Below are positions 1 to 64,000 of a DNA stretch of 64,000 bases, in pieces. Below the pieces are notes generated by a model, which saw nothing but the letters and a program-made list of their open reading frames with translations, did not search any database and was not told where the DNA came from. The position numbers and the translations under genes are program-made. Every line of letters begins with the position of its first letter. The stretch's first letter is position 1. The DNA comes from Pseudorhizobium endolithicum (GTDB taxonomy: Bacteria > Pseudomonadota > Alphaproteobacteria > Rhizobiales > Rhizobiaceae): positions 1 through 64,000 of the forward strand of contig NZ_CABFWF030000014.1 in assembly GCF_902153245.2 (NCBI RefSeq), written 5' to 3'.

Positions 1-2
1 GC

Positions 3-59
3 GTCACCATCTCGAGAGCTGTCTGTTCGGGAGCAGGTTTCTTCAACATGTCCCAGTGA
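3..59 (+). CDS. 3' end of an unidentified gene (partial, tentative)
   Basis: An open frame runs in from the left edge and stops at a TGA at 57-59, giving the C-terminal residues VTISRAVCSGAGFFNMSQ. I do not recognise the protein. The main support is context: a strong rho-independent terminator in the same orientation begins 43 bases after the stop, and no other plus-strand gene in the window could need it. The fragment is too short to judge coding potential. Confidence 0.3.
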   Translation, partial: VTISRAVCSGAGFFNMSQ

Positions 60-102
60 ATCACAAAACCCCCAGCCAGGTCAGGGGTTTGTCAGCAGTC
101 TG

Positions 103-134
103 AAGCCCCGCATCGCTGCGGGGCTTCTTTTTTT
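103..134 (+). terminator. Rho-independent terminator
   Basis: A 10-bp stem (AAGCCCCGCA / TGCGGGGCTT) with a 4-base loop is followed directly by a run of seven T on the plus strand. It would end the gene entering from the left. The minus strand has no T tract after the stem, so it is probably not a terminator for the converging PhoX-like gene, whose stop is at 149. Confidence 0.85.
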
Positions 135-148
135 GTGCCTACAGGTCC

Positions 149-2137
149 CTAGACGGCGATCTTGCCGCCACCGACCTTCGTGATGGCAAGCACCGACGGG
201 CGCACCGGCATGTCGTCCTTGAAATCCGGCCAGCGGGTCGAGAGGTCCTCGTAGTAGGACGGACGTCCATGGCCGCCCCAGTCCTCGCCGCCATCGCCCG
301 GATGCTGTACGGCGACGAAAGCCGTCTCGTCGTCCGGCGTGAACAACGGGCCGCAAAGCTCGGCGCCCACCGGCACGCGGAAGAAGAGCCTGGACGTCGC
401 CCGTGCGTCGCCCTCCGTATCGACTGCCCACAGGCCATCCGTGCGGCCGGTCGCCTCGTTGCTGTTGCCGTCGGTGGAGACCCATAGGCGGCCGGCGGAA
501 TCGACCGCGCAGTTGTCCGGCATACCGAACCAACCGTTTTTGGTCGTTTCGGTCGAGAAGGTGGCGCCGACTTCCGCGACGGAAGGATCGCCGCATTTCA
601 GCAGCACTTCCCACTTGCCCGAGGTTGCGGAGAAATCCCCGTCAGCTTCCGAGATTTCGATGATGTGCCCGAAGGCATTCTCGGCACGCGGATTGGCCGC
701 ATCGACCTCGTCGGCCTTGCGCTTCGTGTTGTTGGTCAGCATCACGTAGACCTTGCCGTTCACCTCGTTCGGCTGGACATCCTCCGGACGGTCCATCTTC
801 GTGGCGCCCAGCACATCGCCGGCGCGACGTGTCTCGATGAGGACGTCGGCCTGGCTGGCGAAGCCGTTCTCCGCCGTCAGCGGTCCCTGACCGTGCACGA
901 GCGGCAGCCATCCCATGCTGCCGTCCTCGTTGAACTTCGCGACATAGAGCGTGCCGGCTTCGAGCAGGTCCATGTTCGCTGCTCGGTCATCGGGATTGTA
1001 CGTGCCCTCGGTGACGAACTTGTAGACATAGTCGAACCGTTCATCGTCACCGAGATAGAAGACCACCTTGCCGTTCTTCGCGACGATCGATTCGGCACCC
1101 TCGTGCTTGGTGCGCCCAAGCGCCGTGCGCTTCTTCGGGACCGAGTTCGGATCGGAGACGTCCACTTCGACGACCCAACCGAAACGGTTGGGCTCGTTCG
1201 GCTCCTTCGAGAGGTCGAAGCGGTCGTAGAAACGGCCCCACTCGTAACTCCCCTCCGGCACGCCGTAGCGCTCGTAGTTCGACGCCTCCGGATGGCCTGC
1301 CGGCAATTCGCCCATGAAGTAGCCGTGGAAGTTCTCCTCCGCCATGATGTAGGTGCCCCAGGGCGTGACGCCGCCGGCACAGTTGTTGAGCGTGCCGATG
1401 ACCTTCGTCCCGGTGCTGTCGGCCGAGGTCTTCAGACGATCGTTGCCGGCCGCCGGACCGGTAATCTGCATCTCGGTGTTGACGGTGATGCGCCGGTTGT
1501 TCTTGCCCTCGCGGACGACCTGCCATTTGCCGTCGACCCGGCGGATTTCGACGATGGTGCCGCCATGTGCGGCCATCTCCACATCGACCTGTTCCTGGGT
1601 GAGCGGCCCCTGCTCCAGCTTTCCGTCGACGACCTTGACGAGGCCCGGAAACATCAGATGCGGGTTCGTATATTCGTGGTTGACGACCAGAAGACCGTGA
1701 TCTGCCGCACCGCCGAGCGGGATGAAGCCGACATAGTCGTTGTTGTAACCGAACTGCCTTGCCTGGGCCTCGGCCGTCTGGTTCACGGGATCGAACTCCG
1801 GTGAGTCCGGGAACAGCGCATCGCCCCAACGCAGGAGAACATCCGCATCGTAGCCTTCTGCGACGTGGTGGTTGGCATCGACGCCGGCTTCCACCTCCGG
1901 GAAGGAAAAGGCCGATCCGGTGGCGGCTCTTGCCTTTTCGGCGGTCATCAGGGCAACGGGGCTGACGGTTGCCGCGATAGCGGACACCGCAAGCGATCCC
2001 TGGAGGAAATCGCGGCGGGAGAAGCGGCGGCTTATGATCTCGCCCATCGTCGGATTGAGGCTCGAATTGTGGCCATCGCCATCGGCTTCTTCCAGCTGGG
2101 TGGTCGGGAACATCTTCGGACAGAGGTCTTCGGTCAT
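149..2137 (-). CDS. PhoX family alkaline phosphatase (DUF839), Tat-exported
   Basis: 662-residue protein of the PhoX/DUF839 family: calcium- and iron-dependent periplasmic phosphomonoesterases. The N-terminus carries a twin-arginine signal (SRRDFLQG, about residue 40) followed by an alanine-rich hydrophobic stretch, so it should leave the cytoplasm folded via Tat. The family motifs NHEYTNP and NCAGGVTPWGTY are present; the latter holds the cysteine expected to bind iron. I chose the ATG at 2137 over the upstream ATG at 2209 because AAGGAG lies 7 bases before it. The L,D-transpeptidase gene lies 85 bp upstream on the same strand. I saw no convincing Pho box, so phosphate control is unproven. 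The family is clear; the true substrate is not. Confidence 0.9.
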   Translation of the reverse strand: MTEDLCPKMFPTTQLEEADGDGHNSSLNPTMGEIISRRFSRRDFLQGSLAVSAIAATVSPVALMTAEKARAATGSAFSFPEVEAGVDANHHVAEGYDADVLLRWGDALFPDSPEFDPVNQTAEAQARQFGYNNDYVGFIPLGGAADHGLLVVNHEYTNPHLMFPGLVKVVDGKLEQGPLTQEQVDVEMAAHGGTIVEIRRVDGKWQVVREGKNNRRITVNTEMQITGPAAGNDRLKTSADSTGTKVIGTLNNCAGGVTPWGTYIMAEENFHGYFMGELPAGHPEASNYERYGVPEGSYEWGRFYDRFDLSKEPNEPNRFGWVVEVDVSDPNSVPKKRTALGRTKHEGAESIVAKNGKVVFYLGDDERFDYVYKFVTEGTYNPDDRAANMDLLEAGTLYVAKFNEDGSMGWLPLVHGQGPLTAENGFASQADVLIETRRAGDVLGATKMDRPEDVQPNEVNGKVYVMLTNNTKRKADEVDAANPRAENAFGHIIEISEADGDFSATSGKWEVLLKCGDPSVAEVGATFSTETTKNGWFGMPDNCAVDSAGRLWVSTDGNSNEATGRTDGLWAVDTEGDARATSRLFFRVPVGAELCGPLFTPDDETAFVAVQHPGDGGEDWGGHGRPSYYEDLSTRWPDFKDDMPVRPSVLAITKVGGGKIAV

Positions 2138-2222
2138 GGCAGTCTCCTTGACGCAATCGTTGTTCGACGCGTGGCAACCTAGAAGCGCTCCATTACGGTT
2201 ATGCGACATCCGCCGCCGGCCG

Positions 2223-2771
2223 CTACAACACGCGCACGACCGTTCCGGCCCGCATGAAGCGGAGCAGCCGCCGCATGTCCCTGAGGCTGACCGCGATACA
2301 GCCTGCCGTCGGCTGGTAGCCGGGCCTGATCAGGTGGAAAAAGATCGCCGAGCCACGATGTCGCCGCCGGGAGGAAATGTTCCAGTCCAGCACGATGCAG
2401 ACGTCATAGAGGCCATCCTTCCGCATCATCTCCTCGTGGCTCGGCCGAAACGGCGCCCTGACCAGCCGGTTGTAGCTCGGATGATCCGGCTGATCGCACC
2501 ACAGCATATCCTTCGATATGCGCCGCATCGGCAGGCCCGTGTGGAGGGACCGGACGCGATCGCCGCGGGTGAAACCATGGAGGACCTTCATGGCGGCAAT
2601 GGGTGTCGCGCCGTCGCCCTCCCGCTTGACGGCGGTGCGTCCCGACCGGCCGAGGGCAGCCGGAACGGTGATGCCACCCAGGGTGACGGTGCCCCGCGAG
2701 CGGTTTCCGGGAGCCGCCCGGACGGTGACGACCGGCATGGAAACCCGTCCGCCCCTACGCAAATCGGCCAT
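2223..2771 (-). CDS. L,D-transpeptidase-domain (YkuD) protein
   Basis: 182-residue protein with a YkuD-like catalytic core. The signature HLIRPGYQPTAGCIAVS in the C-terminal third gives the catalytic His and Cys. YkuD enzymes form 3-3 peptidoglycan cross-links or anchor outer-membrane proteins to peptidoglycan. This subgroup (conserved 'Y..L..P.R...E.M.R.D..YD' region) is common in Rhizobiales and is often annotated only as an L,D-transpeptidase family or YkuD protein. No clear signal peptide is seen, which is odd for a periplasmic enzyme; either the N-terminus is misassigned or export is unconventional. The start is an ATG preceded by GAGGGA. The PhoX-like gene follows on the same strand. 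Confidence 0.8.
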   Translation of the reverse strand: MADLRRGGRVSMPVVTVRAAPGNRSRGTVTLGGITVPAALGRSGRTAVKREGDGATPIAAMKVLHGFTRGDRVRSLHTGLPMRRISKDMLWCDQPDHPSYNRLVRAPFRPSHEEMMRKDGLYDVCIVLDWNISSRRRHRGSAIFFHLIRPGYQPTAGCIAVSLRDMRRLLRFMRAGTVVRVL

Positions 2772-2907
2772 ATTCCCTCACGAATTCTTGCTTTGAAGAT
2801 GATTTGGTTTGAATTCATAGCACGATGCGACTTAGATCAAGTGCCTGAACCGATTGCTCTCTCTCACACAGTCGAAGAAGAGCGGATAGAACAAGAGGCA
2901 AGAACAT

Positions 2908-3591
2908 ATGGCAGCTCGTACGATATTGCTGGTGGACGACGACGACGACCTGCGGGAAACGCTGACGGAACAGCTGTCTCTGTACGAGGAATTCTCGCTT
3001 CTGCAGGAGCCGAACGCCAGCAGGGCGATGCAAGTCGCCAAGTCGAGCCAGGTGGACCTGCTGATCATGGATGTCGGCCTTCCCGACATGGACGGTCGGG
3101 AAGCGGTGAAGCTGCTGCGCAAGAACGGCTTCAAGGCACCGATCATCATGCTGACCGGCCATGACACCGATTCCGACACGATCCTGGGCCTCGAGGCCGG
3201 TGCCAACGACTACATCACCAAGCCCTTCCGCTTCGCCGTCCTGCTTGCGCGCATCCGCGCGCAGCTCCGCCAGTACGAGCAGAGCGAAGACGCGACCTTC
3301 ACGGTCGGTCCCTATATCTTCAAGCCGAGCCAGAAGCTGCTGACGGCCGACGACGGAAAGAAGATCCGGCTGACGGAGAAGGAAGCCGCAATCATCCGCT
3401 ATCTCTACCGGGCCGGCCAGAAGGTCGTGACTCGGGATATCCTCCTGGAAGAGGTCTGGGGCTACAACTCCGGCGTGACAACCCACACCCTGGAGACCCA
3501 CGTGTACCGGCTCCGGCAGAAGATCGAACGCGATCCGTCCAACGCCGAAATTCTCGTCACCGAGAACGGCGGCTACAAGATCGTTCCCTAA
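2908..3591 (+). CDS. cenR: OmpR-family response regulator, CenR-like
   Basis: 227 residues: receiver domain (1-120) with acidic cluster DDDDD (10-14), phospho-acceptor Asp55 (LLIMD) and Lys105 (ITKPF), then an OmpR/PhoB winged helix (about 130-225, ending with ETHVYRLRQKIERD). Sequence style and length match the very conserved alphaproteobacterial regulator CenR, partner of the histidine kinase CenK, which is essential for envelope integrity in Caulobacter and Sinorhizobium. The symbol rests on remembered similarity, not a database search. No kinase gene is adjacent. A cyclic-nucleotide-binding-domain gene starts 9 bases after the stop and is probably co-transcribed. An AGAGG ribosome site precedes the ATG. 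Confidence 0.88.
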   Translation: MAARTILLVDDDDDLRETLTEQLSLYEEFSLLQEPNASRAMQVAKSSQVDLLIMDVGLPDMDGREAVKLLRKNGFKAPIIMLTGHDTDSDTILGLEAGANDYITKPFRFAVLLARIRAQLRQYEQSEDATFTVGPYIFKPSQKLLTADDGKKIRLTEKEAAIIRYLYRAGQKVVTRDILLEEVWGYNSGVTTHTLETHVYRLRQKIERDPSNAEILVTENGGYKIVP

Positions 3592-3599
3592 GGCATCCG

Positions 3600-4052
3600 A
3601 TGGCCCTCAACGACGACATCCGGCTTCTATCGCAGGTCACACTCTTCCGGCAGCTCACCGACGACCAGTTGCGGCTTCTGGCCTTCGGCGCTGAACGCCG
3701 GGCCGTTGCGGCGGGACAGGAGCTGTTTCGTGAGGGGTCTCCCGCGGAATGCGCCTTCGTGGTCGTCAAGGGCGCGTTCGAGCTCTACGCCTCCGACCGG
3801 GGCACGGCGCGCCTCCAGGATGTCGCGGTGCCGGGAACGCTTCTCTCGGAGCTTGCGCTGGTGACGATGGTGGAGCGGAAGTTCACGGCGATCGCCGTGG
3901 AGGATGCCGAAGTCCTCCGTGTCACGCGGACGCTCTTCCACCGGCTCCTCGAAGAATACCCGCAGGTGGGCCGCATGGTGGAAGGCCGTATCCGCGACAA
4001 CATCGTGGCCATGGCAAGCGCAGCCGCCGGGCTGCAAAGCCGGTTCCGCTGA
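3600..4052 (+). CDS. Cyclic nucleotide-binding domain protein without DNA-binding domain
   Basis: 150 residues made almost entirely of one cNMP-binding beta-roll (Crp N-domain type; motifs LFREGSPAECAFVVVKGAFELY and LSELALVT). There is no helix-turn-helix, channel or kinase part, so it would act by protein contact or as a small ligand sensor. The Crp phosphate-binding-cassette arginine and serine (RS.A) are not obvious, so cAMP binding is doubtful. The start is 9 bases after the CenR-like stop with TAAGG as ribosome site, which indicates an operon. It converges with xthA, with three bases between stops. Confidence 0.85.
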   Translation: MALNDDIRLLSQVTLFRQLTDDQLRLLAFGAERRAVAAGQELFREGSPAECAFVVVKGAFELYASDRGTARLQDVAVPGTLLSELALVTMVERKFTAIAVEDAEVLRVTRTLFHRLLEEYPQVGRMVEGRIRDNIVAMASAAAGLQSRFR

Positions 4053-4055
4053 TAC

Positions 4056-4859
4056 TCAGAACTTGAAGACCGCGGTCACCGGCACATGGTCGGATGGCTG
4101 GTTCCAGCCCCGCGCTTCCTTCAGCACCTCGATGCGGTCCAGGAACGGCCCCAGATCATGCGACGACCAGATATGGTCGAGCCGCCGCCCACGATCGGCC
4201 GCCGCCCAGTCCTTGGCCCGGTAGCTCCACCAGGTATAGAGCTTTTCCTCCGCCGGCACGTGCTGGCGCATCAGATCCAGCCACTTGCCCTTGCTCATCA
4301 CCTCGAGCAGGCCTTCGGTCTCGACGGGCGTGTGGCTGATGATCTTCAGCATCTGCTTGTGCGACCAGACGTCGTGCTCGAGCGGCGCGATATTGAGGTC
4401 GCCGACGAGGATGGACGAAATGCCGGGAATGACATCCGCCTTCAGGCACTTCATCTCCTCCACGAAATCGAGCTTGTGGCCGAATTTCGGATTGACGGTG
4501 CGATCCGGTTCATCCCCGCCCGCGGGCACATAGAAATTGTGAAGCCGGATGCGACGCGAGCCGCGTTCGAAGATTGCCGAGATGTGACGTGCGTCGCCGA
4601 CGCCGCAGTAGTTCTGGCGATGATCCTCAGCCAGCGGTACCCGCGAGGCAATGGCCACGCCATGATAGCCCTTCTGGCCGTGGATGATGATATGGGCGTA
4701 GCCGAGGTCCTTCAGCGGCTGCAGCGGAAACTCGTGCTCCTGGCACTTGATCTCCTGGAGACACAGGATGTCCGGCTGGTGACGGACGATGAACTGCTCG
4801 ACGATGGGCATGCGAAGCCGCACCGAATTGATGTTCCAGGTGGTGATGGAGAATGTCAT
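4056..4859 (-). CDS. xthA: Exodeoxyribonuclease III
   Basis: 267-residue ExoIII/AP-endonuclease (EEP fold), which cleaves DNA 5' to abasic sites and degrades 3' ends during base-excision repair. The expected metal and catalytic motifs are in order: WNINSVR at the N-terminus, LQEIK with the metal-binding Glu36, YHGVAI, GDLNIAP in the middle, and SDHVP at the C-terminus. Length matches bacterial XthA (about 260-270). The ATG is preceded by GAGGTTTAGGA. It lies 89 bp downstream of lolA on the same strand. Confidence 0.95.
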   Translation of the reverse strand: MTFSITTWNINSVRLRMPIVEQFIVRHQPDILCLQEIKCQEHEFPLQPLKDLGYAHIIIHGQKGYHGVAIASRVPLAEDHRQNYCGVGDARHISAIFERGSRRIRLHNFYVPAGGDEPDRTVNPKFGHKLDFVEEMKCLKADVIPGISSILVGDLNIAPLEHDVWSHKQMLKIISHTPVETEGLLEVMSKGKWLDLMRQHVPAEEKLYTWWSYRAKDWAAADRGRRLDHIWSSHDLGPFLDRIEVLKEARGWNQPSDHVPVTAVFKF

Positions 4860-4948
4860 TCCTAAACCTCAGGCGGGATGCCGCAGGGTTTAGGGGATTT
4901 CACCGGGCGGGTGAAGCAAAAACGGCGACCTTCTGGAATCCGGAAGGC

Positions 4949-5602
4949 TTAGAGCTTGCGGACTTCATCGTAGGGAATACGGAAGACCCGTTCATCGAAG
5001 CCGACGCCATTCTTGACGTTGTAGATCATCACCGACGTGTCCTTGTTCTGGGCGTCGGTTATGGTCCATTGCCTGAGCTCGAAGGTCTTCGAATCGAACA
5101 TCATCGTGATCGTCGAATCGCCGAAGATGGTCCTGTTGCCGAGCACGATCGTCGTCAGATCGGGCTCCTCGCGGACGTCGCGGACCATCTGGTTCGACAG
5201 GTCGATGCGTTCGGCAAGGAGCAGGCTGAGCGGGGTCTTGGAAAGCGGGTAGAGATCCCAGGTTTTCAGCTTCGTATTGCCGATGACGACGTTCTTGCCG
5301 TCGGCGATGACGCGGATAGGCGAGGGATCCTCGAAGTTGAACCGCAGCTTGCCGGGACGCTCGATGAAGAATTTCCCGCCCGTCTGCTCGCCGCGGGGAC
5401 CGAACTGGACGAATTCGCCCATCATCGTCTTCACCGAAGAGAAGTGGTCCGCGATCCGCTGGGCCGCCGCAGAGCCGCCGGCACCCTGTGCGCCAGCACC
5501 TCCCGGCATCAGTGCCGCCGCGGCAAAACCAAGCAGGCCGGCAGAGAAGGCCCTGCGACTGACAGCTTCCGGCGCAGGAAAATACGCGGTCTTTTTCTTC
5601 AT
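4949..5602 (-). CDS. lolA: Outer-membrane lipoprotein carrier protein LolA
   Basis: 217-residue periplasmic LolA-type chaperone, which receives lipoproteins from LolCDE and hands them to the outer membrane. The N-terminus (KKKTAYFPAPEAVSRRAF followed by an Ala/Leu-rich stretch) is an export signal with a cleavage site near AGAQ; the arginine pair hints at Tat-like style but is not a classic motif. The mature part shows the family pattern GEFVQFGPRGEQTGGKFFIERPGKL and the half-barrel repeats. The start is the ATG at 5602, because AAGGAG lies just ahead of it; the longer TTG frame would have no ribosome site. It lies 67 bp downstream of ftsK, a common rhizobial order. Confidence 0.9.
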   Translation of the reverse strand: MKKKTAYFPAPEAVSRRAFSAGLLGFAAAALMPGGAGAQGAGGSAAAQRIADHFSSVKTMMGEFVQFGPRGEQTGGKFFIERPGKLRFNFEDPSPIRVIADGKNVVIGNTKLKTWDLYPLSKTPLSLLLAERIDLSNQMVRDVREEPDLTTIVLGNRTIFGDSTITMMFDSKTFELRQWTITDAQNKDTSVMIYNVKNGVGFDERVFRIPYDEVRKL

Positions 5603-5669
5603 TCTGTTCTCCTTCAACCGCTTCCTGAAATCAAAAGGCGGCGGCTTGATGACAACGCGTCGCCAGCGA

Positions 5670-8324
5670 TCAGCGTTCCAGGATGTCCGCCTCCGTGGGC
5701 ACCAGGATTTCGCGCTTTCCGGCGTGGTTGGCGGGCCCGATCAGCCCCTCCTGCTCCATCCGTTCGATCAGCGAGGCTGCACGGTTGTACCCTATGCCCA
5801 ATCGTCGCTGGATATAGGAGGTGGAGGCCTTGCCGTCACGCAGGACGATGGCGACCGCCTGATCGTAGGGATCCTCCGACTCGGACAGGTTGGCGGTTCC
5901 GGCCGGGCCGGCCCCATCCATATCCTCGTCCTCGTCCGCCGTGATGGCGTCGAGATATTGCGGCGCGCCCTGCGTCTTCAGATAGGCGACAATCTCCTCC
6001 ACTTCCGTATCTGAAACGAAAGGTCCGTGAACGCGCTGGATACGCCCGCCGCCGGCCATGTAGAGCATGTCGCCCATGCCGAGCAACTGTTCGGCTCCCT
6101 GCTCCCCGAGAATGGTGCGGCTGTCGATCTTGGACGTGACCTGGAAGGAGATGCGAGTCGGGAAGTTCGCCTTGATCGTGCCGGTGATGACGTCGACCGA
6201 GGGGCGCTGCGTCGCCATGATGACGTGGATGCCGGCTGCTCGCGCCATCTGCGCCAGACGCTGCACGGCACCTTCGATGTCCTTCCCGGCGACCATCATC
6301 AGGTCGGCCATCTCGTCGATGATGACGACGATGTAGGGGATCGGCTGCAGGTCGAATTCTTCGGTCTCGTAGATCGCTTCGCCCGTCTCGCGGTCGAAGC
6401 CGGTCTGTACGGTCCGCGTCAGCACCTCGCCCTTTGCCAGCGCCTGCTCCACCCGGCTGTTGAAGCCGTCGATGTTGCGCACGCCGATCTTCGACATCTT
6501 CTTGTAGCGCTCTTCCATCTCGCGGACGGTCCACTTGAGCGCCACGACCGCCTTCTTCGGATCCGTCACCACGGGCGAGAGCAGATGCGGGATGCCATCG
6601 TAGACGGAAAGCTCGAGCATCTTCGGGTCGATCATGATGAGGCGGCACTTCTCCGGCGTGTAGCGGTAGAGCAGCGACAGGATCATCGTGTTGATGGCGA
6701 CCGACTTACCCGATCCGGTGGTACCGGCGACCAGCAGATGCGGCATCTTGGCGAGGTCGGCGACCACCGGCTCTCCGCCGATCGTCTTGCCGAGCGCCAT
6801 GGCGAGCTTCGCCTTGCTGGATTCGAAATCCTTGGAGCCGATCATCTCGCGCAGGTAGACGGTCTCGCGCGTCCGGTTCGGCAGTTCGATGCCGATCGCG
6901 TTGCGGCCCGGCACCACCGCCACGCGGGCGGCGATCGCGCTCATGGATCGGGCAATGTCGTCGGCCAGGCCGATGACCCGCGAGGATTTGATACCGGGCG
7001 CCGGCTCCAGCTCGTAGAGCGTCACCACCGGGCCGGGGCGGACGTGGATGATCTCGCCCTTGACGCCGAAATCTTCCAGGACCCCTTCCAGCATGCGGGC
7101 ATTCTGCTCCAGCGCGTCGGCGGACAGCGTTGCATCGCGGGCGACCGCCTTGGGCTCCGCCAGGAGATGGACGGAGGGAAGCTGGAAGCCGTCCGGATCG
7201 ATGAACGACGCCTGCGCCTCGCGGGCAACGCGCGGGCTGGGTTTCGGCGACGGCGGCGGGGCTACGACCCGCGGCTGTGCCCGGCCGGATCCGACGGCCG
7301 CAGGGCGAGTTGCCGCGGAGAACGGAATGTCGTCCTCATCGTCCAGAATACCGGCAGGCCGGACCGGTGGCTCGTCATCGAAGTCGTCGTCATCATGCGC
7401 CATGGGCGGCGCATGGATGGCGCGGCGGGCGGGGACATCGCGCGCCGGCCCCTCAAGCGACGGTTCGACGCGATGCAGGCCGGCAGCCGCGGCCTTCGGG
7501 CGCACGGGTTCGTTGAGCGTGCCGAATTCGTCCTCGTTGAAGTCGTACGGCTGGTCGAAAGTGCTTCGCGCCGGCTTGATGCCGAACAGGCGCCGCATCC
7601 GGGCCTGGGCGATGTACCAGGAGTGCGCGATGGCGCCCAGGGCGAGAAACCCGCCGAAACCGCCTTCGTCCTCCTCGTCCTCCTCGACCGGACTGCGGCG
7701 GACGGCCGACGGGCTGGCGGGCACGTATTCCTCGTCCTCGTCATCGAAGGCCTCTCCGATGAGGCCGGACGCGAAGAGCAACAGCCACCCTGCCGGCACG
7801 GCGAAGAGCATGCCCAGGATGGTCGCCAGCATGCCGGTGGGGTAGGCGCCGACGAAGAGGGCCGGGAAGCGGAGGATCATGTCGCCGATGACGCCGCCGA
7901 TGCCGTTCGGTATCGGCCATGTCAGCGGAGCCGGAAAGCACCCGAGCGATGCGGATGCAAGCAGGGTGCCGCCCGCCCATGCGGCGAGCCGGGCCGGCAC
8001 GCGATTGAACTCGCGCCCGGAGATGAGGGCCAGAGCGAAGGCGAGGACCGGAAGGAGCGCCACCAGGCTGGCTAGGCCCAGGAACTGCATCATCAGGTCG
8101 GCAAAGGCAGCGCCGGCATGGCCGAGTAGGTTCCTCGGCTCGTTGTCGGTCGCATAGGAGAAGCTGGGGTCGGAAACGTTCCATGTGGAGAGTGCGGCCA
8201 CGGCCAGCGCAAGCCCGATGAAGATCCCGAATCCCGCAAGGGCCATGGCCTGCCGGATGACGAAGGCGGCCAGCATGGCCCGGGCCGTACGGTTGCCCAT
8301 TGCTGCCGAATTGCTTCTACCCAT
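5670..8324 (-). CDS. ftsK: DNA translocase FtsK
   Basis: 884-residue septal DNA pump. The N-terminal 200 residues hold about four membrane segments; an acidic, Pro/Arg-rich linker (about 200-400) follows. The C-terminal motor has Walker A (GTTGSGKS, about residue 535), Walker B ([11 protein letters not shown]) and the RecA-like core. The extreme C-terminus is the gamma winged helix (about 825-880: [19 protein letters not shown]) that reads KOPS and contacts XerD. I chose the ATG at 8324 ([10 protein letters not shown]), since the 22 extra residues from the ATG at 8390 look non-conserved; neither start has a strong ribosome site. The linker is shorter than in E. coli, as is usual in alphaproteobacteria. 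Confidence 0.93.
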
Positions 8325-8464
8325 CACTCTGTCCGCTGTTGCCACGTGGAAGGCCGGCGGTTGACCAGGGCACACACCGGCATAGTGCATGGAAGGTACC
8401 GTGCTGATGGTTAATGCGACTTTAACCAGAGATCAGGTGGGCCGGCCGGTACGGCCATAGCTAC

Positions 8465-8490
8465 AAAAAAGCCCGGACCGAGGTCCGGGC
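8465..8490 (-). terminator. Rho-independent terminator of glnK-amtB
   Basis: On the minus strand a stem GCCCGGACC / GGTCCGGGC with a two-base loop is followed by six T. It sits 69 bases after the amtB stop and before ftsK, so it separates the nitrogen operon from the ftsK unit. Confidence 0.9.
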
Positions 8491-8558
8491 AAATGCGGCC
8501 ACCGGAACGGCGGCCGCGACGGGAGGTTCTGCGGCGACCGGCGCCGCCGCAATCTCGA

Positions 8559-9920
8559 TCAGGAGTGATAGGCTGCCTCGCCATGGCTCGCCAGGTCGAG
8601 ACCTTCGCGCTCGGCTTCCACGGAGACGCGGAGGCCGACGATGACGTCCACGATCTTGTAGAGAATGAACGAGACGATGCCGCACCAGACGATGGTGATC
8701 ACGACGGCCGTCAGCTGGGTCATGAACTGGCCGCCCATCGTCACGCCGTCGGCATAGCCGATCCCGCCGAGGGAGGACGAGGCGAAGATGCCGGTAGCAA
8801 GCGCGCCGAAGAACCCACCCACGCCATGGACACCGAAGACATCGGCCGTATCGTCATAGCCGAACTTGTTCTTGATGACGGCGATGAAGAAGTAACAGAT
8901 GGGCGAAACGAGGATGCCCATGACGATGGCACCCATTGGACCGGCGATACCGGCCGCCGGGGTGACGGCGACGAGACCGGCGATCATGCCGGAGGCGGCA
9001 CCGAGCATGGAGGCCTTGCCGCGCGCGAAGGTTTCGACGACGCACCAGGAGAGAATGGCCGCTGCCGTTGCGACGAAGGTGTTGACCGCAGCCAGCATCG
9101 CACCGCCGGACGCTTCGAGGTTGGAACCCGCGTTGAAGCCGAACCAGCCGATCCAGAGCATCGCGGCGCCGACGAGCGTCAGCGTCATCGAATGCGGCGC
9201 CATCATGTCCTTGCCGTAGCCGATGCGCTTGCCCACCAGGAATGCGCCGATAAGACCGGCAATGCCGGCATTGATGTGGACGACGGTCCCGCCCGCAAAA
9301 TCAAGCGCGCCCATGCCGAAGAGAAGGCCGTTCGCATCCCAGACCATGTGAGCGATCGGAAAGTAGACGAAGGTCACCCAGAGGACGCAAAAGAGGACGG
9401 CTGCCGAGAATTTGATGCGTTCCGCGAACGCGCCCACGATCAGCGCCGGCGTCAGGGCGGCAAACGTCATCTGGAACATCATAAAGACGAATTCCGGAAT
9501 GACGGCGTCCGAGAAGGTCGCGGCCGTGGAGTCCATCGTCACGCCAGACAGGAACATCTTGGCGGTACCGCCGAAATAGGCGCTTTCCGAGCCGCCGAAG
9601 GCGAAGGAATAGCCGTAGATAACCCAGATGATCATCATGGCGGCCCCCACGACGGTGCACTGCATGAGGACCGACAGCATGTTCTTTGCCCGCACGAGGC
9701 CACCGTAAAACAGCCCGAGCCCCGGCATCAGCATGAAGAGAACGAGAAGCGTGCAGATGAACATGAACGCGGTATCGCCCTTATCGGGGACCGGCGCAGC
9801 GGCAGCCGCCTCGGCAGCTGGCGCTGCAGCGTCCTGGGCAAAAGCGATGGCCGGCGCCATCAGGGCTGCAGAAACCGCGCCGAGGCGACCGAGCGAGGTG
9901 GTGATCCTTGAAAATTGCAT
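8559..9920 (-). CDS. amtB: Ammonium transporter AmtB
   Basis: 453-residue Amt/MEP/Rh ammonium channel. A cleavable signal peptide (AIAFAQDA) and an Ala/Pro-rich stretch precede 11 membrane helices. Family motifs include GLGLFYGGLVRAKN near residues 68-81, DFAGGTVVHINAG, and HGVGGFFGALATG near residue 366. The pore-lining histidines (VVHI and VHGVGG) are present. The ATG has a GGGGAG ribosome site. The gene follows glnK by 25 bp in the classic glnK-amtB pair, in which the PII protein plugs the channel when nitrogen is sufficient. Transcription probably comes from the sigma-54 promoter ahead of glnK. Confidence 0.97.
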   Translation of the reverse strand: MQFSRITTSLGRLGAVSAALMAPAIAFAQDAAAPAAEAAAAAPVPDKGDTAFMFICTLLVLFMLMPGLGLFYGGLVRAKNMLSVLMQCTVVGAAMMIIWVIYGYSFAFGGSESAYFGGTAKMFLSGVTMDSTAATFSDAVIPEFVFMMFQMTFAALTPALIVGAFAERIKFSAAVLFCVLWVTFVYFPIAHMVWDANGLLFGMGALDFAGGTVVHINAGIAGLIGAFLVGKRIGYGKDMMAPHSMTLTLVGAAMLWIGWFGFNAGSNLEASGGAMLAAVNTFVATAAAILSWCVVETFARGKASMLGAASGMIAGLVAVTPAAGIAGPMGAIVMGILVSPICYFFIAVIKNKFGYDDTADVFGVHGVGGFFGALATGIFASSSLGGIGYADGVTMGGQFMTQLTAVVITIVWCGIVSFILYKIVDVIVGLRVSVEAEREGLDLASHGEAAYHS

Positions 9921-9945
9921 TGGTAGCTCCCCAATCAGCCGTTCG

Positions 9946-10401
<456 letters not shown>

Positions 10402-10509
10402 CTAGATCCTTGTATAATAAGCAGAAAATATCGCTCCGCCCAAAGCAGAGGCAGAACAGGACTGGAGGCATGCCCAAGATATAGGCAAAGTTTCGGAGAT
10501 GCTGAATAT

Positions 10510-11394
10510 CTACTCATCTGCCCGTTTGCGAATCAGTCCCTCCTGCGCAACGGAGGCGATCAATTCGCCCGAGCGCGTATAGAGGCTGCCGCGCGTCATC
10601 CCGCGGGCGCCCGACGAACTGGGGCTGTCCTGGGTATAGAGGAGCCAGTCATCCAGAGCACAGGGACGGTGGAACCACATCGCGTGGTCGATACTTGCGA
10701 CCTGCAGTTTCGGATCGAAGATGGATGTGCCGTGCGGGTAGAGCGAGGTATCGAGCAGCGTCATGTCCGAAAGGTATGCCAGGACACAGGCCTGGTAGTG
10801 ACGCTCGGCGGGCACCGTTCCCACGGCCCGTACCCATATGTCCTGCCGCGGTTCCAGCTTGTCCTTCGTCAGGTAATGCACCAGCGAAACCGGGCGGATT
10901 TCGATCGGCCGATCCTGGCTCCAGTACTTGCGGACCACCGCCGGAGCCTGCGCCAGGAAAAGCTCCTTGAATTCCTTCTCGCCCATCAGTTTTTCGGGGG
11001 GCGTGACGGGAGGCATGGCCACCTGGTGATCGAAGCCCCCCTCTTCCACCTGGAAGGAGGCCGACATCGAGAAGATCGGCCGGCCATGCTGGATCGCGAC
11101 GATCCACCGGGTCGCGAAGCTTGATCCGTCGCGGATGCGCTCCACCTGATAGACGATCGGCACCGCCGGATCGCCGGGCCGCATGAAATAGGCATGCAGG
11201 GAATGGATGAAGCGGCTCTCGTCCACCGTCCGCTGCGCGGCCATCAGCGCCTGGGCGATGACCTGTCCGCCGAAAACCCGCTGCCAGCCCACCTGCGGGC
11301 TGCTGCCGCGATAGAGGTTCTCCTCGAGCTTTTCGAGGTCGAGCGTCGACAGGAGCTGGTCCATGGGGGCTTGCCGTTCTGGCTGACGCGACAT
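10510..11394 (-). CDS. tesB: Acyl-CoA thioesterase II
   Basis: 294-residue TesB with the double hot-dog fold. It hydrolyses medium- and long-chain acyl-CoA, including 3-hydroxyacyl-CoA. Motifs include RVFGGQVIAQAL in the first hot dog, HSLHAYFMRPGD, and SIDHAMWFHRP in the second; the last region carries the catalytic Asp. Length matches E. coli TesB (286). The start is an ATG with GGAG upstream. It sits upstream of glnK on the same strand, but 225 bp with a dedicated sigma-54 promoter separate them, so they are not one unit. It is divergent from the UbiH-family gene. Confidence 0.94.
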   Translation of the reverse strand: MSRQPERQAPMDQLLSTLDLEKLEENLYRGSSPQVGWQRVFGGQVIAQALMAAQRTVDESRFIHSLHAYFMRPGDPAVPIVYQVERIRDGSSFATRWIVAIQHGRPIFSMSASFQVEEGGFDHQVAMPPVTPPEKLMGEKEFKELFLAQAPAVVRKYWSQDRPIEIRPVSLVHYLTKDKLEPRQDIWVRAVGTVPAERHYQACVLAYLSDMTLLDTSLYPHGTSIFDPKLQVASIDHAMWFHRPCALDDWLLYTQDSPSSSGARGMTRGSLYTRSGELIASVAQEGLIRKRADE

Positions 11395-11479
11395 TCTGGG
11401 AACTCCGGCATAGGAAGCAGATGCCGGATGATCTATATGGGCGGTGTGATCTTCTCAAGTCTCACGGAGTGCACGGAAA

Positions 11480-12694
11480 ATGCGTGATATGCTTGTGGTC
11501 GGCGGGGGCTATGTCGGATTGTCGGCCGCGGTGGCGGTGAAGCAGTCGGCGCCGCATCTTCAGGTGGAGGTCATCGAGGCGGCTCCGGAGCATGTCTGGC
11601 AGAAGGACGAGCGGGCCTCGGCAATCATCGCGGCTGCAAGCCGGATGCTGGAGGTTCTCGGGGTCTGGGGGGAAATCCTGCCCGAGGCGCAACCCATCAA
11701 CCGGATGATCGTCACCGATTCACGCACATCGGATCCGGTTCGCCCCGTCTTCCTGACCTTCGACGGCGAAGTGGACGAAGGCCGCCCATTCGCCCACATG
11801 GTCCCCAATGTCGCGATGGTTCGGGCGTTGCGGGGCGCCTGCGAGCAGCTGGGGATCCCGATCCGCCACGGGCTTTCCGCCACCGGTTTCCAGACGAGGA
11901 GCACCCGGAACGAAGTGACGCTGTCGGACGGCGGCACTATCGACACCCGCCTGCTGGTGGCCTGCGACGGCGTCAGGTCCCGACTGCGGGACATGGCCGG
12001 GATCAAGACGGTGAGCTGGAACTACGGCCAGTCGGGCATCGTGACGACCGTCGAGCACGAACGACCGCACGAGGGCGTTGCGGAAGAGCATTTCCTGCCG
12101 TCCGGCCCGTTTGCAATCCTTCCGCTCACCGGCAACCGTTCCTCCCTCGTCTGGACCGAACGCACGGCCGAGGCGGAACAACTGGTCGCTTCGGACGATC
12201 TCGTCTTCGAAGAGGAGCTGCAGCGCCGCTTCGGCCACAAGCTCGGGCAGATCACGGTCGCCGGCAGCAGAAAGGCGTTTCCGCTGGGACTAACCCTCGC
12301 ACGCGCCTTCGTGGCGCCGCGCTTCGTGCTGGCCGGGGATGCGGCCCATGGCATCCACCCGATTTCCGGCCAGGGCCTCAACCTCGGATTCAAGGATGTC
12401 GCCGCACTGGCGGAGACCGTGGTCGAAGCCGACCGGTTGGGCCTCGACATTGGCGCACTCGACGTCCTGGAGCGCTACCAGTCCTGGCGCCGCTTCGACA
12501 CCTTCCGGATGGGCGTTACGACCGATGTCCTGAACCGCCTGTTTTCCAACGACATGACGCCCGTCCGGATCGCGCGCGACATCGGCCTCGGGATCGTCGA
12601 GCGGCTGCCGCGGCTCAAGTCCTATTTCATCAGCGAGGCTGCAGGCATCACCGGCGAGGATGGACCGAGGCTGTTGGCCGGCAGCGCGATCTAG
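11480..12694 (+). CDS. UbiH/UbiF-family FAD-dependent hydroxylase (ubiquinone biosynthesis)
   Basis: 404-residue flavoprotein monooxygenase. The FAD-binding GGGYVGL begins at residue 8, followed by the ACDGVRSR motif and the second FAD motif GDAAHGIHPISGQGLNLGFKD (about residue 290). This is the UbiH/UbiF/Coq6 group, which hydroxylates the ubiquinone ring. Alphaproteobacteria often use one broad enzyme (UbiL or UbiM) for several positions, so I leave the symbol open. It is divergent from tesB and converges on the Trm112-like gene with a 2-bp gap between stops. Confidence 0.9.
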   Translation: MRDMLVVGGGYVGLSAAVAVKQSAPHLQVEVIEAAPEHVWQKDERASAIIAAASRMLEVLGVWGEILPEAQPINRMIVTDSRTSDPVRPVFLTFDGEVDEGRPFAHMVPNVAMVRALRGACEQLGIPIRHGLSATGFQTRSTRNEVTLSDGGTIDTRLLVACDGVRSRLRDMAGIKTVSWNYGQSGIVTTVEHERPHEGVAEEHFLPSGPFAILPLTGNRSSLVWTERTAEAEQLVASDDLVFEEELQRRFGHKLGQITVAGSRKAFPLGLTLARAFVAPRFVLAGDAAHGIHPISGQGLNLGFKDVAALAETVVEADRLGLDIGALDVLERYQSWRRFDTFRMGVTTDVLNRLFSNDMTPVRIARDIGLGIVERLPRLKSYFISEAAGITGEDGPRLLAGSAI

Positions 12695-12696
12695 AA

Positions 12697-12885
12697 CTAC
12701 TCCTCGATCCTGCGGGCCTCCGAGACCAGCATGATCGGCACGCCGTCCCGGATGGGATAGGCCAGCTTCGCCTTCTCCGAGACCAGCTCGCTGGTCTCGC
12801 GGCTGAAGGAGAGGCGCGCTTTCGAGAGCGGACAGACGAGAAGCTCCAGAAGCTTCGGATCGACCTTGCTTACACGCTCGTCCAT
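12697..12885 (-). CDS. Trm112-family protein
   Basis: 62-residue Trm112/YcaR-like protein: [12 protein letters not shown] followed by [13 protein letters not shown]. In eukaryotes Trm112 is the obligate partner of several methyltransferases; the bacterial role is less certain. The zinc-ligand cysteines are reduced here to one (LVCPL), as in many proteobacterial members. It starts 5 bp after the LON-domain gene and is probably the last gene of the thioredoxin / LON / Trm112 set. Confidence 0.88.
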
Positions 12886-12890
12886 GGCAC

Positions 12891-13565
12891 CTACTGCAGC
12901 ACGGTGTCGGAATCGCCCGGCCCGCGGGCGAGCAGGATTTCCGTGATGGCGATCAGGGTTTCCGCCCGCGTCTTCAGGTCCGGCGCCTCGAGAAGCGCCT
13001 GTTTCTCGGCGGGGCCGAAGGGCGACATCATAGACAGCGAGTTGACCAGGGTCCGGTTTCCCGCCCGCCCCACGCTTTCCCAGTCCGCCTCCAGCTTGTT
13101 GGCATCGAGGTAGGCCCGGAAGACGCGCAGCAGCTCGGCGCGATCCACCGCCGCCTCGTCGTCCTCGGCCGACAGGTCCGCCAGTAAAGGCGCAATCCGA
13201 AAGGTGCGGTAGGGATGTCCTTCGCCGATTTCCTCCAGAAGGCGGAAGCGGCAGACGCCGCTGAGCGAAGTGATATAGCGGCCGTCACCCGTCTCGGCGA
13301 AGGAAGTGATGCGGCCGATGCAGCCGACACAGCTCAAGGCAGAGCGCGAACCTTCGCCGTTCTCCGCCTCCGAAAGCGACGGCTGCACGATCCCGATCAA
13401 CCGGTCCCCGGCAAGCGCCGCGTCGAACATGGCGAGATAGCGGGGCTCGAAGATGTTGAGCGGCAACTGGCCGCCCGGAAGCAAGAGCGCTCCCGTCAGG
13501 GGAAAGACCCGAACCGTCTCGGGGAGGTCCTCCCGCTTCACATATCTGGCATTTCCCACGATCAT
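12891..13565 (-). CDS. LON substrate-binding-domain protein
   Basis: 224-residue protein consisting of the Lon N-terminal (PUA-like) domain only: [23 protein letters not shown] near residue 22, then CVGCIGRI. There is no AAA or protease part, so it is not Lon itself. Such proteins are widespread in alphaproteobacteria with unknown function, and substrate recognition or adaptor roles are guesses. I chose the ATG at 13565, which has GGGAGG upstream; the longer frame is Arg/Pro-rich and looks non-coding. It lies between the thioredoxin gene and the Trm112 gene, all on the minus strand. Confidence 0.88.
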
Positions 13566-13670
13566 GGGGTCCCAACCTCCCGGACCACGACAGCGCGGCG
13601 GCAGCGCCGCCAATGGCGATAATGTGGGGCAGCCGGCAGGGATCGCAAGGGCGGCTTGCCGGCGCGTGTT

Positions 13671-14651
13671 TCACGAAAACAGGATGGAAGACATGCGTCG
13701 CCGGGCGGTCAGCGTGGCCGGGTCCTTCGGCCCCCAGGCCTCGAAGAATTCGACCAGTTGGCGGCGCGCGCCGTCTTCCTCGAACTCCCGGTCCTTGCGC
13801 ATGATGTAGAGCAGATGCTCCGCCGCTTCCTCGCGCTTTCCCTCCGCATTGCGGATCTTGGCGAGCTTCATGCGGGCCTCGTGATTGTCCGGATGCAGCG
13901 AGAGTTCATGCTCCAGCGCCGCAGGATCGCCGAGCTTGCGGGCCTCCTCGAACTGCTCCAGCTTTTTGGCCACCGCCTGCACTGCCGGCTCCCTGGAGAC
14001 TTCCTCCGGAAGCGAAGCCAGCATCTGCGAGGCGCGCGCCAGGTCGCCGAGCTCGATCATGCAGCGCATCATGCCGGCGGCAGCCTTGGCATTGTCCGGA
14101 TCCGCCTGCAGGACGGCGCCGAAAAGCTGCGCGGCACCCTGAACATCCCCCGTCGTCAGAAGCCCGTCCGCTTCGCCCAGCACCGCTTCGATCTCGGCGG
14201 CACGGTCCGCGCCGGCCGGGCCGGCAACCTTGTCGATGAACTGCCTGAGCTGGGTTTCGGGAACGGCGCCCATGAAGCCGTCGACCGGACGCCCGTCTAC
14301 GAAGGCGACGACCGCCGGGATCGACTGGATGCCCATCTGGCCGGGAATGGCCGGATGATCGTCGATGTTGAGCTTGACGAGCCGGACGCGGCCCTGCGCC
14401 TCGTTGACCACCCGCTCCAGCACCGGCGTCAACTGCTTGCAGGGGCCGCACCAGGGCGCCCAGAAGTCGACGAGGACCGGCTGGCGGCGGGACTCCTCGA
14501 TGACGTCGGCGCCGAAGGCAGCCGTCGTCGTATCCTTGACGAAGGAGGCGGCAGGTCCGCTCCCGTTCGTCGGCGCAGAGCCCCCGAATTGCGCCGAGGC
14601 CGTCATCTGCCCGCCATAGGAGCCACCGTAGGGATTGTCTGTGCCGCTCAT
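13671..14651 (-). CDS. Thioredoxin-TPR protein, CnoX/YbbN-like
   Basis: 326 residues. A Gly/Ser-rich N-terminus (1-40) precedes a thioredoxin domain (about 45-150) with active site WAPWCGPCK, then about 170 residues of TPR-like helices. This is the YbbN/CnoX layout. CnoX chaperones work with GroEL to protect against oxidation. E. coli CnoX has lost one active-site Cys; here both are present, so redox activity is likely, as in the Caulobacter protein. The start is an ATG with GGGAG. The LON-domain gene follows after 105 bp. Confidence 0.9.
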   Translation of the reverse strand: MSGTDNPYGGSYGGQMTASAQFGGSAPTNGSGPAASFVKDTTTAAFGADVIEESRRQPVLVDFWAPWCGPCKQLTPVLERVVNEAQGRVRLVKLNIDDHPAIPGQMGIQSIPAVVAFVDGRPVDGFMGAVPETQLRQFIDKVAGPAGADRAAEIEAVLGEADGLLTTGDVQGAAQLFGAVLQADPDNAKAAAGMMRCMIELGDLARASQMLASLPEEVSREPAVQAVAKKLEQFEEARKLGDPAALEHELSLHPDNHEARMKLAKIRNAEGKREEAAEHLLYIMRKDREFEEDGARRQLVEFFEAWGPKDPATLTARRRMSSILFS

Positions 14652-14701
14652 GAAGGTCTCCCGCGATCGTCTTGCCGTTATATGCCGCGAAACATCGTAT
14701 G

Positions 14702-15223
14702 TCAGTCGGTCAGTTTCAAGACAAGCGGCGGATGGCCTGTCGCTTCCAGGAAACGCAGCAGATCCTCCCGGCGGATCGAGGTCGTGGCGTCGTTGGAAAG
14801 CGGATGCGCGTTGATGATCTCGTTCCTCATCAGGTCCTCGTCCAGGATGAAGGTGACGTTGCCCCCGGTATCATTGAATGCCCCCAGCACCGTCACCGAG
14901 CCCGGCACGACGCCGAGATATTCCATCAATTTTTCCGGCCGGCCGAACGAGACGCGGCTCGCTGCCCCGATGACCTTGTGGATCGTCTTCAGGTCGACGG
15001 TTGCGTTTTCCTCGACCGTCAGGACGAAGTACCTGTCCTTCTTGTCCTTCACGAAGAGGTTCTTCGTGTGGCCGCCGGGGATCTCGTCGCGCAGCGCGAC
15101 GGACTCCGCCACCGTGAAGACGGGAGCATGCCGTTTGGTGGCATGGGAAATCCCGAGCGCGTTCAGAAAGGCGAACAGGTCGTCGGGGGTCTTCAAATCG
15201 GGCAGAGGGACAGCATCGCTCAT
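14702..15223 (-). CDS. YbaK/ProX-type aminoacyl-tRNA deacylase
   Basis: 173-residue YbaK/INS-domain protein. These enzymes hydrolyse mischarged tRNAs, such as Ala-tRNA(Pro) (ProXp-ala) or Cys-tRNA(Pro). Features include HAPVFTVAES, GGHTKNLFVKDKK with the catalytic Lys, and a GxxxP-type loop near YLGVVPGSVTV. The 'PrdX deacylase domain' pattern ALGISHATKRHAPVFT favours ProXp-ala over YbaK. The start is the ATG at 15223; the 29 extra upstream residues look non-coding. It is a single gene, just before the divergent tRNA-Gly. Confidence 0.88.
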   Translation of the reverse strand: MSDAVPLPDLKTPDDLFAFLNALGISHATKRHAPVFTVAESVALRDEIPGGHTKNLFVKDKKDRYFVLTVEENATVDLKTIHKVIGAASRVSFGRPEKLMEYLGVVPGSVTVLGAFNDTGGNVTFILDEDLMRNEIINAHPLSNDATTSIRREDLLRFLEATGHPPLVLKLTD

Positions 15224-15409
15224 GATCGACCAAGGTTCTCCTGCGTGTGGACTATGACGCGCAACGGCGATGCCTGGCTTATCGCGCCGGTGGAGCCCCG
15301 ACAAGCACAAGATCTCCCGCTCCTATCCACCCTCGACCATTCGAAGATCGCCAAAGCTCGCCCCTTCCCGCCGCCGCCAAAAATTCTCCGCCACACTGAC
15401 ATTTCCCTG

Positions 15410-15438
15410 TTGCATTCGAAAATCACTTGGGCCATATA
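15410..15438 (+). promoter_or_regulatory. Sigma-70-type promoter for tRNA-Gly
   Basis: TTGCAT (15410-15415), a 17-bp spacer and CATATA (15433-15438) form a good housekeeping promoter about 65 bases before the tRNA. The position fits a short tRNA leader. Confidence 0.5.
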
Positions 15439-15502
15439 GCGCCCGTCGCCGGCAGCGCCGCGACCCACGGTCCAGCGTCTACCCCGGATCGCGGTTTGAT
15501 GA

Positions 15503-15577
15503 GCGGGTGTAGCTCAGGGGTAGAGCACAACCTTGCCAAGGTTGGGGTCGAGGGTTCGAATCCCTTCGCCCGCTCCA
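15503..15577 (+). tRNA. tRNA-Gly (anticodon GCC)
   Basis: A full cloverleaf can be folded. The acceptor stem is GCGGGTG / CGCCCGC (one T-G pair). The anticodon stem CAACC / GGTTG encloses the loop TTGCCAA with anticodon GCC at 15535-15537. The T-loop reads GGTTCGAATCC. The discriminator base is T at 15574 and CCA is encoded at 15575-15577. It reads Gly codons GGC/GGU. Confidence 0.98.
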
Positions 15578-15717
15578 GTTTTCATATTTTCCAGAGAAAA
15601 TCGCCATTTGCCTGTTCCGAGGACATCCGTAACAGCTCGAAGGCACCTGCGTTCGGATATCGACGGGCCGCGGCCCGACCGCCGGAAGGGGCCGGGTCGC
15701 CCGGGGCCGGACGGCTG

Positions 15718-16731
15718 TCAGTTCTTTGCGAACACGTAATCCGTTTCCTGCCGCAGCACCTCGCCGGGCCGGAGCACGCCGTTCGGGAAATTCGGATGGT
15801 TCACGGCATCCGGCCATACCTGCGTCTCGAGACAGAAGCCGGCGAAGGGACCGTAGCGGCGGCCTTCCAGCCCCGGCACCGGGACATCGAGCTTGAAGCC
15901 GGAATAGAACTGGATGCCGGGCTCCGTCGTGCGCACCTCCAGCGAGACACCGGAATGCACACTGCGAGCCAAAGCCACCGAACGCTTGACCACCCGCTCT
16001 TCCGACAGGCAGAAATTGTGGTCGAACAGAACCTGGCTGCCGCCCTGTTTCCGGTTCATCGGCCCCATGGCCCTGAGGTCGAAGACCGTTCCATCGACCG
16101 GCAACAGCCGGCCCGTCGGGCACTGGCGCTCATCGACCTCCACGATGTCATCGGCGGCGATCATGATGTCGTGGCCTAGGGGGGTTTCGTGGCCGTCGAG
16201 GTTGAAATAGGTGTGCTGGCAGATGTTGCAGGGCGTCGGCTGGTCCGCGGTCGACTCGTAGAGCACGTTGAGCGCACCGTTGCCGGCCAGGTGATAGGTG
16301 GCGGTGACGGTGCAGTTGCCGGGATAGCCGGCGCGGCCGTCGGGGTCGGTGATCCGCAGCACGACCCTGTTCTCCGCAAGATCAAGAATGTCCCAGTTGC
16401 GCTTGGCGATGCCGTCGCTTCCGCCATGCAGATGGGTGACGCCCTTCTCGTTGAGTTCCAGCTGGTAGGACTCGCCGTCCAGTTCGAACTGCCCCCCGGT
16501 GATGCGGTTGGCGCAGCGCCCCGGCGTCGCTCCGAAATAGGAGGAATAGCGGGGGTAGTCGTCGAAGGTATCGAAACCGAGAACGAGCGGTGCTTCGTGT
16601 CCCTCGAGGCGCAGATCCTGGATGACAGCGCCCCAGGTCATGACATGCGCGGTCAAGCCGCCGCCGCGGATCGCTACCCGAGAGACCGTTTCTCCGCTTG
16701 CAGTCGTTCCGAAGACTTCGCGCTCAGCCAT
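15718..16731 (-). CDS. galM: Aldose 1-epimerase (galactose mutarotase)
   Basis: 337-residue GalM, which interconverts alpha and beta anomers of aldoses. Motifs include GRCANRI near residue 72, THLHGG with the catalytic His, QHTYFNLDGH, and GFCLETQVWPDAVNHPNFP with the catalytic Glu. The ATG has GGAGG at ideal spacing. No sugar operon is adjacent, so the substrate is not indicated by context. The VWA gene lies 66 bp upstream on the same strand. Confidence 0.94.
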   Translation of the reverse strand: MAEREVFGTTASGETVSRVAIRGGGLTAHVMTWGAVIQDLRLEGHEAPLVLGFDTFDDYPRYSSYFGATPGRCANRITGGQFELDGESYQLELNEKGVTHLHGGSDGIAKRNWDILDLAENRVVLRITDPDGRAGYPGNCTVTATYHLAGNGALNVLYESTADQPTPCNICQHTYFNLDGHETPLGHDIMIAADDIVEVDERQCPTGRLLPVDGTVFDLRAMGPMNRKQGGSQVLFDHNFCLSEERVVKRSVALARSVHSGVSLEVRTTEPGIQFYSGFKLDVPVPGLEGRRYGPFAGFCLETQVWPDAVNHPNFPNGVLRPGEVLRQETDYVFAKN

Positions 16732-16797
16732 TGCATGCCTCCAAATCAGCTTGGGCGAACCTGATCGATTTCTTCCGCCCGCGCAATCGGCAAGACG

Positions 16798-17979
16798 TCA
16801 TCGGCTGAGGGCGCGGGTTGCCTGCTCCAGGCCGCCGAGGGTGAGAGGATACATCTGTCCCGACAGGAGATGCCGGACGAGGCCGATCGAGTGAGTATGC
16901 TGCCAATGTCCTTCCGGCACCGGATTGAGCCAGATCGAGCGTCGGAAATGCTCCGTCATGCGCCGCAGCCAGACCTCGCCCGGCTCGCGGTTCCAGTGCT
17001 CCACCGAACCGCCCGGATGGGTGATCTCGTACGGGCTCATGGAGGCGTCGCCGACGAAGACGACGCGGTAGTCGCTGCCGAAACCGTTGATGATCGTCTC
17101 CGTCGCGATCCGTTCGGACCGGCGGCTATTGTCCTTCCACACGCTTTCATAGAGGCAGTTGTGGAAATAGAAGTGCTCCAGGTGGCGAAATTCGCTTCGC
17201 GCCGCCGAAAACAGCTCCTCGACGTCGCGGATATGATCGTCCATCGAGCCTCCGACGTCGAAGAACATCAGGAGCTTCACCGCATTGCGCCGCTCCGGCC
17301 GGGTGCGCACGTCCAGATAGCCGTGCTCCGCCGTCGACCGGATCGTGCCGGGCAAGTCGAACTCCTCCGCCGCTCCCTCGCGCACCCAGCGCCGCAGCCG
17401 GCGCAGCGCGATCTTGATGGTGCGGGTACCGAGCTCGACCGTATCGTCCAGATCCGCGAACTCCCGCCGATCCCAGACCTTCACCGCACGGCGATGACGC
17501 GAACCGTCCTGCCCGATGCGCACCCCTTCCGGATTGTAGCCATGGGCGCCGAAGGGCGAAGTGCCTGCAGTGCCTATCCACTTGGAGCCGCCCTGATGGC
17601 GACCCTTCTGCTCTTCCAGCCGCCGACGAAGGGTCTCCATGAGCTTGTCGAAACCGCCGAGAGCCTCGACCAGTCCCTTCTCCCCCTCCGTCAGGTGCCG
17701 TTCTGCCAACTTCCGCAGCCATTCCTCCGGCAGGTCGGCCGCGGCAGGCCCGGAGCCGCCAACTGCAGATTGGAGACCGCGAAAACGGGCGGCGAAGACC
17801 CGGTCGAACCGGTCGATATGACGCTCGTCCTTCACCAGGCAGGTACGGGCGAGGAAATAGAACGCCTCGACATCGAAATCCGCCAGCCCCTGCTTCATCC
17901 CCTCCATGAGCGAGAGGTACTCCCGCAAGGTGACCGGGACCTTCGCAGCCTTCAGCTCGAGGAAGAAGGAAAGCAGCAT
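16798..17979 (-). CDS. CoxE-like VWA-domain protein (MoxR partner)
   Basis: 393-residue VWA/CoxE-like protein. The first 230 residues are helical (MLLSFFLELKAAKVPVTLREYL), with a central EFADLDDTVELGTRTIKIALRRLRRW region. The VWA part starts at MFFDVGGSMDDH (about residue 240), where the MIDAS DxSxS reads D-V-G-G-S, so the first Ser is Gly. Such proteins work with MoxR AAA+ ATPases as metal-insertion or complex-maturation chaperones. The gene begins one base after the metA stop, implying co-transcription and probably translational coupling with metA; the likely MoxR partner lies on the other side of metA. Confidence 0.88.
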   Translation of the reverse strand: MLLSFFLELKAAKVPVTLREYLSLMEGMKQGLADFDVEAFYFLARTCLVKDERHIDRFDRVFAARFRGLQSAVGGSGPAAADLPEEWLRKLAERHLTEGEKGLVEALGGFDKLMETLRRRLEEQKGRHQGGSKWIGTAGTSPFGAHGYNPEGVRIGQDGSRHRRAVKVWDRREFADLDDTVELGTRTIKIALRRLRRWVREGAAEEFDLPGTIRSTAEHGYLDVRTRPERRNAVKLLMFFDVGGSMDDHIRDVEELFSAARSEFRHLEHFYFHNCLYESVWKDNSRRSERIATETIINGFGSDYRVVFVGDASMSPYEITHPGGSVEHWNREPGEVWLRRMTEHFRRSIWLNPVPEGHWQHTHSIGLVRHLLSGQMYPLTLGGLEQATRALSR

Positions 17980-17980
17980 C

Positions 17981-18901
17981 CTAGACCGTACCGATCTTCT
18001 CCAGCTCGTACGACGTCGTCTGGTAGATCTCGTTGATCCAATTACCGAACAGGAGATGGGCATGGCTGCGCCAGCGGTTCTGAGGCGGCAGCGTCACGTC
18101 GTTGTGGGGGAAGTAGTCGTGCGGCATCTTGATCGGGATGCCGGCGTTCACGTCGCGGAAATATTCGTCCGCCAGGGATGTGGAGTCGTATTCGACGTGG
18201 TTGAACATATAGAGCCGCCGCCCCTTTGCCTCTTCCACGAGGCATACGCCCATCTCGTCCGATTCCATGAGGATCTTGAGGTCCGGCACCTTCTCGATGT
18301 CCTGGCGCCGCACCTCGGTCCAGCGCGACACCGGCACCTGGAAATCGTCGGAGAAGCCGGTCAGGTAGACCGATGCAGGACACAGGTTGCGGTGCCGGTA
18401 GACACCAAACGCCTTCTCCTTCAGCTCATGCTTCGGCACGCCGTGGAAATGGTAGATCGCCGCCATGGCGCCCCAGCAGACATTCATGGTCGAATGGACG
18501 TTGGTGGTGGTCCAGTCGAGGATCTGCTGCATCTCGTCCCAGTAGGTGACGCTTTCGAACGGCAGTGTTTCCACCGGCGCGCCCGTGATGATGAAGCCGT
18601 CGAACTTGCGGTCCTTCACCTCCTCCCACGTCTCGTAGAAGGCGAGCAGGTGCTCTTCGGAGGTGTTCTTCGCCTTGTGGCCGCCGATCCTGACCAGCGA
18701 CAGCTCCACCTGCAGCGGACTGGCACCGACCAGCCGCGCCATCTGCATCTCGGTCTTGATCTTGTTGGGCATGAGATTGAGGAGCCCGATCTGCAGCGGG
18801 CGGATATCCTGGCGGATGGCGACTGTCTCGGTCATCACGCGCACACCCTCTTGCACGAGGATTTCGAAAGCCGGCAGCGTATCGGGAATCTTGATCGGCA
18901 T
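17981..18901 (-). CDS. metA: Homoserine O-acyltransferase MetA (probably acetyl-CoA-using)
   Basis: 306-residue MetA/HTS-family enzyme, which acylates L-homoserine as the first committed step of methionine synthesis. Catalytic Cys142 is in [15 protein letters not shown], with the family His and Glu downstream (MFNHVEYD). Residue 111 is Glu (TGAPVE); in this family Glu111 is associated with acetyl-CoA and Gly111, as in E. coli, with succinyl-CoA, so acetyltransferase (MetAA) activity is inferred. The ATG at 18901 gives the family N-terminus [17 protein letters not shown] riboswitch and terminator precede it. The VWA gene follows after one base. Confidence 0.95.
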
Positions 18902-18910
18902 CGCACACTC

Positions 18911-18949
18911 ACAAAACAAAAAGCCGGCGGCGAACAAATCGCAACCGGC
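18911..18949 (-). terminator. Rho-independent terminator of the SAM-II leader
   Basis: The minus strand has GCCGG-TT-GCGA-TTTGT-TCGC-CG-CCGGC followed by TTTTTGTTTT, i.e. a two-part stem with a T tract, between the SAM-II aptamer and the metA start. It is the likely expression platform: SAM binding would favour termination. Confidence 0.75.
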
Positions 18950-18972
18950 GCGTGAAAGTCGACTTCGCGCGG

Positions 18973-19026
18973 CCCTTTAGCGACTTGTTTAACGTGGCTG
19001 CAAGCCGGCCGGCCAAATCACCACGG
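18973..19026 (-). ncRNA. SAM-II riboswitch upstream of metA
   Basis: The minus-strand sequence fits the SAM-II (metA element) consensus of alphaproteobacteria. The P1 stem is CGTGG (19025-19021) with CCACG (18997-18993), with the loop segment TGATTTGGCC and the conserved GCTTGCAGCCACGTTAAACA, ending in the pseudoknot segment GCTAAAGGG (18981-18973). SAM-II aptamers sit ahead of methionine and SAM synthesis genes and turn them off when SAM is high. It starts about 48 bases after the moxR stop. Confidence 0.92.
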
Positions 19027-19074
19027 AACAGCGTTCAATTACGCCCGCGGGTGCCAAAGGTCAAGAAGTGCCGC

Positions 19075-19914
19075 CTATCGCTCCCGACGGGCCAGGAACG
19101 CCATCCGCTCGAAGAGGTGCACATCCTGCTCGTTCTTCAGAAGGGCGCCGTGCAGTTTCGGCAAGGCCGTCTTGATGTTGGCCGCAAGATCGGCGGGATC
19201 GACATCATCGGACACCAGCAATCGGATCCAATCAAGCGCCTCCGACGTCGAAGGCTTCTTGCGCAGTCCCGGCATCTCGCGGATCTCGAAGAAGCGCGCC
19301 AGGGCTTCCCGGACGAGGTCCTGCTTGATGCCGGGATAATGAACCCCGACGATCCGAGACAGCGTATCGGCATCGGGAAAGCGGATGTAGTGGAAGAAGC
19401 ACCGGCGCAGGAAGGCGTCGGGCAGTTCCTTTTCGTTGTTCGAGGTGATGATCACGATGGGACGCACCTTCGCCGTCACCGTCTCCCCCGTCTCGTAGAC
19501 GTGGAACTCCATCCGGTCGAGTTCCTGCAGGAGGTCGTTGGGAAACTCGATATCGGCCTTGTCGATCTCGTCGATCAGCAGAACGGTTTTTCCCGGCGCG
19601 GTAAAGGCCTGCCAAAGCTTGCCCTGCCGGATGTAGTTGCGCACGTCGTTGACGCGCTCGTCGCCGAGCTGGCTGTCGCGCAGCCGCGAGACGGCGTCGT
19701 ATTCGTAGAGCCCCTGCTGCGCCTTCGTCGTGGATTTTATATTCCACTCGATCAGGTGCAGACCGAGCGCCCTGGCGACCTGCCGGGCAAGCTCTGTCTT
19801 TCCGGTGCCCGGCTCGCCCTTGACCAGAAGCGGCCTTTCCAGCCGGATGGCCGCGTTCACGGCGACCATGAGATCCTTGTCGGCGATATAATCCGCGGTA
19901 CCGTGAAACTGCAT
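19075..19914 (-). CDS. MoxR-family AAA+ ATPase
   Basis: 279-residue MoxR ATPase. Walker A is GEPGTGKT (about 34-41), Walker B VLLIDEIDKAD (about 111), sensor 1 is in IITSNNEKELPD, and an arginine finger region FLRRCFFHYI follows. MoxR proteins act with VWA partners in protein-complex maturation or cofactor insertion. Here the VWA/CoxE-like gene is downstream but metA lies between them. The ATG has AAGGG as ribosome site. It is divergent from thiN. Confidence 0.93.
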   Translation of the reverse strand: MQFHGTADYIADKDLMVAVNAAIRLERPLLVKGEPGTGKTELARQVARALGLHLIEWNIKSTTKAQQGLYEYDAVSRLRDSQLGDERVNDVRNYIRQGKLWQAFTAPGKTVLLIDEIDKADIEFPNDLLQELDRMEFHVYETGETVTAKVRPIVIITSNNEKELPDAFLRRCFFHYIRFPDADTLSRIVGVHYPGIKQDLVREALARFFEIREMPGLRKKPSTSEALDWIRLLVSDDVDPADLAANIKTALPKLHGALLKNEQDVHLFERMAFLARRER

Positions 19915-20011
19915 GAACTACCCTTGTCGTATTCGCCGGCAAACTAGAAGCTCGACCCTCGGCAGGCAAGCCGCTTTGCCTCCGGCCCGGTTTCGGCTAA
20001 GGGCATCGATC

Positions 20012-20665
20012 ATGACCGGTTCGACCTTCACCATCCTGCTTAGCGGCGACCTTACCCTGACGCCACGCCTGCGCGACACGTTGGCGAGGAGCCGTTTCAT
20101 CGCGGCCGACGGCGGCATGCGCCATGCGGCTACCCTGCAGGTCGAGCCGGAGCTTTGGGTGGGGGATTTCGATTCCACCCCCCGGGAACTGGTCGATGCC
20201 TGGCCGCGCGTGGAACGGCAGCCCTATCCGCCCGCAAAGAACGAAACCGATGGGGAGATCGCAACAGCCGAAGCGATCGAAAGGGGTGCGCGCCGATTGA
20301 TCCTTGCAGGCGCGCTCGGCGGAGAGCGGAGCGACCACGCGTTGCAGCACTTCCTGCACGGCATGAGCCTTGCCGAACGGGGCCTCGACGTGCTTCTCAC
20401 CTCCGGACGCGAGGAGGGTGTGCCTCTGATACCCGCGGTATCGAGGGTCATGGACCTCCCGAGAAGTTCCCTCTTTTCGGTGATAGGCCTCTCCGATCTT
20501 CACGGATTGACGATCAGCAATGCACGCTATCCGCTCGACAGCTTTTCTTTGCCCTTCGGCTCGTCGCGCACCATATCGAACGTCGCGGAAGGCCCCGTCC
20601 GCTTTTCCCTTGATCGCGGCAGGGCGATTATCCTCGCCCGCCCCTATGACCTGACCGGAGCCTGA
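20012..20665 (+). CDS. thiN: Thiamine pyrophosphokinase
   Basis: 217-residue TPK-type enzyme, which transfers pyrophosphate from ATP to thiamine to give TPP. Motifs include AADGGMRHA, VGDFDSTP (the DSD-like metal site) and KNETDGEIA (family D..K..TD.E). The C-terminal beta-sandwich pattern GLTISNARYPLDSFSLPFGSSRTISN is well preserved. I chose the ATG at 20012, preceded by AAGGG. The ABC-F gene begins 4 bases after the stop. The TPP-controlled thiBPQ importer is 2.6 kb downstream, which gives a salvage route: uptake, then pyrophosphorylation. Confidence 0.92.
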   Translation: MTGSTFTILLSGDLTLTPRLRDTLARSRFIAADGGMRHAATLQVEPELWVGDFDSTPRELVDAWPRVERQPYPPAKNETDGEIATAEAIERGARRLILAGALGGERSDHALQHFLHGMSLAERGLDVLLTSGREEGVPLIPAVSRVMDLPRSSLFSVIGLSDLHGLTISNARYPLDSFSLPFGSSRTISNVAEGPVRFSLDRGRAIILARPYDLTGA

Positions 20666-20669
20666 AGCA

Positions 20670-22499
20670 TTGGCACCCCCGATCCTGAAACTCGACGATA
20701 TTCACCTCAGCTTCGGCGGAACGCCGCTTCTGGCGGGTGCCGGCCTGCAGGTCGAGCCGGGCGACCGGATCTGTCTCGTCGGACGAAACGGATCCGGTAA
20801 ATCGACCCTGATGAAGATCGCGGCCGGGATGGTAGAGCCGCAGTCCGGCGAGGTCTTCCGCCATCCCGCTTCCACGATCCGCTATCTCGAGCAGGCCCCG
20901 GATTTTGCCGGCTACGCGACGGTTCAGGCCTATGCGGAAGCCGGCCTCGGTCCCGGCGACGATCCCTACCGGATCACGTACCTCCTGGAGCATCTTGGCC
21001 TCACCGGCGACGAGGATCCGCGCCAGTTGTCGGGTGGCGAGGCCCGGCGCGCCGCCCTCGCACGGGTGATGGCACCGGAGCCGGACATTCTCCTGCTCGA
21101 CGAACCGACCAATCATCTAGACCTGCCGACGATCGAGTGGCTGGAAGACGAGTTGCGAAAGACCCGCAGCGCCCTGGTGCTGATCTCCCACGACCGCCGG
21201 TTCCTCGAGAAGGTCTCGACCGCGACGGTATGGCTCGACCGCGGCACCTCCCGCCGCCTCGACCGCGGGTTCGCCCATTTCGAGACCTGGCGTGACGAGG
21301 TGCTGGAGGCCGAAGAGCTGGAACAGCACAAGCTCGGCAAGGCGATCGAGCGCGAGGAGCATTGGCTCCGCTACGGGGTTACGGCACGTCGCAAGCGCAA
21401 CATGCGCCGGCTCGGAGAACTGCAGAACATGCGCGCAGCCTATCGCGGCCACAAGGGACCGCAGGGCACCGTACAGGCTCAGGTATCGGAGGGACGCGAA
21501 TCCGGCAAGTTGGTGATCGAGGCGGACGGCATCACCAAGAGCTACGGCGAACGGACCATCGTCGCGCCTTTCTCCATCCGTGTTCACAGGGGCGATTGCA
21601 TCGGCCTCGTTGGACCGAACGGCGCCGGCAAGACGACGCTCCTGAAGATGCTGACCGGTCAACTCCAGCCTGACGCCGGCATGGTCCGGCTGGGAACGAA
21701 CCTCGACGTTGCAACACTGGATCAGAAGCGCGAGGAACTGGATCCCGACGACACGCTTTCCCACTACCTAACAGACGGGCGCGGCGAGACCCTGCTGGTC
21801 AATGGCGAGCAGCGACACGTCGCAGGATACATGAAGGATTTCCTGTTCCAGCCGGAACAGATCCGCACCCCGATCAAGAACCTTTCCGGCGGCGAGCGGG
21901 CCCGGTTGATCCTGGCGCGGATCATGGCAAAGCCCTCCAACCTGCTGATCCTTGACGAGCCGACCAACGACCTGGACATCGAGACGCTGGACCTCCTGCA
22001 GGAGATCGTGGCCGGCTATAACGGCACCGTGATCCTGGTCAGCCATGACCGCGACTTCCTGGACCGTACCGTCACCTCCACCATCGCACCGGCCAATCCG
22101 GAAGCGCCGGACGGCCGCTGGATCGAATATGCCGGCGGCTATACCGACATGCTTGCCCAGCGCCGCGGAGCGCAGGAGGAACGGCGACGCGCCGAAAGGC
22201 AGGAAAAGCCGAAGGCCGAACCCGCGTCGCCTGCGCCTGGTTCACCGAAGAGCAAGGGCAAGCTTTCCTTCAAGCAGAAGTTCGCGCTGGAAAATCTGCC
22301 CAAGGAGATGGCGAAGGCCGAGGCCGACATCGCCGAACGCGAACGGACGATGGCCGACCCTGCTCTCTTCACGCGCGACCCTGCCGCCTTCAACAGGCTC
22401 GCGGCGGAACTTGAAGGCTTGCGCAACAGCCTGAGCCGCATGGAAGAGGAATGGCTGGAGCTCGAGATGCTGCGCGAGGAACTCGAGGGCCAGCCTTAA
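20670..22499 (+). CDS. ABC-F family ATPase (Uup-like)
   Basis: 609-residue soluble ABC-F protein with two ATPase domains (Walker A GRNGSGKS at about 37 and GPNGAGKT at about 315; signatures LSGGEARR and LSGGERAR). The linker is rich in Arg/Lys and the C-terminal part (about 510-605) is charged coiled coil, as in Uup. ABC-F proteins act on the ribosome or on DNA intermediates; they are not transporters. The start is TTG, four bases after thiN, with GGAG at good distance; no in-frame ATG occurs before Walker A, so TTG is the only reasonable start. Confidence 0.9.
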   Translation: MAPPILKLDDIHLSFGGTPLLAGAGLQVEPGDRICLVGRNGSGKSTLMKIAAGMVEPQSGEVFRHPASTIRYLEQAPDFAGYATVQAYAEAGLGPGDDPYRITYLLEHLGLTGDEDPRQLSGGEARRAALARVMAPEPDILLLDEPTNHLDLPTIEWLEDELRKTRSALVLISHDRRFLEKVSTATVWLDRGTSRRLDRGFAHFETWRDEVLEAEELEQHKLGKAIEREEHWLRYGVTARRKRNMRRLGELQNMRAAYRGHKGPQGTVQAQVSEGRESGKLVIEADGITKSYGERTIVAPFSIRVHRGDCIGLVGPNGAGKTTLLKMLTGQLQPDAGMVRLGTNLDVATLDQKREELDPDDTLSHYLTDGRGETLLVNGEQRHVAGYMKDFLFQPEQIRTPIKNLSGGERARLILARIMAKPSNLLILDEPTNDLDIETLDLLQEIVAGYNGTVILVSHDRDFLDRTVTSTIAPANPEAPDGRWIEYAGGYTDMLAQRRGAQEERRRAERQEKPKAEPASPAPGSPKSKGKLSFKQKFALENLPKEMAKAEADIAERERTMADPALFTRDPAAFNRLAAELEGLRNSLSRMEEEWLELEMLREELEGQP

Positions 22500-22550
22500 C
22501 GATCTGTTAGCCATACCAAAGGCTTGGCTTCGGGGGCAGTGGCTCAATCC

Positions 22551-22575
22551 GGAACAATATCTGCAAGTCTTCGTT
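22551..22575 (+). promoter_or_regulatory. EcfG/RpoE2-type promoter for the receiver protein
   Basis: GGAAC (22551-22555), exactly 16 bases, then CGTT (22572-22575). This is the consensus for the alphaproteobacterial general-stress sigma factor (RpoE2 in Sinorhizobium). It lies 62 bases before the ATG of the single-domain response regulator. Confidence 0.8.
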
Positions 22576-22637
22576 CGGGTGGCAGTGTCGATCTGATACG
22601 CCAGAGATCGACCGGCGGAACCAGCAGGAGAAGAGCG

Positions 22638-23087
22638 ATGCTGACAAGTGTACCGAGTGGTTGGCAGGTCCGGGACTCCTCCGATCAGCGCGTGCTGATT
22701 GTCGAGGACGAGTTCCTGATCGCGCTGGATGTCGCCGAGACGGTCGAGGCGATGGGCTTGCAGGTGGTTGGCTTCGCCAATGGCCGCAACCATGCCATGG
22801 CTCTGGCCCAGAGCGCCGATATCGCACTCGTGGACGTCAATCTCGCCGACGGACGGACAGGGCCCTCGATCGGCCGTGAACTGGCCGAGAAGTACGGGGT
22901 GACGGTCATCTTCATGACCGCCAATCCCGAAGAGGTGGAAGGGCGCGACGATGGGCCGCTCGGCGTGCTGACGAAGCCGGTCATGCCGCATGTGATCGAA
23001 CAGTCGATCGGTTACGCCGTTGCGGACCGAACGGGAGGAATGGCGACCCTTCCGCGGGAACTCAGGGTATTCCAACGCCACCATTGA
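22638..23087 (+). CDS. Stand-alone receiver-domain response regulator
   Basis: 149-residue CheY-like protein. The acidic pair Glu23-Asp24 (IVEDEF), phospho-acceptor Asp66 (ALVDVNL), Thr94 (FMTAN) and Lys113 (LTKP) are all present. There is no output domain, so it would act by binding another protein or as a phosphate sink. The ATG is preceded by AGGAG. A perfect EcfG-type promoter lies upstream, suggesting it belongs to the general stress response, where single-domain receivers tune the PhyR cascade. No histidine kinase is adjacent. Confidence 0.88.
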   Translation: MLTSVPSGWQVRDSSDQRVLIVEDEFLIALDVAETVEAMGLQVVGFANGRNHAMALAQSADIALVDVNLADGRTGPSIGRELAEKYGVTVIFMTANPEEVEGRDDGPLGVLTKPVMPHVIEQSIGYAVADRTGGMATLPRELRVFQRHH

Positions 23088-23139
23088 CCCCAAGGGAGCA
23101 GCTTGCCAAGCTCCTCCCCGCTCGCTACATCTTCACCGC

Positions 23140-23223
23140 TCTAACGGGGTGCCGCACAGGCGGCTGAGAGGCATTGTCCAACCCGCTGAACCTGATCCGG
23201 TTAGAACCGGCGGAGGGATTAGA
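23140..23223 (+). ncRNA. TPP riboswitch (THI element) of thiBPQ
   Basis: Canonical TPP aptamer. P1 is TCTAA (23140) with TTAGA (23223). GGGGTGC, CTGAGAG at 23164-23170, and ACCCGCTGAACCTGATCCGG with GGCGGAGGGA follow. It lies 50 bases ahead of thiB. No terminator follows; the downstream GAGGAGG ribosome site (23261-23267) could pair with CTCCTC at 23111-23116, so control is probably at translation (inferred). Confidence 0.96.
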
Positions 23224-23272
23224 CGGCTCTTCATCGGCGCCCGATCCTTCTTGCAGCATCGAGGAGGTACCG

Positions 23273-24274
23273 ATGGGAAAATTCCTGCTTCCCCTTATTT
23301 TCGCCGTGGCCTTCGGCCTGCCCGCCAAGGCGCAGGACCAGGTGCTGACGGTCTATACCTATGAGAGCTTCACGGCCGACTGGGGCCCTGGACCAAAGGT
23401 GAAGCAGAAGTTCGAAGAGACCTGTTCCTGCACGGTGAACTTCGTGGCTGTCGCAGACGGCGTGGCCCTTCTCTCCAGGCTGAAGCTGGAGGGGCAATCC
23501 AGCCAGGCGGATGTCGTGCTGGGCCTCGACACCAATCTCGCCGGAGAGGCGAAAGCCACTGGATTGTTCGAGCCGCACGGTCTCGACACGGGAGCGATCA
23601 GTGTGCCTGGCGGCTACAGGGACGATGTCTTCATTCCCTACGACTACGGCCATTTCGCAGTCCTCTATGACACCGAAACCATGAAGACACCGCCGGCGAG
23701 CCTCAAGGATCTGGTCGAAGGGGACGCGTCCCGGAAGATCGTCATTCAGGATCCCCGGACCTCCACGCCCGGACTTGGCCTGCTTCTGTGGGTTAAAGCA
23801 GTCTATGGGGAGGACGCCGGCGAAGCCTGGTCCAAGCTGCGCCAACGGGTGCTGACCGTCACTCCCGGCTGGTCAGAGGCCTACGGGCTGTTCACCAAGG
23901 GGGAGGTGCCCATGGTCCTCTCCTATACGACGTCGCCCGCCTACCACATGGTCGCGGAGGACAATGCGCGCTACCAGGCCGCGGCCTTCGCCGAGGGGCA
24001 TTACATCCAGATCGAGGTGGCGGGCCTCGTCACCATGTCCCGGCAGAAGGAACTGGCGAAGGAGTTTCTGCGTTTCATGATGTCGCCGGCTTTCCAGGAC
24101 ATCATCCCGACCACCAACTGGATGATGCCGGCGGGCGAAACGGCCGAGCCTTTGCCGCCCGCATTCGACCGCCTCGTCAAGCCGGCGAAAACGTTTCTGA
24201 TGGATCCGGCGGAGGTGGCCGCGAACCGTCAGGCCTGGATCGACGAATGGCTCACCGCCATGAGCGAGCGCTAG
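23273..24274 (+). CDS. thiB: Thiamine ABC transporter, periplasmic binding protein
   Basis: 333-residue ThiB (TbpA) with signal peptide [21 protein letters not shown]. The mature protein begins with [17 protein letters not shown], the hallmark of thiamine-binding proteins, and retains [11 protein letters not shown] and SYTTSPAYH. It binds thiamine or TPP in the periplasm and delivers it to ThiP. I chose the ATG at 23273 because of its strong GAGGAGG ribosome site; upstream residues in frame belong to the riboswitch. It is the first gene of thiBPQ; thiP starts 10 bases later. Confidence 0.96.
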
Positions 24275-24283
24275 TAGCGCCGG

Positions 24284-25909
24284 ATGCTGACGACGGCGGA
24301 AAGACGGACGGCCATCGGCACAGGACTATCGGCCTTCGCAGCCCTGGTGGTCTTTGTCGCCCTTGCCGTCTACGCGCTCTTCAGGCCGGATCTACCGCCC
24401 TCGCAAACATCCTTCTGGACGCCTTACACCATGCGCGTCCTTCGGTTCACGCTGCTCCAGGCCGGACTATCCACGCTTCTTTCCATCGGGTTGGCAGTTC
24501 CCGTGGCGCTGGCACTGGCGCGCCGGCCCCGTTTTCCCGGCCGGCTGTGGATACTGCGGCTGATGGCGGTTCCCATGGGGCTGCCGGCATTGGTGGCTGC
24601 TCTTGGCCTGATCACGGTCTGGGGTACCCAAGGGATGGTGAACGACCTGCTCCTCGGCTTCGGCCTCGATGAGCCGGTCAATATCTACGGGCTCGGCGGC
24701 ATCCTTCTGGCGCATGTCTTCTTCAACCTGCCGCTGGCTTGCCGCCTGATGGTCGCGTCCTTGGACCGGCTTCCCGGCGAGTACTGGATGCTGGCCGCCC
24801 AACTCGGCATGAAGCCCGCGGTCATCTTCCTCCGCATCGAGTGGCCGGCCCTTTCCCGCATCCTGCCCGGCATCGGCACCTTGATCTTCATGTTGTGCGC
24901 CACGAGCTTCACGCTCGTTCTGGTGCTGGGCGGAGGACCGGCGGCGACAACCCTGGAAGTGGCCATATACCAGGCGCTGCGTTTCGACTTCGATCCCGCC
25001 CGTGCCATGACGCTGGCATTGCTTCAGATCGGCGTGACCGCAGTGGTTCTCGCCGTCCTGTCATTGCTTCCTGCAGCCGAGGAAGCGTCAGTCACCACCG
25101 GCCGCCGCAGCCGCCGGTTAGACGGCCGGGGCACGGCAAGCGTGATCTGGGATGCCGTTATGATCTGCTGTGCCACGCTCATGCTTCTGCTGCCGCTGGG
25201 CGCAATCGTCTGGGCAGGTGTACGGGCCGACTTGACCGGCCTTCTCACCAGCACCGCCTTCCGCCAAGCCCTGGCGACGAGCACCATGGTCGCCCTGTCG
25301 TCGAGTATCGCGGCACTTCTTCTTTCGGTTGCGATCATCGGCGCCCGTCTCACCGTCCGGGAAACCAAGACGCCCGGAAAGCCGCTTCTGGCCCTCTCGG
25401 CCGCCCTCGGGACCGCGCCCTTGCTGGTTCTCCTGGTCCCGCCCGTCGTGCTCGGCACCGGATGGTTCCTGCTTCTGAGGCCCCTCGCATCCGGTTCATC
25501 CCTCACTGCCGGCCTTGTCGTCTCGATCAATACCCTGATGGCGCTGCCCTTCGTCATCAGGGTGCTGGAACCCGCCATGCAGGAGCATCGCCGGAAAACC
25601 GGCAGGTTGACCGCCAGCCTGGGCATCTCGGGTTGGGCCAGGATCTGGCGGATCGATCGCCCCGCACTCATTCGGCCTGCCCTGCTCGCACTGTCTTTTG
25701 CGATGTCGCTATCCCTGGGTGACCTGGGCGCGGTCGCACTTTTCGCATCCAACGACTTCGTCACGCTGCCATGGCATCTATATAGCCGGCTGTCGAGCTA
25801 CCGGACGGCAGACGCAGATGGCTTGGCGCTCCTCCTCGGCGCGCTGTGCCTCGTCCTGACGCTTATCGGGACCTCCGGATATGAAAGGCGCGGAAACAGC
25901 CATGGGTAA
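24284..25909 (+). CDS. thiP: Thiamine ABC transporter permease
   Basis: 541-residue inner-membrane permease with two fused permease halves, about 12 helices in total, each half with an EAA-like loop (about EYWMLAAQLGMKP and GRLTASLGISGWARIWRID). Fused halves and length match ThiP. The ATG begins 10 bases after thiB, and its stop overlaps the thiQ start. It forms the channel of the ThiBPQ importer. Confidence 0.95.
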   Translation: MLTTAERRTAIGTGLSAFAALVVFVALAVYALFRPDLPPSQTSFWTPYTMRVLRFTLLQAGLSTLLSIGLAVPVALALARRPRFPGRLWILRLMAVPMGLPALVAALGLITVWGTQGMVNDLLLGFGLDEPVNIYGLGGILLAHVFFNLPLACRLMVASLDRLPGEYWMLAAQLGMKPAVIFLRIEWPALSRILPGIGTLIFMLCATSFTLVLVLGGGPAATTLEVAIYQALRFDFDPARAMTLALLQIGVTAVVLAVLSLLPAAEEASVTTGRRSRRLDGRGTASVIWDAVMICCATLMLLLPLGAIVWAGVRADLTGLLTSTAFRQALATSTMVALSSSIAALLLSVAIIGARLTVRETKTPGKPLLALSAALGTAPLLVLLVPPVVLGTGWFLLLRPLASGSSLTAGLVVSINTLMALPFVIRVLEPAMQEHRRKTGRLTASLGISGWARIWRIDRPALIRPALLALSFAMSLSLGDLGAVALFASNDFVTLPWHLYSRLSSYRTADADGLALLLGALCLVLTLIGTSGYERRGNSHG

Positions 25910-26627
25910 CATCTTGGAGGCGCCGGAAATCCGGCTGGACGCCGTGGAGTTGACACTGGGCGCGACCCGCTTTCGGCTGGACTGCCGCATTCCCGCGGGA
26001 GCGATCACCGCCGTCGCGGGACCCTCAGGCGCCGGCAAATCGACGCTGCTCAACCTCATCGCGGGCTTCGAGACCCCCACAAACGGTCGGGTACTCTTCG
26101 ACGAGAAAGACGTGACCCCGCTTCATCCGTCCGAAAGGCCGGTTTCCCTGGTCTTCCAGGACAACAACCTTTTCGGACATCTGGATGTCTTCACCAATGT
26201 CGCCCTCGGCGTTCGTCCCTCGCTCCGACGGCTGGGCCCGCCGGAGCGGGAAGCGGTTTCCGCCGCTCTCGTGCATGTGGGGCTGGCGGGGATGGAGCAC
26301 CGCCTTCCGCCCAGCCTCTCCGGTGGCGAACGGCAGCGCGTCGCCTTCGCCCGCGTCCTGGTCCGGCGGAAACCCGTGCTCCTGATGGATGAGCCGTTCG
26401 CCGCTCTCGACCCCGGCCTGCGCCTCGACATGGCTTCGCTGCTGTCGCAACTTCACAGGGAGACCGGAAGCACCGTGGTGATCGTCACCCATGATCCCGA
26501 AGAGCTGAGGCGCCTGTCCACCCACGTCCTGTTCATGGATCGAGCAAACATCCTGCTCCAGGAGCCGACCGCGGATTTCTTGTCCCATACCGATATGCCG
26601 ATGGTCTCGCAGTTCCTCGCGGGTTAA
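25881..26627 (+). CDS. thiQ: Thiamine ABC transporter ATP-binding protein
   Basis: 248-residue ABC ATPase. Walker A is GPSGAGKS, the Q-loop VFQDNNLFGHL is typical of ThiQ, the signature is LSGGERQR, Walker B VLLMDEPFAALD and the switch His is in VTHDPEEL. It energises ThiP. The gene overlaps thiP: the first ATG is at 25881, and an alternative ATG at 25902 overlaps the thiP stop by 8 bases; neither has a clear ribosome site, so the start is uncertain. Confidence 0.93.
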   Translation: MKGAETAMGNILEAPEIRLDAVELTLGATRFRLDCRIPAGAITAVAGPSGAGKSTLLNLIAGFETPTNGRVLFDEKDVTPLHPSERPVSLVFQDNNLFGHLDVFTNVALGVRPSLRRLGPPEREAVSAALVHVGLAGMEHRLPPSLSGGERQRVAFARVLVRRKPVLLMDEPFAALDPGLRLDMASLLSQLHRETGSTVVIVTHDPEELRRLSTHVLFMDRANILLQEPTADFLSHTDMPMVSQFLAG

Positions 26628-26850
26628 CCGCGCTGCCACAATTTGGTCGTGGCGCGGTGGCATCGCAGCAACAGCATCTTTTTGAGTGGGGCGGGGCGCC
26701 TATCTGTCAAACGAGCGCTGTAATTGCGGCGTGAAAGTGGATAAGCAACAGGAAAGAACAGTCGAACTCGTTCAGGATGGGGCATCCCGACGGACGGCCG
26801 GGCAGCGGGTCTTTGGAATGACAAATCCGAAATCGACGGTAAGGATCGAA

Positions 26851-28344
26851 ATGCCGGCACTTCCGCGCACCTGCCATCGCCGGACGACGAGGAGCCTTGC
26901 CGCTGTCCTCGCCTCTGCGGCGATGCTTGCGGGCTGCCAGTCCATACTGGATCAGGCCTACCAGCCGAACGTCGCCCCCTCCGATTCACCGCAAATCGTA
27001 GACGAGGTCCAGAAGAACGATCCGCGGGCGCAAATGGGAGCGCGCGAACATCCGCGGATCGTGGCGAGCTATGGTGGCGAGTATCATGACGAGAAGACGG
27101 AGAAGCTGGTCGCCCGCATTGCGGGAGCCTTGACCGCCGTCTCTGAAAATCCGTCGCAGTCCTACCGGATCACGATCCTCAACTCGCCTGCGATCAATGC
27201 ATTCGCTTTGCCCGGAGGGTACCTCTATGTGACGCGCGGGCTGCTTGCCCTTGCCAATGATGCCTCCGAGGTCGCGGCCGTGCTCTCCCACGAGATGGCG
27301 CATGTGACCGCCAACCATGGGATCGAGCGGCAGCGGCGGGAAGAGGCCGAGGTGATCGCCAGCAGGGTCGTGGCGGAGGTTCTTTCCAGCGACCTCGCCG
27401 GAAAGCAGGCCCTCGCCCGCGGCAAGCTGCGTCTCGCCGCCTTTTCCCGCCAGCAGGAATTGCAGGCCGACGTCATTGGGGTCCGCATGCTGGGGGAAGC
27501 CGGCTATGATCCGTATGCGGCGCCCCGCTTCCTCGATTCCATGGCGGCCTATGCGCGTTTCTCGTCCGTAGACCCTGATACGGACCAGAGCCTCGATTTC
27601 CTTTCCAGCCACCCCAATGCGCCCCAGCGCGTCGACCTGGCACGCCGTCACGCCCGCTCCCAGGGAATGGAGGGCACCGTCGGCGATCGCGGGAGGGACT
27701 ATTATCTGGCCGGCATCGATGGCCTTCTCTACGGGGACAGCCCCGAGGAGGGCTTCGTGCGCGGACAGACCTTCCTGCATGGGGGGCTGGGCATACGCTT
27801 CGAGGTTCCCGCAGATTTCCGCATCGACAACAAGGTGGATGCGGTGCTCGCCACCGGCCCCGGAGAAACCGCTGTGCGCTTCGACGGCGTGGATGCCGGA
27901 GACACCACAAGCCTGGAGAATTACCTGACGAGCGGCTGGGTTGCCGGTCTGAAGCCGGAGACGGTGAGGGCGGCGATCGTGAATGGTCTTCCTGCGGCGA
28001 CGGCACGCGCCTCCGCCGAACGGTGGGATTTCGATGTGACGGTCATCCGGATCGGAGATCAGATCTTTCGCTTCTTGACCGCCGTTCCAAAAGGCAGCCC
28101 TGCGTTGGAAAGCGTATCTCGGGTTCTCACATCGAGCTTCCGGCGGATGACACCACAGGAAATCGCCGCGCTGAAGCCGCTGCGCGTGCGCATCGTGACT
28201 GCGAGGTCAGGGGATACATTGGCAACGCTTGCGGCGCGCATGATGGGGACCGACCGCAAGCTGGACCTGTTCAAGCTGATCAATGCCATTCCGGCAGGAG
28301 GAACCATTTCCCCCGGCCAGAAGGTCAAGATCATCTCCGAGTGA
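26851..28344 (+). CDS. M48 family metalloprotease lipoprotein (BepA-like) with LysM-like tail
   Basis: 497-residue lipoprotein protease. The lipobox is LAGC (about residue 29). The zinc-protease motif HEMAH lies in AAVLSHEMAHVTANHG, with the third ligand Glu in QQELQADVIG. The C-terminal 55 residues (VRIVTARSGDTLATLAARM to GQKVKI) are LysM-like and may hold it to peptidoglycan. E. coli BepA degrades or matures outer-membrane proteins; a similar quality-control role is inferred. I chose the ATG at 26851, preceded by AAGGA and followed at once by the lipoprotein signal; an ATG at 26818 also exists. rpoH2 converges on it with 9 bp between stops. Confidence 0.9.
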   Translation: MPALPRTCHRRTTRSLAAVLASAAMLAGCQSILDQAYQPNVAPSDSPQIVDEVQKNDPRAQMGAREHPRIVASYGGEYHDEKTEKLVARIAGALTAVSENPSQSYRITILNSPAINAFALPGGYLYVTRGLLALANDASEVAAVLSHEMAHVTANHGIERQRREEAEVIASRVVAEVLSSDLAGKQALARGKLRLAAFSRQQELQADVIGVRMLGEAGYDPYAAPRFLDSMAAYARFSSVDPDTDQSLDFLSSHPNAPQRVDLARRHARSQGMEGTVGDRGRDYYLAGIDGLLYGDSPEEGFVRGQTFLHGGLGIRFEVPADFRIDNKVDAVLATGPGETAVRFDGVDAGDTTSLENYLTSGWVAGLKPETVRAAIVNGLPAATARASAERWDFDVTVIRIGDQIFRFLTAVPKGSPALESVSRVLTSSFRRMTPQEIAALKPLRVRIVTARSGDTLATLAARMMGTDRKLDLFKLINAIPAGGTISPGQKVKIISE

Positions 28345-28353
28345 TAGCGGCCT

Positions 28354-29214
28354 TCAGCAAGCCGCCATCTGCGGGTTTGCCGAGACCAGCGCCGATTTCA
28401 GCTTCTCCATCGCGCGGCTTTCAATCTGGCGTACGCGCTCCTTGGAAATCCCCAGCTCGGCGCCGAGGGCTTCCAGGGTAGCTCCCTCGTCGGTAAGACG
28501 GCGCGCCCGGATGATCTTCTTTTCCCGGTCGTTGAGCTTGGTCAGCGCGCCGTGCAGCCAGCGCATGCGGCGCTCGCCGTCGATCATTCCCGACACCTGT
28601 TCATCCGGCAGGGGCTCGCCGCTCGCCAGCATGTCCAGGCGTTCGCCGCTGTCTGAATCGCCGGCTATGGATGGCGCCTGCAGGGACGCGTCATTGCCGG
28701 AAAGACGGGCGTCCATGGTTTGCACATCCGCCACACTGACGCCCAGCGCCGCGGCGATTTCCTCATGGATCGCGCGCGATGTAAGGTTGCTGTCGCCGCG
28801 CGCCAGCTTCGCACGCAGACGCCGGAGATTGAAGAACAAGGCCTTCTGCGCCGAACTCGTACCACCGCGGACGATGGACCAGTTACGCAGGATGTAATCC
28901 TGCATCGACGCCCTGATCCACCAGCTTGCATAGGTCGAGAAGCGAACATCACGCGCGGGTTCGAAACGGGCTGCCGCTTCGAGAAGCCCGACATAACCCT
29001 CCTGAACCAGATCGCTCATCGGCAATCCAAAGCCGCGGAACTTGGATGCCATGGCGATCACGAGGCGCATATGAGCGAGCGCGATCTGGTTGCGGGCATC
29101 CTGGTCCCGGTCGTCCTTCCAGCGGATGGCCAGATCCCGCTCCTCATCTCTGGCCAGGTAGGGAGCCGACATGGCAATCTTGATCATATTGCGGTCCGCG
29201 GACATGGCTTTCAT
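28354..29214 (-). CDS. rpoH2: Sigma-32-family factor RpoH2
   Basis: 286-residue sigma factor of the RpoH group. Region 2 has DLVQEGYVGLLEAAARF and FSTYASWWIRASMQDYI (about 70-125); the RpoH-box area reads QKALFFNLRRLRAK; region 4.2 ends with LGISKERVRQIESRAMEKL. Rhizobia have two paralogs. I assign RpoH2 from the divergent RpoH box and the EcfG-type promoter upstream, since rpoH2 is a known RpoE2 target in Sinorhizobium and R. etli. The ATG at 29214 has GGAG. The leader from the predicted start site is about 200 bases, unusually long. Confidence 0.93.
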   Translation of the reverse strand: MKAMSADRNMIKIAMSAPYLARDEERDLAIRWKDDRDQDARNQIALAHMRLVIAMASKFRGFGLPMSDLVQEGYVGLLEAAARFEPARDVRFSTYASWWIRASMQDYILRNWSIVRGGTSSAQKALFFNLRRLRAKLARGDSNLTSRAIHEEIAAALGVSVADVQTMDARLSGNDASLQAPSIAGDSDSGERLDMLASGEPLPDEQVSGMIDGERRMRWLHGALTKLNDREKKIIRARRLTDEGATLEALGAELGISKERVRQIESRAMEKLKSALVSANPQMAAC

Positions 29215-29424
29215 GGAGTTCTCCGTGAAGTTGGCTGACTTCGACAAGAGGCCGGTTGCGCAACGCGTGACGAAGGTTCGCCACGGAGGTTCCCCAACTG
29301 TCTCCCATCTCCTCTTTGTTCCCGAGGAGGCCTTGCCATTGGGAGGCAGCCCCCTAATTCTTTTGATGAGGATCGGTTCGCTGAAGCGTCCGAAGACGGG
29401 AGCAGTTCGCCGTTCCGGCGGGTT

Positions 29425-29449
29425 AACGTCGCGCCGGCGGAAAAGTTCC
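29425..29449 (-). promoter_or_regulatory. EcfG/RpoE2-type promoter of rpoH2
   Basis: On the minus strand GGAAC (29449-29445), 16 bases, then CGTT (29428-29425): a perfect match to the general-stress sigma consensus. It begins immediately after the cdnL terminator. Control of rpoH2 by RpoE2 is established in Sinorhizobium; here it is inferred from sequence. Confidence 0.85.
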
Positions 29450-29450
29450 A

Positions 29451-29476
29451 ATAAAAAACCCGGCTCAAGGCCGGGT
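29451..29476 (-). terminator. Rho-independent terminator of cdnL
   Basis: Minus-strand stem ACCCGGC / GCCGGGT with a five-base loop and a TTTTTAT tract, 25 bases after the cdnL stop. It insulates the rpoH2 promoter from read-through. Confidence 0.88.
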
Positions 29477-29500
29477 CTTTTGTTGGGATGAACGCTGCTG

Positions 29501-30070
29501 TTACGCCGCCTCGTCCTGAGACTCGTCTTCCTCTACCACCTTGCCACGCTTCGGCCCCTTGGCGAGATTGACCTCGATGAGACGAACGGCTTCAGTATCG
29601 GACATCTTGTTGACCGCGGCGATCTCCCGCGCCATCCGATCCAGGGCAGCTTCATACAGCTGACGCTCCGAATAGGACTGCTCCGGCTGATTTTCGGCGC
29701 GGTAAAGGTCGCGCACCACTTCGGCGATGGAGATCAGGTCCCCGGAATTGATCTTCGCATCGTATTCCTGGGCGCGGCGCGACCACATGGTGCGCTTGAT
29801 GCGGGCCTTGCCCTGGACAACCTTGAGCGCGCGGTCGACGAAATCGGTCTCCGACAGCTTGCGCATGCCGATGCTGACGGCCTTCGCCACCGGCACCTTC
29901 AGCCGCATCTTGTCCTTCTCGAAATCGATGACGAAAAGCTCGAGCTTCATGCCCGCCACTTCCTGCTCTTCGATAGCGGTGATCATGCCTACGCCATGGG
30001 CGGGATATACGATTGCTTCACCGGTCTTGAAGCCCTGGCGTGCCGGAGATTTCTTCTGCTGGGTGGTCAT
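29501..30070 (-). CDS. cdnL: CarD/CdnL family RNA-polymerase-binding regulator
   Basis: 189-residue CarD_CdnL_TRCF protein. The RNAP-interaction domain (about 10-75) has FKTGEAIVYPAHGVGMITAIEEQEVAG; the C-terminal helical DNA-contact domain contains the conserved W of TMWSRRAQEYDAKI. These proteins bind the RNAP beta subunit and stabilise open complexes, notably at rRNA promoters, and in Caulobacter CdnL is needed for normal growth. I chose the ATG at 30070, matching the family start MTTQQKK. fdxA lies 380 bp upstream on the same strand, a typical alphaproteobacterial neighbour. Confidence 0.93.
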   Translation of the reverse strand: MTTQQKKSPARQGFKTGEAIVYPAHGVGMITAIEEQEVAGMKLELFVIDFEKDKMRLKVPVAKAVSIGMRKLSETDFVDRALKVVQGKARIKRTMWSRRAQEYDAKINSGDLISIAEVVRDLYRAENQPEQSYSERQLYEAALDRMAREIAAVNKMSDTEAVRLIEVNLAKGPKRGKVVEEDESQDEAA

Positions 30071-30450
30071 ACGTTTCACAAACTCCCTGTTACGCACCCG
30101 GTAAACGACCGGGGCCGGGTCAGGCAGGCCCGGATGAGACGGGGGAAACCGTCGGGTCACTCAATACTGGTCCGACCAACGTGCGCGAAAAAAGAACTCC
30201 ACCGCGAACCGCGAAGACATATACAGAACGGCAATGTCACGGGAACCGCGTTGAATGATCTGTTACTTTCGTGATGTTTTTTGGGCACGCAAGTGCCGCC
30301 TTGTGGAACAGTGTCTTCTGTCTACCACAAAAAAGTGCGTAAATCAATAATTTGCTTTTGTAAGCGGTCAGACGAGATCAACTGCCGCGTGCTCAAGAGA
30401 GAGACAAGACCGCAGTTTGACCTCTTGCGGAAGACAGCGAAGCTTCTCCC
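30071..30450. other. Intergenic region between fdxA and cdnL
   Basis: This 380-bp gap has lower GC than its surroundings (AT-rich around 30270-30360), which fits a promoter region for cdnL. I see no convincing ORF, no clear -35/-10 pair, and no good terminator for fdxA. A small hairpin (GGCAC-GCAA-GTGCC near 30284) lacks a T tract in either direction that would make it a terminator. Confidence 0.5.
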
Positions 30451-30789
30451 TCAATCTCCCTGGCCCGGCTCCGGGGAAAAATACTGCTCGAATTTGCCAG
30501 CTACGCCGTCCATCTCTTTCGCTTCCGGCATGGGATCCCGCTTGACGGTAATGTTAGGCCAGACCTGGGCATATTCCGCGTTGACCTTCAGCCACTTGTC
30601 CAACCCCGGCTCCGTGTCCGGCTTGATGGCCTCTGCCGGACATTCCGGCTCGCAGACCCCGCAGTCGATGCATTCGTCCGGATGGATGACCAGGAAGTTC
30701 TCGCCTTCGTAGAAGCAATCTACCGGACAAACCTCGACACAATCGGTGTACTTGCAGCGGATGCAGTTGTCAGTCACGACGTAGGTCAT
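30451..30789 (-). CDS. fdxA: Seven-iron ferredoxin FdxA
   Basis: 112-residue ferredoxin. The N-terminal half carries the 3Fe-4S/4Fe-4S cysteine pattern: [18 protein letters not shown] then [12 protein letters not shown]. The C-terminal extension ([20 protein letters not shown]) is typical of the FdxA/FdII type. It carries electrons in the cytoplasm; partners are unknown. I chose the ATG at 30789 (MTYVVTDNC) with GGAG. It lies downstream of the S4 gene on the same strand with a 247-bp gap. Confidence 0.95.
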
Positions 30790-31036
30790 GCGGCACTCCA
30801 GAAATCGCGGTCGCGCGGGTTTCGCCTGGGAGGTAGGCAAAACCGCCGGTGCGGATGCAAGATTCCGCGGCCGGATCGGACCGCCGGCGCACCCGCGTTC
30901 GAGTGTGAGGTAGAACCTTTCCCGGCCGTTAGCAAGGATAAACCTTCTGCGGAAACCGCCGTAGGAAGAGCATTATTCTCCGCGAGATAAGCCTGTTCGA
31001 ACGGCCGCCCCGGATGTCGAAGCCCTGGCACGGCCT

Positions 31037-31381
31037 TCACGGCTTCGGTCGTCTTTGCGCCCGCTCGAACGGCGTCAGGACCTTCTGCTCGCCCAGACTT
31101 TCGGAGATGTCGGAGTAAAGCAGGCGCGCCTCCTCGAAGGGGCCTCTGCGTGAGCCTCCCGCGCGGACGACCAGGAGGACATCCCGCCGCTCCAGCGCAA
31201 TACCCACCTTGTCCCCCGGCCGCACCGTCAGGCTGGACTGCCGAGCCACCGCACCGTTCACCGTGACCGAGCCGGCGGCGACAAGCGACTGGGCGATGGA
31301 CCGCGACTTGACCATGCGCGTGAAGAAGAGCCACTTGTCGATGCGCTGGGGCGAACCGTCGGGTAGCTCGACTTCCTCCAT
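31037..31381 (-). CDS. S4-domain RNA-binding protein (Hsp15-like)
   Basis: 114 residues with one S4 RNA-binding domain: QRIDKWLFFTRMVKSRSIAQSLVAAG followed by VTVNGAVAR and RPGDKV. This is the HslR/Hsp15 pattern; Hsp15 rescues stalled 50S subunits carrying nascent chains. The start is 3 bp beyond the helicase stop, so it is co-transcribed and probably translationally coupled to the helicase. Both being RNA-acting proteins, they may work together on RNA or ribosome quality control (inference). Confidence 0.88.
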   Translation of the reverse strand: MEEVELPDGSPQRIDKWLFFTRMVKSRSIAQSLVAAGSVTVNGAVARQSSLTVRPGDKVGIALERRDVLLVVRAGGSRRGPFEEARLLYSDISESLGEQKVLTPFERAQRRPKP

Positions 31382-31384
31382 GGC

Positions 31385-34300
31385 CTACTTCTTCATCTGT
31401 TCCTTCAGCGCGGCCAGCTTCGCAAAGGGTGAATCCGGATCCACCGGCTTCTCCTTGCGGGGCGGCTTGGCCTCGAAACGCGCCGGCTGCGACGGTTTGC
31501 CGCGCTCTTGACGATCAGGCCGTTCGCCGCGCGGGGGCCGGTCGCTCTTGCCATCCGGACGGCGGCTCTCCCGGCCGGGCCTGCCGCCTTCGCGAGGGCC
31601 GTTCTCGCGAGAACCGCGCTCTCCCTGAACGCGACCTTCGCCGCGGCGCTCTTGACGGCGGTCGCCCCCCTGGGGACGCCCCGTCCGCTGGTTCTCGTTG
31701 CGGCCGCCGCCGGGGCGCCAGAGAAGAACCGGCTTCGGCGCCTCGGGCTCAGCAGCGGCGGCGTCGGCATTGGCTTGCGCCTGCTCGTCTGCGGAGGTTT
31801 CGGCGGCAGCCGGTTGCTCCACGGCGGGCTTCGCCTCGACAGCGGCCTCGCTCGGAGCCTCATTCTTCGCGACCTCCGCCTCCAACTCGGCGGCCGCGTC
31901 TCCCGCTTCGCTGCCGTCTGCGGCTTCCGCCTGCGGCGCAGGTTGCTGCGCCGAGAGGAAGGCTGCGGCTTCATCCGCACTGACGACGTCCGCGCGGTAG
32001 CCGAGCCCCTTCAGGATCTCCTCCATGTCGTCCGGCGTGGCGCCGAGAATGGAAAGCATGGAGGTGGTGGTCGTGAACCGGCGTCCGTCATAGGCACCTT
32101 CCGGACGGGGCGACGTGCCCGGCTTCCACTGCAGAAGGGGACGGATGAGGTCCGCGAGCCGCTCGAGAATGTCGATGCGCACCGCCCGCTTTCCAAGGAA
32201 GCGGAAGCCGGCCAGTCTGTAGAAGGTGCGTTCGAAGCCGGGATCGGCAACGACCGAGGTCCGGCCAGCCGCCAGTGCCGGGATCAGGTCGCCATAGCCC
32301 GGCTTGTCCAGGCCGTCGTTCTTGAGTGCCCAGAGCAGCGTGATGAGTTCCGCAGGCGCCGGCTTGAGCAGCGCAGGCATGAATACGTGATAGGCGCCGA
32401 AACGGATGCCGTACCGGCGCATGGAAGCCCGGGCGTCCTGATCGAGCGACTTGACATCGTCGGCCACATCCCGGCGGAAGAGAACGCCGAGGTTCTCGAC
32501 GAGCTGGAATGCCAGACCCTTGGCCAGGCCCTGGAGATCCTCGGCGCGGGAGAGGTCGTCGAGCGGCTTCAGGACCGTGGCGATATGGTGGTTGACGAAC
32601 CTTTCGATGCGGGCGAGCACGTGCTCGCGCGCGGTGCCAGTCAACTGCTCGTCGGAAAGGAGGATCACCCGCGGGCGCATGATGTGATCGCTCTCGGCAA
32701 GCCGCGCGACGGGGTCGCCCAGCCAACGGACGAAACCATCCGATCCGACCGCGAGGTCGCCATTGCCGGAAGCATAAAGGCGCGCCGCGCGGGCCTCGAA
32801 CTCGAGCGAGAGAGCCTTCTGCGCCGCAGCCTGGACAGCCTTCGCGTCCGGACCTTCCGCCCCCGCGATGGGCGTGAACCGGAATCCCGCCAACTGTCCG
32901 ACGTGATGACCTTCGACGAAGACATCACCATTCACACTGATTTCTGCTTCCAGCATCGCATTCTCTCTCAGGCGCTTCATGAGCACAGATGTCCTGCGGT
33001 CAACAAAGCGTTTCGTCAACCGTTCATGTAGGGCGTCCGACAGCCTGTCCTCAATTTCCCTGGTCTTTTCTCGCCAGTGTGTCGGATCAGCCAGCCAGCC
33101 GGGGCGGTTCGAGACATAGGTCCACGTCCGGATCTGCGCAATTCGCGCCGACAGCGTGTCGATCTCGCCGTCGGTGCGGTCGGCGCGCTTAACCTGTTCG
33201 GCCATGAAGTCTTCATTCACCGTCCCGTGGCGCACCAGATCGAAGAAAAGCGTCGAAATGAGGTCCGCATGCTGAGCGGGAGCGATCCGGCGGTAATCCG
33301 GCAGTGCGCAGGCTTCCCAAAGCCTTTCCACCCTTGCCGGCGTGGTTGCCGCATCGATAATCTCGGGATAGCGCGAAAGGTGATCGAGCGCTTGGCTGTC
33401 CGTCGCCGGCAGTGCCCGGGTCAGGCCCGCAATGCTGGGCGCGACATTGAGGCTTGCGCGCAGGTCCCGGATCGAGGCAAAGTCCAGCGCCTTGGAACGC
33501 CATTGGAGAACCTTCACGTCCTCGAACTCGTGGCTCTCGATGCGTTCGACCAGTTCCTCGTCGAGCGGCCGGACCTGACCGGTGACGCCGAAGGTTCCGT
33601 CGCGGACATGACGGCCGGCACGGCCGGCGATCTGTCCCATCTCGCCGGGGGTGAGATTTCTGAATTGGAAACCGTCGAACTTCCGGTCCTGGGCGAAGGC
33701 GACATGGTCGACGTCGAGGTTGAGGCCCATGCCGATCGCGTCGGTCGCCACCAGATACTCCACGTCGCCTTCCTGGTAGAGGCCCACCTGCGCGTTGCGC
33801 GTCCGCGGGCTGAGCGCACCGAGAACGACTGCTGCTCCGCCACGCTGCCGCCGGATGAGTTCGGCGATGGCATAGACCTCGTCTGCAGAAAAGGCGACGA
33901 TCGCCGAGCGTTGAGGAAGCCGGGTGATCTTCTTCTGCCCGGCATAGAACAATTGCGACATGCGGGGTCGTTCGACAACCGTGATGCCCGGCAGGATCCG
34001 CTCCAGGATCGCTCGCATCGTGCCCGCACCAAGCAGAAGGGTCTCTTCCCGCCCGCGCAGATGCAGGATCCGGTCGGTGAAGATGTGGCCCCGTTCCAGA
34101 TCCGCCGCAAGCTGCACCTCGTCGATGGCGACGAAAGCGGCATTCGTCTCGCGTGGCATGGCCTCGACGGTGCAGACGGAAAAACGGGCGCCCGGCGGAG
34201 TGATCTTCTCCTCCCCCGTAACTAGAGCCACCGCAGCCACGCCGACTTTTTCCACGACGCGCGTGTAAACCTCACGTGCCAGCAGTCTCAGCGGAAGACC

Positions 34301-34405
34301 GATAACGCCGCTGCCGTGAGCCACCATCCGCTCGATGGCATAGTGGGTCTTGCCTGTATTGGTGGGACCGAGCACGGCAGTCACGCCGCGACCGCTCAGC
34401 ATCAT
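31385..34405 (-). CDS. SUV3-like DExH RNA helicase with long charged C-terminal tail
   Basis: 1006-residue helicase resembling mitochondrial SUPV3L1/SUV3. Walker A is GPTNTGKT (about residue 12), motif II IDEVQ, motif VI QIAGRAGRH. SUV3 unwinds RNA for the degradosome in mitochondria; the alphaproteobacterial protein is the likely ancestor but its role is little studied. The last 160 residues are disordered: an Ala/Glu-rich stretch, then RGG/RxxG-rich segments (GRPQGGDRRQERRGEGR and similar), a likely RNA-binding tail. I chose the ATG at 34405 just before the helicase core; the open frame continues to a GTG at 34522 with no ribosome site. It is followed by the S4 gene. Confidence 0.9.
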   Translation of the reverse strand: MMLSGRGVTAVLGPTNTGKTHYAIERMVAHGSGVIGLPLRLLAREVYTRVVEKVGVAAVALVTGEEKITPPGARFSVCTVEAMPRETNAAFVAIDEVQLAADLERGHIFTDRILHLRGREETLLLGAGTMRAILERILPGITVVERPRMSQLFYAGQKKITRLPQRSAIVAFSADEVYAIAELIRRQRGGAAVVLGALSPRTRNAQVGLYQEGDVEYLVATDAIGMGLNLDVDHVAFAQDRKFDGFQFRNLTPGEMGQIAGRAGRHVRDGTFGVTGQVRPLDEELVERIESHEFEDVKVLQWRSKALDFASIRDLRASLNVAPSIAGLTRALPATDSQALDHLSRYPEIIDAATTPARVERLWEACALPDYRRIAPAQHADLISTLFFDLVRHGTVNEDFMAEQVKRADRTDGEIDTLSARIAQIRTWTYVSNRPGWLADPTHWREKTREIEDRLSDALHERLTKRFVDRRTSVLMKRLRENAMLEAEISVNGDVFVEGHHVGQLAGFRFTPIAGAEGPDAKAVQAAAQKALSLEFEARAARLYASGNGDLAVGSDGFVRWLGDPVARLAESDHIMRPRVILLSDEQLTGTAREHVLARIERFVNHHIATVLKPLDDLSRAEDLQGLAKGLAFQLVENLGVLFRRDVADDVKSLDQDARASMRRYGIRFGAYHVFMPALLKPAPAELITLLWALKNDGLDKPGYGDLIPALAAGRTSVVADPGFERTFYRLAGFRFLGKRAVRIDILERLADLIRPLLQWKPGTSPRPEGAYDGRRFTTTTSMLSILGATPDDMEEILKGLGYRADVVSADEAAAFLSAQQPAPQAEAADGSEAGDAAAELEAEVAKNEAPSEAAVEAKPAVEQPAAAETSADEQAQANADAAAAEPEAPKPVLLWRPGGGRNENQRTGRPQGGDRRQERRGEGRVQGERGSRENGPREGGRPGRESRRPDGKSDRPPRGERPDRQERGKPSQPARFEAKPPRKEKPVDPDSPFAKLAALKEQMKK

Positions 34406-34681
34406 GGGCTGGGAATTCAAAACCGTGTCCGCAAAACGTTGTATCGCCGGAGGTCGTGACCGGCTTCGCCAGAAATGGCTATCGGCCGGGGGAATGGCAA
34501 GCCGTCGCTCCCCTTCTCCCACGTTTTATAAGCCGGCGCTTGCAGAACAACGCGGAACGAACCGGCGACGAATCGGTGACGGCGCCCGGTGCCGGTTTGT
34601 TCTCTAGCCCCTTTTTCGCCGGAAGGCATGCGGCCTTGATCTGCTGCATCTGGAACATCTTGCCCTGAGTCATTGCGACTT
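34406..34681. other. Intergenic region upstream of the helicase
   Basis: Divergent gap between the helicase and the DUF3309 gene. If the helicase uses the GTG at 34522 part of this is coding (39 extra residues containing FADTVLNSQP). The plus-strand frame at 34456-34668 has no ribosome site or recognisable content, and I do not call it. Confidence 0.4.
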
Positions 34682-34706
34682 GGAACAAAACGGTAGAAGA
34701 TGCGTT
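34682..34706 (+). promoter_or_regulatory. EcfG/RpoE2-type promoter of the DUF3309 gene
   Basis: GGAAC (34682-34686), 16 bases, CGTT (34703-34706). A perfect general-stress consensus 38 bases before the ATG of the DUF3309 small protein. Confidence 0.82.
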
Positions 34707-34743
34707 TGTTCCCGCATCCTGAAATGTCCGGACGGAGAAAAAG

Positions 34744-34899
34744 ATGCTCGGAACGGTGTTGCTGGTCATCCTGATACTGCTTCTGATCGGCGCTCTGCCG
34801 AATTGGGGTTACAGCCGCAGCTGGGGTTATGGACCGTCAGGAGGTCTGGGACTGGTCCTGATTATCGTGATCATCCTCCTGCTCATGGGCAGGATCTAA
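34744..34899 (+). CDS. DUF3309 small membrane protein
   Basis: 51-residue protein, too short for usual ORF cut-offs: two hydrophobic segments (LGTVLLVILILLLIGALP and GLGLVLIIVIILLLMGRI) joined by the conserved NWGYSRSWGYGPSGG loop. This is the DUF3309 family, common in alphaproteobacteria and often stress-induced; its function is unknown. The ATG is preceded by GGAG. An EcfG-type promoter lies just upstream. The glycine-zipper lipoprotein gene follows after 33 bases and may be co-transcribed up to the terminator at 35205. Confidence 0.88.
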   Translation: MLGTVLLVILILLLIGALPNWGYSRSWGYGPSGGLGLVLIIVIILLLMGRI

Positions 34900-34932
34900 G
34901 TAAAGCGTCATCAAAAACGGGAAGGAAGAACC

Positions 34933-35187
34933 ATGAAGAAGATCTTGCTCGCAGCCGCCCTTATCGGCTCTCTCGCATCCTGCACATCCACCGAACGCGG
35001 TACGGCCATCGGTGCCGGCACCGGCGCCGTCATTGGCGGCGTCGCGACGAACAGCTGGGGTGGCGCGGCAGTGGGTGCCGTAGCCGGCGGCGCCGTGGGT
35101 GCCCTCGTCGGCGCCTCCCAGGAGCGCTCCGGCTACTGCATCTATCGCGACCGCCACGGCCGCACCTACGAAGCGCGTTGCCGCTAA
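34933..35187 (+). CDS. Small glycine-zipper lipoprotein
   Basis: 84 residues. Lipoprotein signal with lipobox LASC (Cys at residue 17), then a glycine-zipper segment (AIGAGTGAVIGGVATNSWGGAAVGAVAGGAVGALVG, in two stretches), ending with YCIYRDRHGRTYEARCR. Such proteins sit in the envelope and resemble the YMGG-like/Rickettsia 17-kDa antigen families, but no function is known. Good ribosome site (GGAAGGAAG). A strong terminator follows 17 bases after the stop. Confidence 0.85.
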   Translation: MKKILLAAALIGSLASCTSTERGTAIGAGTGAVIGGVATNSWGGAAVGAVAGGAVGALVGASQERSGYCIYRDRHGRTYEARCR

Positions 35188-35204
35188 CAGCTATCGCTCA
35201 GCAG

Positions 35205-35239
35205 AAATCGGCGCCGATCGTTCGGCGCCGATTTTTGTT
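35205..35239 (+). terminator. Rho-independent terminator
   Basis: A 13-bp perfect stem AAATCGGCGCCGA / TCGGCGCCGATTT with loop TCGT, continuing into TTTTTG on the plus strand. It ends the DUF3309-lipoprotein unit and sits just before the converging phaB stop at 35259. Confidence 0.92.
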
Positions 35240-35258
35240 TGTCCGTCCGCCGCGGCCA

Positions 35259-35984
35259 TCAGGCGACATATTGTCCACCATTCGCCGTTATCGTTGACCC
35301 CGTGATGAAGCCCGCATCCTCCGAGGCCAGGAACACTACGCAACGCGCGATCTCCTCGGGGCTCCCCAACCGTCCGACCGGTATCTGCGGGATGATCCGT
35401 TCCTTCAGCACCTGCTCGGGAACCGCCTTGACCATTTCAGTGGCAATATAGCCGGGACATACGGCGTTCACCGTGATGTTCTTCGCAGCACCCTCCTGAG
35501 CGAGCGCCTTGGTGAAGCCGAGGTCTCCTGCCTTGGCGGCAGAATAGTTGACCTGGCCCATCTGGCCCTTCTGTCCGTTGATGGACGAGATATTGATGAT
35601 GCGCCCGAAACTGCGGTCGCGCATCCCTGCCCAGACCTGATGGGTCATGTTGAAGAGCCCTGTCAGGTTCGTCGCGATCACCTCGTTCCACTGCTCGGGC
35701 GTCATCTTGTGAAACATGGCATCGCGGGTGATTCCGGCATTGTTGACGAGCACTTCGACCGGACCGAGCTCAGCTTCTACCTGCCTCACGCCCTCAGAAC
35801 AGGCGTGATAGTTCGAGACATCCCACTTGAAGACGGGAATTCCGGTCTCCGCTCCGAAGATCCTGGCGTTGTCGTCGTTGCCGGCATAGTTGGCGGCGAC
35901 CCTGAAGCCTGCTGCGCCGAGCGCCACGCAGATTGCCGCTCCGATGCCGCGCGTGCCGCCCGTTACCACTGCTACCCTGGTCAT
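35259..35984 (-). CDS. phaB: Acetoacetyl-CoA reductase
   Basis: 241-residue short-chain dehydrogenase, the NADPH-dependent enzyme that reduces acetoacetyl-CoA to (R)-3-hydroxybutyryl-CoA for polyhydroxybutyrate. Motifs include VVTGGTRGIG (cofactor), NNAG, catalytic Ser in NISSINGQKGQMGQ, and Tyr-Lys in YSAAKAG. The SINGQKGQMGQ..YSAAK stretch is typical of PhaB rather than FabG. The ATG at 35984 has AGGGAG. phaA lies 96 bp upstream on the same strand. Confidence 0.95.
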   Translation of the reverse strand: MTRVAVVTGGTRGIGAAICVALGAAGFRVAANYAGNDDNARIFGAETGIPVFKWDVSNYHACSEGVRQVEAELGPVEVLVNNAGITRDAMFHKMTPEQWNEVIATNLTGLFNMTHQVWAGMRDRSFGRIINISSINGQKGQMGQVNYSAAKAGDLGFTKALAQEGAAKNITVNAVCPGYIATEMVKAVPEQVLKERIIPQIPVGRLGSPEEIARCVVFLASEDAGFITGSTITANGGQYVA

Positions 35985-36080
35985 CGACTGCTCCCTCTCC
36001 GGTCTGAGGATCTCGAGGACCCCTGGCATCAAGTTCGACTTCAAGGCAGGTGTCGCCTCCGGCAGGAGGCGTAAGCCGCT

Positions 36081-37262
36081 TCACATCGCTTCGAAGCACA
36101 TGGCGACGCCCATCCCGCCGCCGATGCAGAGCGTGGCAAGGCCCTTCCTGGCCTTTCGCCGCTTCATTTCGAACAGAAGCGTATTCAGTATGCGGGCACC
36201 GGAGGCGCCGATCGGGTGGCCGATGGCGATCGCGCCGCCGTTGACGTTGACGATCGCCGGATCCCAGCCGAGTTCCCTGTTGACCGCGCAGGCCTGAGCG
36301 GCGAAGGCCTCGTTGGCCTCTACGAGGTCGAGATCGGCCGCCCTCCACCCGGCCTTCTCCAGCGCCTTGCGGGACGCGGGGATCGGCCCGGTGCCCATGA
36401 TCTGGGGATCGACGCCGGCCGTCGCCCAGGAAACGATCCGCACCATCGGCTGAATGCCGCGCCGTACCGCCTCGTCCTCGGTCATCAGCACCGCAGCCGC
36501 GGCGCCGTCGTTGATGCCGGAGGCATTCCCCGCCGTAACCGTACCTTCCTTATCGAAGGCGGGCCGGAGCTTGGCCATATTGTCGAGCGTGGCATCCAAA
36601 CGGATATATTCGTCGTCCTCTACGGAGACGTCGCCCTTCTTGCCCTTGATGACGTACGGCACGATTTCATCCCTGAACCGGCCGGCAGCCTGGGCCGCCT
36701 CCGCCTTGTTCTGGGAGGAGACGGCGAACTGGTCCTGCTCGTCGCGCGAGAGTTGCCACTGGCGGGCGATGTTTTCGGCGGTGATACCCATGTGATAGCC
36801 GTAGAAGGCATCCGTCAGGCCGTCCTTGATCATGGTGTCGATCATCTTCATGTCGCCCATCTTCACGCCGCCGCGCAGATGGGCGACATGCGGCGCCATG
36901 GACATGGATTCCTGCCCCCCGGCGACGATGATCTTCGCATCGCCGAGCGCGATCTGCTGCAGCCCGAGCGCCACGGCCCGCAATCCCGATCCGCAAAGCT
37001 GGTTGACGCCCCAGGCCGTTGCCTCCTGCGGGACGCCGGCCTTCATCGCGGCCTGGCGGGCCGGATTCTGCCCTTCTCCCGCAGGCAGCACCTGACCAAG
37101 GATGACCTCATCCACCTCGCCGCCTTCGACGCCCGCCCGCGATAGCGCACCCTTTATGGCTGCGGCCCCGAGTTCATGGGCCGGCACGTTGGCGAAAGCG
37201 CCGTTGAAGGAGCCCACGGCCGTGCGGGCGGCGGATGCGATCACGATCGATGGTTGCGTCAC
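36081..37262 (-). CDS. phaA: Acetyl-CoA acetyltransferase (beta-ketothiolase)
   Basis: 393-residue thiolase, exactly the usual length, which condenses two acetyl-CoA to acetoacetyl-CoA in PHB synthesis. The acylated Cys is in [10 protein letters not shown] (about residue 88), with [10 protein letters not shown] and CIGGGMGVA at the C-terminal active site. The start is a GTG at 37262 ([13 protein letters not shown]) with AGGAG seven bases upstream; the longer frame begins only at a TTG and lacks a ribosome site. It forms the phaAB operon; the divergent phaR is the likely regulator. Confidence 0.96.
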
Positions 37263-37499
37263 GGGTGTCTCCTGGTCATTTCGCTTTTGCTCAAAGACTG
37301 ACAAAGCTTCGAGGCGAAGTCAAACGGCCGGGACTGCGACTTTCATCGGAAAGTAATTCGACATTTGAAAGCCTTGCGCCACGGCGGACCGCTTCCCGCC
37401 GCGGCGCACAAAAACGTTGTCAGCCCGCTTCGTTTGCGCATACAGTCCATTGGGGAGAGCTCCTCCGGCGTGCAGATGTGAGGAGCGAGGAGGCGAAGA

Positions 37500-38075
37500 A
37501 TGGCCAAGACCGACGGCGAAACAGTCATCAAGAAATATGCGAACCGGCGCCTCTACAATACCGGCACCAGCACCTATGTCACGCTGGAAGACCTCGCCAA
37601 GATGGTGAAGAAGGGCGAGGAGTTCGTCGTGCAGGACGCCAAGACCGGTGAGGATATAACCCACTCGGTCCTCACGCAGATCATCTTCGAGCAGGAATCC
37701 AAGACCGGGAACACCCTGCTCCCCATCTCCTTCCTGCGGCAGCTCATTTCCTATTACGGCGACCAAATGCAGATGGTGGTGCCGACATTCCTGGAGCATT
37801 CGATGCAGGCGTTCGCCCAGCAGCAGGTCCAGATGCGCGAGCAGATGAGCCGGGCTTTCGGAGACACCTCGCTGTCGAAAAACCTGCAGGCCCCGATGCA
37901 GTTGATGGAGGAACAGGTTCGCCGGAACACGGAAATGTTCCGTCAGGCGATGCAGATGTTCTCGCCCTTCGGGACCCAGCCGCCAGCATCCTCGTCGAAG
38001 AAGTCCGATCCGAAGGATATCGAGGAGCTGAAGGAGCAGTTGCGGACCCTCCAGAACAGGCTGGACAATCTCTGA
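37500..38075 (+). CDS. phaR: Polyhydroxybutyrate synthesis regulator PhaR
   Basis: 191-residue PhaR. The N-terminal DNA-binding part (IKKYANRRLYNTGTSTYVTLEDLA, about 10-35) and the PHB-accumulation domain (about 50-110) are typical; a Gln/Met-rich helical region and a C-terminal coiled coil (EELKEQLRTLQNRLDNL) follow. PhaR represses phasin and often its own gene, and binds PHB granules when polymer accumulates; in rhizobia (AniA) it affects carbon flow widely. It is divergent from phaAB over a 237-bp region. AGGAGG precedes the ATG. Confidence 0.95.
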   Translation: MAKTDGETVIKKYANRRLYNTGTSTYVTLEDLAKMVKKGEEFVVQDAKTGEDITHSVLTQIIFEQESKTGNTLLPISFLRQLISYYGDQMQMVVPTFLEHSMQAFAQQQVQMREQMSRAFGDTSLSKNLQAPMQLMEEQVRRNTEMFRQAMQMFSPFGTQPPASSSKKSDPKDIEELKEQLRTLQNRLDNL

Positions 38076-38104
38076 CCCAAGCCGCCAACCGCGGGCGCGA
38101 AGCA

Positions 38105-38135
38105 ACAAAAAAGGCCGGGAGAACCGGCCTTTTCT
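38105..38135. terminator. Bidirectional terminator between phaR and rpmF
   Basis: Stem AAGGCCGG / CCGGCCTT with loop GAGAA, flanked by an A run on the left and TTTT on the right, so it can act for phaR on plus and for rpmF on minus (T6 tract, the stronger side). Confidence 0.9.
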
Positions 38136-38154
38136 TCGAAATCATCCGAAAGCG

Positions 38155-38340
38155 TTATGCGCTTTCCTTGGGCGTCAGGACCTGGCGGCCGCGATACATC
38201 CCCGTCTTCAGGTCGATGTGATGCGGACGACGGAGCTCGCCCGAGTTCTTGTCTTCGATGTAGGTCGGAGCCTTCAGCGCGTCGGCCGAACGGCGCATAC
38301 CGCGTTTCGACGGGCTCGTTTTTCTCTTCGGTACAGCCAT
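38155..38340 (-). CDS. rpmF: 50S ribosomal protein L32
   Basis: 61-residue L32: start [18 protein letters not shown] and the [16 protein letters not shown] end are diagnostic. It lacks the four zinc-binding cysteines, as in the Zn-independent (C-minus) form usual in alphaproteobacteria. Single gene, GGAG ribosome site, converging with phaR. Confidence 0.98.
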
Positions 38341-38485
38341 TCTCGTTACTCCACTTTTCGTGCAAAGCGTCGTCCCCGGCCGAATTTAGCCGAACTGGAC
38401 AAGCCTCAATATCGGAAATTTGGGCGGCTTATACATGCTGATCCCCCGCTTGACCAGTCCCCGCAGGGAAAAAATCACCGCAGCC

Positions 38486-39133
38486 CTAAGCCTCGTCCTC
38501 CGGAACGATCCAGGTTTCCGCAAGGGCGGCCTCGCGCCATCGGATCCAGGCCGGATGCGATTTCATCGCGTCCATATAGGTAAGCGCATCCCTGTCGACC
38601 GGCAGATCGTAGACATCGAACCGATTGACCACCGGAGCGAACATCGCGTCCGCTGCAGAGAAACGGCCGAAGAGGAAGGGGCCTCCCGACATCTCGCAGC
38701 ATTCCCTCCAGATCGTGGAAATACGGGCGACATCGTCCGTTACGCCTTCCGGAAGGACGATCTTCCGTTTTTCGCGACGCATGTTCATCGGGCAGGCGCC
38801 GCGGAGGGCGCGGAAGCCCGAGAGCATTTCCATGGAGATCGAACGCGCGATAGCGCGTGACGCAGCATTTTCCGGCCAAAGATGCCGCTCGGGAAAGAGC
38901 TCCGCGACATATTCGATGATCGCGAGCGACTCCCAGACCCGCAGCGGCCCGTGATGAAGGGCCGGGACCCGCCCCGTCGGCGATACCTCGAAGAAGCGGG
39001 GATTACCGGCAGGGAAGTCGAAGGGTATCAGGACTTCCTCGAAGGGAATGCCGGCCGCCGTCAAGGCGATCCAGGGACGGAACGACCAGGAGGAATAGTT
39101 CTTGTTGCCAATATAAAGGGTAAGCTGGGTCAT
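38486..39133 (-). CDS. Glutathione S-transferase family protein
   Basis: 215 residues: thioredoxin-like N-domain (LTLYIGNKNYSSWSFRPWIAL, with the Ser of NYSSWS as likely catalytic residue; SPTGRVPAL as the cis-Pro glutathione site; ESLAI) and a helical C-domain. The N-terminal pattern is that of the YfcF/GstZ-like 'NKNYSSWS' group. Substrate unknown. I chose the ATG at 39133 with GGAG. It lies 67 bp downstream of mtgA on the same strand. Confidence 0.9.
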   Translation of the reverse strand: MTQLTLYIGNKNYSSWSFRPWIALTAAGIPFEEVLIPFDFPAGNPRFFEVSPTGRVPALHHGPLRVWESLAIIEYVAELFPERHLWPENAASRAIARSISMEMLSGFRALRGACPMNMRREKRKIVLPEGVTDDVARISTIWRECCEMSGGPFLFGRFSAADAMFAPVVNRFDVYDLPVDRDALTYMDAMKSHPAWIRWREAALAETWIVPEDEA

Positions 39134-39200
39134 CGGGTTCTCCACGCGCACGCAATAGCTACCCAGCTTTACTCGGCGGGACCAATGAAAAGTCTCGACG

Positions 39201-39944
39201 TCACTGATAAATACATGTGACGTAATCCCGGGAGTTGCGCGCCCTTCGCTCCACCACCCCGGCAAGCCGCTGCATCCCCCTGCCGGGCTTGCCGGCGACG
39301 CGCGTAATGGGATTCGGCAGCGCCACCGCCAGAAGCGCCGCCTGCCTGCGGCTCAGGTCCTTGGCTGAAACGCCGAAATGGTGCCGAGCGGCAGCTTCCG
39401 CACCGTAGATTCCAGGTCCCCATTCGACGATATTGAGGTAGATCTCCATCAGCCGGCGTTTGGACCAGAAGAAGTCCGCGGCGATCGCCAGCGGCATTTC
39501 GAGCCCCTTTCGGACGAAGGACCTGCCGTTCCAGAGAAAGAGGTTCTTGGCCGTCTGCATCGGAATCGTACTCGCGCCGCGCGTCGCTTCTCCCTCCAGG
39601 GCCTCCTGGACCACCGCCTTCATTTCCCCCCAGTCCACCCCGGAATGCCGGCAGAACTGTCCGTCTTCCGACATCATCACCGATCGGACGAGATTGGGGG
39701 AAATATCTTCCAGAGCCACCCACCGGCGCTCATAACCCCTAAGCAGAGCAAGATCCGCCAGCATCAGCGTCGAGACGGGGTGGACGAACGGCGGCGTATA
39801 GAGAAGAATGAGCAGATAGGGAGCGATCAGCACGACCAGCACCACAAGGATGAGCCGGCGCAGGAAGCGCGCTGCCGATGATTGCCGGCTATGCCGCAAT
39901 CCCTCCTCCCCCTCTTCTACCTGTCGTTCCGGTACAACGTCCAA
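39201..39944 (-). CDS. mtgA: Monofunctional peptidoglycan glycosyltransferase
   Basis: 247-residue MtgA (GT51): one membrane anchor ([19 protein letters not shown], about 31-50), then [17 protein letters not shown] with the catalytic Glu, [16 protein letters not shown] and [20 protein letters not shown]. It polymerises lipid II into glycan strands. The best start is a TTG at 39944 with AGAGG six bases upstream; no in-frame ATG or GTG lies ahead of the membrane segment. It is divergent from ispA. Confidence 0.93.
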
Positions 39945-40068
39945 TTTCGCCTCTCGCGTCGGCGACTCTTAACGTTTGGCGCAAGCGATGACCAGTGGAT
40001 CGGCCAAATCTTACCACCCATTCGCAGGGCACGTTGAAGTTGGCCTCCACTCGTGCCAAACAGCCGCC

Positions 40069-40983
40069 ATGACCATGTCCTTGAAGTCGTTCGAACAACA
40101 CCTCATCGAAAGCGCCAAGCGAACAGAGGCACTTCTGGCCTCTCTGCTTGGCGACAGCCGCCTGGCCGGCGAGATCGCCCGGCCGGCGTCGCTGCTGGCG
40201 GCAATGCGGCACGGAACGCTGAACGGCGGCAAGCGCCTGCGGCCCTTCCTCGTGCAGGAAAGCGCAGCGCTTCTGGGAGGCGATCCGCAGGTCGCTGCGC
40301 GAGTCGGCTGCGCGCTCGAATGCGTGCACTGCTATTCCCTGATCCACGACGACCTGCCGGCCATGGACAACGACGATATCCGGCGCGGACGACCAACCGT
40401 CCACAAGGCATTCGACGAGGCTTCCGCGATCCTTGCCGGGGATAGCCTGCTGACCTTCGCCTTCGACATCATCGCGGCACCGGAGACGCGGCTGGCGGAC
40501 AGGCCGAAAGTCGAACTGATCCTAGCCCTGTCACGGGCGTCCGGTATCGGCGGCATGGCCGGAGGGCAGGCGCTGGATCTCGCCGCCGAGAAGTCTCCGC
40601 CCGATGAAGCGGGAATTTTGACCCTGCAGGCGATGAAGACCGGAGCTCTCCTGCGCTTTGCGTGCGAGGCAGGCGCCATCGTGGCGGGATCCGATACGGA
40701 GGACCGACAGCGGTTGCGGACCTTCGGCCAGAAGATCGGCCTCGCCTTCCAACTCGCGGACGATCTGCTCGACGTTACCGCCGATGCCGCGATCATGGGC
40801 AAGGCAACCGGCAAGGACGCCGGTCGAGGCAAGGGAACGCTGGTGGCACTGCACGGGACGGCGTGGGCGGAAGAGCGGCTTGCCACCCTCGCGCAGGAGG
40901 CCATCGACCTCCTCGCCGGTTTCGGTCCCCGCGCCTCCATCCTGCAGCAGGCAGCACAATTTATTGCGGACCGGAAGAACTGA
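40069..40983 (+). CDS. ispA: Farnesyl/geranyl diphosphate synthase
   Basis: 304-residue trans-prenyltransferase. The first Asp-rich motif is in CYSLIHDDLPAMDND (about 103-117), the second in FQLADDLLDVT (about 225); GGKRLRPFL and the fully IspA-like surroundings favour C15 farnesyl-PP synthesis. It supplies precursors for ubiquinone, undecaprenyl-PP and hopanoids. ATGs at 40069 and 40075 are both possible; ribosome sites are weak. ispG of the same MEP pathway lies 0.8 kb further on the opposite strand. Confidence 0.92.
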   Translation: MTMSLKSFEQHLIESAKRTEALLASLLGDSRLAGEIARPASLLAAMRHGTLNGGKRLRPFLVQESAALLGGDPQVAARVGCALECVHCYSLIHDDLPAMDNDDIRRGRPTVHKAFDEASAILAGDSLLTFAFDIIAAPETRLADRPKVELILALSRASGIGGMAGGQALDLAAEKSPPDEAGILTLQAMKTGALLRFACEAGAIVAGSDTEDRQRLRTFGQKIGLAFQLADDLLDVTADAAIMGKATGKDAGRGKGTLVALHGTAWAEERLATLAQEAIDLLAGFGPRASILQQAAQFIADRKN

Positions 40984-41055
40984 CGATCCGGGCTCCGGAT
41001 CGGAATGCGACGGCTCCTGACGAGCCGCCAGTGACGGCCCGTCGGGATGGACCGG

Positions 41056-41706
41056 TCAACGCGTGATCGGCGCGATCATGACCTCGACGCGGCGGTTCTG
41101 CGCACGGCCCTCCGGCGTGGCGTTCGAGGCAATCGGCTGCGACGGCCCGAAGCCCATCGTCGACATGCGGCGCTGGTCGACGCCGCGGCTCGCCAGATAG
41201 TTGGCGACCGACGCGGCGCGCCGCTCCGACAGACCCTGGTTATGGGCAAGACTTCCCGTCGAATCCGTATGGCCATTGACGTCGATGAGCGTGCGGTTGA
41301 ACTTGTTCAGCACGATCGCAACGGAGTCCAGCGTCGGATAGAAGGGTGGGATCACCTGATCCCGATCCGTTGCGAAGGTCACATTGGACGGCATGTTGAG
41401 AACGATGCGGTCACCCATGCGGGTGACCGAAACACCCGTGCCCTGCAGTTGCGCCCGCAGTTCGGCTTCCTGCTGGTCCATATAGTTGCCGATGGCGCCG
41501 CCGGCGAGACCGCCCACTGCGGCACCGATCAGTGCGCCCTTCCCGTCACCGCCTATTGCAAGACCGGTGAGGGCGCCGAGACCGGCGCCGATGGCGGCGC
41601 CCCCGGCCGTATTGGAAACCTTCTGCTGACCGGTATAGGGGTCGGTCGTGGTGCATGCGGAAAGATAGGTCGCTGCAAGCGCGACGAATGCGAGCTTCTT
41701 GATCAT
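41056..41706 (-). CDS. OmpA-family lipoprotein with glycine zipper
   Basis: 216 residues. Lipoprotein signal with lipobox LSAC (Cys about 18), a glycine-zipper membrane segment (about 34-75: AAIGAGLGALTGLAIGG and GGLAGGAIGNYMDQQEAELR), then a peptidoglycan-binding OmpA_C domain: DVNGHTDSTGS, LSERRAASVANYLASRGV and NRRVEVMI. It probably ties the outer membrane to the cell wall (YiaD/PAL-like). I chose the ATG at 41706, which starts a perfect lipoprotein signal. Confidence 0.92.
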   Translation of the reverse strand: MIKKLAFVALAATYLSACTTTDPYTGQQKVSNTAGGAAIGAGLGALTGLAIGGDGKGALIGAAVGGLAGGAIGNYMDQQEAELRAQLQGTGVSVTRMGDRIVLNMPSNVTFATDRDQVIPPFYPTLDSVAIVLNKFNRTLIDVNGHTDSTGSLAHNQGLSERRAASVANYLASRGVDQRRMSTMGFGPSQPIASNATPEGRAQNRRVEVMIAPITR

Positions 41707-41781
41707 TCGAATCGATGTCCCCGTCGTCTGTGGTGAATCGTCATTTACCACGAAATACGGCAGCACGGGGACAAGGATAGG

Positions 41782-43032
41782 TCATTCCGCTGCGGAGCGT
41801 TGTCCGAAGCGCTGCTCTATGTAGTCGATCACCAGCTTTTCGAAATCAGCGGCGATGTCTGGGCCGCGCAGGGTCAGAGCCTTCTTGCCGTCGATGAAGA
41901 CCGGTGCCGCCGGCGTCTCGCCGGTGCCGGGAAGCGAAATGCCGATATCGGCATGCTTGCTTTCGCCGGGACCATTGACGATGCAGCCCATCACCGCGAC
42001 GTTGAGCGCCTCGACGCCGGGATATTTCTCGCGCCATACGGGCATGTTCTTGCGGATGTCCTCCTGGATGCGCTGCGCGAGCTCCTGAAAGACAGTGGAG
42101 GTGGTGCGGCCGCAACCGGGGCAGGCGGCAACCACCGGGATGAACTGGCGGAAGCCCATGACCTGGAGCAGTTCCTGGGCCACCTGTACCTCGCGGGTGC
42201 GATCGCCGTTCGGCTCGGGCGTCAGCGATACCCGGATCGTATCGCCGATCCCCTGCTGCAGCACATAGCCCATGGCGGCGGAGGAGGCCACGATGCCTTT
42301 TGTCCCCATGCCGGCCTCGGTGAGGCCGAGGTGCAGGGCATGGCCGGAGCGTTCGGCAAGCATGGAATAGACGGCGATGAGGTCCTGCACCTGGCTGACC
42401 TTGGCCGACAGGATGATCCGGTTGCGCGGCAGGCCGATGCTTTCCGCCAGCTCCGCCGAGATCAGCGCCGACTGGCAGATCGCCTCGTGCATTACCTGCC
42501 GGGCGGAGAGCGGCGAGCCTTCGGCAGCGTTGCGGTCCATCAGGGTCGTCAGGAGATCCTGATCCAGCGAACCCCAGTTGACCCCGATGCGCACCGGCTT
42601 GTCGTAGCGGATCGCCATCTCGATGATGTCGGCGAACTGCTTGTCCTTCTTGTCCTTGAAGCCGACATTGCCGGGATTGATGCGGTATTTGGCAAGCGCT
42701 TCGGCACAGGCCGGATGATCCGCAAGAAGCTTGTGGCCGATATAATGGAAATCGCCCACCAGCGGCACGTCCATGCCCAGGCGCAGCAGACGTTCGCGGA
42801 TCTTCGGCACGGCGGCGGCACTCTCGTCCCGATCGACCGTGATGCGCACGATTTCCGAGCCGGCCCGATGGAGAGCCGCGACCTGCGCTACGGTCGCGTC
42901 CACATCGGCCGTGTCCGTATTGGTCATGGACTGGACGACGACCGGCGCGCCGCCACCGACGATCACGCCGCCGACATCGACGGCGACCGTCGTCCGGCGC
43001 GGCTTCGGATCGTACTCAAGGCATGTGGACAT
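41782..43032 (-). CDS. ispG: 4-hydroxy-3-methylbut-2-en-1-yl diphosphate synthase
   Basis: 416-residue IspG (GcpE), the iron-sulphur enzyme converting MEcPP to HMBPP in the MEP isoprenoid pathway. The TIM-barrel start [15 protein letters not shown] and the 4Fe-4S ligands (ACPGCGRT at about 301-304 and [17 protein letters not shown]) are intact. Length and the internal insert are normal for alphaproteobacteria. Its stop is 75 bp from the OmpA-like gene start, same strand. The MFS gene is 91 bp upstream. Confidence 0.96.
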
Positions 43033-43123
43033 TCGGGTCTCGTCGGCTGGGATGGATGCCTTTCAGGTGGAGGATCAAATGTGGCTTGTCAACCGCCGGG
43101 GCTTCCGTCCTCGGCTCCCGCCC

Positions 43124-44317
43124 TCAATCGTGCCGCACGCCATCCGCATGGCGTGCCAGCGGAGACAGCAGCAGGACCACGAGATGCAGGATCGACAGAC
43201 CGGCAAAGATCACGGCCAAACCGGTATACTCTGCTATGAAACCGATCGCGGAAGGCGCGACCAGGATTCCGGAATATCCCATCGTCGTGACCACCGACAG
43301 GCCTACTCCCGGCTGCATGCCCGGCAGGTTGCCGGCCGCCGAGAAGACGATCGGGACAAGGTTGGAGACGCCGATGCCTGCCAGAGCAAACCCCATGATC
43401 GCGACGGTCTCGTCCGGCGCGAAACCGGCGATCAGCAGGCCTGTCACCGAGACCACCGCACAGACCCGCAGCGTCCGCACAGCACCGAAGCGGTCGCGGA
43501 CCAGGTCCCCGGCAAAGCGCATAATGGCCATGGTGAGGGAGAAGGCCGCGAATGCGAAGCCGGAGGCCGTCACCGAGGATCCCAATTCCTCGCGCAGGTA
43601 GAGAGCGCTCCAATCGATAACCGCGCCCTCCGGGATCATGCAGAACAGAGCCATGAGACCGATGAGCCAGGGCAGCCCGGACCGGGGAAGACGTGCCCGC
43701 TCCGCAACTTCCTCGGGATGGGGCGCATCATGAAGGATCATCTGCCATGCGGCCATCACCATGGCGCCAGCCAGAACCGTCACGAGCAATGCATGGCCGA
43801 CCACTCCCAGGCGCTCGATGAGATACCCGCCGCTTGCAGCCCCCAACAGGCCGCCAAGGCTCCAGAAGGCGTGGCAGGAGGACATGATCGCCCGCCGCAT
43901 GAACTTCTCGACCGCGACCGCATTCGCGTTCATCGCAACGTCCATGGCGCCGATCAGCCCGCCGAACAGGAAGATTGCCACCGCGCCGGTCCAGACGTCG
44001 CCGACCAGCGTGAGAAGAAACAGGGTCGGCGTGGCAAGAACGGCGGCAATGCGGGAGACGGTGCTGGAGCCGAGCCGCGCGATCTGGCTCCCGGCGATCG
44101 GCATCATGACCAGCGAGCCGAGACCGAAGATCAGGATCATCAGCCCCAGTCCGCCTTCGGAAAGCGAAAGCCGGCTCGCGAACTCCGGGATCTTCGGAGC
44201 CCACGCACCGACCATGAAACCGTTCATCAGGAACAGGAGGGCCACTGCCAGGCGCTCCCGCGTCACATAACTGCTCCGCGCCGCCGCGCCCTCGCGAGAT
44301 ACATCCATCTTCACCAT
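43124..44317 (-). CDS. MFS transporter
   Basis: 397-residue major facilitator with about 12 helices. N-terminal helix LAVALLFLMNGFMVGAWAPKIPEFASRLSLSEGGLGLMIL and AHxxWSLG-like SSCHAFWSLGGLLGA resemble the YbjJ/FucP-like 'inner membrane protein' group. The substrate cannot be told from sequence; sugar or drug efflux are both possible. ATGs at 44317 and 44308 are possible, with weak ribosome sites. It lies downstream of pyc on the same strand, 103 bp away. Confidence 0.85.
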   Translation of the reverse strand: MVKMDVSREGAAARSSYVTRERLAVALLFLMNGFMVGAWAPKIPEFASRLSLSEGGLGLMILIFGLGSLVMMPIAGSQIARLGSSTVSRIAAVLATPTLFLLTLVGDVWTGAVAIFLFGGLIGAMDVAMNANAVAVEKFMRRAIMSSCHAFWSLGGLLGAASGGYLIERLGVVGHALLVTVLAGAMVMAAWQMILHDAPHPEEVAERARLPRSGLPWLIGLMALFCMIPEGAVIDWSALYLREELGSSVTASGFAFAAFSLTMAIMRFAGDLVRDRFGAVRTLRVCAVVSVTGLLIAGFAPDETVAIMGFALAGIGVSNLVPIVFSAAGNLPGMQPGVGLSVVTTMGYSGILVAPSAIGFIAEYTGLAVIFAGLSILHLVVLLLSPLARHADGVRHD

Positions 44318-44420
44318 CCCATCATGCTGCGGCGAACTTAGTTAAATCGATTAGCATGACAAGCCGCGCCAGGGTACGTGATCTCACTTTTTGTGTAGCG
44401 GCACGAGCAGGTGTGAACAG

Positions 44421-47400
44421 CTACGCCTCTCCCCCGTCGAAGGCGACCAGCAGATCCTTGGCGTCGATCTGGTCCCCCGTGCGCACGAGAACTTCCGCCA
44501 CGGTCCCGTCGCGCTCGGCGTGCAACGCAGTCTCCATCTTCATTGCTTCGATGGAGAGGAGCACATCGCCGCATTTGACAGCCTGTCCTGCCGAGACAGC
44601 AACGGTCGAGACGACGCCCGGCATCGGAGCTCCGACATGGTTCGGGTTCGAGTTATCCGCCTTCGGGCGGGCGGCGCTGCCGGATGCTCCGTGGGCGCGG
44701 TCCGGCACTTTGATACGACGCGGCTGGCCGTTCAGCTCGAAGAAGACCGTGACCATGCCCTTGGCGTCGGTACCGCTCATGGCTTGGTTGACGATCACCA
44801 GCGTCTTACCCTGCTCGATGTCGGCAAGCAGTTCCTCCCCATCCGCCATCCCGTAGAAATAGGCATGGGTGGGCAGCACCGAAACCGGGCCATAGGTCTC
44901 GCTGACCAGAGCGAAATCCGTAAAGACCTTGGGATACATGAGGTAAGATGCAAATTCGAAATCGCTGACGGAGCGCTCGAGCTTGGTCTCTATCTCCTTC
45001 CGCTCCGCCTCCAGATCCGCTTCCGGGAGGAGCGATCCCGGCCGTGCCGTGTAGGGCTTCTCACCCTTCAAGGCCTTCTTCTGGAGCATTTCCGGCCATC
45101 CTCCCGGAGGCTGGCCGAGATCTCCCTTCAGCATGGAGACGACGGATTCCGGGAAGGCGATGTCCTTTGCGGGATTGACGACGTCAGCGACGCTCAGCTC
45201 CTGGCTGACCATCATCAATGCCATGTCGCCCACGACCTTCGACGAGGGCGTCACCTTCACGATGTCGCCGAACATCTGGTTCACGTCCGCGTAGGTCTGG
45301 GCCACCTTGTGCCACTTCGACTCGAGGCCGAGCGAGCGGGCCTGCTCCTTCAGGTTAGTGAACTGTCCCCCGGGCATCTCATGCAGGTAGACCTCGGAAG
45401 CGGGACCTTTCAGGTCGCTCTCGAGGGCGGCATACTGCGTGCGTACGGCTTCCCAGTAGAAGGAGATCCGGCGGATCCAATCGGGATCGAGCGCCGGGTC
45501 CCGCTCCGTCCCCGCAAGCGCTTCCACGATCGATCCCAGGCAGGGCTGGGATGTCGTCCCGGAGAAGGCGTCCATGGCCGCATCGACGACGTCGACGCCC
45601 GACTCCACGGCAGCAAGTACCGTCGCCGCCGCGATTCCGGACGTGTCGTGCGTATGGAAGTGGATGGGCAGGTCCGTCGCCTCGCGAAGCGCCCTGAACA
45701 AGATACGAGCCGCAGCAGGCTTCAGGAGACCGGCCATATCCTTGACGGCGATGATATGCGCGCCCGCCCTTTCCAGTTCCTCCGCCAGCGCCGTATAGTA
45801 TTTCAGATCGTATTTCGGCCGGGCGCTGTTGAGGAGATCGCCCGTATAGCAGATGGCTGCCTCGCACAGCCGGCCCTCCTCCTGCACCGCGTCCATGGAG
45901 ACGCGCATGTTCTCCACCCAGTTGAGGCAGTCGAAGACGCGGAAGACGTCAATGCCGCCCCTGGCCGCCTGCCGCACGAAATACTTGACGACGTTGTCGG
46001 GGTAGTTCTTGTAGCCGACCCCGTTTGCCCCCCGCAGCAGCATCTGCAACAGAAGGTTGGGCGCAGCCTCCCGCACCAGCGCCAGGCGCTCCCAGGGATC
46101 CTCCGTCAGGAAACGCATGGAGACGTCGAACGTGGCGCCTCCCCAGCATTCCAGCGAGAAGAGGTTGGGCAGCGCCCGCGCATAAACCCCGGCTATGCGG
46201 GCGATATCATAGGTGCGCATGCGCGTGGCCAGCAGCGACTGGTGCCCGTCACGCATGGTCGTGTCGGTCATCAGAATGCGCTTCTCGCCCCGCATCCACT
46301 CCGCGAACTTCCGCGGCCCCAGTTCATCGAGCTTTTGTTTCGTGCCGTCGGGGATCGGACCGTTGATGTAAGGCACGACCGGTCTTGCCGCCTGCGGCGG
46401 CGGCATCGGCCGCCCCTTGGTTTCCGGATGGCCGTTGACACTGACATCGGCCAGATAGGTGAGAAGCTTCGTGGCACGATCCTGCCGCTTTACCTGCGTA
46501 AAGAGTTCGGGTGTCGTGTCGATGAAGCGCGTCGTATAGGAATTGTTCTGGAAGTCCGGATGGCCGATGATGGCCTCCAGGAAGGTGAGGTTGGTCGCCA
46601 CCCCGCGGATACGGAATTCGCGCAGCGCGCGGTCCATGCGGCTGATGGCTTCCTTGGGCGTGCTGCCCGACGCCGTGACCTTCACCAGCAACGGGTCGTA
46701 GTAACGGGTGATGATGGCGCCGGTATAGGCCGTTCCGCCGTCCAGACGGATGCCGAAGCCGGCCGCGGAACGGTAAGCCGTTATGCGCCCATAGTCTGGA
46801 ATGAAATTCTGCTCCGGATCCTCCGTCGTGATCCGGCACTGGAGCGCGTGACCGTTGAGACGGATATCCTCCTGGCGCGGCACGCCGGAGTCCGGCGTAC
46901 CGATCGCTGCGCCTTCCAGGATGTGTATCTGAGCCTTCACGATGTCGATGCCGGTAACGACCTCGGTCACCGTGTGCTCGACCTGGATCCGCGGATTGAC
47001 CTCGATGAAGTAGAACTTGCCGGTGTCGGCATCCATCAGGTATTCGACCGTACCGGCGCCGATATAGTTCGTCGCCCGGGCGATCTTCAACGAATATTCC
47101 GCCAGCTCCTGTCGCTGGGCATCGGAAAGATAAGGAGCGGGTGCCCGCTCCACGACCTTCTGGTTGCGCCTCTGGATGGAGCAGTCCCGCTCGAAGAGAT
47201 GCACAACGTTTCCGTGGGTGTCGCCGAGGATCTGGCTCTCCACGTGGCGTGCGCGCTCGACGAGCTTTTCGAGATAAACCTCATCCTTGCCGAAGGCGGC
47301 CTTCGCCTCGCGCCTGGCCTCCATGACCTCCTTTGCCAGATCAGCCTCGGAACGGATGGCGCGCATGCCTCGGCCGCCGCCGCCCCACGATGCCTTGAGC

Positions 47401-47891
47401 ATCACCGGATAGCCGATCTCGGCCGCCATCCGCGCGACTTCTCCCATGTCTTCCGGGAGGGGCGGCGTCGCAGGCACGACGGGCACGCCGACGGAGACGG
47501 CGAGATCGCGGGCGGCGACTTTGTTGCCGAGCTGGCGCATCGTTGCAGCCCTGGGGCCGATGAAGATGATGCCCGCCTCGTTGCAAGCTTCCACGAATTC
47601 CGGACTTTCCGACAGCAGGCCATAGCCCGGATGGATGGCATCCGCGCCGGAGAGTTTTGCCACACGTATGATTTCGGAGATCGAAAGGTAGCTTTCGATC
47701 GGCCCCAGATCCCGCTCCAGATGGGGCCCGCGCCCCACCTGATAGCTTTCATCAGCCTTGAAGCGATGCAACGAGAGCTTGTCTTCCTCAGCCCATATGG
47801 CGACCGTTTTGATCCCCAGTTCGTTTGCCGCCCGGAACACGCGGATGGCTATCTCGGATCGGTTGGCAACCAGTATCTTCGAAATGGGCAA
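44421..47891 (-). CDS. pyc: Pyruvate carboxylase
   Basis: 1156-residue single-chain pyruvate carboxylase, nearly identical in style to the Rhizobium etli enzyme. The biotin carboxylase domain is about 1-460 (ATP-grasp KASWGGGGRGM; EVNPRIQVEHTVTE), the carboxyltransferase about 530-870 (LLTD-type TDTTMRDGHQSLLATRMRT; metal site HFHTHDTSG), and the C-terminal biotinyl domain has EAMKMET (biotinyl-Lys about 1118). It makes oxaloacetate from pyruvate for gluconeogenesis and the TCA cycle. The start is TTG with a strong GGAGGAG at ideal spacing; no ATG lies in frame before ILVANRSEIA. Confidence 0.97.
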   Translation of the reverse strand: MPISKILVANRSEIAIRVFRAANELGIKTVAIWAEEDKLSLHRFKADESYQVGRGPHLERDLGPIESYLSISEIIRVAKLSGADAIHPGYGLLSESPEFVEACNEAGIIFIGPRAATMRQLGNKVAARDLAVSVGVPVVPATPPLPEDMGEVARMAAEIGYPVMLKASWGGGGRGMRAIRSEADLAKEVMEARREAKAAFGKDEVYLEKLVERARHVESQILGDTHGNVVHLFERDCSIQRRNQKVVERAPAPYLSDAQRQELAEYSLKIARATNYIGAGTVEYLMDADTGKFYFIEVNPRIQVEHTVTEVVTGIDIVKAQIHILEGAAIGTPDSGVPRQEDIRLNGHALQCRITTEDPEQNFIPDYGRITAYRSAAGFGIRLDGGTAYTGAIITRYYDPLLVKVTASGSTPKEAISRMDRALREFRIRGVATNLTFLEAIIGHPDFQNNSYTTRFIDTTPELFTQVKRQDRATKLLTYLADVSVNGHPETKGRPMPPPQAARPVVPYINGPIPDGTKQKLDELGPRKFAEWMRGEKRILMTDTTMRDGHQSLLATRMRTYDIARIAGVYARALPNLFSLECWGGATFDVSMRFLTEDPWERLALVREAAPNLLLQMLLRGANGVGYKNYPDNVVKYFVRQAARGGIDVFRVFDCLNWVENMRVSMDAVQEEGRLCEAAICYTGDLLNSARPKYDLKYYTALAEELERAGAHIIAVKDMAGLLKPAAARILFRALREATDLPIHFHTHDTSGIAAATVLAAVESGVDVVDAAMDAFSGTTSQPCLGSIVEALAGTERDPALDPDWIRRISFYWEAVRTQYAALESDLKGPASEVYLHEMPGGQFTNLKEQARSLGLESKWHKVAQTYADVNQMFGDIVKVTPSSKVVGDMALMMVSQELSVADVVNPAKDIAFPESVVSMLKGDLGQPPGGWPEMLQKKALKGEKPYTARPGSLLPEADLEAERKEIETKLERSVSDFEFASYLMYPKVFTDFALVSETYGPVSVLPTHAYFYGMADGEELLADIEQGKTLVIVNQAMSGTDAKGMVTVFFELNGQPRRIKVPDRAHGASGSAARPKADNSNPNHVGAPMPGVVSTVAVSAGQAVKCGDVLLSIEAMKMETALHAERDGTVAEVLVRTGDQIDAKDLLVAFDGGEA

Positions 47892-47936
47892 GGTAGATCT
47901 CCTCCATCAACCAGGCAAATGCTGCACTGCGAAGGA

Positions 47937-47965
47937 TCATTACCTGCTAAGTCCGGGAAGTTCAA
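47937..47965 (-). promoter_or_regulatory. Sigma-70-type promoter for pyc
   Basis: Minus strand TTGAAC (47965-47960), 17-bp spacer, TAATGA (47942-47937). It lies about 45 bases ahead of the pyc start, between the LuxR-type gene and pyc, so pyc can be transcribed independently. Confidence 0.4.
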
Positions 47966-47987
47966 TTTGCCTGCATAGGGAAAACAG

Positions 47988-48845
47988 CTACGCCACGAAG
48001 CCCTTGCGGAGGGCGAGGGCGACCACGTGCTGGCGGTTCCTTGCCTTCATCTTTTCCTGCAGGCCGTTGATGTACCAGTCGACCGTATGGCTCGATATCT
48101 GCAACGCCTTGGCGATCTCCGGGGAGGTCAGGCCTTGCGTCAGGTGCGAAACGACATCCAGCTCCCTGCGTGTCAGAGGAATATCTACGGGCGTCGGCTT
48201 CTCCAGATCCGAAGCGAGGCCTCGCAATTCGAGCATACGCCACATGATCCGTTTGGCCGCGGCGTCGAACAGTGCAACCTCCGCCGGAGAAAGATCGACC
48301 GGCCGGCCGCCAATTGCCATGTGCCCCAGCAGGCCTGTCCGGCCGTGGATCGGAAACATGTATCCGTCGTGAAGCCCGTGTTTTACGGCATCCTGCATCA
48401 TACGCTGGACCCGGGACCGGCGAGGGTCGTTTCTCATCAGCGGCAGGGCATCGCGAACCCTATAGGGCCGTTGCGCGATCACCAACATCCGCGCAGCAGG
48501 ATCGACGAGAGCATAGCGCTTGGCGGCGTAGATTTCTCTCCAACCTCCAGGCCACCGTTCCGCCAGGACCGGGCCTCCTGCTTCCTCCTGAAGCCGCCCG
48601 TCGATCGCGAGCTCGTAGAAGTCGAAACGGTAGGACGCCAGTAATGCGTCAAGCTGTTTTATCAGTTCATCTGTGCTCTTGGCTTCACCCGCAAGAACAA
48701 GAAAATGTACAATCGAATGAATATTCAAAGCTGCCCCCAGCCTGTCTTCCCGCAGTCTTGCCTCACGTTCAAATCTCCCGCAAGTGTCGATCATCCTGCA
48801 GTTGCAATTATCCATGGTTGAATTTGCACGGCTAGATTTCGCCAT
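47988..48845 (-). CDS. LuxR-family regulator with autoinducer-binding domain (LuxR solo)
   Basis: 285 residues. The N-terminal acyl-homoserine-lactone-binding type domain (about 60-190) retains the diagnostic spacing W...Y....Y..DP (WREIYAAKRYALVDPAA). The C-terminal LuxR helix-turn-helix (about 220-280) reads LTRRELDVVSHLTQGLTSPEIAKALQISSHTVDWYINGLQEKM. No luxI synthase is in the window, so it is a solo that may sense own or foreign signals. Candidate starts are ATGs at 48845, 48815 and 48794; none has a clear ribosome site, so the N-terminal 17 residues are uncertain. pyc follows after 96 bp. Confidence 0.87.
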   Translation of the reverse strand: MAKSSRANSTMDNCNCRMIDTCGRFEREARLREDRLGAALNIHSIVHFLVLAGEAKSTDELIKQLDALLASYRFDFYELAIDGRLQEEAGGPVLAERWPGGWREIYAAKRYALVDPAARMLVIAQRPYRVRDALPLMRNDPRRSRVQRMMQDAVKHGLHDGYMFPIHGRTGLLGHMAIGGRPVDLSPAEVALFDAAAKRIMWRMLELRGLASDLEKPTPVDIPLTRRELDVVSHLTQGLTSPEIAKALQISSHTVDWYINGLQEKMKARNRQHVVALALRKGFVA

Positions 48846-48927
48846 ATGGAAGGCTGCCGCGGATCAAAGCGGTAAGGGCGGCAGAGGTTCCACCCCCGAC
48901 GAACGGAGATTTCCTTGCGGCAACTTT

Positions 48928-48944
48928 GTTCAGATCGCCTTCAT
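48928..48944. promoter_or_regulatory. 11-bp-phased direct repeat upstream of ndvA
   Basis: GTTCA at 48928-48932 and CTTCA at 48939-48943 repeat with an 11-base period about 80 bases before ndvA. The phasing fits a tandem OmpR/PhoB-type site. A stronger version of the same word (GCTGAACG, in complement) occurs upstream of ndvB. In Sinorhizobium the OmpR-type regulator FeuP activates ndvA, so this is a candidate site; no consensus was checked. Confidence 0.35.
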
Positions 48945-49022
48945 GCTGCTGCGGATATGAAGCTTGACCACGGCGCGGCCTTCAGGCAGCACGCAACGAC
49001 AACAAGGAAAGGATAGCGGAAG

Positions 49023-50783
49023 GTGACGCTGGTCCAAGTCTACACCAGAGCTCTCAGGTACCTCTCCGAGAACCGGTTTCGCGTGGCGGTAGTGGTTCTT
49101 GCCAATATCGTGCTCGCCGTCATCACGATCGCCGAACCCATATTGTTCGGCCGCATCATCGACGCCATTTCATCCGGAGGAGAAGTCGTCTCGATCCTCA
49201 TGCTGTGGGCCGGTTTCGGCGTGTTCAATACCGTGGCCTACGTGCTTGTTGCGCGGGAAGCCGATCGTCTGGCACACGGAAGGCGGGCCTCGCTTCTCAC
49301 TGAAGCCTTCGGACGGATCATTTCGATGCCCCTCTCCTGGCATCACCAGCGCGGGACCTCGAATGCCCTTCACACGCTTCTCAGGGCAAGCGAAACGCTT
49401 TTTGGGCTGTGGCTGGAGTTCATGCGGACGCATCTCGCGACAGCGGTCGCTCTGGTGCTGCTGATCCCGACGGCCTTTTCGATGGACGTGCGGCTGAGTG
49501 TGGTGCTCGTGGTTCTGAGCATCACCTACTGGATCATCGGCAAGATGGTCATGAATCGGACGAAGGAAGGACAGGCGTCGGTGGAAAGCCACTACCACAA
49601 CGTCTTTTCCCACGTCAGCGACTCCATCAGCAATGTCTCGGTCCTGCACAGCTACAATCGCATTGAGGCCGAGACCCGCGCCTTGCAGGATTACACCAAA
49701 AACCTCCTGGCGGCGCAGTATCCCGTCCTTGATTGGTGGGCGCTCGCGAGCGCCCTCAACCGCACTGCCTCGACCGTTTCGATGATGGTCATCCTCATCA
49801 TCGGCACGCTTCTGGTTCAGCAGGGAGAATTGCGGGTCGGCGACGTCATCGCTTTCATAGGCTTTGCCAACCTGCTCATCGGACGGCTCGACCAGATGCG
49901 CCAGTTCGCAACTCAGATTTTCGAGGCGCGGGCGAAGCTCGAGGAATTCTTCATCCTTGAGGATTCGGTGCAGGAGCGGGAAGAGCCGGCAGGCATGGCT
50001 GAACTGCAGAATATCCGGGGCGAGGTGGAATTCAGGAACGTAACCTTCGACTTCGCCAGCACCTCCCAGGGTGTGCATGACGTCTCCTTCCGGGCACGAG
50101 CCGGCGAGACGGTAGCCATCGTGGGGCCGACCGGCGCCGGCAAGACCACCCTCGTCAATCTCCTGCAGCGCGTCTACGACCCGAAGAAGGGGCAGATCCT
50201 CATCGACGGCACCGACATCGCGACCGTCACGCGGCGTTCGCTGCGCCACTCGATCGCGACGGTTTTCCAGGACGCAGGGCTTCTCAACCGGTCCATCAGC
50301 GAGAACATCCGGCTGGGACGGGAAGGAGCAACGGAGGAGGAGATCGCCCGCGCGGCCGAGGCCGCAGCGGCGACCGACTTCATCGAGAGCCGCCTGACCG
50401 GCTATGACACCTCCGTCGGAGAAAGGGGCAACCGCCTCTCCGGCGGGGAGCGCCAGCGGATCGCCATCGCACGCGCTATTTTGAAGAACGCGCCGATCCT
50501 GGTGCTGGACGAGGCAACCAGCGCACTCGACGTGGAAACGGAGGCTCGCGTCAAGGCGGCCATCGACCGGCTGCGCGAAAACCGCACGACGTTCATCATC
50601 GCGCATCGGCTGTCGACAGTTCGCGACGCGGACAAGGTGATCTTCCTGGACGACGGTAGGATCATCGAAATGGGCAGCTTCGACGAGTTGAGCCGCAGTG
50701 GGGGAAGGTTTACCTCCCTGCTTCGCACCAGCGGTATCCTGACGGAAGACGAAGGCGCGGAACCGGTAGCCGCCCGATCCTGA
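49023..50783 (+). CDS. ndvA: Cyclic beta-1,2-glucan ABC exporter NdvA/ChvA
   Basis: 586-residue half-size ABC exporter with a six-helix membrane domain (about 20-300) and a C-terminal ATPase: Walker A GPTGAGKT, Q-loop VFQDAGLLNRS, signature LSGGERQR, Walker B ILVLDEATSALD. Sequence matches Sinorhizobium NdvA along its length (for example READRLAHGRRA and HHQRGTSNALHTLLRA). It exports cyclic glucan to the periplasm for osmotic adaptation, motility and plant infection. The start is GTG at 49023 with AAGGA-type sequence upstream. It converges with ndvB, which makes the substrate. Confidence 0.97.
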   Translation: MTLVQVYTRALRYLSENRFRVAVVVLANIVLAVITIAEPILFGRIIDAISSGGEVVSILMLWAGFGVFNTVAYVLVAREADRLAHGRRASLLTEAFGRIISMPLSWHHQRGTSNALHTLLRASETLFGLWLEFMRTHLATAVALVLLIPTAFSMDVRLSVVLVVLSITYWIIGKMVMNRTKEGQASVESHYHNVFSHVSDSISNVSVLHSYNRIEAETRALQDYTKNLLAAQYPVLDWWALASALNRTASTVSMMVILIIGTLLVQQGELRVGDVIAFIGFANLLIGRLDQMRQFATQIFEARAKLEEFFILEDSVQEREEPAGMAELQNIRGEVEFRNVTFDFASTSQGVHDVSFRARAGETVAIVGPTGAGKTTLVNLLQRVYDPKKGQILIDGTDIATVTRRSLRHSIATVFQDAGLLNRSISENIRLGREGATEEEIARAAEAAAATDFIESRLTGYDTSVGERGNRLSGGERQRIAIARAILKNAPILVLDEATSALDVETEARVKAAIDRLRENRTTFIIAHRLSTVRDADKVIFLDDGRIIEMGSFDELSRSGGRFTSLLRTSGILTEDEGAEPVAARS

Positions 50784-50808
50784 AGCTCACGCAGATCGGC
50801 ATGGACCC

Positions 50809-50838
50809 GGAAAAGCTCGCCATAGGACGAGCTTTTCC
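50809..50838. terminator. Bidirectional hairpin between ndvA and ndvB
   Basis: Perfect 11-bp stem GGAAAAGCTCG / CGAGCTTTTCC with an 8-base loop, in the 64-bp gap between the two converging stops. The T run is inside the stem on both strands, so it can terminate either way, though it lacks a long external T tract. Confidence 0.65.
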
Positions 50839-50847
50839 AATCGGCCC

Positions 50848-53800
50848 TCAGGCTTCTTCCCGCACGCGCTTCGGCGCCGGTGCGATCGCGGATATCGAGA
50901 TCTGCCCTCCTTCGCCTAGGGCCTGGCCATTGACCGTGACGGCAAGGCTTCCGTCCTGCTGCCTCCGGGCCGCCAGCTTGCAGGACTGCCCGTCGAGCGT
51001 GATCTCAGCGTCGAAACTCTGCCACTCCGCCGGAAGCACCGGCCGAACGAGGAGCTCGCCGCCGCGCCGGCTGATACCGAGGATGCCCTCCACGGCGCAA
51101 CGGTAGAGCCAACCGGCCGAGCCGGTATACCAGGTCCAGCCACCGCGTCCGGTGAGCGCTCCCGCACCATAGACGTCGGCGGCAACGACATAGGGTTCGA
51201 CCCTGTACCGTTCGGCGGCCTCGCGATCCAAGGCGTGGTTCACCGGGTTCAGCATGTTGAAGCACCGCCAAGCGTCATCACCTCGTCCCAGCCGGGTGAG
51301 GGCGTAGACGACCCATGCGGCCGCGTGGGTATACTGGCCGCCGTTCTCGCGAACGCCAGGCGGATATGCTTTGACATAGCCGGGATCTTGAAGCGTATCC
51401 GCGAAAGGCGGCGTGAAAAGCCGGATTATCGAGGCCTTGTCATCGGCCAGTTGCGCCAGGACCGCATCCATGGCCTGCTCCGACCGCTCCCGATCGCCTG
51501 CCCCGGAAAGAACGCTCCAGGATTGGGAGATTGAATCGATCCGGCATTCCTGAGCTTCGCTCGATCCCAAAGGCGAACCGTCGTCTAAGTAGCCGCGACG
51601 GTAGTAGCCTCCGTCCCAGCCGGCGTCCTCCAGAACCTCCTTCAGCCTGACGGCATGGGCGGTCCACCGCTCCGAACGTGCGTGGTCCTTGCGCTTGGCA
51701 GCATACCGGGCGAAGTTCTCCAGAGCGCCGAGCAGGAACCATCCGAGCCAGACGCTCGATCCCTTGCCGCCGATACCCACGCGGTTCATGCCGTCGTTCC
51801 AATCACCGCCCAGCATCAGAGGCAGGCCGTCGCCGGCCGTGCGCTCTATCGCGAGATCCAGGGCGCGCGCCGCATGCTCGTACAGATCGGCTGTCTGCGT
51901 CGATACGGTCGGCTCGAAGAATGAATCATGCTGCTTTGCATCCAGCAAAGGCCCCTCGATGAAGGGAATAACCTCATCGAGAATGGCATCGTCGCCCGTC
52001 GCGGTGATATATTCGTGTATTGCGTAGGCCAGCCACACGATGTCGTCTGCTATCCGCGTACGGACCCCCGCGCCGCTCTCCGGCAGCCACCAGTGTTGCA
52101 CGTCGCCTTCCGGAAACTGCCGGGACGCCGCACCGATGATCTGCCGACGGGCAAGCGACGGCTGCTGGAGAAGGAGCGCAAGCGTATCCTGCAGTTGATC
52201 CCGGAATCCGTAGGCACCGCTGGCCTGGTAGAAGGCGCTGCGGGCGGTTACGCGGCAACCCAGGGCCTGGTAGGGAAGCCAGTGATTGACCAGATGGTTG
52301 AAGGCCTTGTCCGGCGTTTCCACCGTCAGCTTTCCCGTGAACTCCCTCCAGTAGGCCTTCGTTTCGGCAAGAATGCTGTCGAAGCGCTCCGCCTTCACCT
52401 GCCGAGCCAGTTCGACGGCTTCCTCGCCGGTTTCGGCATCGCCTAGGAAGAACGCTATCTCCTTCTCCTCACCTGGCGCCAGCGTGATGTCACAGGCTAT
52501 CGCGGCGCAGGGATCGCCGTCGACCCCAACCGTACCGCCCAGAGGTTCCATGGACGACAGTGCAGCCGGATAGCGGATGGAGCCGAAGCGGCCGATGAAA
52601 TCACGGCGGCTCGTGGTGAAGCTTGCCGTAGGCTCGCTGGCAGCCAGGAAGGCGTGACGGCGGTAAGCCGTGCTGAAGCGGTTGGTCGCCAGCACCGCTC
52701 CGCTGTCCTCGTCGTGGCTGGTAACGACATAGGGAAGCGTCCGCGCCGGGTTGTTGCCGAGGATCCATTCGACATAGCCGAAGACACGCAGCTGACGCGT
52801 TGCAGAACCGCCGTTGCGGATCCGCAAGCCCGAGACTTTGACCGGACGCTCGCGGTCAACCGTCTGCGTGACCGTTATCCTGAGCCCTTCGTCTTGCGTG
52901 GAGAAGACGGAATATCCGAGGCCGTGTCTCGCATCGAACTGTTGATCGGGATCCCTGGCGAGCGAGGCGAAGGGGCTGACGACGGAGCCGGTCTCGCAGT
53001 CGAGGATATAGAAGGCCTCGCTTGGCCGATCGATGACCGGATCATTCGTCCAGCTGGTGAGCTGATAATCACGGGAATTGCGGGCCCAGGTATAGCCGCC
53101 GCCCTCGGCAGACACATGGAAACCGAACCGGTCGTTGGCGATGACGTTGATCCATGGATGAGGAGTCGCCTGTCCTCCGTGGAGACGCACCACGTACTCG
53201 CGTCCGTCCTGCTCAAATCCGCCGAAGCCGTTCCAGAACTCCAGACCGTCGCCCATCCGCTGACGGTTGGAGGAAATGGCCTGTGCAGAAGACGCTAGCA
53301 GTCGATGATGGGTGGACGGATCAACGGGCGCCGCGAAAAGGGAAACTGCCCTGTTGATCTGGTCGATGAGCTTTCCGTTGCGGGCATGGAGAACCACACG
53401 CGCTGCGGAGATGATTGCATCGAAGGTGCTGTCTTCCATCAGGTCCCGGCGGAGCACGAACACGTGCGGGCGCCCGGATTCCGTCTGTCCGGCACGGCGA
53501 AGAGGCTCGCTCAGGCTCTCGAGCGCATGCTGCATCTCCTGCGCATAGGAAGAAGCCTGCTCGTTGATGATGACGAGGTCCGCCGTCACTCCGCGTGAAC
53601 GCAGGTATTCCTGCGCGCTCAGGGCCTCCTTCGCAACGCCGATGTCCATGTCGTCGTTGATGCGCAGCACGAAGATCGGACAATCGCCGGAGATCGCCAC
53701 CGGCCACAGGGCCGATTGCGGCTGCAGCCCCGCCTCCAGGGTCTCCCGGTCCGACCGCAGATGCATGTCGGGATAGATCAGGTAACGGGCGAGGTGCTGG

Positions 53801-56800
53801 AAACCCGCGGCCTGCTGCGAACTGATGCCGAGGTGGCGCATCTGCACCTGGGTTCTTGTCCATGCCTGGATGAGTTCGTGGGCGAACGCGTCCGGATGCC
53901 GGTAGCGTTCGATCGCCTGATCCAGCTCGTCCCGTTTCGGTGCGGCGATGGTCCAGAAGATCATGTTGATCTTTTTGCCGGCAGGCACGCGCACTATCCG
54001 CCTGAGCGCCATGATCGGGTCGAGGGTGAAGCCGTCCGTTCCCGAGAGTGTCGCATCCGGATCGAACGCCGCCGCCTCGGACAGCGTGCGACCCCGTCCC
54101 AGGAATCTGCGGCGGTCGGTCTCGAACTCCGTCGGACGTGCCGGTCCGGCATTGTCGGCGGCAAGATGCGCCACCATGATGGCCGGCTCGTTCGGATTGC
54201 GCTTGTTCCTCCAGGCCCGGATGACGTCGCCGCGCTTGCCGATCTCGGTGCGAACGAACATCCGCGAAAAGACCGGATGTGCATTGTCGTCGTCCTCCGA
54301 CGCCAGAACCGGCTCCAGATAAGACGTGACCTCGATGAAGCGGTCTTCGCTGCCCATGTTGAGCAGCGTTACCCGACGGCCTTCCGCATCGTGCTCCGTG
54401 GCCACGATGCATTCCACGACGCTGGTGATGTCCCCCACGGTCTTGTGGAACTCCACCTTGTCGTCGCCGAACATGGTCTTGCTGACTTCGCCATCGATCC
54501 GCCGTGGCTCGGCGGTCGCCGACCACCAGTCGCCGGTAGCCGTGTCCCGTATGAAGATGAACTGTCCCCAGCGATCCTCCGTCGGATCCGGCTTCCAGCG
54601 TGCGACCACCTGGCCGTTCCAGCGTGACGAGCCCGCTCCGGTGGCCGTCAGCATCACCGAGTAATGTCCGTTGGAGAGAAGCGCGATCTCGCGGTCCCTG
54701 AAGGCGGGGTTCTCGATAGTGCGAATTTCGGACCGCAGGAGATCCGCCTGCCCCTTGCCCGGCGTCTCCTCGTATTTGGCGCTCATGACCGGAACGTCAC
54801 GCGGCGCTTTCTCCTGCAAGAGCAGTTCGGCAGCCTCGATCACCGGATCGGCGTGGAAGAGCTCGCGCAGATAGCCATTGAACACGACGTTGGCGATCGC
54901 GGCGATCGACATGCCGTGGTGGTGCGCGTAGTAGTTGTACACCACGGCGCATCGCGATCCGGACGGGACGCGGGTCGGCGTGAAGTCGACGGCATCGTGG
55001 AATCCGTAGCGACCAAGCGCTCCCAGTTGCTGAAGGTCCTGCAGGTTCTCCAGCGCCGAGAGGGGGTCGTACTGGCTGGCAAGGATGGAGGCGTAGGGCG
55101 CGATCACCGCATTCTGCCCCAGTCCACGCTTCAGGCCGAGCGTCGGTACGCCGAAGTTCGTGTACTGGTAGTTCAGCAGGTGGTCCCGCGCGTTGAAGGC
55201 CGCCTCGGAAATACCCCAGGGGGTGCCGAGACGCTTGCCGTGGGCGATCTGCTCCTTGACCACCAGATTGTTGGTCTGGTTGAGGATACCACCTTGCCTT
55301 TCCTGCATGACGAGCGGCGGCATCAGGTATTCGAACATCGAGCCGGACCAGGAAACCAGCGCACCCTGGGCGCCGATCGGCACGACCTGTCTTCCCAGGC
55401 GGTACCAGTGCTCGTTCGGCAGGTCACCCTTGGCGATGGCAAAAAGGCTGGTCAGCCGGCATTCCGATGCCAGCAGGTCGTAGCAGGCCTCATCCAGTTC
55501 GTTGCTGTCCACGCGGTAGCCGATGGACAGGAGCCTGCGGTCCTTCCGGAACAGGAAGGTGAAGTCCATCGAGAAGGCGATGTCGCGGGCTCGGTCGCCG
55601 AGCGCGAGGAGACGCCGGCGCAGCGGCTCGATGTTTGAATGGTCGAAGACGCTGTCGGAGATATGCGCCTCGCAGACATCGACGAGCTTGCTTGTCCAGT
55701 AGAGCAGCTCTTCGCTCAGTGGAGACTGGGTTTCGTGATGCAGGTTCGTTGCCAGCTTCTGTATGTCGCGCGCAAGGACCGCCAGATTGATGATGCGGAT
55801 CGATGCAAACTCGTGCTCCCGTTTCACGGCCGCCAGCGCGTTGCCGAAGCCGTTGATCCGCTCCTCGAGCCGGCGGCGCAGCGGCCGCACGGTTTTGCGG
55901 TCGTCCGGAAGCGCTGCCATGGCGAGGGACAGGATCCCGCGGACATCGCCGATGCCGTCCAGACTGGACTGGAGATGGGCCGAGGGTGCTTCGCCCCAGG
56001 TCCGGCAGGCAGACGAGATGGCGATGAGGTGGCCGGCCAGGTTTCCGCTGTCTACGGCGGAGATGTATCGCGGACCGAGGGGTGCGAGGCTGTCGGTGTG
56101 GTACCAGTTCAGCAGGTGCCCGCGGTACTTCTCCATCTTCTCCACGGTCGATATGGTCCGCTCGAGGCGCTCGATCGTGTCGGCGAAGCTGATCCATCCA
56201 AACTGGCGGGCGGAAACGACCGAGAGAAGATAGACGCCGATATTGGTGGGCGACGTCCGTCTCGCTACGACCGGTTCGGGTCTTTCCTGGAAATTGTCGG
56301 GCGGCAGATGGTTTTCTTCCGCCGTGACGAAGGTCTCGAAATATCGCCATGTGCGCCGTGAAATCTGCCGAAGTTCCGTCGCCACCGTTTCGGGAACGAA
56401 GAGCCGGTCCTCGGTTTCCGCGGACTGGCTGACATACCAGGCGAGAAGCGGCGACATGATCCACAGCACCGCGAACGGCAGCCCGACCAGGAAGGCGTTG
56501 TCGCCGGGAATGGCCGCGAAGATCAGGCTGAACACCGCGATGACCGGCGCATGCCACATCTGCTTGTAGTAGTCGAGCGGACTGCCCTGCGCGCTGGACT
56601 GGATGCTCGCAGCCGTCTTCCATTCCAGCATGAGTTTCCGGCTGACGAACAGCCGGTAGAGGGACCGGCCGATCGCATCCGTCATGAGGCACGCCATGTC
56701 GGCGATGAACACGATACGCAGTGCGACCTGGGCGTTGGCGGAGCGGATGTCGGACCAGACCGAGTAGAAATGGGCGCTCGGCACGATATCCGTGCTGCGC

Positions 56801-59358
56801 GGGAAAACCCCCGTGATCAGCGAGAGGGTCGGGGCGACGAAAAGCAGGAAGATCAGGAAGATCTGCCAGACAAGCGCACCCAGCGGCTCGAAGAAGTACC
56901 AGCCGAGCACCGACGCGAAGAACCAGGCGATCGGGGTCAGGGAACGGCGCAGGTTGTCGACCATCTTCCAGCGGCCGAGAGCGGTTACACCGCGTGAGGG
57001 GTCGAGGATATAGGGCAGCAGCTGCCAGTCCCCGCGCGCCCAGCGGTGCTGCCGGGAGACCTCCACCTCGTAACGGGTGGGAAAGTCCTCGACGAGTTCC
57101 ACGTCGGTCACGAGCGCGCAACGCGCGAAGGACCCTTCCAGGAGATCGTGGCTGAGGACCGAGTTCTCGTCGATGCGGCCCTTGATCGACCGCTCGAAGG
57201 CGTCCACATGGTAGAGGCCTTTGCCGGTGAAGGTGCCCTCGCCCGTCAGGTCCTGATACACGTCGGAGACGGTGAAGACATAAGGGTCCAGCCCTCGGCC
57301 GACCGAAAAGACCCTCTGGAAGACGGAGGCATCCTTGCCTGTCGTCAGCGACGGGGTCACGCGCGGCTGGAGGATGCCGTAACCTTCCGTCACATGACCC
57401 GTCTCCGGGTCATGCACCGGCTGATTGATGGGGTGGTGAAGCTTGCCGACCAGTTTCGTGACCGCGTCGCGCATCAGGCGCGTGTCGGCATCCAGGGTCA
57501 TCACATACTGGACACCCTCCGGCACGACGTTGGCACCGGGGAGATAACTGGTGTCCTGGTCACCGCGCAGCAGCAGGTTGAGTTCGTGGAGCTTGCCGCG
57601 CTTGCGCTCCCAGCCCATCCAGGCGCCTTCCGCAGGGTTGAAGAGGCGGCGCCTGTGCAGGAGGAAGAAGCGGGTCTTGCCGTCATAGGCATACTTGCGG
57701 GCGAGAGCAGCCACTTCTCGCTTGGCGTATTCGAGAAGATCGAGATCTTCCGCCGTTTCTTCGACCGGGCTGTCCTTCCAGTCGCTGAGCAATGCGAAGT
57801 AGATCTCCCCTCGCGCATTGGCAAGATAATGGACCTCGAGGTTTCTCACGAGCTCATCGATCGTGTCGCGGTTGGTCAGCATGCAGGGTACGGCGAGGAG
57901 AGTGCGCGCGTCCTTGGGGATGCCGTCCTTGAACTCGAAGCCCACGAGACGCGCCGGCTTCACGAAATAGGTCACCAGCGTGTTGAAGAGGCCAGTTGCC
58001 CCTTCCGAGGCGGGCAGCGAGAACATCAAGAGGAACAGGATGAGAATTGGGCCCGGCATTCCTGCATTTGTCAGGAACCAGCCGACGACCACCATCGCCA
58101 GCAGCGTCAGCAGCAGGACGGGTACGGCGATTGCCATCCAATGGAAACGGCGCACCTGGCGGACTGCACGCTGTAGGAAGGGCGGGTTGTAGCCGACGGC
58201 TGCCTCCAGCCGCTTTCTCATCCGCCCCACGAGGAAGGCGCCGATATTGCTCTCACCGGGCTCCCCACCGTCGTGAGCGGCCTTCTCTGCCAGCTCGATG
58301 GCGATCCGCGCCACCTCGATCTCCGTTTTTTCGGAGCGGCGGGCAAGTTGCTCGATACGGCTGCGATAGCTGTTGCGGGAGCCGAAATCGAGCGTTTCGT
58401 AGTCGGTTCTCTCCCGGAAGATACGGTCGACGTGAGAAACGTCCTCGAACCAGACGCTCCATTCGGTGTCGTCGATCTCGCGCAGGCCCTTGATGATGTT
58501 GCCCATCATGACGTTGCCCGAAGCAAGGCGGTTATGTTCCGCCATCATCGCTTCTTCGGCATCGGTTCCGGCCTTCTGTAGGCGCTCCTCGAGCCAGGAC
58601 ACCGCAAAGCTGGAGGTCTGAGAGGCGTTGCGGAGGCGATAGAAGAACTGCGTCGCGAAGGTGTTGTCCCGCGCGAACGGCTCAAGGTCCTTGAGGACGC
58701 TGGCGCTGGCGCTCTCGTCGTTGAGACGGATGATCGTGTCGGCGAGTTCGTTCGCCTTGATCCTCATCCGACGGGAGCTGTCGACACGCACCGCGATCCG
58801 GCGCAGGTTCTCGATCAGCACGAAACGGAGGATCGAAGGGAGGGCCCAGAGTTCACCGATTTCCAAGGCTTCGGTTTCCTGGAAACCTTCTACCAGGGCT
58901 GCAAGGGATTCCTTGGAAATCGTGCTGTGCGTATGGGCGACATAGAGCCACGCAAGCACCATGACCCGCGGCATCTCGTGACCGCCGACGCTCACCCGGG
59001 GCAACTGCCGATAGAAACGACGCGGAAAGTCGCGCCGGACCTCCTGGATTGCTTCTTCAACGATATAATGATTGTCGATCAGCCATTCCGCAGCCGGAGT
59101 GATCGCCGCTCCCGCATCGACATCCGCAGCGATCGTGCGGTAGACGCGGAGGATTTCCTTCTCGTTTGACCGGTGACGGGAAAAGAATTCGAACGGCTGG
59201 AATTCGGGAAGGCTCTGCCGGCCGTGACGTCCAAAGGCATGCCCCAGTTCTTGCAGCTCCGCATTCGTCAGATAGGCGGCCCTGATCGTATCGTTGTGAT
59301 CGACCTGCTTGGCTTCAGGATCACGAGGCGGGGCGGACGGAGTACTGTTGAAGGACAT
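50848..59358 (-). CDS. ndvB: Cyclic beta-1,2-glucan synthase NdvB/ChvB
   Basis: 2836-residue giant inner-membrane enzyme that initiates, elongates and cyclises beta-1,2-glucan from UDP-glucose, being its own protein primer. Layout: N-terminal cytoplasmic part with membrane helices at about 406-450; glycosyltransferase GT84 with DAD (about 623) and RQHRWARGDW (about 768); a second helix cluster (about 800-970); the glycoamylase-like domain; and a C-terminal GH94 phosphorylase-like region with GDWNDGMNRVG (about 2519), which sets ring size. Length matches the known enzymes (about 2830). The ATG at 59358 has a weak ribosome site. The reading frame is intact over 8.5 kb. Confidence 0.97.
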   Translation of the reverse strand: MSFNSTPSAPPRDPEAKQVDHNDTIRAAYLTNAELQELGHAFGRHGRQSLPEFQPFEFFSRHRSNEKEILRVYRTIAADVDAGAAITPAAEWLIDNHYIVEEAIQEVRRDFPRRFYRQLPRVSVGGHEMPRVMVLAWLYVAHTHSTISKESLAALVEGFQETEALEIGELWALPSILRFVLIENLRRIAVRVDSSRRMRIKANELADTIIRLNDESASASVLKDLEPFARDNTFATQFFYRLRNASQTSSFAVSWLEERLQKAGTDAEEAMMAEHNRLASGNVMMGNIIKGLREIDDTEWSVWFEDVSHVDRIFRERTDYETLDFGSRNSYRSRIEQLARRSEKTEIEVARIAIELAEKAAHDGGEPGESNIGAFLVGRMRKRLEAAVGYNPPFLQRAVRQVRRFHWMAIAVPVLLLTLLAMVVVGWFLTNAGMPGPILILFLLMFSLPASEGATGLFNTLVTYFVKPARLVGFEFKDGIPKDARTLLAVPCMLTNRDTIDELVRNLEVHYLANARGEIYFALLSDWKDSPVEETAEDLDLLEYAKREVAALARKYAYDGKTRFFLLHRRRLFNPAEGAWMGWERKRGKLHELNLLLRGDQDTSYLPGANVVPEGVQYVMTLDADTRLMRDAVTKLVGKLHHPINQPVHDPETGHVTEGYGILQPRVTPSLTTGKDASVFQRVFSVGRGLDPYVFTVSDVYQDLTGEGTFTGKGLYHVDAFERSIKGRIDENSVLSHDLLEGSFARCALVTDVELVEDFPTRYEVEVSRQHRWARGDWQLLPYILDPSRGVTALGRWKMVDNLRRSLTPIAWFFASVLGWYFFEPLGALVWQIFLIFLLFVAPTLSLITGVFPRSTDIVPSAHFYSVWSDIRSANAQVALRIVFIADMACLMTDAIGRSLYRLFVSRKLMLEWKTAASIQSSAQGSPLDYYKQMWHAPVIAVFSLIFAAIPGDNAFLVGLPFAVLWIMSPLLAWYVSQSAETEDRLFVPETVATELRQISRRTWRYFETFVTAEENHLPPDNFQERPEPVVARRTSPTNIGVYLLSVVSARQFGWISFADTIERLERTISTVEKMEKYRGHLLNWYHTDSLAPLGPRYISAVDSGNLAGHLIAISSACRTWGEAPSAHLQSSLDGIGDVRGILSLAMAALPDDRKTVRPLRRRLEERINGFGNALAAVKREHEFASIRIINLAVLARDIQKLATNLHHETQSPLSEELLYWTSKLVDVCEAHISDSVFDHSNIEPLRRRLLALGDRARDIAFSMDFTFLFRKDRRLLSIGYRVDSNELDEACYDLLASECRLTSLFAIAKGDLPNEHWYRLGRQVVPIGAQGALVSWSGSMFEYLMPPLVMQERQGGILNQTNNLVVKEQIAHGKRLGTPWGISEAAFNARDHLLNYQYTNFGVPTLGLKRGLGQNAVIAPYASILASQYDPLSALENLQDLQQLGALGRYGFHDAVDFTPTRVPSGSRCAVVYNYYAHHHGMSIAAIANVVFNGYLRELFHADPVIEAAELLLQEKAPRDVPVMSAKYEETPGKGQADLLRSEIRTIENPAFRDREIALLSNGHYSVMLTATGAGSSRWNGQVVARWKPDPTEDRWGQFIFIRDTATGDWWSATAEPRRIDGEVSKTMFGDDKVEFHKTVGDITSVVECIVATEHDAEGRRVTLLNMGSEDRFIEVTSYLEPVLASEDDDNAHPVFSRMFVRTEIGKRGDVIRAWRNKRNPNEPAIMVAHLAADNAGPARPTEFETDRRRFLGRGRTLSEAAAFDPDATLSGTDGFTLDPIMALRRIVRVPAGKKINMIFWTIAAPKRDELDQAIERYRHPDAFAHELIQAWTRTQVQMRHLGISSQQAAGFQHLARYLIYPDMHLRSDRETLEAGLQPQSALWPVAISGDCPIFVLRINDDMDIGVAKEALSAQEYLRSRGVTADLVIINEQASSYAQEMQHALESLSEPLRRAGQTESGRPHVFVLRRDLMEDSTFDAIISAARVVLHARNGKLIDQINRAVSLFAAPVDPSTHHRLLASSAQAISSNRQRMGDGLEFWNGFGGFEQDGREYVVRLHGGQATPHPWINVIANDRFGFHVSAEGGGYTWARNSRDYQLTSWTNDPVIDRPSEAFYILDCETGSVVSPFASLARDPDQQFDARHGLGYSVFSTQDEGLRITVTQTVDRERPVKVSGLRIRNGGSATRQLRVFGYVEWILGNNPARTLPYVVTSHDEDSGAVLATNRFSTAYRRHAFLAASEPTASFTTSRRDFIGRFGSIRYPAALSSMEPLGGTVGVDGDPCAAIACDITLAPGEEKEIAFFLGDAETGEEAVELARQVKAERFDSILAETKAYWREFTGKLTVETPDKAFNHLVNHWLPYQALGCRVTARSAFYQASGAYGFRDQLQDTLALLLQQPSLARRQIIGAASRQFPEGDVQHWWLPESGAGVRTRIADDIVWLAYAIHEYITATGDDAILDEVIPFIEGPLLDAKQHDSFFEPTVSTQTADLYEHAARALDLAIERTAGDGLPLMLGGDWNDGMNRVGIGGKGSSVWLGWFLLGALENFARYAAKRKDHARSERWTAHAVRLKEVLEDAGWDGGYYRRGYLDDGSPLGSSEAQECRIDSISQSWSVLSGAGDRERSEQAMDAVLAQLADDKASIIRLFTPPFADTLQDPGYVKAYPPGVRENGGQYTHAAAWVVYALTRLGRGDDAWRCFNMLNPVNHALDREAAERYRVEPYVVAADVYGAGALTGRGGWTWYTGSAGWLYRCAVEGILGISRRGGELLVRPVLPAEWQSFDAEITLDGQSCKLAARRQQDGSLAVTVNGQALGEGGQISISAIAPAPKRVREEA

Positions 59359-59674
59359 GGGTTCAGCTTTTGACTATGCTTCGGTCGAAATGGACTTAGA
59401 CGGCCTTCGCCAGAAAAGCCATTGATCCTTGTGCTGATGCGAGCGCGCGGGCACCCGACGGGCCTCCGCGATGAAGGGAGATAGAGGGCAGCGAGGATTT
59501 TGCAAACAGCGGCAGCCTGAATACGCGAATGGTCGTCGCCAACGCTAAGGTGGCCTCGCTGAACGATAGCTGAACGGTTTTGATCGAACCGGAGGCTTAC
59601 CCGCAGGCCCAAGCATTGCTATGGAACCGCAACTGGTTCGCAACGGGCCACCCCATTTACAGTCGAGAGGACCG
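59359..59674. other. Divergent regulatory region ndvB / M20 gene
   Basis: No ORF is convincing in this gap. It holds the paired GCTGAACG repeat at 59558-59576. A third partial copy (GCTGAAC on the minus strand, 59361-59367) lies just before the ndvB ATG. No clear sigma-70 pair was identified. Confidence 0.4.
59558..59576. promoter_or_regulatory. Tandem GCTGAACG direct repeat upstream of ndvB
   Basis: Two exact copies of GCTGAACG (59558-59565 and 59569-59576) separated by ATA, an 11-base period. This geometry is that of OmpR/PhoB-family operators such as the Pho box. It lies about 200 bases ahead of ndvB and 100 ahead of the M20 gene, so it could serve either. The bound protein is unknown; FeuP, ChvI or CenR are candidates by family only. 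Confidence 0.5.
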
Positions 59675-60850
59675 ATGACCATACGTATCCCCAACGACAT
59701 GCCGGAACTCGTCGACATTCGGCACCACCTGCACAGGCATCCCGAACTTGGCTTGTCGGAGTTCAAGACATCGGACTTCGTCGCGGAGAAGCTGGAGGCC
59801 ATGGGTTACGAGGTGACGCGGGGGCTGGCGAAGACGGGCCTGGTGGCCACCCTGCGCAATGGCACGGGCAGCCGCTCGATCGGCATTCGGGCCGATATGG
59901 ACGCCCTGCCGATCATGGAGGAGACCGGCGCATCCTATGCCAGCCTGACACCTGGCCTGATGCATGCCTGCGGCCATGACGGGCATACGACCATGCTCCT
60001 CGGAGCGGCGAAGTTGCTTGCCGATCGCAGAAACTTCGACGGCACGATCCACCTGATCTTTCAGCCGGCGGAAGAGAATTTCGGCGGAGCGCGGCTGATG
60101 ATCGAGGATGGCCTGTTCGATCGCTTCCCCTGCGATGCCGTCTTCGCCCTTCACAACGATCCGGGATTGCCCTTCGGGGAGATCTATGTCCGCGAAGGGC
60201 CGGTGATGGCCGCCGTGGACGAATGCCGCATCACGGTCAACGGCCGCGGCGGTCACGGCGCGGAGCCGCAGGAGACGGCCGATCCGATCGTCGCCGGCGC
60301 AAGCATCATCATGGCGCTGCAGACGGTCGTATCGCGCAACCTGCATCCGGTAGATTCGGCCGTCGTCACCGTGGGTGCCTTCCACGCCGGGCAGGCGAGC
60401 AACGTCATTCCCGAACGGGCCGAAATGCTGCTGACCATCCGCTCTTTCGACGCCGATGTGCGCGACCGGCTGGAGCAGCGTATCCGCACCGTCGCCGAAG
60501 GCCAGGCCGCCAGTTACGGCATGTCCGTCACGATCGATTACGAGCGAGGCTATGAGCCGACCGTCAACCACGCAGCCGAAACCGAGTTCGTTCGGGAAGT
60601 GGCGAAACGCGTCGTGGGAGAAGACAAGGTCCGCGACATCCCTCGCCCGATGATGGGAAGCGAGGACTTCGCCTATATGGTGGCGGAGCGCCCCGGCAGC
60701 TATTTCTTCCTCGGGACCAGGCGAACCGAGAAGGATCCGCCGCTCCATCACCCGCGCTTCGACTTCAACGACGACGCGCTGCCCATCGGAACGAGCCTTT
60801 GGGTAGAACTGGCCGAGGCCTGGCTGGCTTCCTCAGGAGTTCCTGCCTGA
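59675..60850 (+). CDS. M20-family amidohydrolase (hippurate hydrolase-like)
   Basis: 391-residue M20 metallopeptidase/aminoacylase. Motifs include IRADMDALPI, HACGHDGHTTMLLGAA (metal ligands) and QPAEENFGGARLMIEDG; the dimerisation domain has NGRGGHGAEP and the end MGSEDFAYM. Family members hydrolyse N-acyl amino acids or amides; the true substrate is unknown. I chose the ATG at 59675 with GAGAGG. It is divergent from ndvB; downstream genes are on the other strand, so it is monocistronic. Confidence 0.92.
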   Translation: MTIRIPNDMPELVDIRHHLHRHPELGLSEFKTSDFVAEKLEAMGYEVTRGLAKTGLVATLRNGTGSRSIGIRADMDALPIMEETGASYASLTPGLMHACGHDGHTTMLLGAAKLLADRRNFDGTIHLIFQPAEENFGGARLMIEDGLFDRFPCDAVFALHNDPGLPFGEIYVREGPVMAAVDECRITVNGRGGHGAEPQETADPIVAGASIIMALQTVVSRNLHPVDSAVVTVGAFHAGQASNVIPERAEMLLTIRSFDADVRDRLEQRIRTVAEGQAASYGMSVTIDYERGYEPTVNHAAETEFVREVAKRVVGEDKVRDIPRPMMGSEDFAYMVAERPGSYFFLGTRRTEKDPPLHHPRFDFNDDALPIGTSLWVELAEAWLASSGVPA

Positions 60851-60867
60851 CGAGTTCTGCCGATGAG

Positions 60868-60898
60868 CGCCTGCCGGCTCAGGAGCGGCAGGCGCTCG
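60868..60898. repeat. Strong inverted repeat after the M20 gene
   Basis: GCGCCTGCC / GGCAGGCGC arms (extended by GA/TC pairs at the ends) enclose a loop, 15 bases after the M20 stop and directly beyond the small-protein stop at 60899. There is no T tract on either strand, so it may stabilise the 3' ends or be an imperfect terminator for both converging transcripts. Confidence 0.6.
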
Positions 60899-61021
60899 TC
60901 ACCCAAGCACGCCCAGGGTCAGGGCGGTGACGAAGGCGAAGGCGAGCGCAATGAGGGACGTGTTCGCGGCAAGCGCCCACTGCGGACGACGCGACCGCTG
61001 ATCGGAAACACCAAGCCGCAT
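60899..61021 (-). CDS. Small single-span membrane protein, 40 residues
   Basis: A short reading frame of 40 codons plus stop. It starts at an ATG with a strong AGGAG four bases upstream. The product begins MRLGVSDQRSRRPQWAL (basic, polar) and continues with one hydrophobic helix (SLIALAFAFVTALTLGVLG) to the C-terminus, i.e. an N-in single-span protein. I do not recognise a family. It lies alone between the M20 gene and the dehydratase gene, converging with the former. Support is the ribosome site, the clean positive-inside topology, and the inverted repeat right after its stop. Confidence 0.6.
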   Translation of the reverse strand: MRLGVSDQRSRRPQWALAANTSLIALAFAFVTALTLGVLG

Positions 61022-61158
61022 GCTTCTCTCCTGAGGCAACCTATCTACCTTCAATGTAGCTTACCTCCACCGGCGCGGTAGAGATAAACACTCTGCACCC
61101 CACTCAGTGAAAAATTCCACCCAGAACGATAGGTGCCGCTGTTGTCAGACGCTCGGCT

Positions 61159-62130
61159 TCAATGGCGCAGGCTCAGCGCCTCGGCGAAGACGTCGTTGTC
61201 GACATTCCCTCCCGAGATCACGGCAATCACCGTGCCGGCGGTACTATCCCCGTGAAAGAGCGCCGCCGCCAACGCTACCGCCCCGCCGGGCTCCACCACG
61301 ATCTTCAGCCTCTGAAAGGCCAGTGCCATCGCTCGCAGGGCTTCGTCGTCGGTGACGGCGATGCCGGGTCCACACAGGCGGGAAAGGATCGGAAAGGTGA
61401 GATTACCCGGCTGCGGCGTGACGATGGCATCGCAGATCGAGCCTGACTGGCTCGCATTGCGCTCGATTCTCCCCGCAGCAAGCGATCTTGCGACGTCGTC
61501 GAAGCCTTCCGGTTCGCAGGGTCGCACCCGAAGGCCGGGCGCCTTTGCGTCGAGCGCAAGAGCGATGCCGGAAGCAAAGCCGCCGCCACCCGTCGGCACG
61601 AGCACGTCGGCCGTATCCAAACCCTCTTCAGCGGCTTGTTCGGCGATTTCCAGGCCGGCGGTGCCCTGGCCGGCAATGACCATCGGGTCGTCGAAGGGCC
61701 GGATGAGGGTCAGCCCCCGCTCCTGCGAGATCCTGGCACCGATGGCATCACGATCCTCGGAGGAGCGGTCGTAGAGCACGACCTCCGCACCATAGGCCCG
61801 GGTATTCTCGATCTTGATGCGCGGCGCATCCGACGGCATCACGATGACGCTTGGAATGCGATGCAGCCTGGCGGCGAGCGCGACACCCTGTGCATGATTG
61901 CCGGAGGAAAAGGCAATGACGCCGCGCGTGCGGACTTCGGGCAAAAGTGCCGAAATGGCCGACCATGCGCCGCGGAACTTGAAGGAGCCTGTGTGCTGAA
62001 GGCACTCCGCCTTCACGAAAACGCGCCGTCCGGCAATCTCGTCGAGGAAGGAAGAGGAGAGCAGGGGTGTTCGCCGCACCCGACCGGCCAAGCGGTCGCG
62101 TGCGGCTTCTATCATCTGGATGTTCGTCAT
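61159..62130 (-). CDS. Threonine/serine dehydratase-family PLP enzyme
   Basis: 323-residue fold-type II PLP enzyme. The PLP Lys is in GSFKFRGA (about residue 51), SSGNHAQGVA is the substrate loop, and the phosphate-binding glycine loop is PTGGGGFASG. There is no C-terminal ACT regulatory domain, so it is the short catabolic type (TdcB-like) rather than biosynthetic IlvA. Serine racemase, threo-3-hydroxyaspartate dehydratase and the hydroxyectoine-pathway EutB are alternatives within the family; no ectoine genes are nearby. It starts 40 bp after the aldehyde dehydrogenase stop on the same strand and may be co-transcribed. Confidence 0.9.
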   Translation of the reverse strand: MTNIQMIEAARDRLAGRVRRTPLLSSSFLDEIAGRRVFVKAECLQHTGSFKFRGAWSAISALLPEVRTRGVIAFSSGNHAQGVALAARLHRIPSVIVMPSDAPRIKIENTRAYGAEVVLYDRSSEDRDAIGARISQERGLTLIRPFDDPMVIAGQGTAGLEIAEQAAEEGLDTADVLVPTGGGGFASGIALALDAKAPGLRVRPCEPEGFDDVARSLAAGRIERNASQSGSICDAIVTPQPGNLTFPILSRLCGPGIAVTDDEALRAMALAFQRLKIVVEPGGAVALAAALFHGDSTAGTVIAVISGGNVDNDVFAEALSLRH

Positions 62131-62170
62131 TGGCAGACCCTGGTCAGGCGCCGATGACCGCCGCCTTTCG

Positions 62171-63604
62171 TCAGGGCAGCGTATAGGCAGTCTTCACCAC
62201 AGTGAAGAACTCGGCGGCATATTTCCCCTGCTCGCGCGGACCGAAAGAGGATGCCTTGCGCCCGCCGAACGGAACGTGGAAATCGACGCCCGCCGTAGGC
62301 AGGTTGACCATCACCATGCCGGCCTCGGAGTTGCGCTTGAAATGGGTCGCATATTTGAGGCTGGTGGTCGCAATGCCGGCCGAGAGGCCGAACGGCGTGT
62401 CGTTGGCAACGGCAAGAGCCTCGTCATAGTCCTTGACGCGGATGACGCTCGCGACGGGGCCAAAGATCTCCTCGCGGGAGATCCGCATCTGGTTCGTGGC
62501 TTCCGTGAACAGCGTCGGCTGCAGGTAGAAGCCGGGCGTTTCCCGTTCCAGCCGCTCGCCGCCGAAGGCAAGCTTGGCGCCTTCCTGCTTGCCGATTTCG
62601 ATATAGTCCATGTCCTGCTTGAGCTGTTTCTCGTCAACGACGGGGCCGATATGGGTGCCCTGCTTCAAGGCATTGTCAACCGTCAGCGTCTTCAGCTTCT
62701 CCGTGAGTGCCGCCACGAACCTGTCGTGGATGCCTTCCGTGACGATCAGGCGCGATGAGGCCGTGCAGCGTTGCCCGGTGGAGAAGAAACCCGAATTGGC
62801 TGCAGCTTCGACGGCAATGTTGAGGTCGGCATCATCGAGAACCACCATCGGGTTCTTGCCGCCCATTTCGAGCTGGAACTTGCGGTTATGCTCGATGGAG
62901 GCGAGTGCAACGCGCTTGCCGGTGCCAGTAGAGCCGGTGAAGGTGATACCGGCGAGGTCCGGGCTGTCGAGCATTGCCTGGCCGACGACGGAGCCGCGGC
63001 CCATGACGAGATTGAGGACGCCCTTCGGCAGGCCCGCACGATGAAGGATGTCGACGATTGCCCAGGCGCAACCCGGAACGAGATCGGCCGGCTTGAAGAC
63101 GACCGTGTTGCCGTAGCAGAGCGCCGGCGCGATCTTCCAGGCGGGGATGGCGATCGGGAAGTTCCACGGCGTGATGATGCCGATGACGCCGAGCGGCTCG
63201 CGGGTGATCTCGACGCCGATGCCGGGCCTTGCGGACGGCACCACTTCACCCGTCAGGCGAAGCGCCTCGCCGGCGAAGAAATCGAAGATCTGGGCCGCGC
63301 GGATGGTTTCGCCGATGGCTTCCGGAAGGGTCTTGCCTTCTTCGCGGGCCAGCAGCTTGCCGAGTTCTTCCTTGCGCAACAGGATCTCGTCCGCCGTCTT
63401 CTTCAGAATGGCGTGGCGTTCCAGAATGCCGGATTGCGACCATTTTGGAAATGCCGCCTTGGCAGCCACGATAGCCTGCTTCGCGTCATCGGCCGAGCCT
63501 TGGGCATAGGAGCCCACGACGTCGTTGGTGTCGGACGGGCTGATGTTGTTGGAGGCCTCGCTGCCCACCCATTCTCCGGCAATCAGGTTTTGATAGATGG
63601 TCAT
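62171..63604 (-). CDS. Aldehyde dehydrogenase, 2-oxoglutarate-semialdehyde type
   Basis: 477-residue NAD(P)-dependent aldehyde dehydrogenase: ITPWNFPIAIPAWKIAPAL (cofactor), FTGSTGTGKR, general base Glu in QLEMGGKNP, catalytic Cys in FFSTGQRCTASS (about 280). The sequence style (VDFHVPFGGRKASSFGPREQG at the end) matches alpha-ketoglutaric-semialdehyde dehydrogenases of pentose, glucarate and hydroxyproline catabolism; succinate-semialdehyde dehydrogenase is the main alternative. AAGGAG precedes the ATG. The dehydratase gene follows in the same direction. Confidence 0.9.
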   Translation of the reverse strand: MTIYQNLIAGEWVGSEASNNISPSDTNDVVGSYAQGSADDAKQAIVAAKAAFPKWSQSGILERHAILKKTADEILLRKEELGKLLAREEGKTLPEAIGETIRAAQIFDFFAGEALRLTGEVVPSARPGIGVEITREPLGVIGIITPWNFPIAIPAWKIAPALCYGNTVVFKPADLVPGCAWAIVDILHRAGLPKGVLNLVMGRGSVVGQAMLDSPDLAGITFTGSTGTGKRVALASIEHNRKFQLEMGGKNPMVVLDDADLNIAVEAAANSGFFSTGQRCTASSRLIVTEGIHDRFVAALTEKLKTLTVDNALKQGTHIGPVVDEKQLKQDMDYIEIGKQEGAKLAFGGERLERETPGFYLQPTLFTEATNQMRISREEIFGPVASVIRVKDYDEALAVANDTPFGLSAGIATTSLKYATHFKRNSEAGMVMVNLPTAGVDFHVPFGGRKASSFGPREQGKYAAEFFTVVKTAYTLP

Positions 63605-63673
63605 CGTCAGCTCCTTTTGTTCGTCGGTCGGGTGCTGCCTTACGACGTCGAGCCGTCACGTTCAATAGTATGA

Positions 63674-64000
63674 CTAAATGTTTTGAGACACGGCATCTTC
63701 GCCCGCTGCTTCCGCCTGAAGACGAATACGGGCCTTGATGGGCAGGTGATCCGAAGCAAGGCGGGCGAGCGGAGTATCATGCGCCATGACAGGCCCCAAA
63801 ATCTCCGGCCGGTTCGCCATGATGCGGTCCAGGGCCAGGACGGGCAGCCGTGACGGGAAGCTTGGCACCGCCGGCGGCAATCCGAAAACTGAGGCTAAGG
63901 TGTTCAGGGAAGATCGGTCCCCCAGCCGCCACTCGTTCAGGTCTCCCATCAGGATCGTCGGCTGCTCCTCTCGGGAGCTCAGGAGGTCGATGATCATCCG
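63674..64000 (-). CDS. Endonuclease/exonuclease/phosphatase-family protein, 3' part
   Basis: The C-terminal 108 residues of an EEP-fold protein; the frame continues past the right edge, so the start is missing. The motifs GDLNEW and SDHLPI (metal and catalytic residues) are present, and RLPVLALDRIM fits the EEP subgroup of predicted phosphodiesterases/membrane-associated 'endonuclease' proteins. The exact function is open. It lies 69 bp upstream of the aldehyde dehydrogenase on the same strand. Confidence 0.85.
   Translation of the reverse strand, partial: RMIIDLLSSREEQPTILMGDLNEWRLGDRSSLNTLASVFGLPPAVPSFPSRLPVLALDRIMANRPEILGPVMAHDTPLARLASDHLPIKARIRLQAEAAGEDAVSQNI

Follow-up and report, generated by a model that had tools for sequence, protein, structure and literature searches.

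A metA gene with a SAM-II riboswitch lies between the moxR and VWA genes in Pseudorhizobium endolithicum and other Rhizobiaceae

RESULTS

metA and its riboswitch lie between moxR and the VWA gene

In the window, the whole 64,000-nucleotide stretch of Pseudorhizobium endolithicum DNA that we analysed, a series of features runs along the minus strand in the order moxR, putative promoter, SAM-II riboswitch, terminator-like hairpin, metA and VWA gene (Table 1). The model matches and coordinates confirm a preliminary description of this DNA, which had placed metA and its SAM-II switch between moxR and the VWA gene, and the VWA start one base past the metA stop; indeed, the junction reads TAG-G-ATG, with 1 nt between the two codons. 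No cox structural genes are found among the annotated neighbours (window about 12.9–20.7 kb).

Table 1. Features of the moxR-metA-VWA locus and its neighbours (window positions)
Feature	Position	Strand	Basis
Thiamin pyrophosphokinase gene, divergent upstream neighbour	20012..20665	+	PF04263
moxR-like AAA+ ATPase gene (279 aa)	19075..19914	-	AAA and AAA_5 above Pfam cut-off
Putative metA promoter, TTGAC-N18-TAATT	19037..19064	-	Pattern built from genus alignment
SAM-II (SAM_alpha, RF00521) riboswitch aptamer	18957..19034	-	82.9 bits (gathering score 36)
Intrinsic terminator-like hairpin and T-run, between aptamer and metA ATG	about 18913..18949	-	Fold, alignment
metA, homoserine O-acyltransferase	17981..18901	-	PF04204 (HTS/MetA), 437 bits, over cut-off
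VWA_CoxE-type partner gene (393 aa)	16798..17979	-	PF05762 (VWA_CoxE), 34.6 bits (gathering score 26.4)
Aldose 1-epimerase gene (galM), downstream neighbour	15718..16731	-	PF01263

The MetA product is named as the acetyl-transferring kind by NCBIfam, since it scores 482.4 bits with the MetA_acetyl model (cut-off 460.5) and 408.9 with the succinyl model, under the cut-off of 495. The moxR product stays under the cut-off of 27 bits for AAA_3 (PF07726), which we take to be the MoxR model, with 20.6 bits, and none of the NCBIfam models matched it above cut-off. Its orthologues retain Walker A as GEPGTGKT in 96 of 97 cases and a Walker B of the LLIDEID type in 90 of 97, and a search of solved structures returned Midasin chains only (E 1e-5). 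The same search with the VWA product gave no match at E 0.1. We do not class the VWA product as a protein with a canonical MIDAS, because its motif is DxGxS rather than DxSxS; this motif occurs in 118 of 119 orthologues (DVGGSM in 82, DIGGSM in 33, DAGGSM in 2 and DSGGSM in 1), and no motif of the kind was found in the remaining one.

metA has a predicted promoter-switch-terminator block of its own

The RF00521 aptamer precedes a methionine gene, metA, and is flanked by a putative promoter and a terminator-like hairpin. In the genus alignment, the -35 element TTGAC is unchanged in all 26 loci, and the promoter pattern made from this alignment matched 26 of 26, a control that is not independent, as pattern and loci come from the same alignment. 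An earlier promoter pattern was dropped, having matched 0 of 26 in its own control. The hairpin and T-run were seen by eye in all 26 aligned loci, with a weaker stem in one (L027). The hairpin has interior mismatches; in a subset of eight sequences, G-C replaces A-U at one of its 11 pairs, and one outer pair does not form in two of the eight. The block as a whole is kept in 26 of 26 genus loci, with the same result for the 15 with moxR/VWA and the 11 without. A scan of the minus strand for sigma-70 promoters and terminators returned nothing; as it overlooked the metA promoter as well as the hairpin, its silence was kept out of the evidence.

metA's own unit does not include moxR. In three genomes in which metA is sandwiched between moxR and VWA (G058, G160 and G124), no SAM-II match is present and moxR and metA are 55–60 bp apart, so that there moxR may share the metA transcript; a fourth (G108) likewise has no SAM-II match up to threshold. 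In other families, a SAM-II match before metA was found at none of 10 loci at the gathering score, and at none of five of these even at E 1.

The arrangement recurs across genera and families

We compared regions that we had selected: 60 family loci, drawn from 67 whose moxR and VWA are no more than 15 kb apart, 40 loci from the taxonomic order, and 20 class loci, drawn from the 97 genomes of the class in which VWA had a match. The moxR-metA-VWA order, on one strand and within 15 kb, is found in 29 of 151 family (Rhizobiaceae) genomes, a recurrence far above chance; of the 64 family genomes with moxR, metA and VWA, 29 have metA in the middle. Four other families include 10 genomes in which metA lies 3–10 kb upstream of VWA on the same strand. 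The arrangement is found in many soil rhizobia and is old. Because it recurs across genera and families, the suggestion that metA was inserted by chance, as a one-off, is not supported.

The general expectation that MoxR and VWA genes sit side by side holds mostly outside Rhizobiales, where the gap is 4–99 bp in 13 of 20 loci. In other families, the genes between moxR and VWA fall into clusters that match His_Phos_1, a YcjX-like DUF463, DUF697 and GNAT (Pfam, one member per cluster); a fifth cluster had no Pfam match for its one member. As for relatives with an adjoining pair and metA elsewhere, a case the preliminary description had set against its own reading, 17 family genomes do carry moxR and VWA within 15 kb and metA elsewhere, but 465–6133 bp lie between the two genes; a gap of 15 bp occurs in three genomes (G047, G063 and G164) that have no metA match whatsoever. 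Since the pair stands apart from metA in these 17 genomes, VWA can be run from other units.

We also examined named loci related to the window, the best 80 of at least 597 matched stretches, which were classed as pair-bearing or pair-less from flanks of up to 4 kb, with whole genomes searched for 20 of the 80. In nine pair-less genus loci, the thiamin pyrophosphokinase gene is upstream of metA and galM follows it. Among these best 80, galM follows metA in nearly all pair-less loci as well, and a GNAT gene remains between metA and galM in four (L296, L316, L321 and L333).

Spacing predicts that metA and VWA are co-transcribed

The distance from the metA stop to the next gene differs between the two kinds of locus. 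In 33 of 34 pair-bearing loci it is -1 to 33 nt (median 11); the exception, at 93 nt, is L330, which was classed as pair-bearing on VWA alone and has 564 bp of contig ahead of metA. In the 65 pair-less loci (of 66) in which a gene followed metA, the median is 126 nt, and the next gene was galM in 40 of 40 inspected. Terminator-like signals 3′ of metA were found in two of 34 pair-bearing loci, both extending into the VWA gene, compared to 22 of 65 pair-less loci, but these counts are not independent of spacing, as short gaps leave little room. In several genera VWA follows metA so closely that the two genes are most naturally read as sharing a transcript, and the spacing predicts a metA-VWA operon. 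It is then plausible that VWA expression would follow SAM/methionine status, while that of moxR would not.

If VWA instead had a promoter inside metA, or were insulated in some other way, its expression would not follow SAM. Consistent with this, other families carry VWA behind unrelated genes and must express it from other units, and a one-mismatch promoter pattern at metA position 717 occurs in nine of 34 pair-bearing loci, where codon shuffles expect 2.4. However, 13 of 66 pair-less loci have the same site, against 5.15 expected, so its presence does not depend on VWA. None of the 34 pair-bearing metA genes contains the exact metA-type pattern, compared to 26 of 26 promoter controls; as shuffles also predict about 0, this excludes only a metA-type promoter within metA. 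Given the spacing, which argues for an operon, we consider separate VWA expression unlikely.

moxR and VWA come and go together, while metA stays

Among the 151 family genomes, 92 have both moxR and VWA, 57 have neither, two have moxR only and none has VWA only. Of the two with moxR only, one genome is 68% complete and the second has its moxR truncated at contig ends. In this count, moxR was accepted only when clearly orthologous (E below 1e-130), weak VWA matches in G096 and G149 were taken as absent and a partial match in G095 as present. Whole-genome searches agree with the flanks of the named loci: in 16 of 16 pair-less genomes VWA had no match and no match to moxR exceeded 39% identity, while four of four pair-bearing controls had both. 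A search for moxR/VWA remnants in the 66 pair-less loci gave one weak match (L321; 28% identity, E 7e-4), which lies outside the metA-galM gap and was not counted.

The number of joint losses was estimated on a quick tree of metA alone, which includes the related loci (best 80 of at least 597) and assumes that the pair is ancestral; six duplicate metA rows (L254, L256, L258, L262, L263 and L269) were left out of the 106-row set. The full tree gives 15 joint losses, and 12 or 7 remain if branches below 80 or below 95 are collapsed. A single clade of pair-less rows was rejected (p-AU 1.2e-68). Through these some 7–15 losses metA is intact. Thus, moxR and VWA come and go together and metA stays. 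That the two genes were repeatedly lost together, despite their separate transcription units and the unrelated enzyme between them, is good evidence that they act together; this and knowledge of the family suggest that MoxR and VWA probably form one protein-remodelling machine.

The joint loss might instead reflect recombination with pair-less relatives that swapped the segment from thiamin pyrophosphokinase to galM, and say nothing of a shared moxR/VWA function. Pair-bearing and pair-less loci often share their flanking genes, which would allow a double crossover to exchange the segment. On the metA tree, however, the pair-less L306 groups with L308 at 100, L255 with the window and G009 at 99, and L326 with three pair-bearing rows at 98; since pair-bearing sisters adjoin them, metA was not replaced from afar in these three. 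The GNAT gene left in four pair-less loci and the co-occurrence of moxR and VWA where they are apart from metA also argue against a swap, which we judge to be quite improbable.

The preliminary description had also raised a functional tie of the chaperone pair to SAM metabolism, in which MoxR/VWA would remodel MetA or a SAM-linked client and the cluster would be kept for that purpose. The position of metA in the 29 of 64 genomes and in the 10 genomes of other families, the VWA start close behind the metA stop and a co-occurrence of VWA and metA slightly above expectation (odds ratio 1.9, Fisher P value 0.06, uncorrected for kinship) are in its favour. Against it, VWA is missing from 32 of 96 metA-bearing family genomes and metA from 28 of 92 VWA-bearing ones, metA stays put after the joint losses, and the pair is found with metA elsewhere in 17 genomes. 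metA is nearly independent of the pair, and because of the 32 and 28 discordant genomes the tie is not supported; we regard it as very improbable.

DISCUSSION

The explanation that we favour, and consider likely, is that an old MoxR/VWA pair was split and its VWA half was captured by a SAM-controlled metA operon. The ancestral state would be a MoxR ATPase/VWA pair of Alphaproteobacteria, whose genes mostly adjoin in other taxonomic orders and which within Rhizobiales was presumably split by metA and other genes. In Rhizobiaceae, metA sits downstream of moxR and has a promoter, SAM-II switch and terminator of its own; VWA, either directly or after a GNAT gene, would be the distal cistron of the metA operon, while moxR would be transcribed on its own. 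At low SAM, the metA promoter and switch would be on and VWA would be made from the metA transcript, its translation probably close-coupled or re-initiated; at high SAM, less MetA and less VWA would be expected. The direction and size of the effect on the distal gene are uncertain, because the S. meliloti metA switch works at the level of translation and makes the mRNA more stable when SAM is high (PMC9373788). MoxR and VWA would still form one AAA+/VWA remodelling machine, and MetA would be a genomic passenger of the pair, not its client. It is conceivable, though doubtful, that the SAM level sets the amount of a scarce VWA subunit, and hence the activity of the whole machine, with the ATPase half made independently.

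The locus is a natural experiment: the gene of an unrelated enzyme stands between two genes that encode the parts of a presumed machine and belong to separate transcription units, and comparing close relatives that have the pair with those that lack it can serve to find its client. If VWA is truly read from the metA transcript, the locus would show a way for a riboswitch to gain control of an unrelated function; if the SAM level sets the amount of VWA, a riboswitch would control a chaperone outside the metabolite's own pathway, via gene order alone. In a literature search that mostly did not extend to subscription papers, we found neither this arrangement of metA and a SAM-II switch with MoxR/VWA nor SAM-II and MoxR treated together.

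Comparison with known systems

Levels of the Escherichia coli RavA and ViaA proteins are per-cell values, and to our knowledge neither metA nor a riboswitch is part of the ravA-viaA operon. This, too, is a MoxR/VWA pair, with unequal levels of about 350 and 90 (PMC3893208, PMC10585395, PMC9489729), and it is encoded in one operon (PMC9489729), whereas the window pair is split by metA. In Paracoccus denitrificans, NorQ/NorD likewise combines a MoxR AAA+ ATPase with a VWA partner, and the data fit six ATPases per one VWA protein; norQ and norD share the nor operon with their client, unlike the split window pair, and NorD, of 70 kDa, has a MIDAS given as DxSxS-T-D (PMC9976466), whereas the window VWA motif is DxGxS. 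CoxD/CoxE of Oligotropha carboxidovorans is an AAA+ ATPase with CoxE in an alphaproteobacterium, and the window VWA matches the CoxE Pfam model; the described role of CoxD/CoxE is in CO dehydrogenase assembly (PMC3471820, PMC4240915), whereas the genes annotated around the locus (window about 12.9–20.7 kb) include no cox structural gene.

The metA switch has close counterparts, although its upstream neighbour differs. The S. meliloti metA switch is listed with SMc03796 as its upstream gene (PMC2573895), which is called a putative L-PSP endoribonuclease (PMC2848018), so the place directly ahead of metA is not taken by moxR there; a word search of PMC9373788 found neither moxR nor operon mentioned. 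The aptamer belongs to the same family as the alphaproteobacterial SAM-II (metA) riboswitches, of which the A. tumefaciens one was shown to bind SAM (PMC1273637) and that of S. meliloti metA to regulate expression (PMC9373788). As in those riboswitches, the window has a putative promoter a few nt before P1 and a terminator-like hairpin between the aptamer and the metA start codon, and the relative position of this hairpin is that of the terminator which was validated for S. meliloti metA (PMC9373788).

metA and a SAM-II aptamer lie between moxR and the VWA gene

As the preliminary description had it, metA and a SAM-II switch lie between the gene for a moxR-like AAA+ ATPase and that for a CoxE-type VWA protein; the mapped coordinates bear this out, as they do the single base that separates the metA stop from the VWA start codon. 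MetA is of the acetyl-transferring kind (NCBIfam). The neighbourhood is also thiamin-related, with a TPP riboswitch (67.7 bits) and a thiamin pyrophosphokinase gene near the locus.

Features at and near the moxR-metA-VWA locus
Feature	Position	Strand
TPP riboswitch	23135-23235	+
Thiamin pyrophosphokinase gene	20012-20665	+
moxR-like gene	19914-19075	-
SAM-II aptamer	19034-18957	-
Hairpin and T-run	about 18949-18913	-
metA	18901-17981	-
CoxE-type VWA gene	17979-16798	-
galM (next gene beyond VWA)		-

metA very likely begins its own transcript

We aligned the metA upstream regions of 26 same-genus loci, 15 with moxR and VWA (pair-bearing) and 11 without (pair-less). Just 5' of the aptamer is a putative promoter, made up of an invariant TTGAC and, after a spacer, a TAT/TAA-type -10; downstream come, in order, the aptamer, a hairpin with a T-run and the metA ATG. 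This layout is alike in the pair-bearing and pair-less loci, with a weaker hairpin stem in one locus (L027). The promoter pattern matches all 26 loci of the alignment from which it was built, and its match in the window (19064-19037) falls inside the 40 bp separating the moxR stop from the aptamer. The same layout is described for S. meliloti metA (PMC9373788): its promoter is strong, a terminator lying between AUG1 and AUG2 was validated, AUG2 serves as the translation start, and at high SAM the switch lowers translation but stabilises the RNA. The SAM-II founding paper (PMC1273637) places near-consensus promoter elements just 5' of P1 and terminators in many members. Because the block is conserved and agrees with both accounts, metA here very likely begins its own transcript, from which moxR would be excluded.

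The window's family alone showed SAM-II ahead of metA: it lies directly 5' of the gene in 25 of the 29 genomes with the moxR-metA-VWA order and had no match there in the other four (G058, G160, G124 and G108). None was found in ten metA-VWA loci of other families at the gathering score, nor in five of these at E 1. At the loci of G058 (L150), G160 (L151) and G124 (L152), which have no SAM-II match, the moxR-metA-VWA gaps are only 55-60 and 20-42 bp, and the three genes possibly share a single transcript. The window's genome has another SAM-II copy (G000:C15:187018-187096), which presumably precedes metZ.

The VWA gene is predicted to be read with metA

We compared 100 different metA loci, built on the best 80 named loci of at least 597 matches together with the genus loci. 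Among these matches listed, 34 are pair-bearing, including L330, where only VWA was seen; the gene after metA is VWA in 29 and a GNAT acetyltransferase gene in five. The distance from the metA stop to the start of that gene, extrapolated from protein alignments, is -1 to 33 nt in 33 of the 34 and 93 nt in L330. The pair-less loci have a median of 126 nt to the next gene (n=65), which is galM in the 40 of 65 rows displayed. Again among the matches listed, a terminator-like signal lies behind metA in 22/65 pair-less and 2/34 pair-bearing loci, counts that add little to the spacing because short gaps have little room for a terminator.

As to the rival reading, a VWA promoter inside metA, no copy of the metA-type promoter occurs within metA in the 34 pair-bearing loci, where codon shuffles predict about 0 anyway. 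A one-mismatch site at metA position 717, present in 9/34 pair-bearing loci (2.4 expected), is commoner than chance but not linked to VWA, since 13/66 pair-less loci (5.15 expected) have it too. There is thus good indirect evidence for a predicted metA-VWA operon, and the anatomy gives solid support to the reading in which VWA would be under SAM control with metA, and moxR would not.

The gene order is old and recurrent

Among 151 family genomes, 92 have VWA together with an orthologous moxR, 57 lack both, two have moxR without VWA, and none has VWA without moxR; of metA and VWA, 64 genomes have both, 32 only metA, 28 only VWA and 27 neither. The 64 three-gene genomes comprise 29 that show the moxR-metA-VWA order on a single strand within 15 kb, 17 whose moxR and VWA are no more than 15 kb apart with metA located elsewhere, and 18 that are rearranged or broken by contig ends. 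Relatives with an adjoining pair and metA elsewhere, as envisaged earlier, were found only in part: the 17 genomes have metA apart, but with moxR-VWA gaps of 465-6133 bp, while G047, G063 and G164 have a 15-bp gap but no metA. These three could be relics of the old adjacent state or secondary losses.

In many family members a GNAT acetyltransferase gene (about 148 aa; L134, L140, L142, L161-L163, L182, L184, L185 and others) separates moxR (or metA) from VWA, and one locus outside the order (L237) has it in that place too. Its product may act as a third partner, or the gene may be a passenger.

Across the order (199 genomes), 20 out-of-family genomes counted by hand have VWA as well as a strong metA match (E below 1e-100); in ten of these, spread over four families, metA and VWA share a strand, with metA 3.2-10 kb 5' of VWA. 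moxR is upstream of metA in six of the ten and not within the stretch fetched in four. With interval genes grouped by sequence cluster and one member per cluster named by Pfam, the metA-VWA interval holds a YcjX-like gene in ten, DUF697 in nine and a histidine-phosphatase gene in eight. A block of these three separates moxR (or metA) from VWA in L192-L194, L196-L199, L213, L220, L221, L224 and L225, all from other families of the order.

Across the class (240 genomes), VWA matches occur in 97 and metA matches in 51, and on shared contigs the two are nowhere closer than about 70 kb. The moxR-VWA gap in 20 chosen class loci is 4-99 bp in 13, which upholds the earlier statement that the two genes usually sit side by side, and 2.1-2.9 kb in four; in three it is unresolved or moxR is missing from the stretch. 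The moxR-metA-VWA order is old and recurrent; a one-off chance insertion is at odds with its recurrence in 29 family genomes and that of metA-VWA in four other families. In the simplest history, an adjacent moxR-VWA pair would be ancestral and would have been split within the order, with several genes, metA among them, ending up in between.

moxR and VWA behave as one unit

Of the 80 named metA loci (best 80 of at least 597), moxR and VWA both lie at metA in 19, and the flanks fetched contain neither gene in 60; L330 shows VWA, with moxR out of reach. On a quick single-gene metA tree (100 rows after genus loci were added and six duplicates removed), the pair state changes at least 11 times over the listed rows, or nine and seven times with branches <80 and <95 collapsed; losses alone from a pair-bearing root number 15, 12 and seven. 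A single clade of pair-less rows was rejected (p-AU 1.2e-68). The closest contrasts among the matches listed are L306 (Sinorhizobium saheli, pair-less) versus L308 (Ensifer sp. MPMI2T, pair-bearing), and L255 (Rhizobium halophilum, pair-less) versus the window and G009 (pair-bearing). Whole-genome searches of 16 pair-less named genomes (completeness not given) found no VWA and no moxR above 39% identity, and recovered both genes in 4/4 pair-bearing controls. We read the polarity as loss, not gain, because the pair is widespread in the class and four pair-less loci among the matches listed retain a GNAT gene between metA and galM. These surveys draw on a one-gene tree, hand-chosen loci, best-of-list rows and uneven assemblies.

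Protein roles and comparison with known systems

As far as the family is known, a MoxR ATPase and its VWA partner remodel client enzymes or assist in loading their cofactors. The functional tie to SAM or methionine metabolism suggested earlier is not supported, given the 32 family genomes with metA alone and the 28 with VWA alone, and MetA is an unlikely client, because the pair and metA so often occur without each other. The VWA family is strongly constrained (129/393 columns at least 97% identical in 120 sequences), and its MIDAS is DxGxS, not the canonical DxSxS, in 118/119 class orthologues of the window's gene, which may mark a separate VWA subfamily.

The figures for RavA and ViaA are reportedly per cell. 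They are about 350 and about 90 in the text available (PMC3893208). For NorQ/NorD, the accessible account has data that fit six ATPases per VWA protein, and MIDAS residues that are required for client activity, not for the complex (PMC9976466). A VWA level kept low and set independently would suit such a 6:1 machine.
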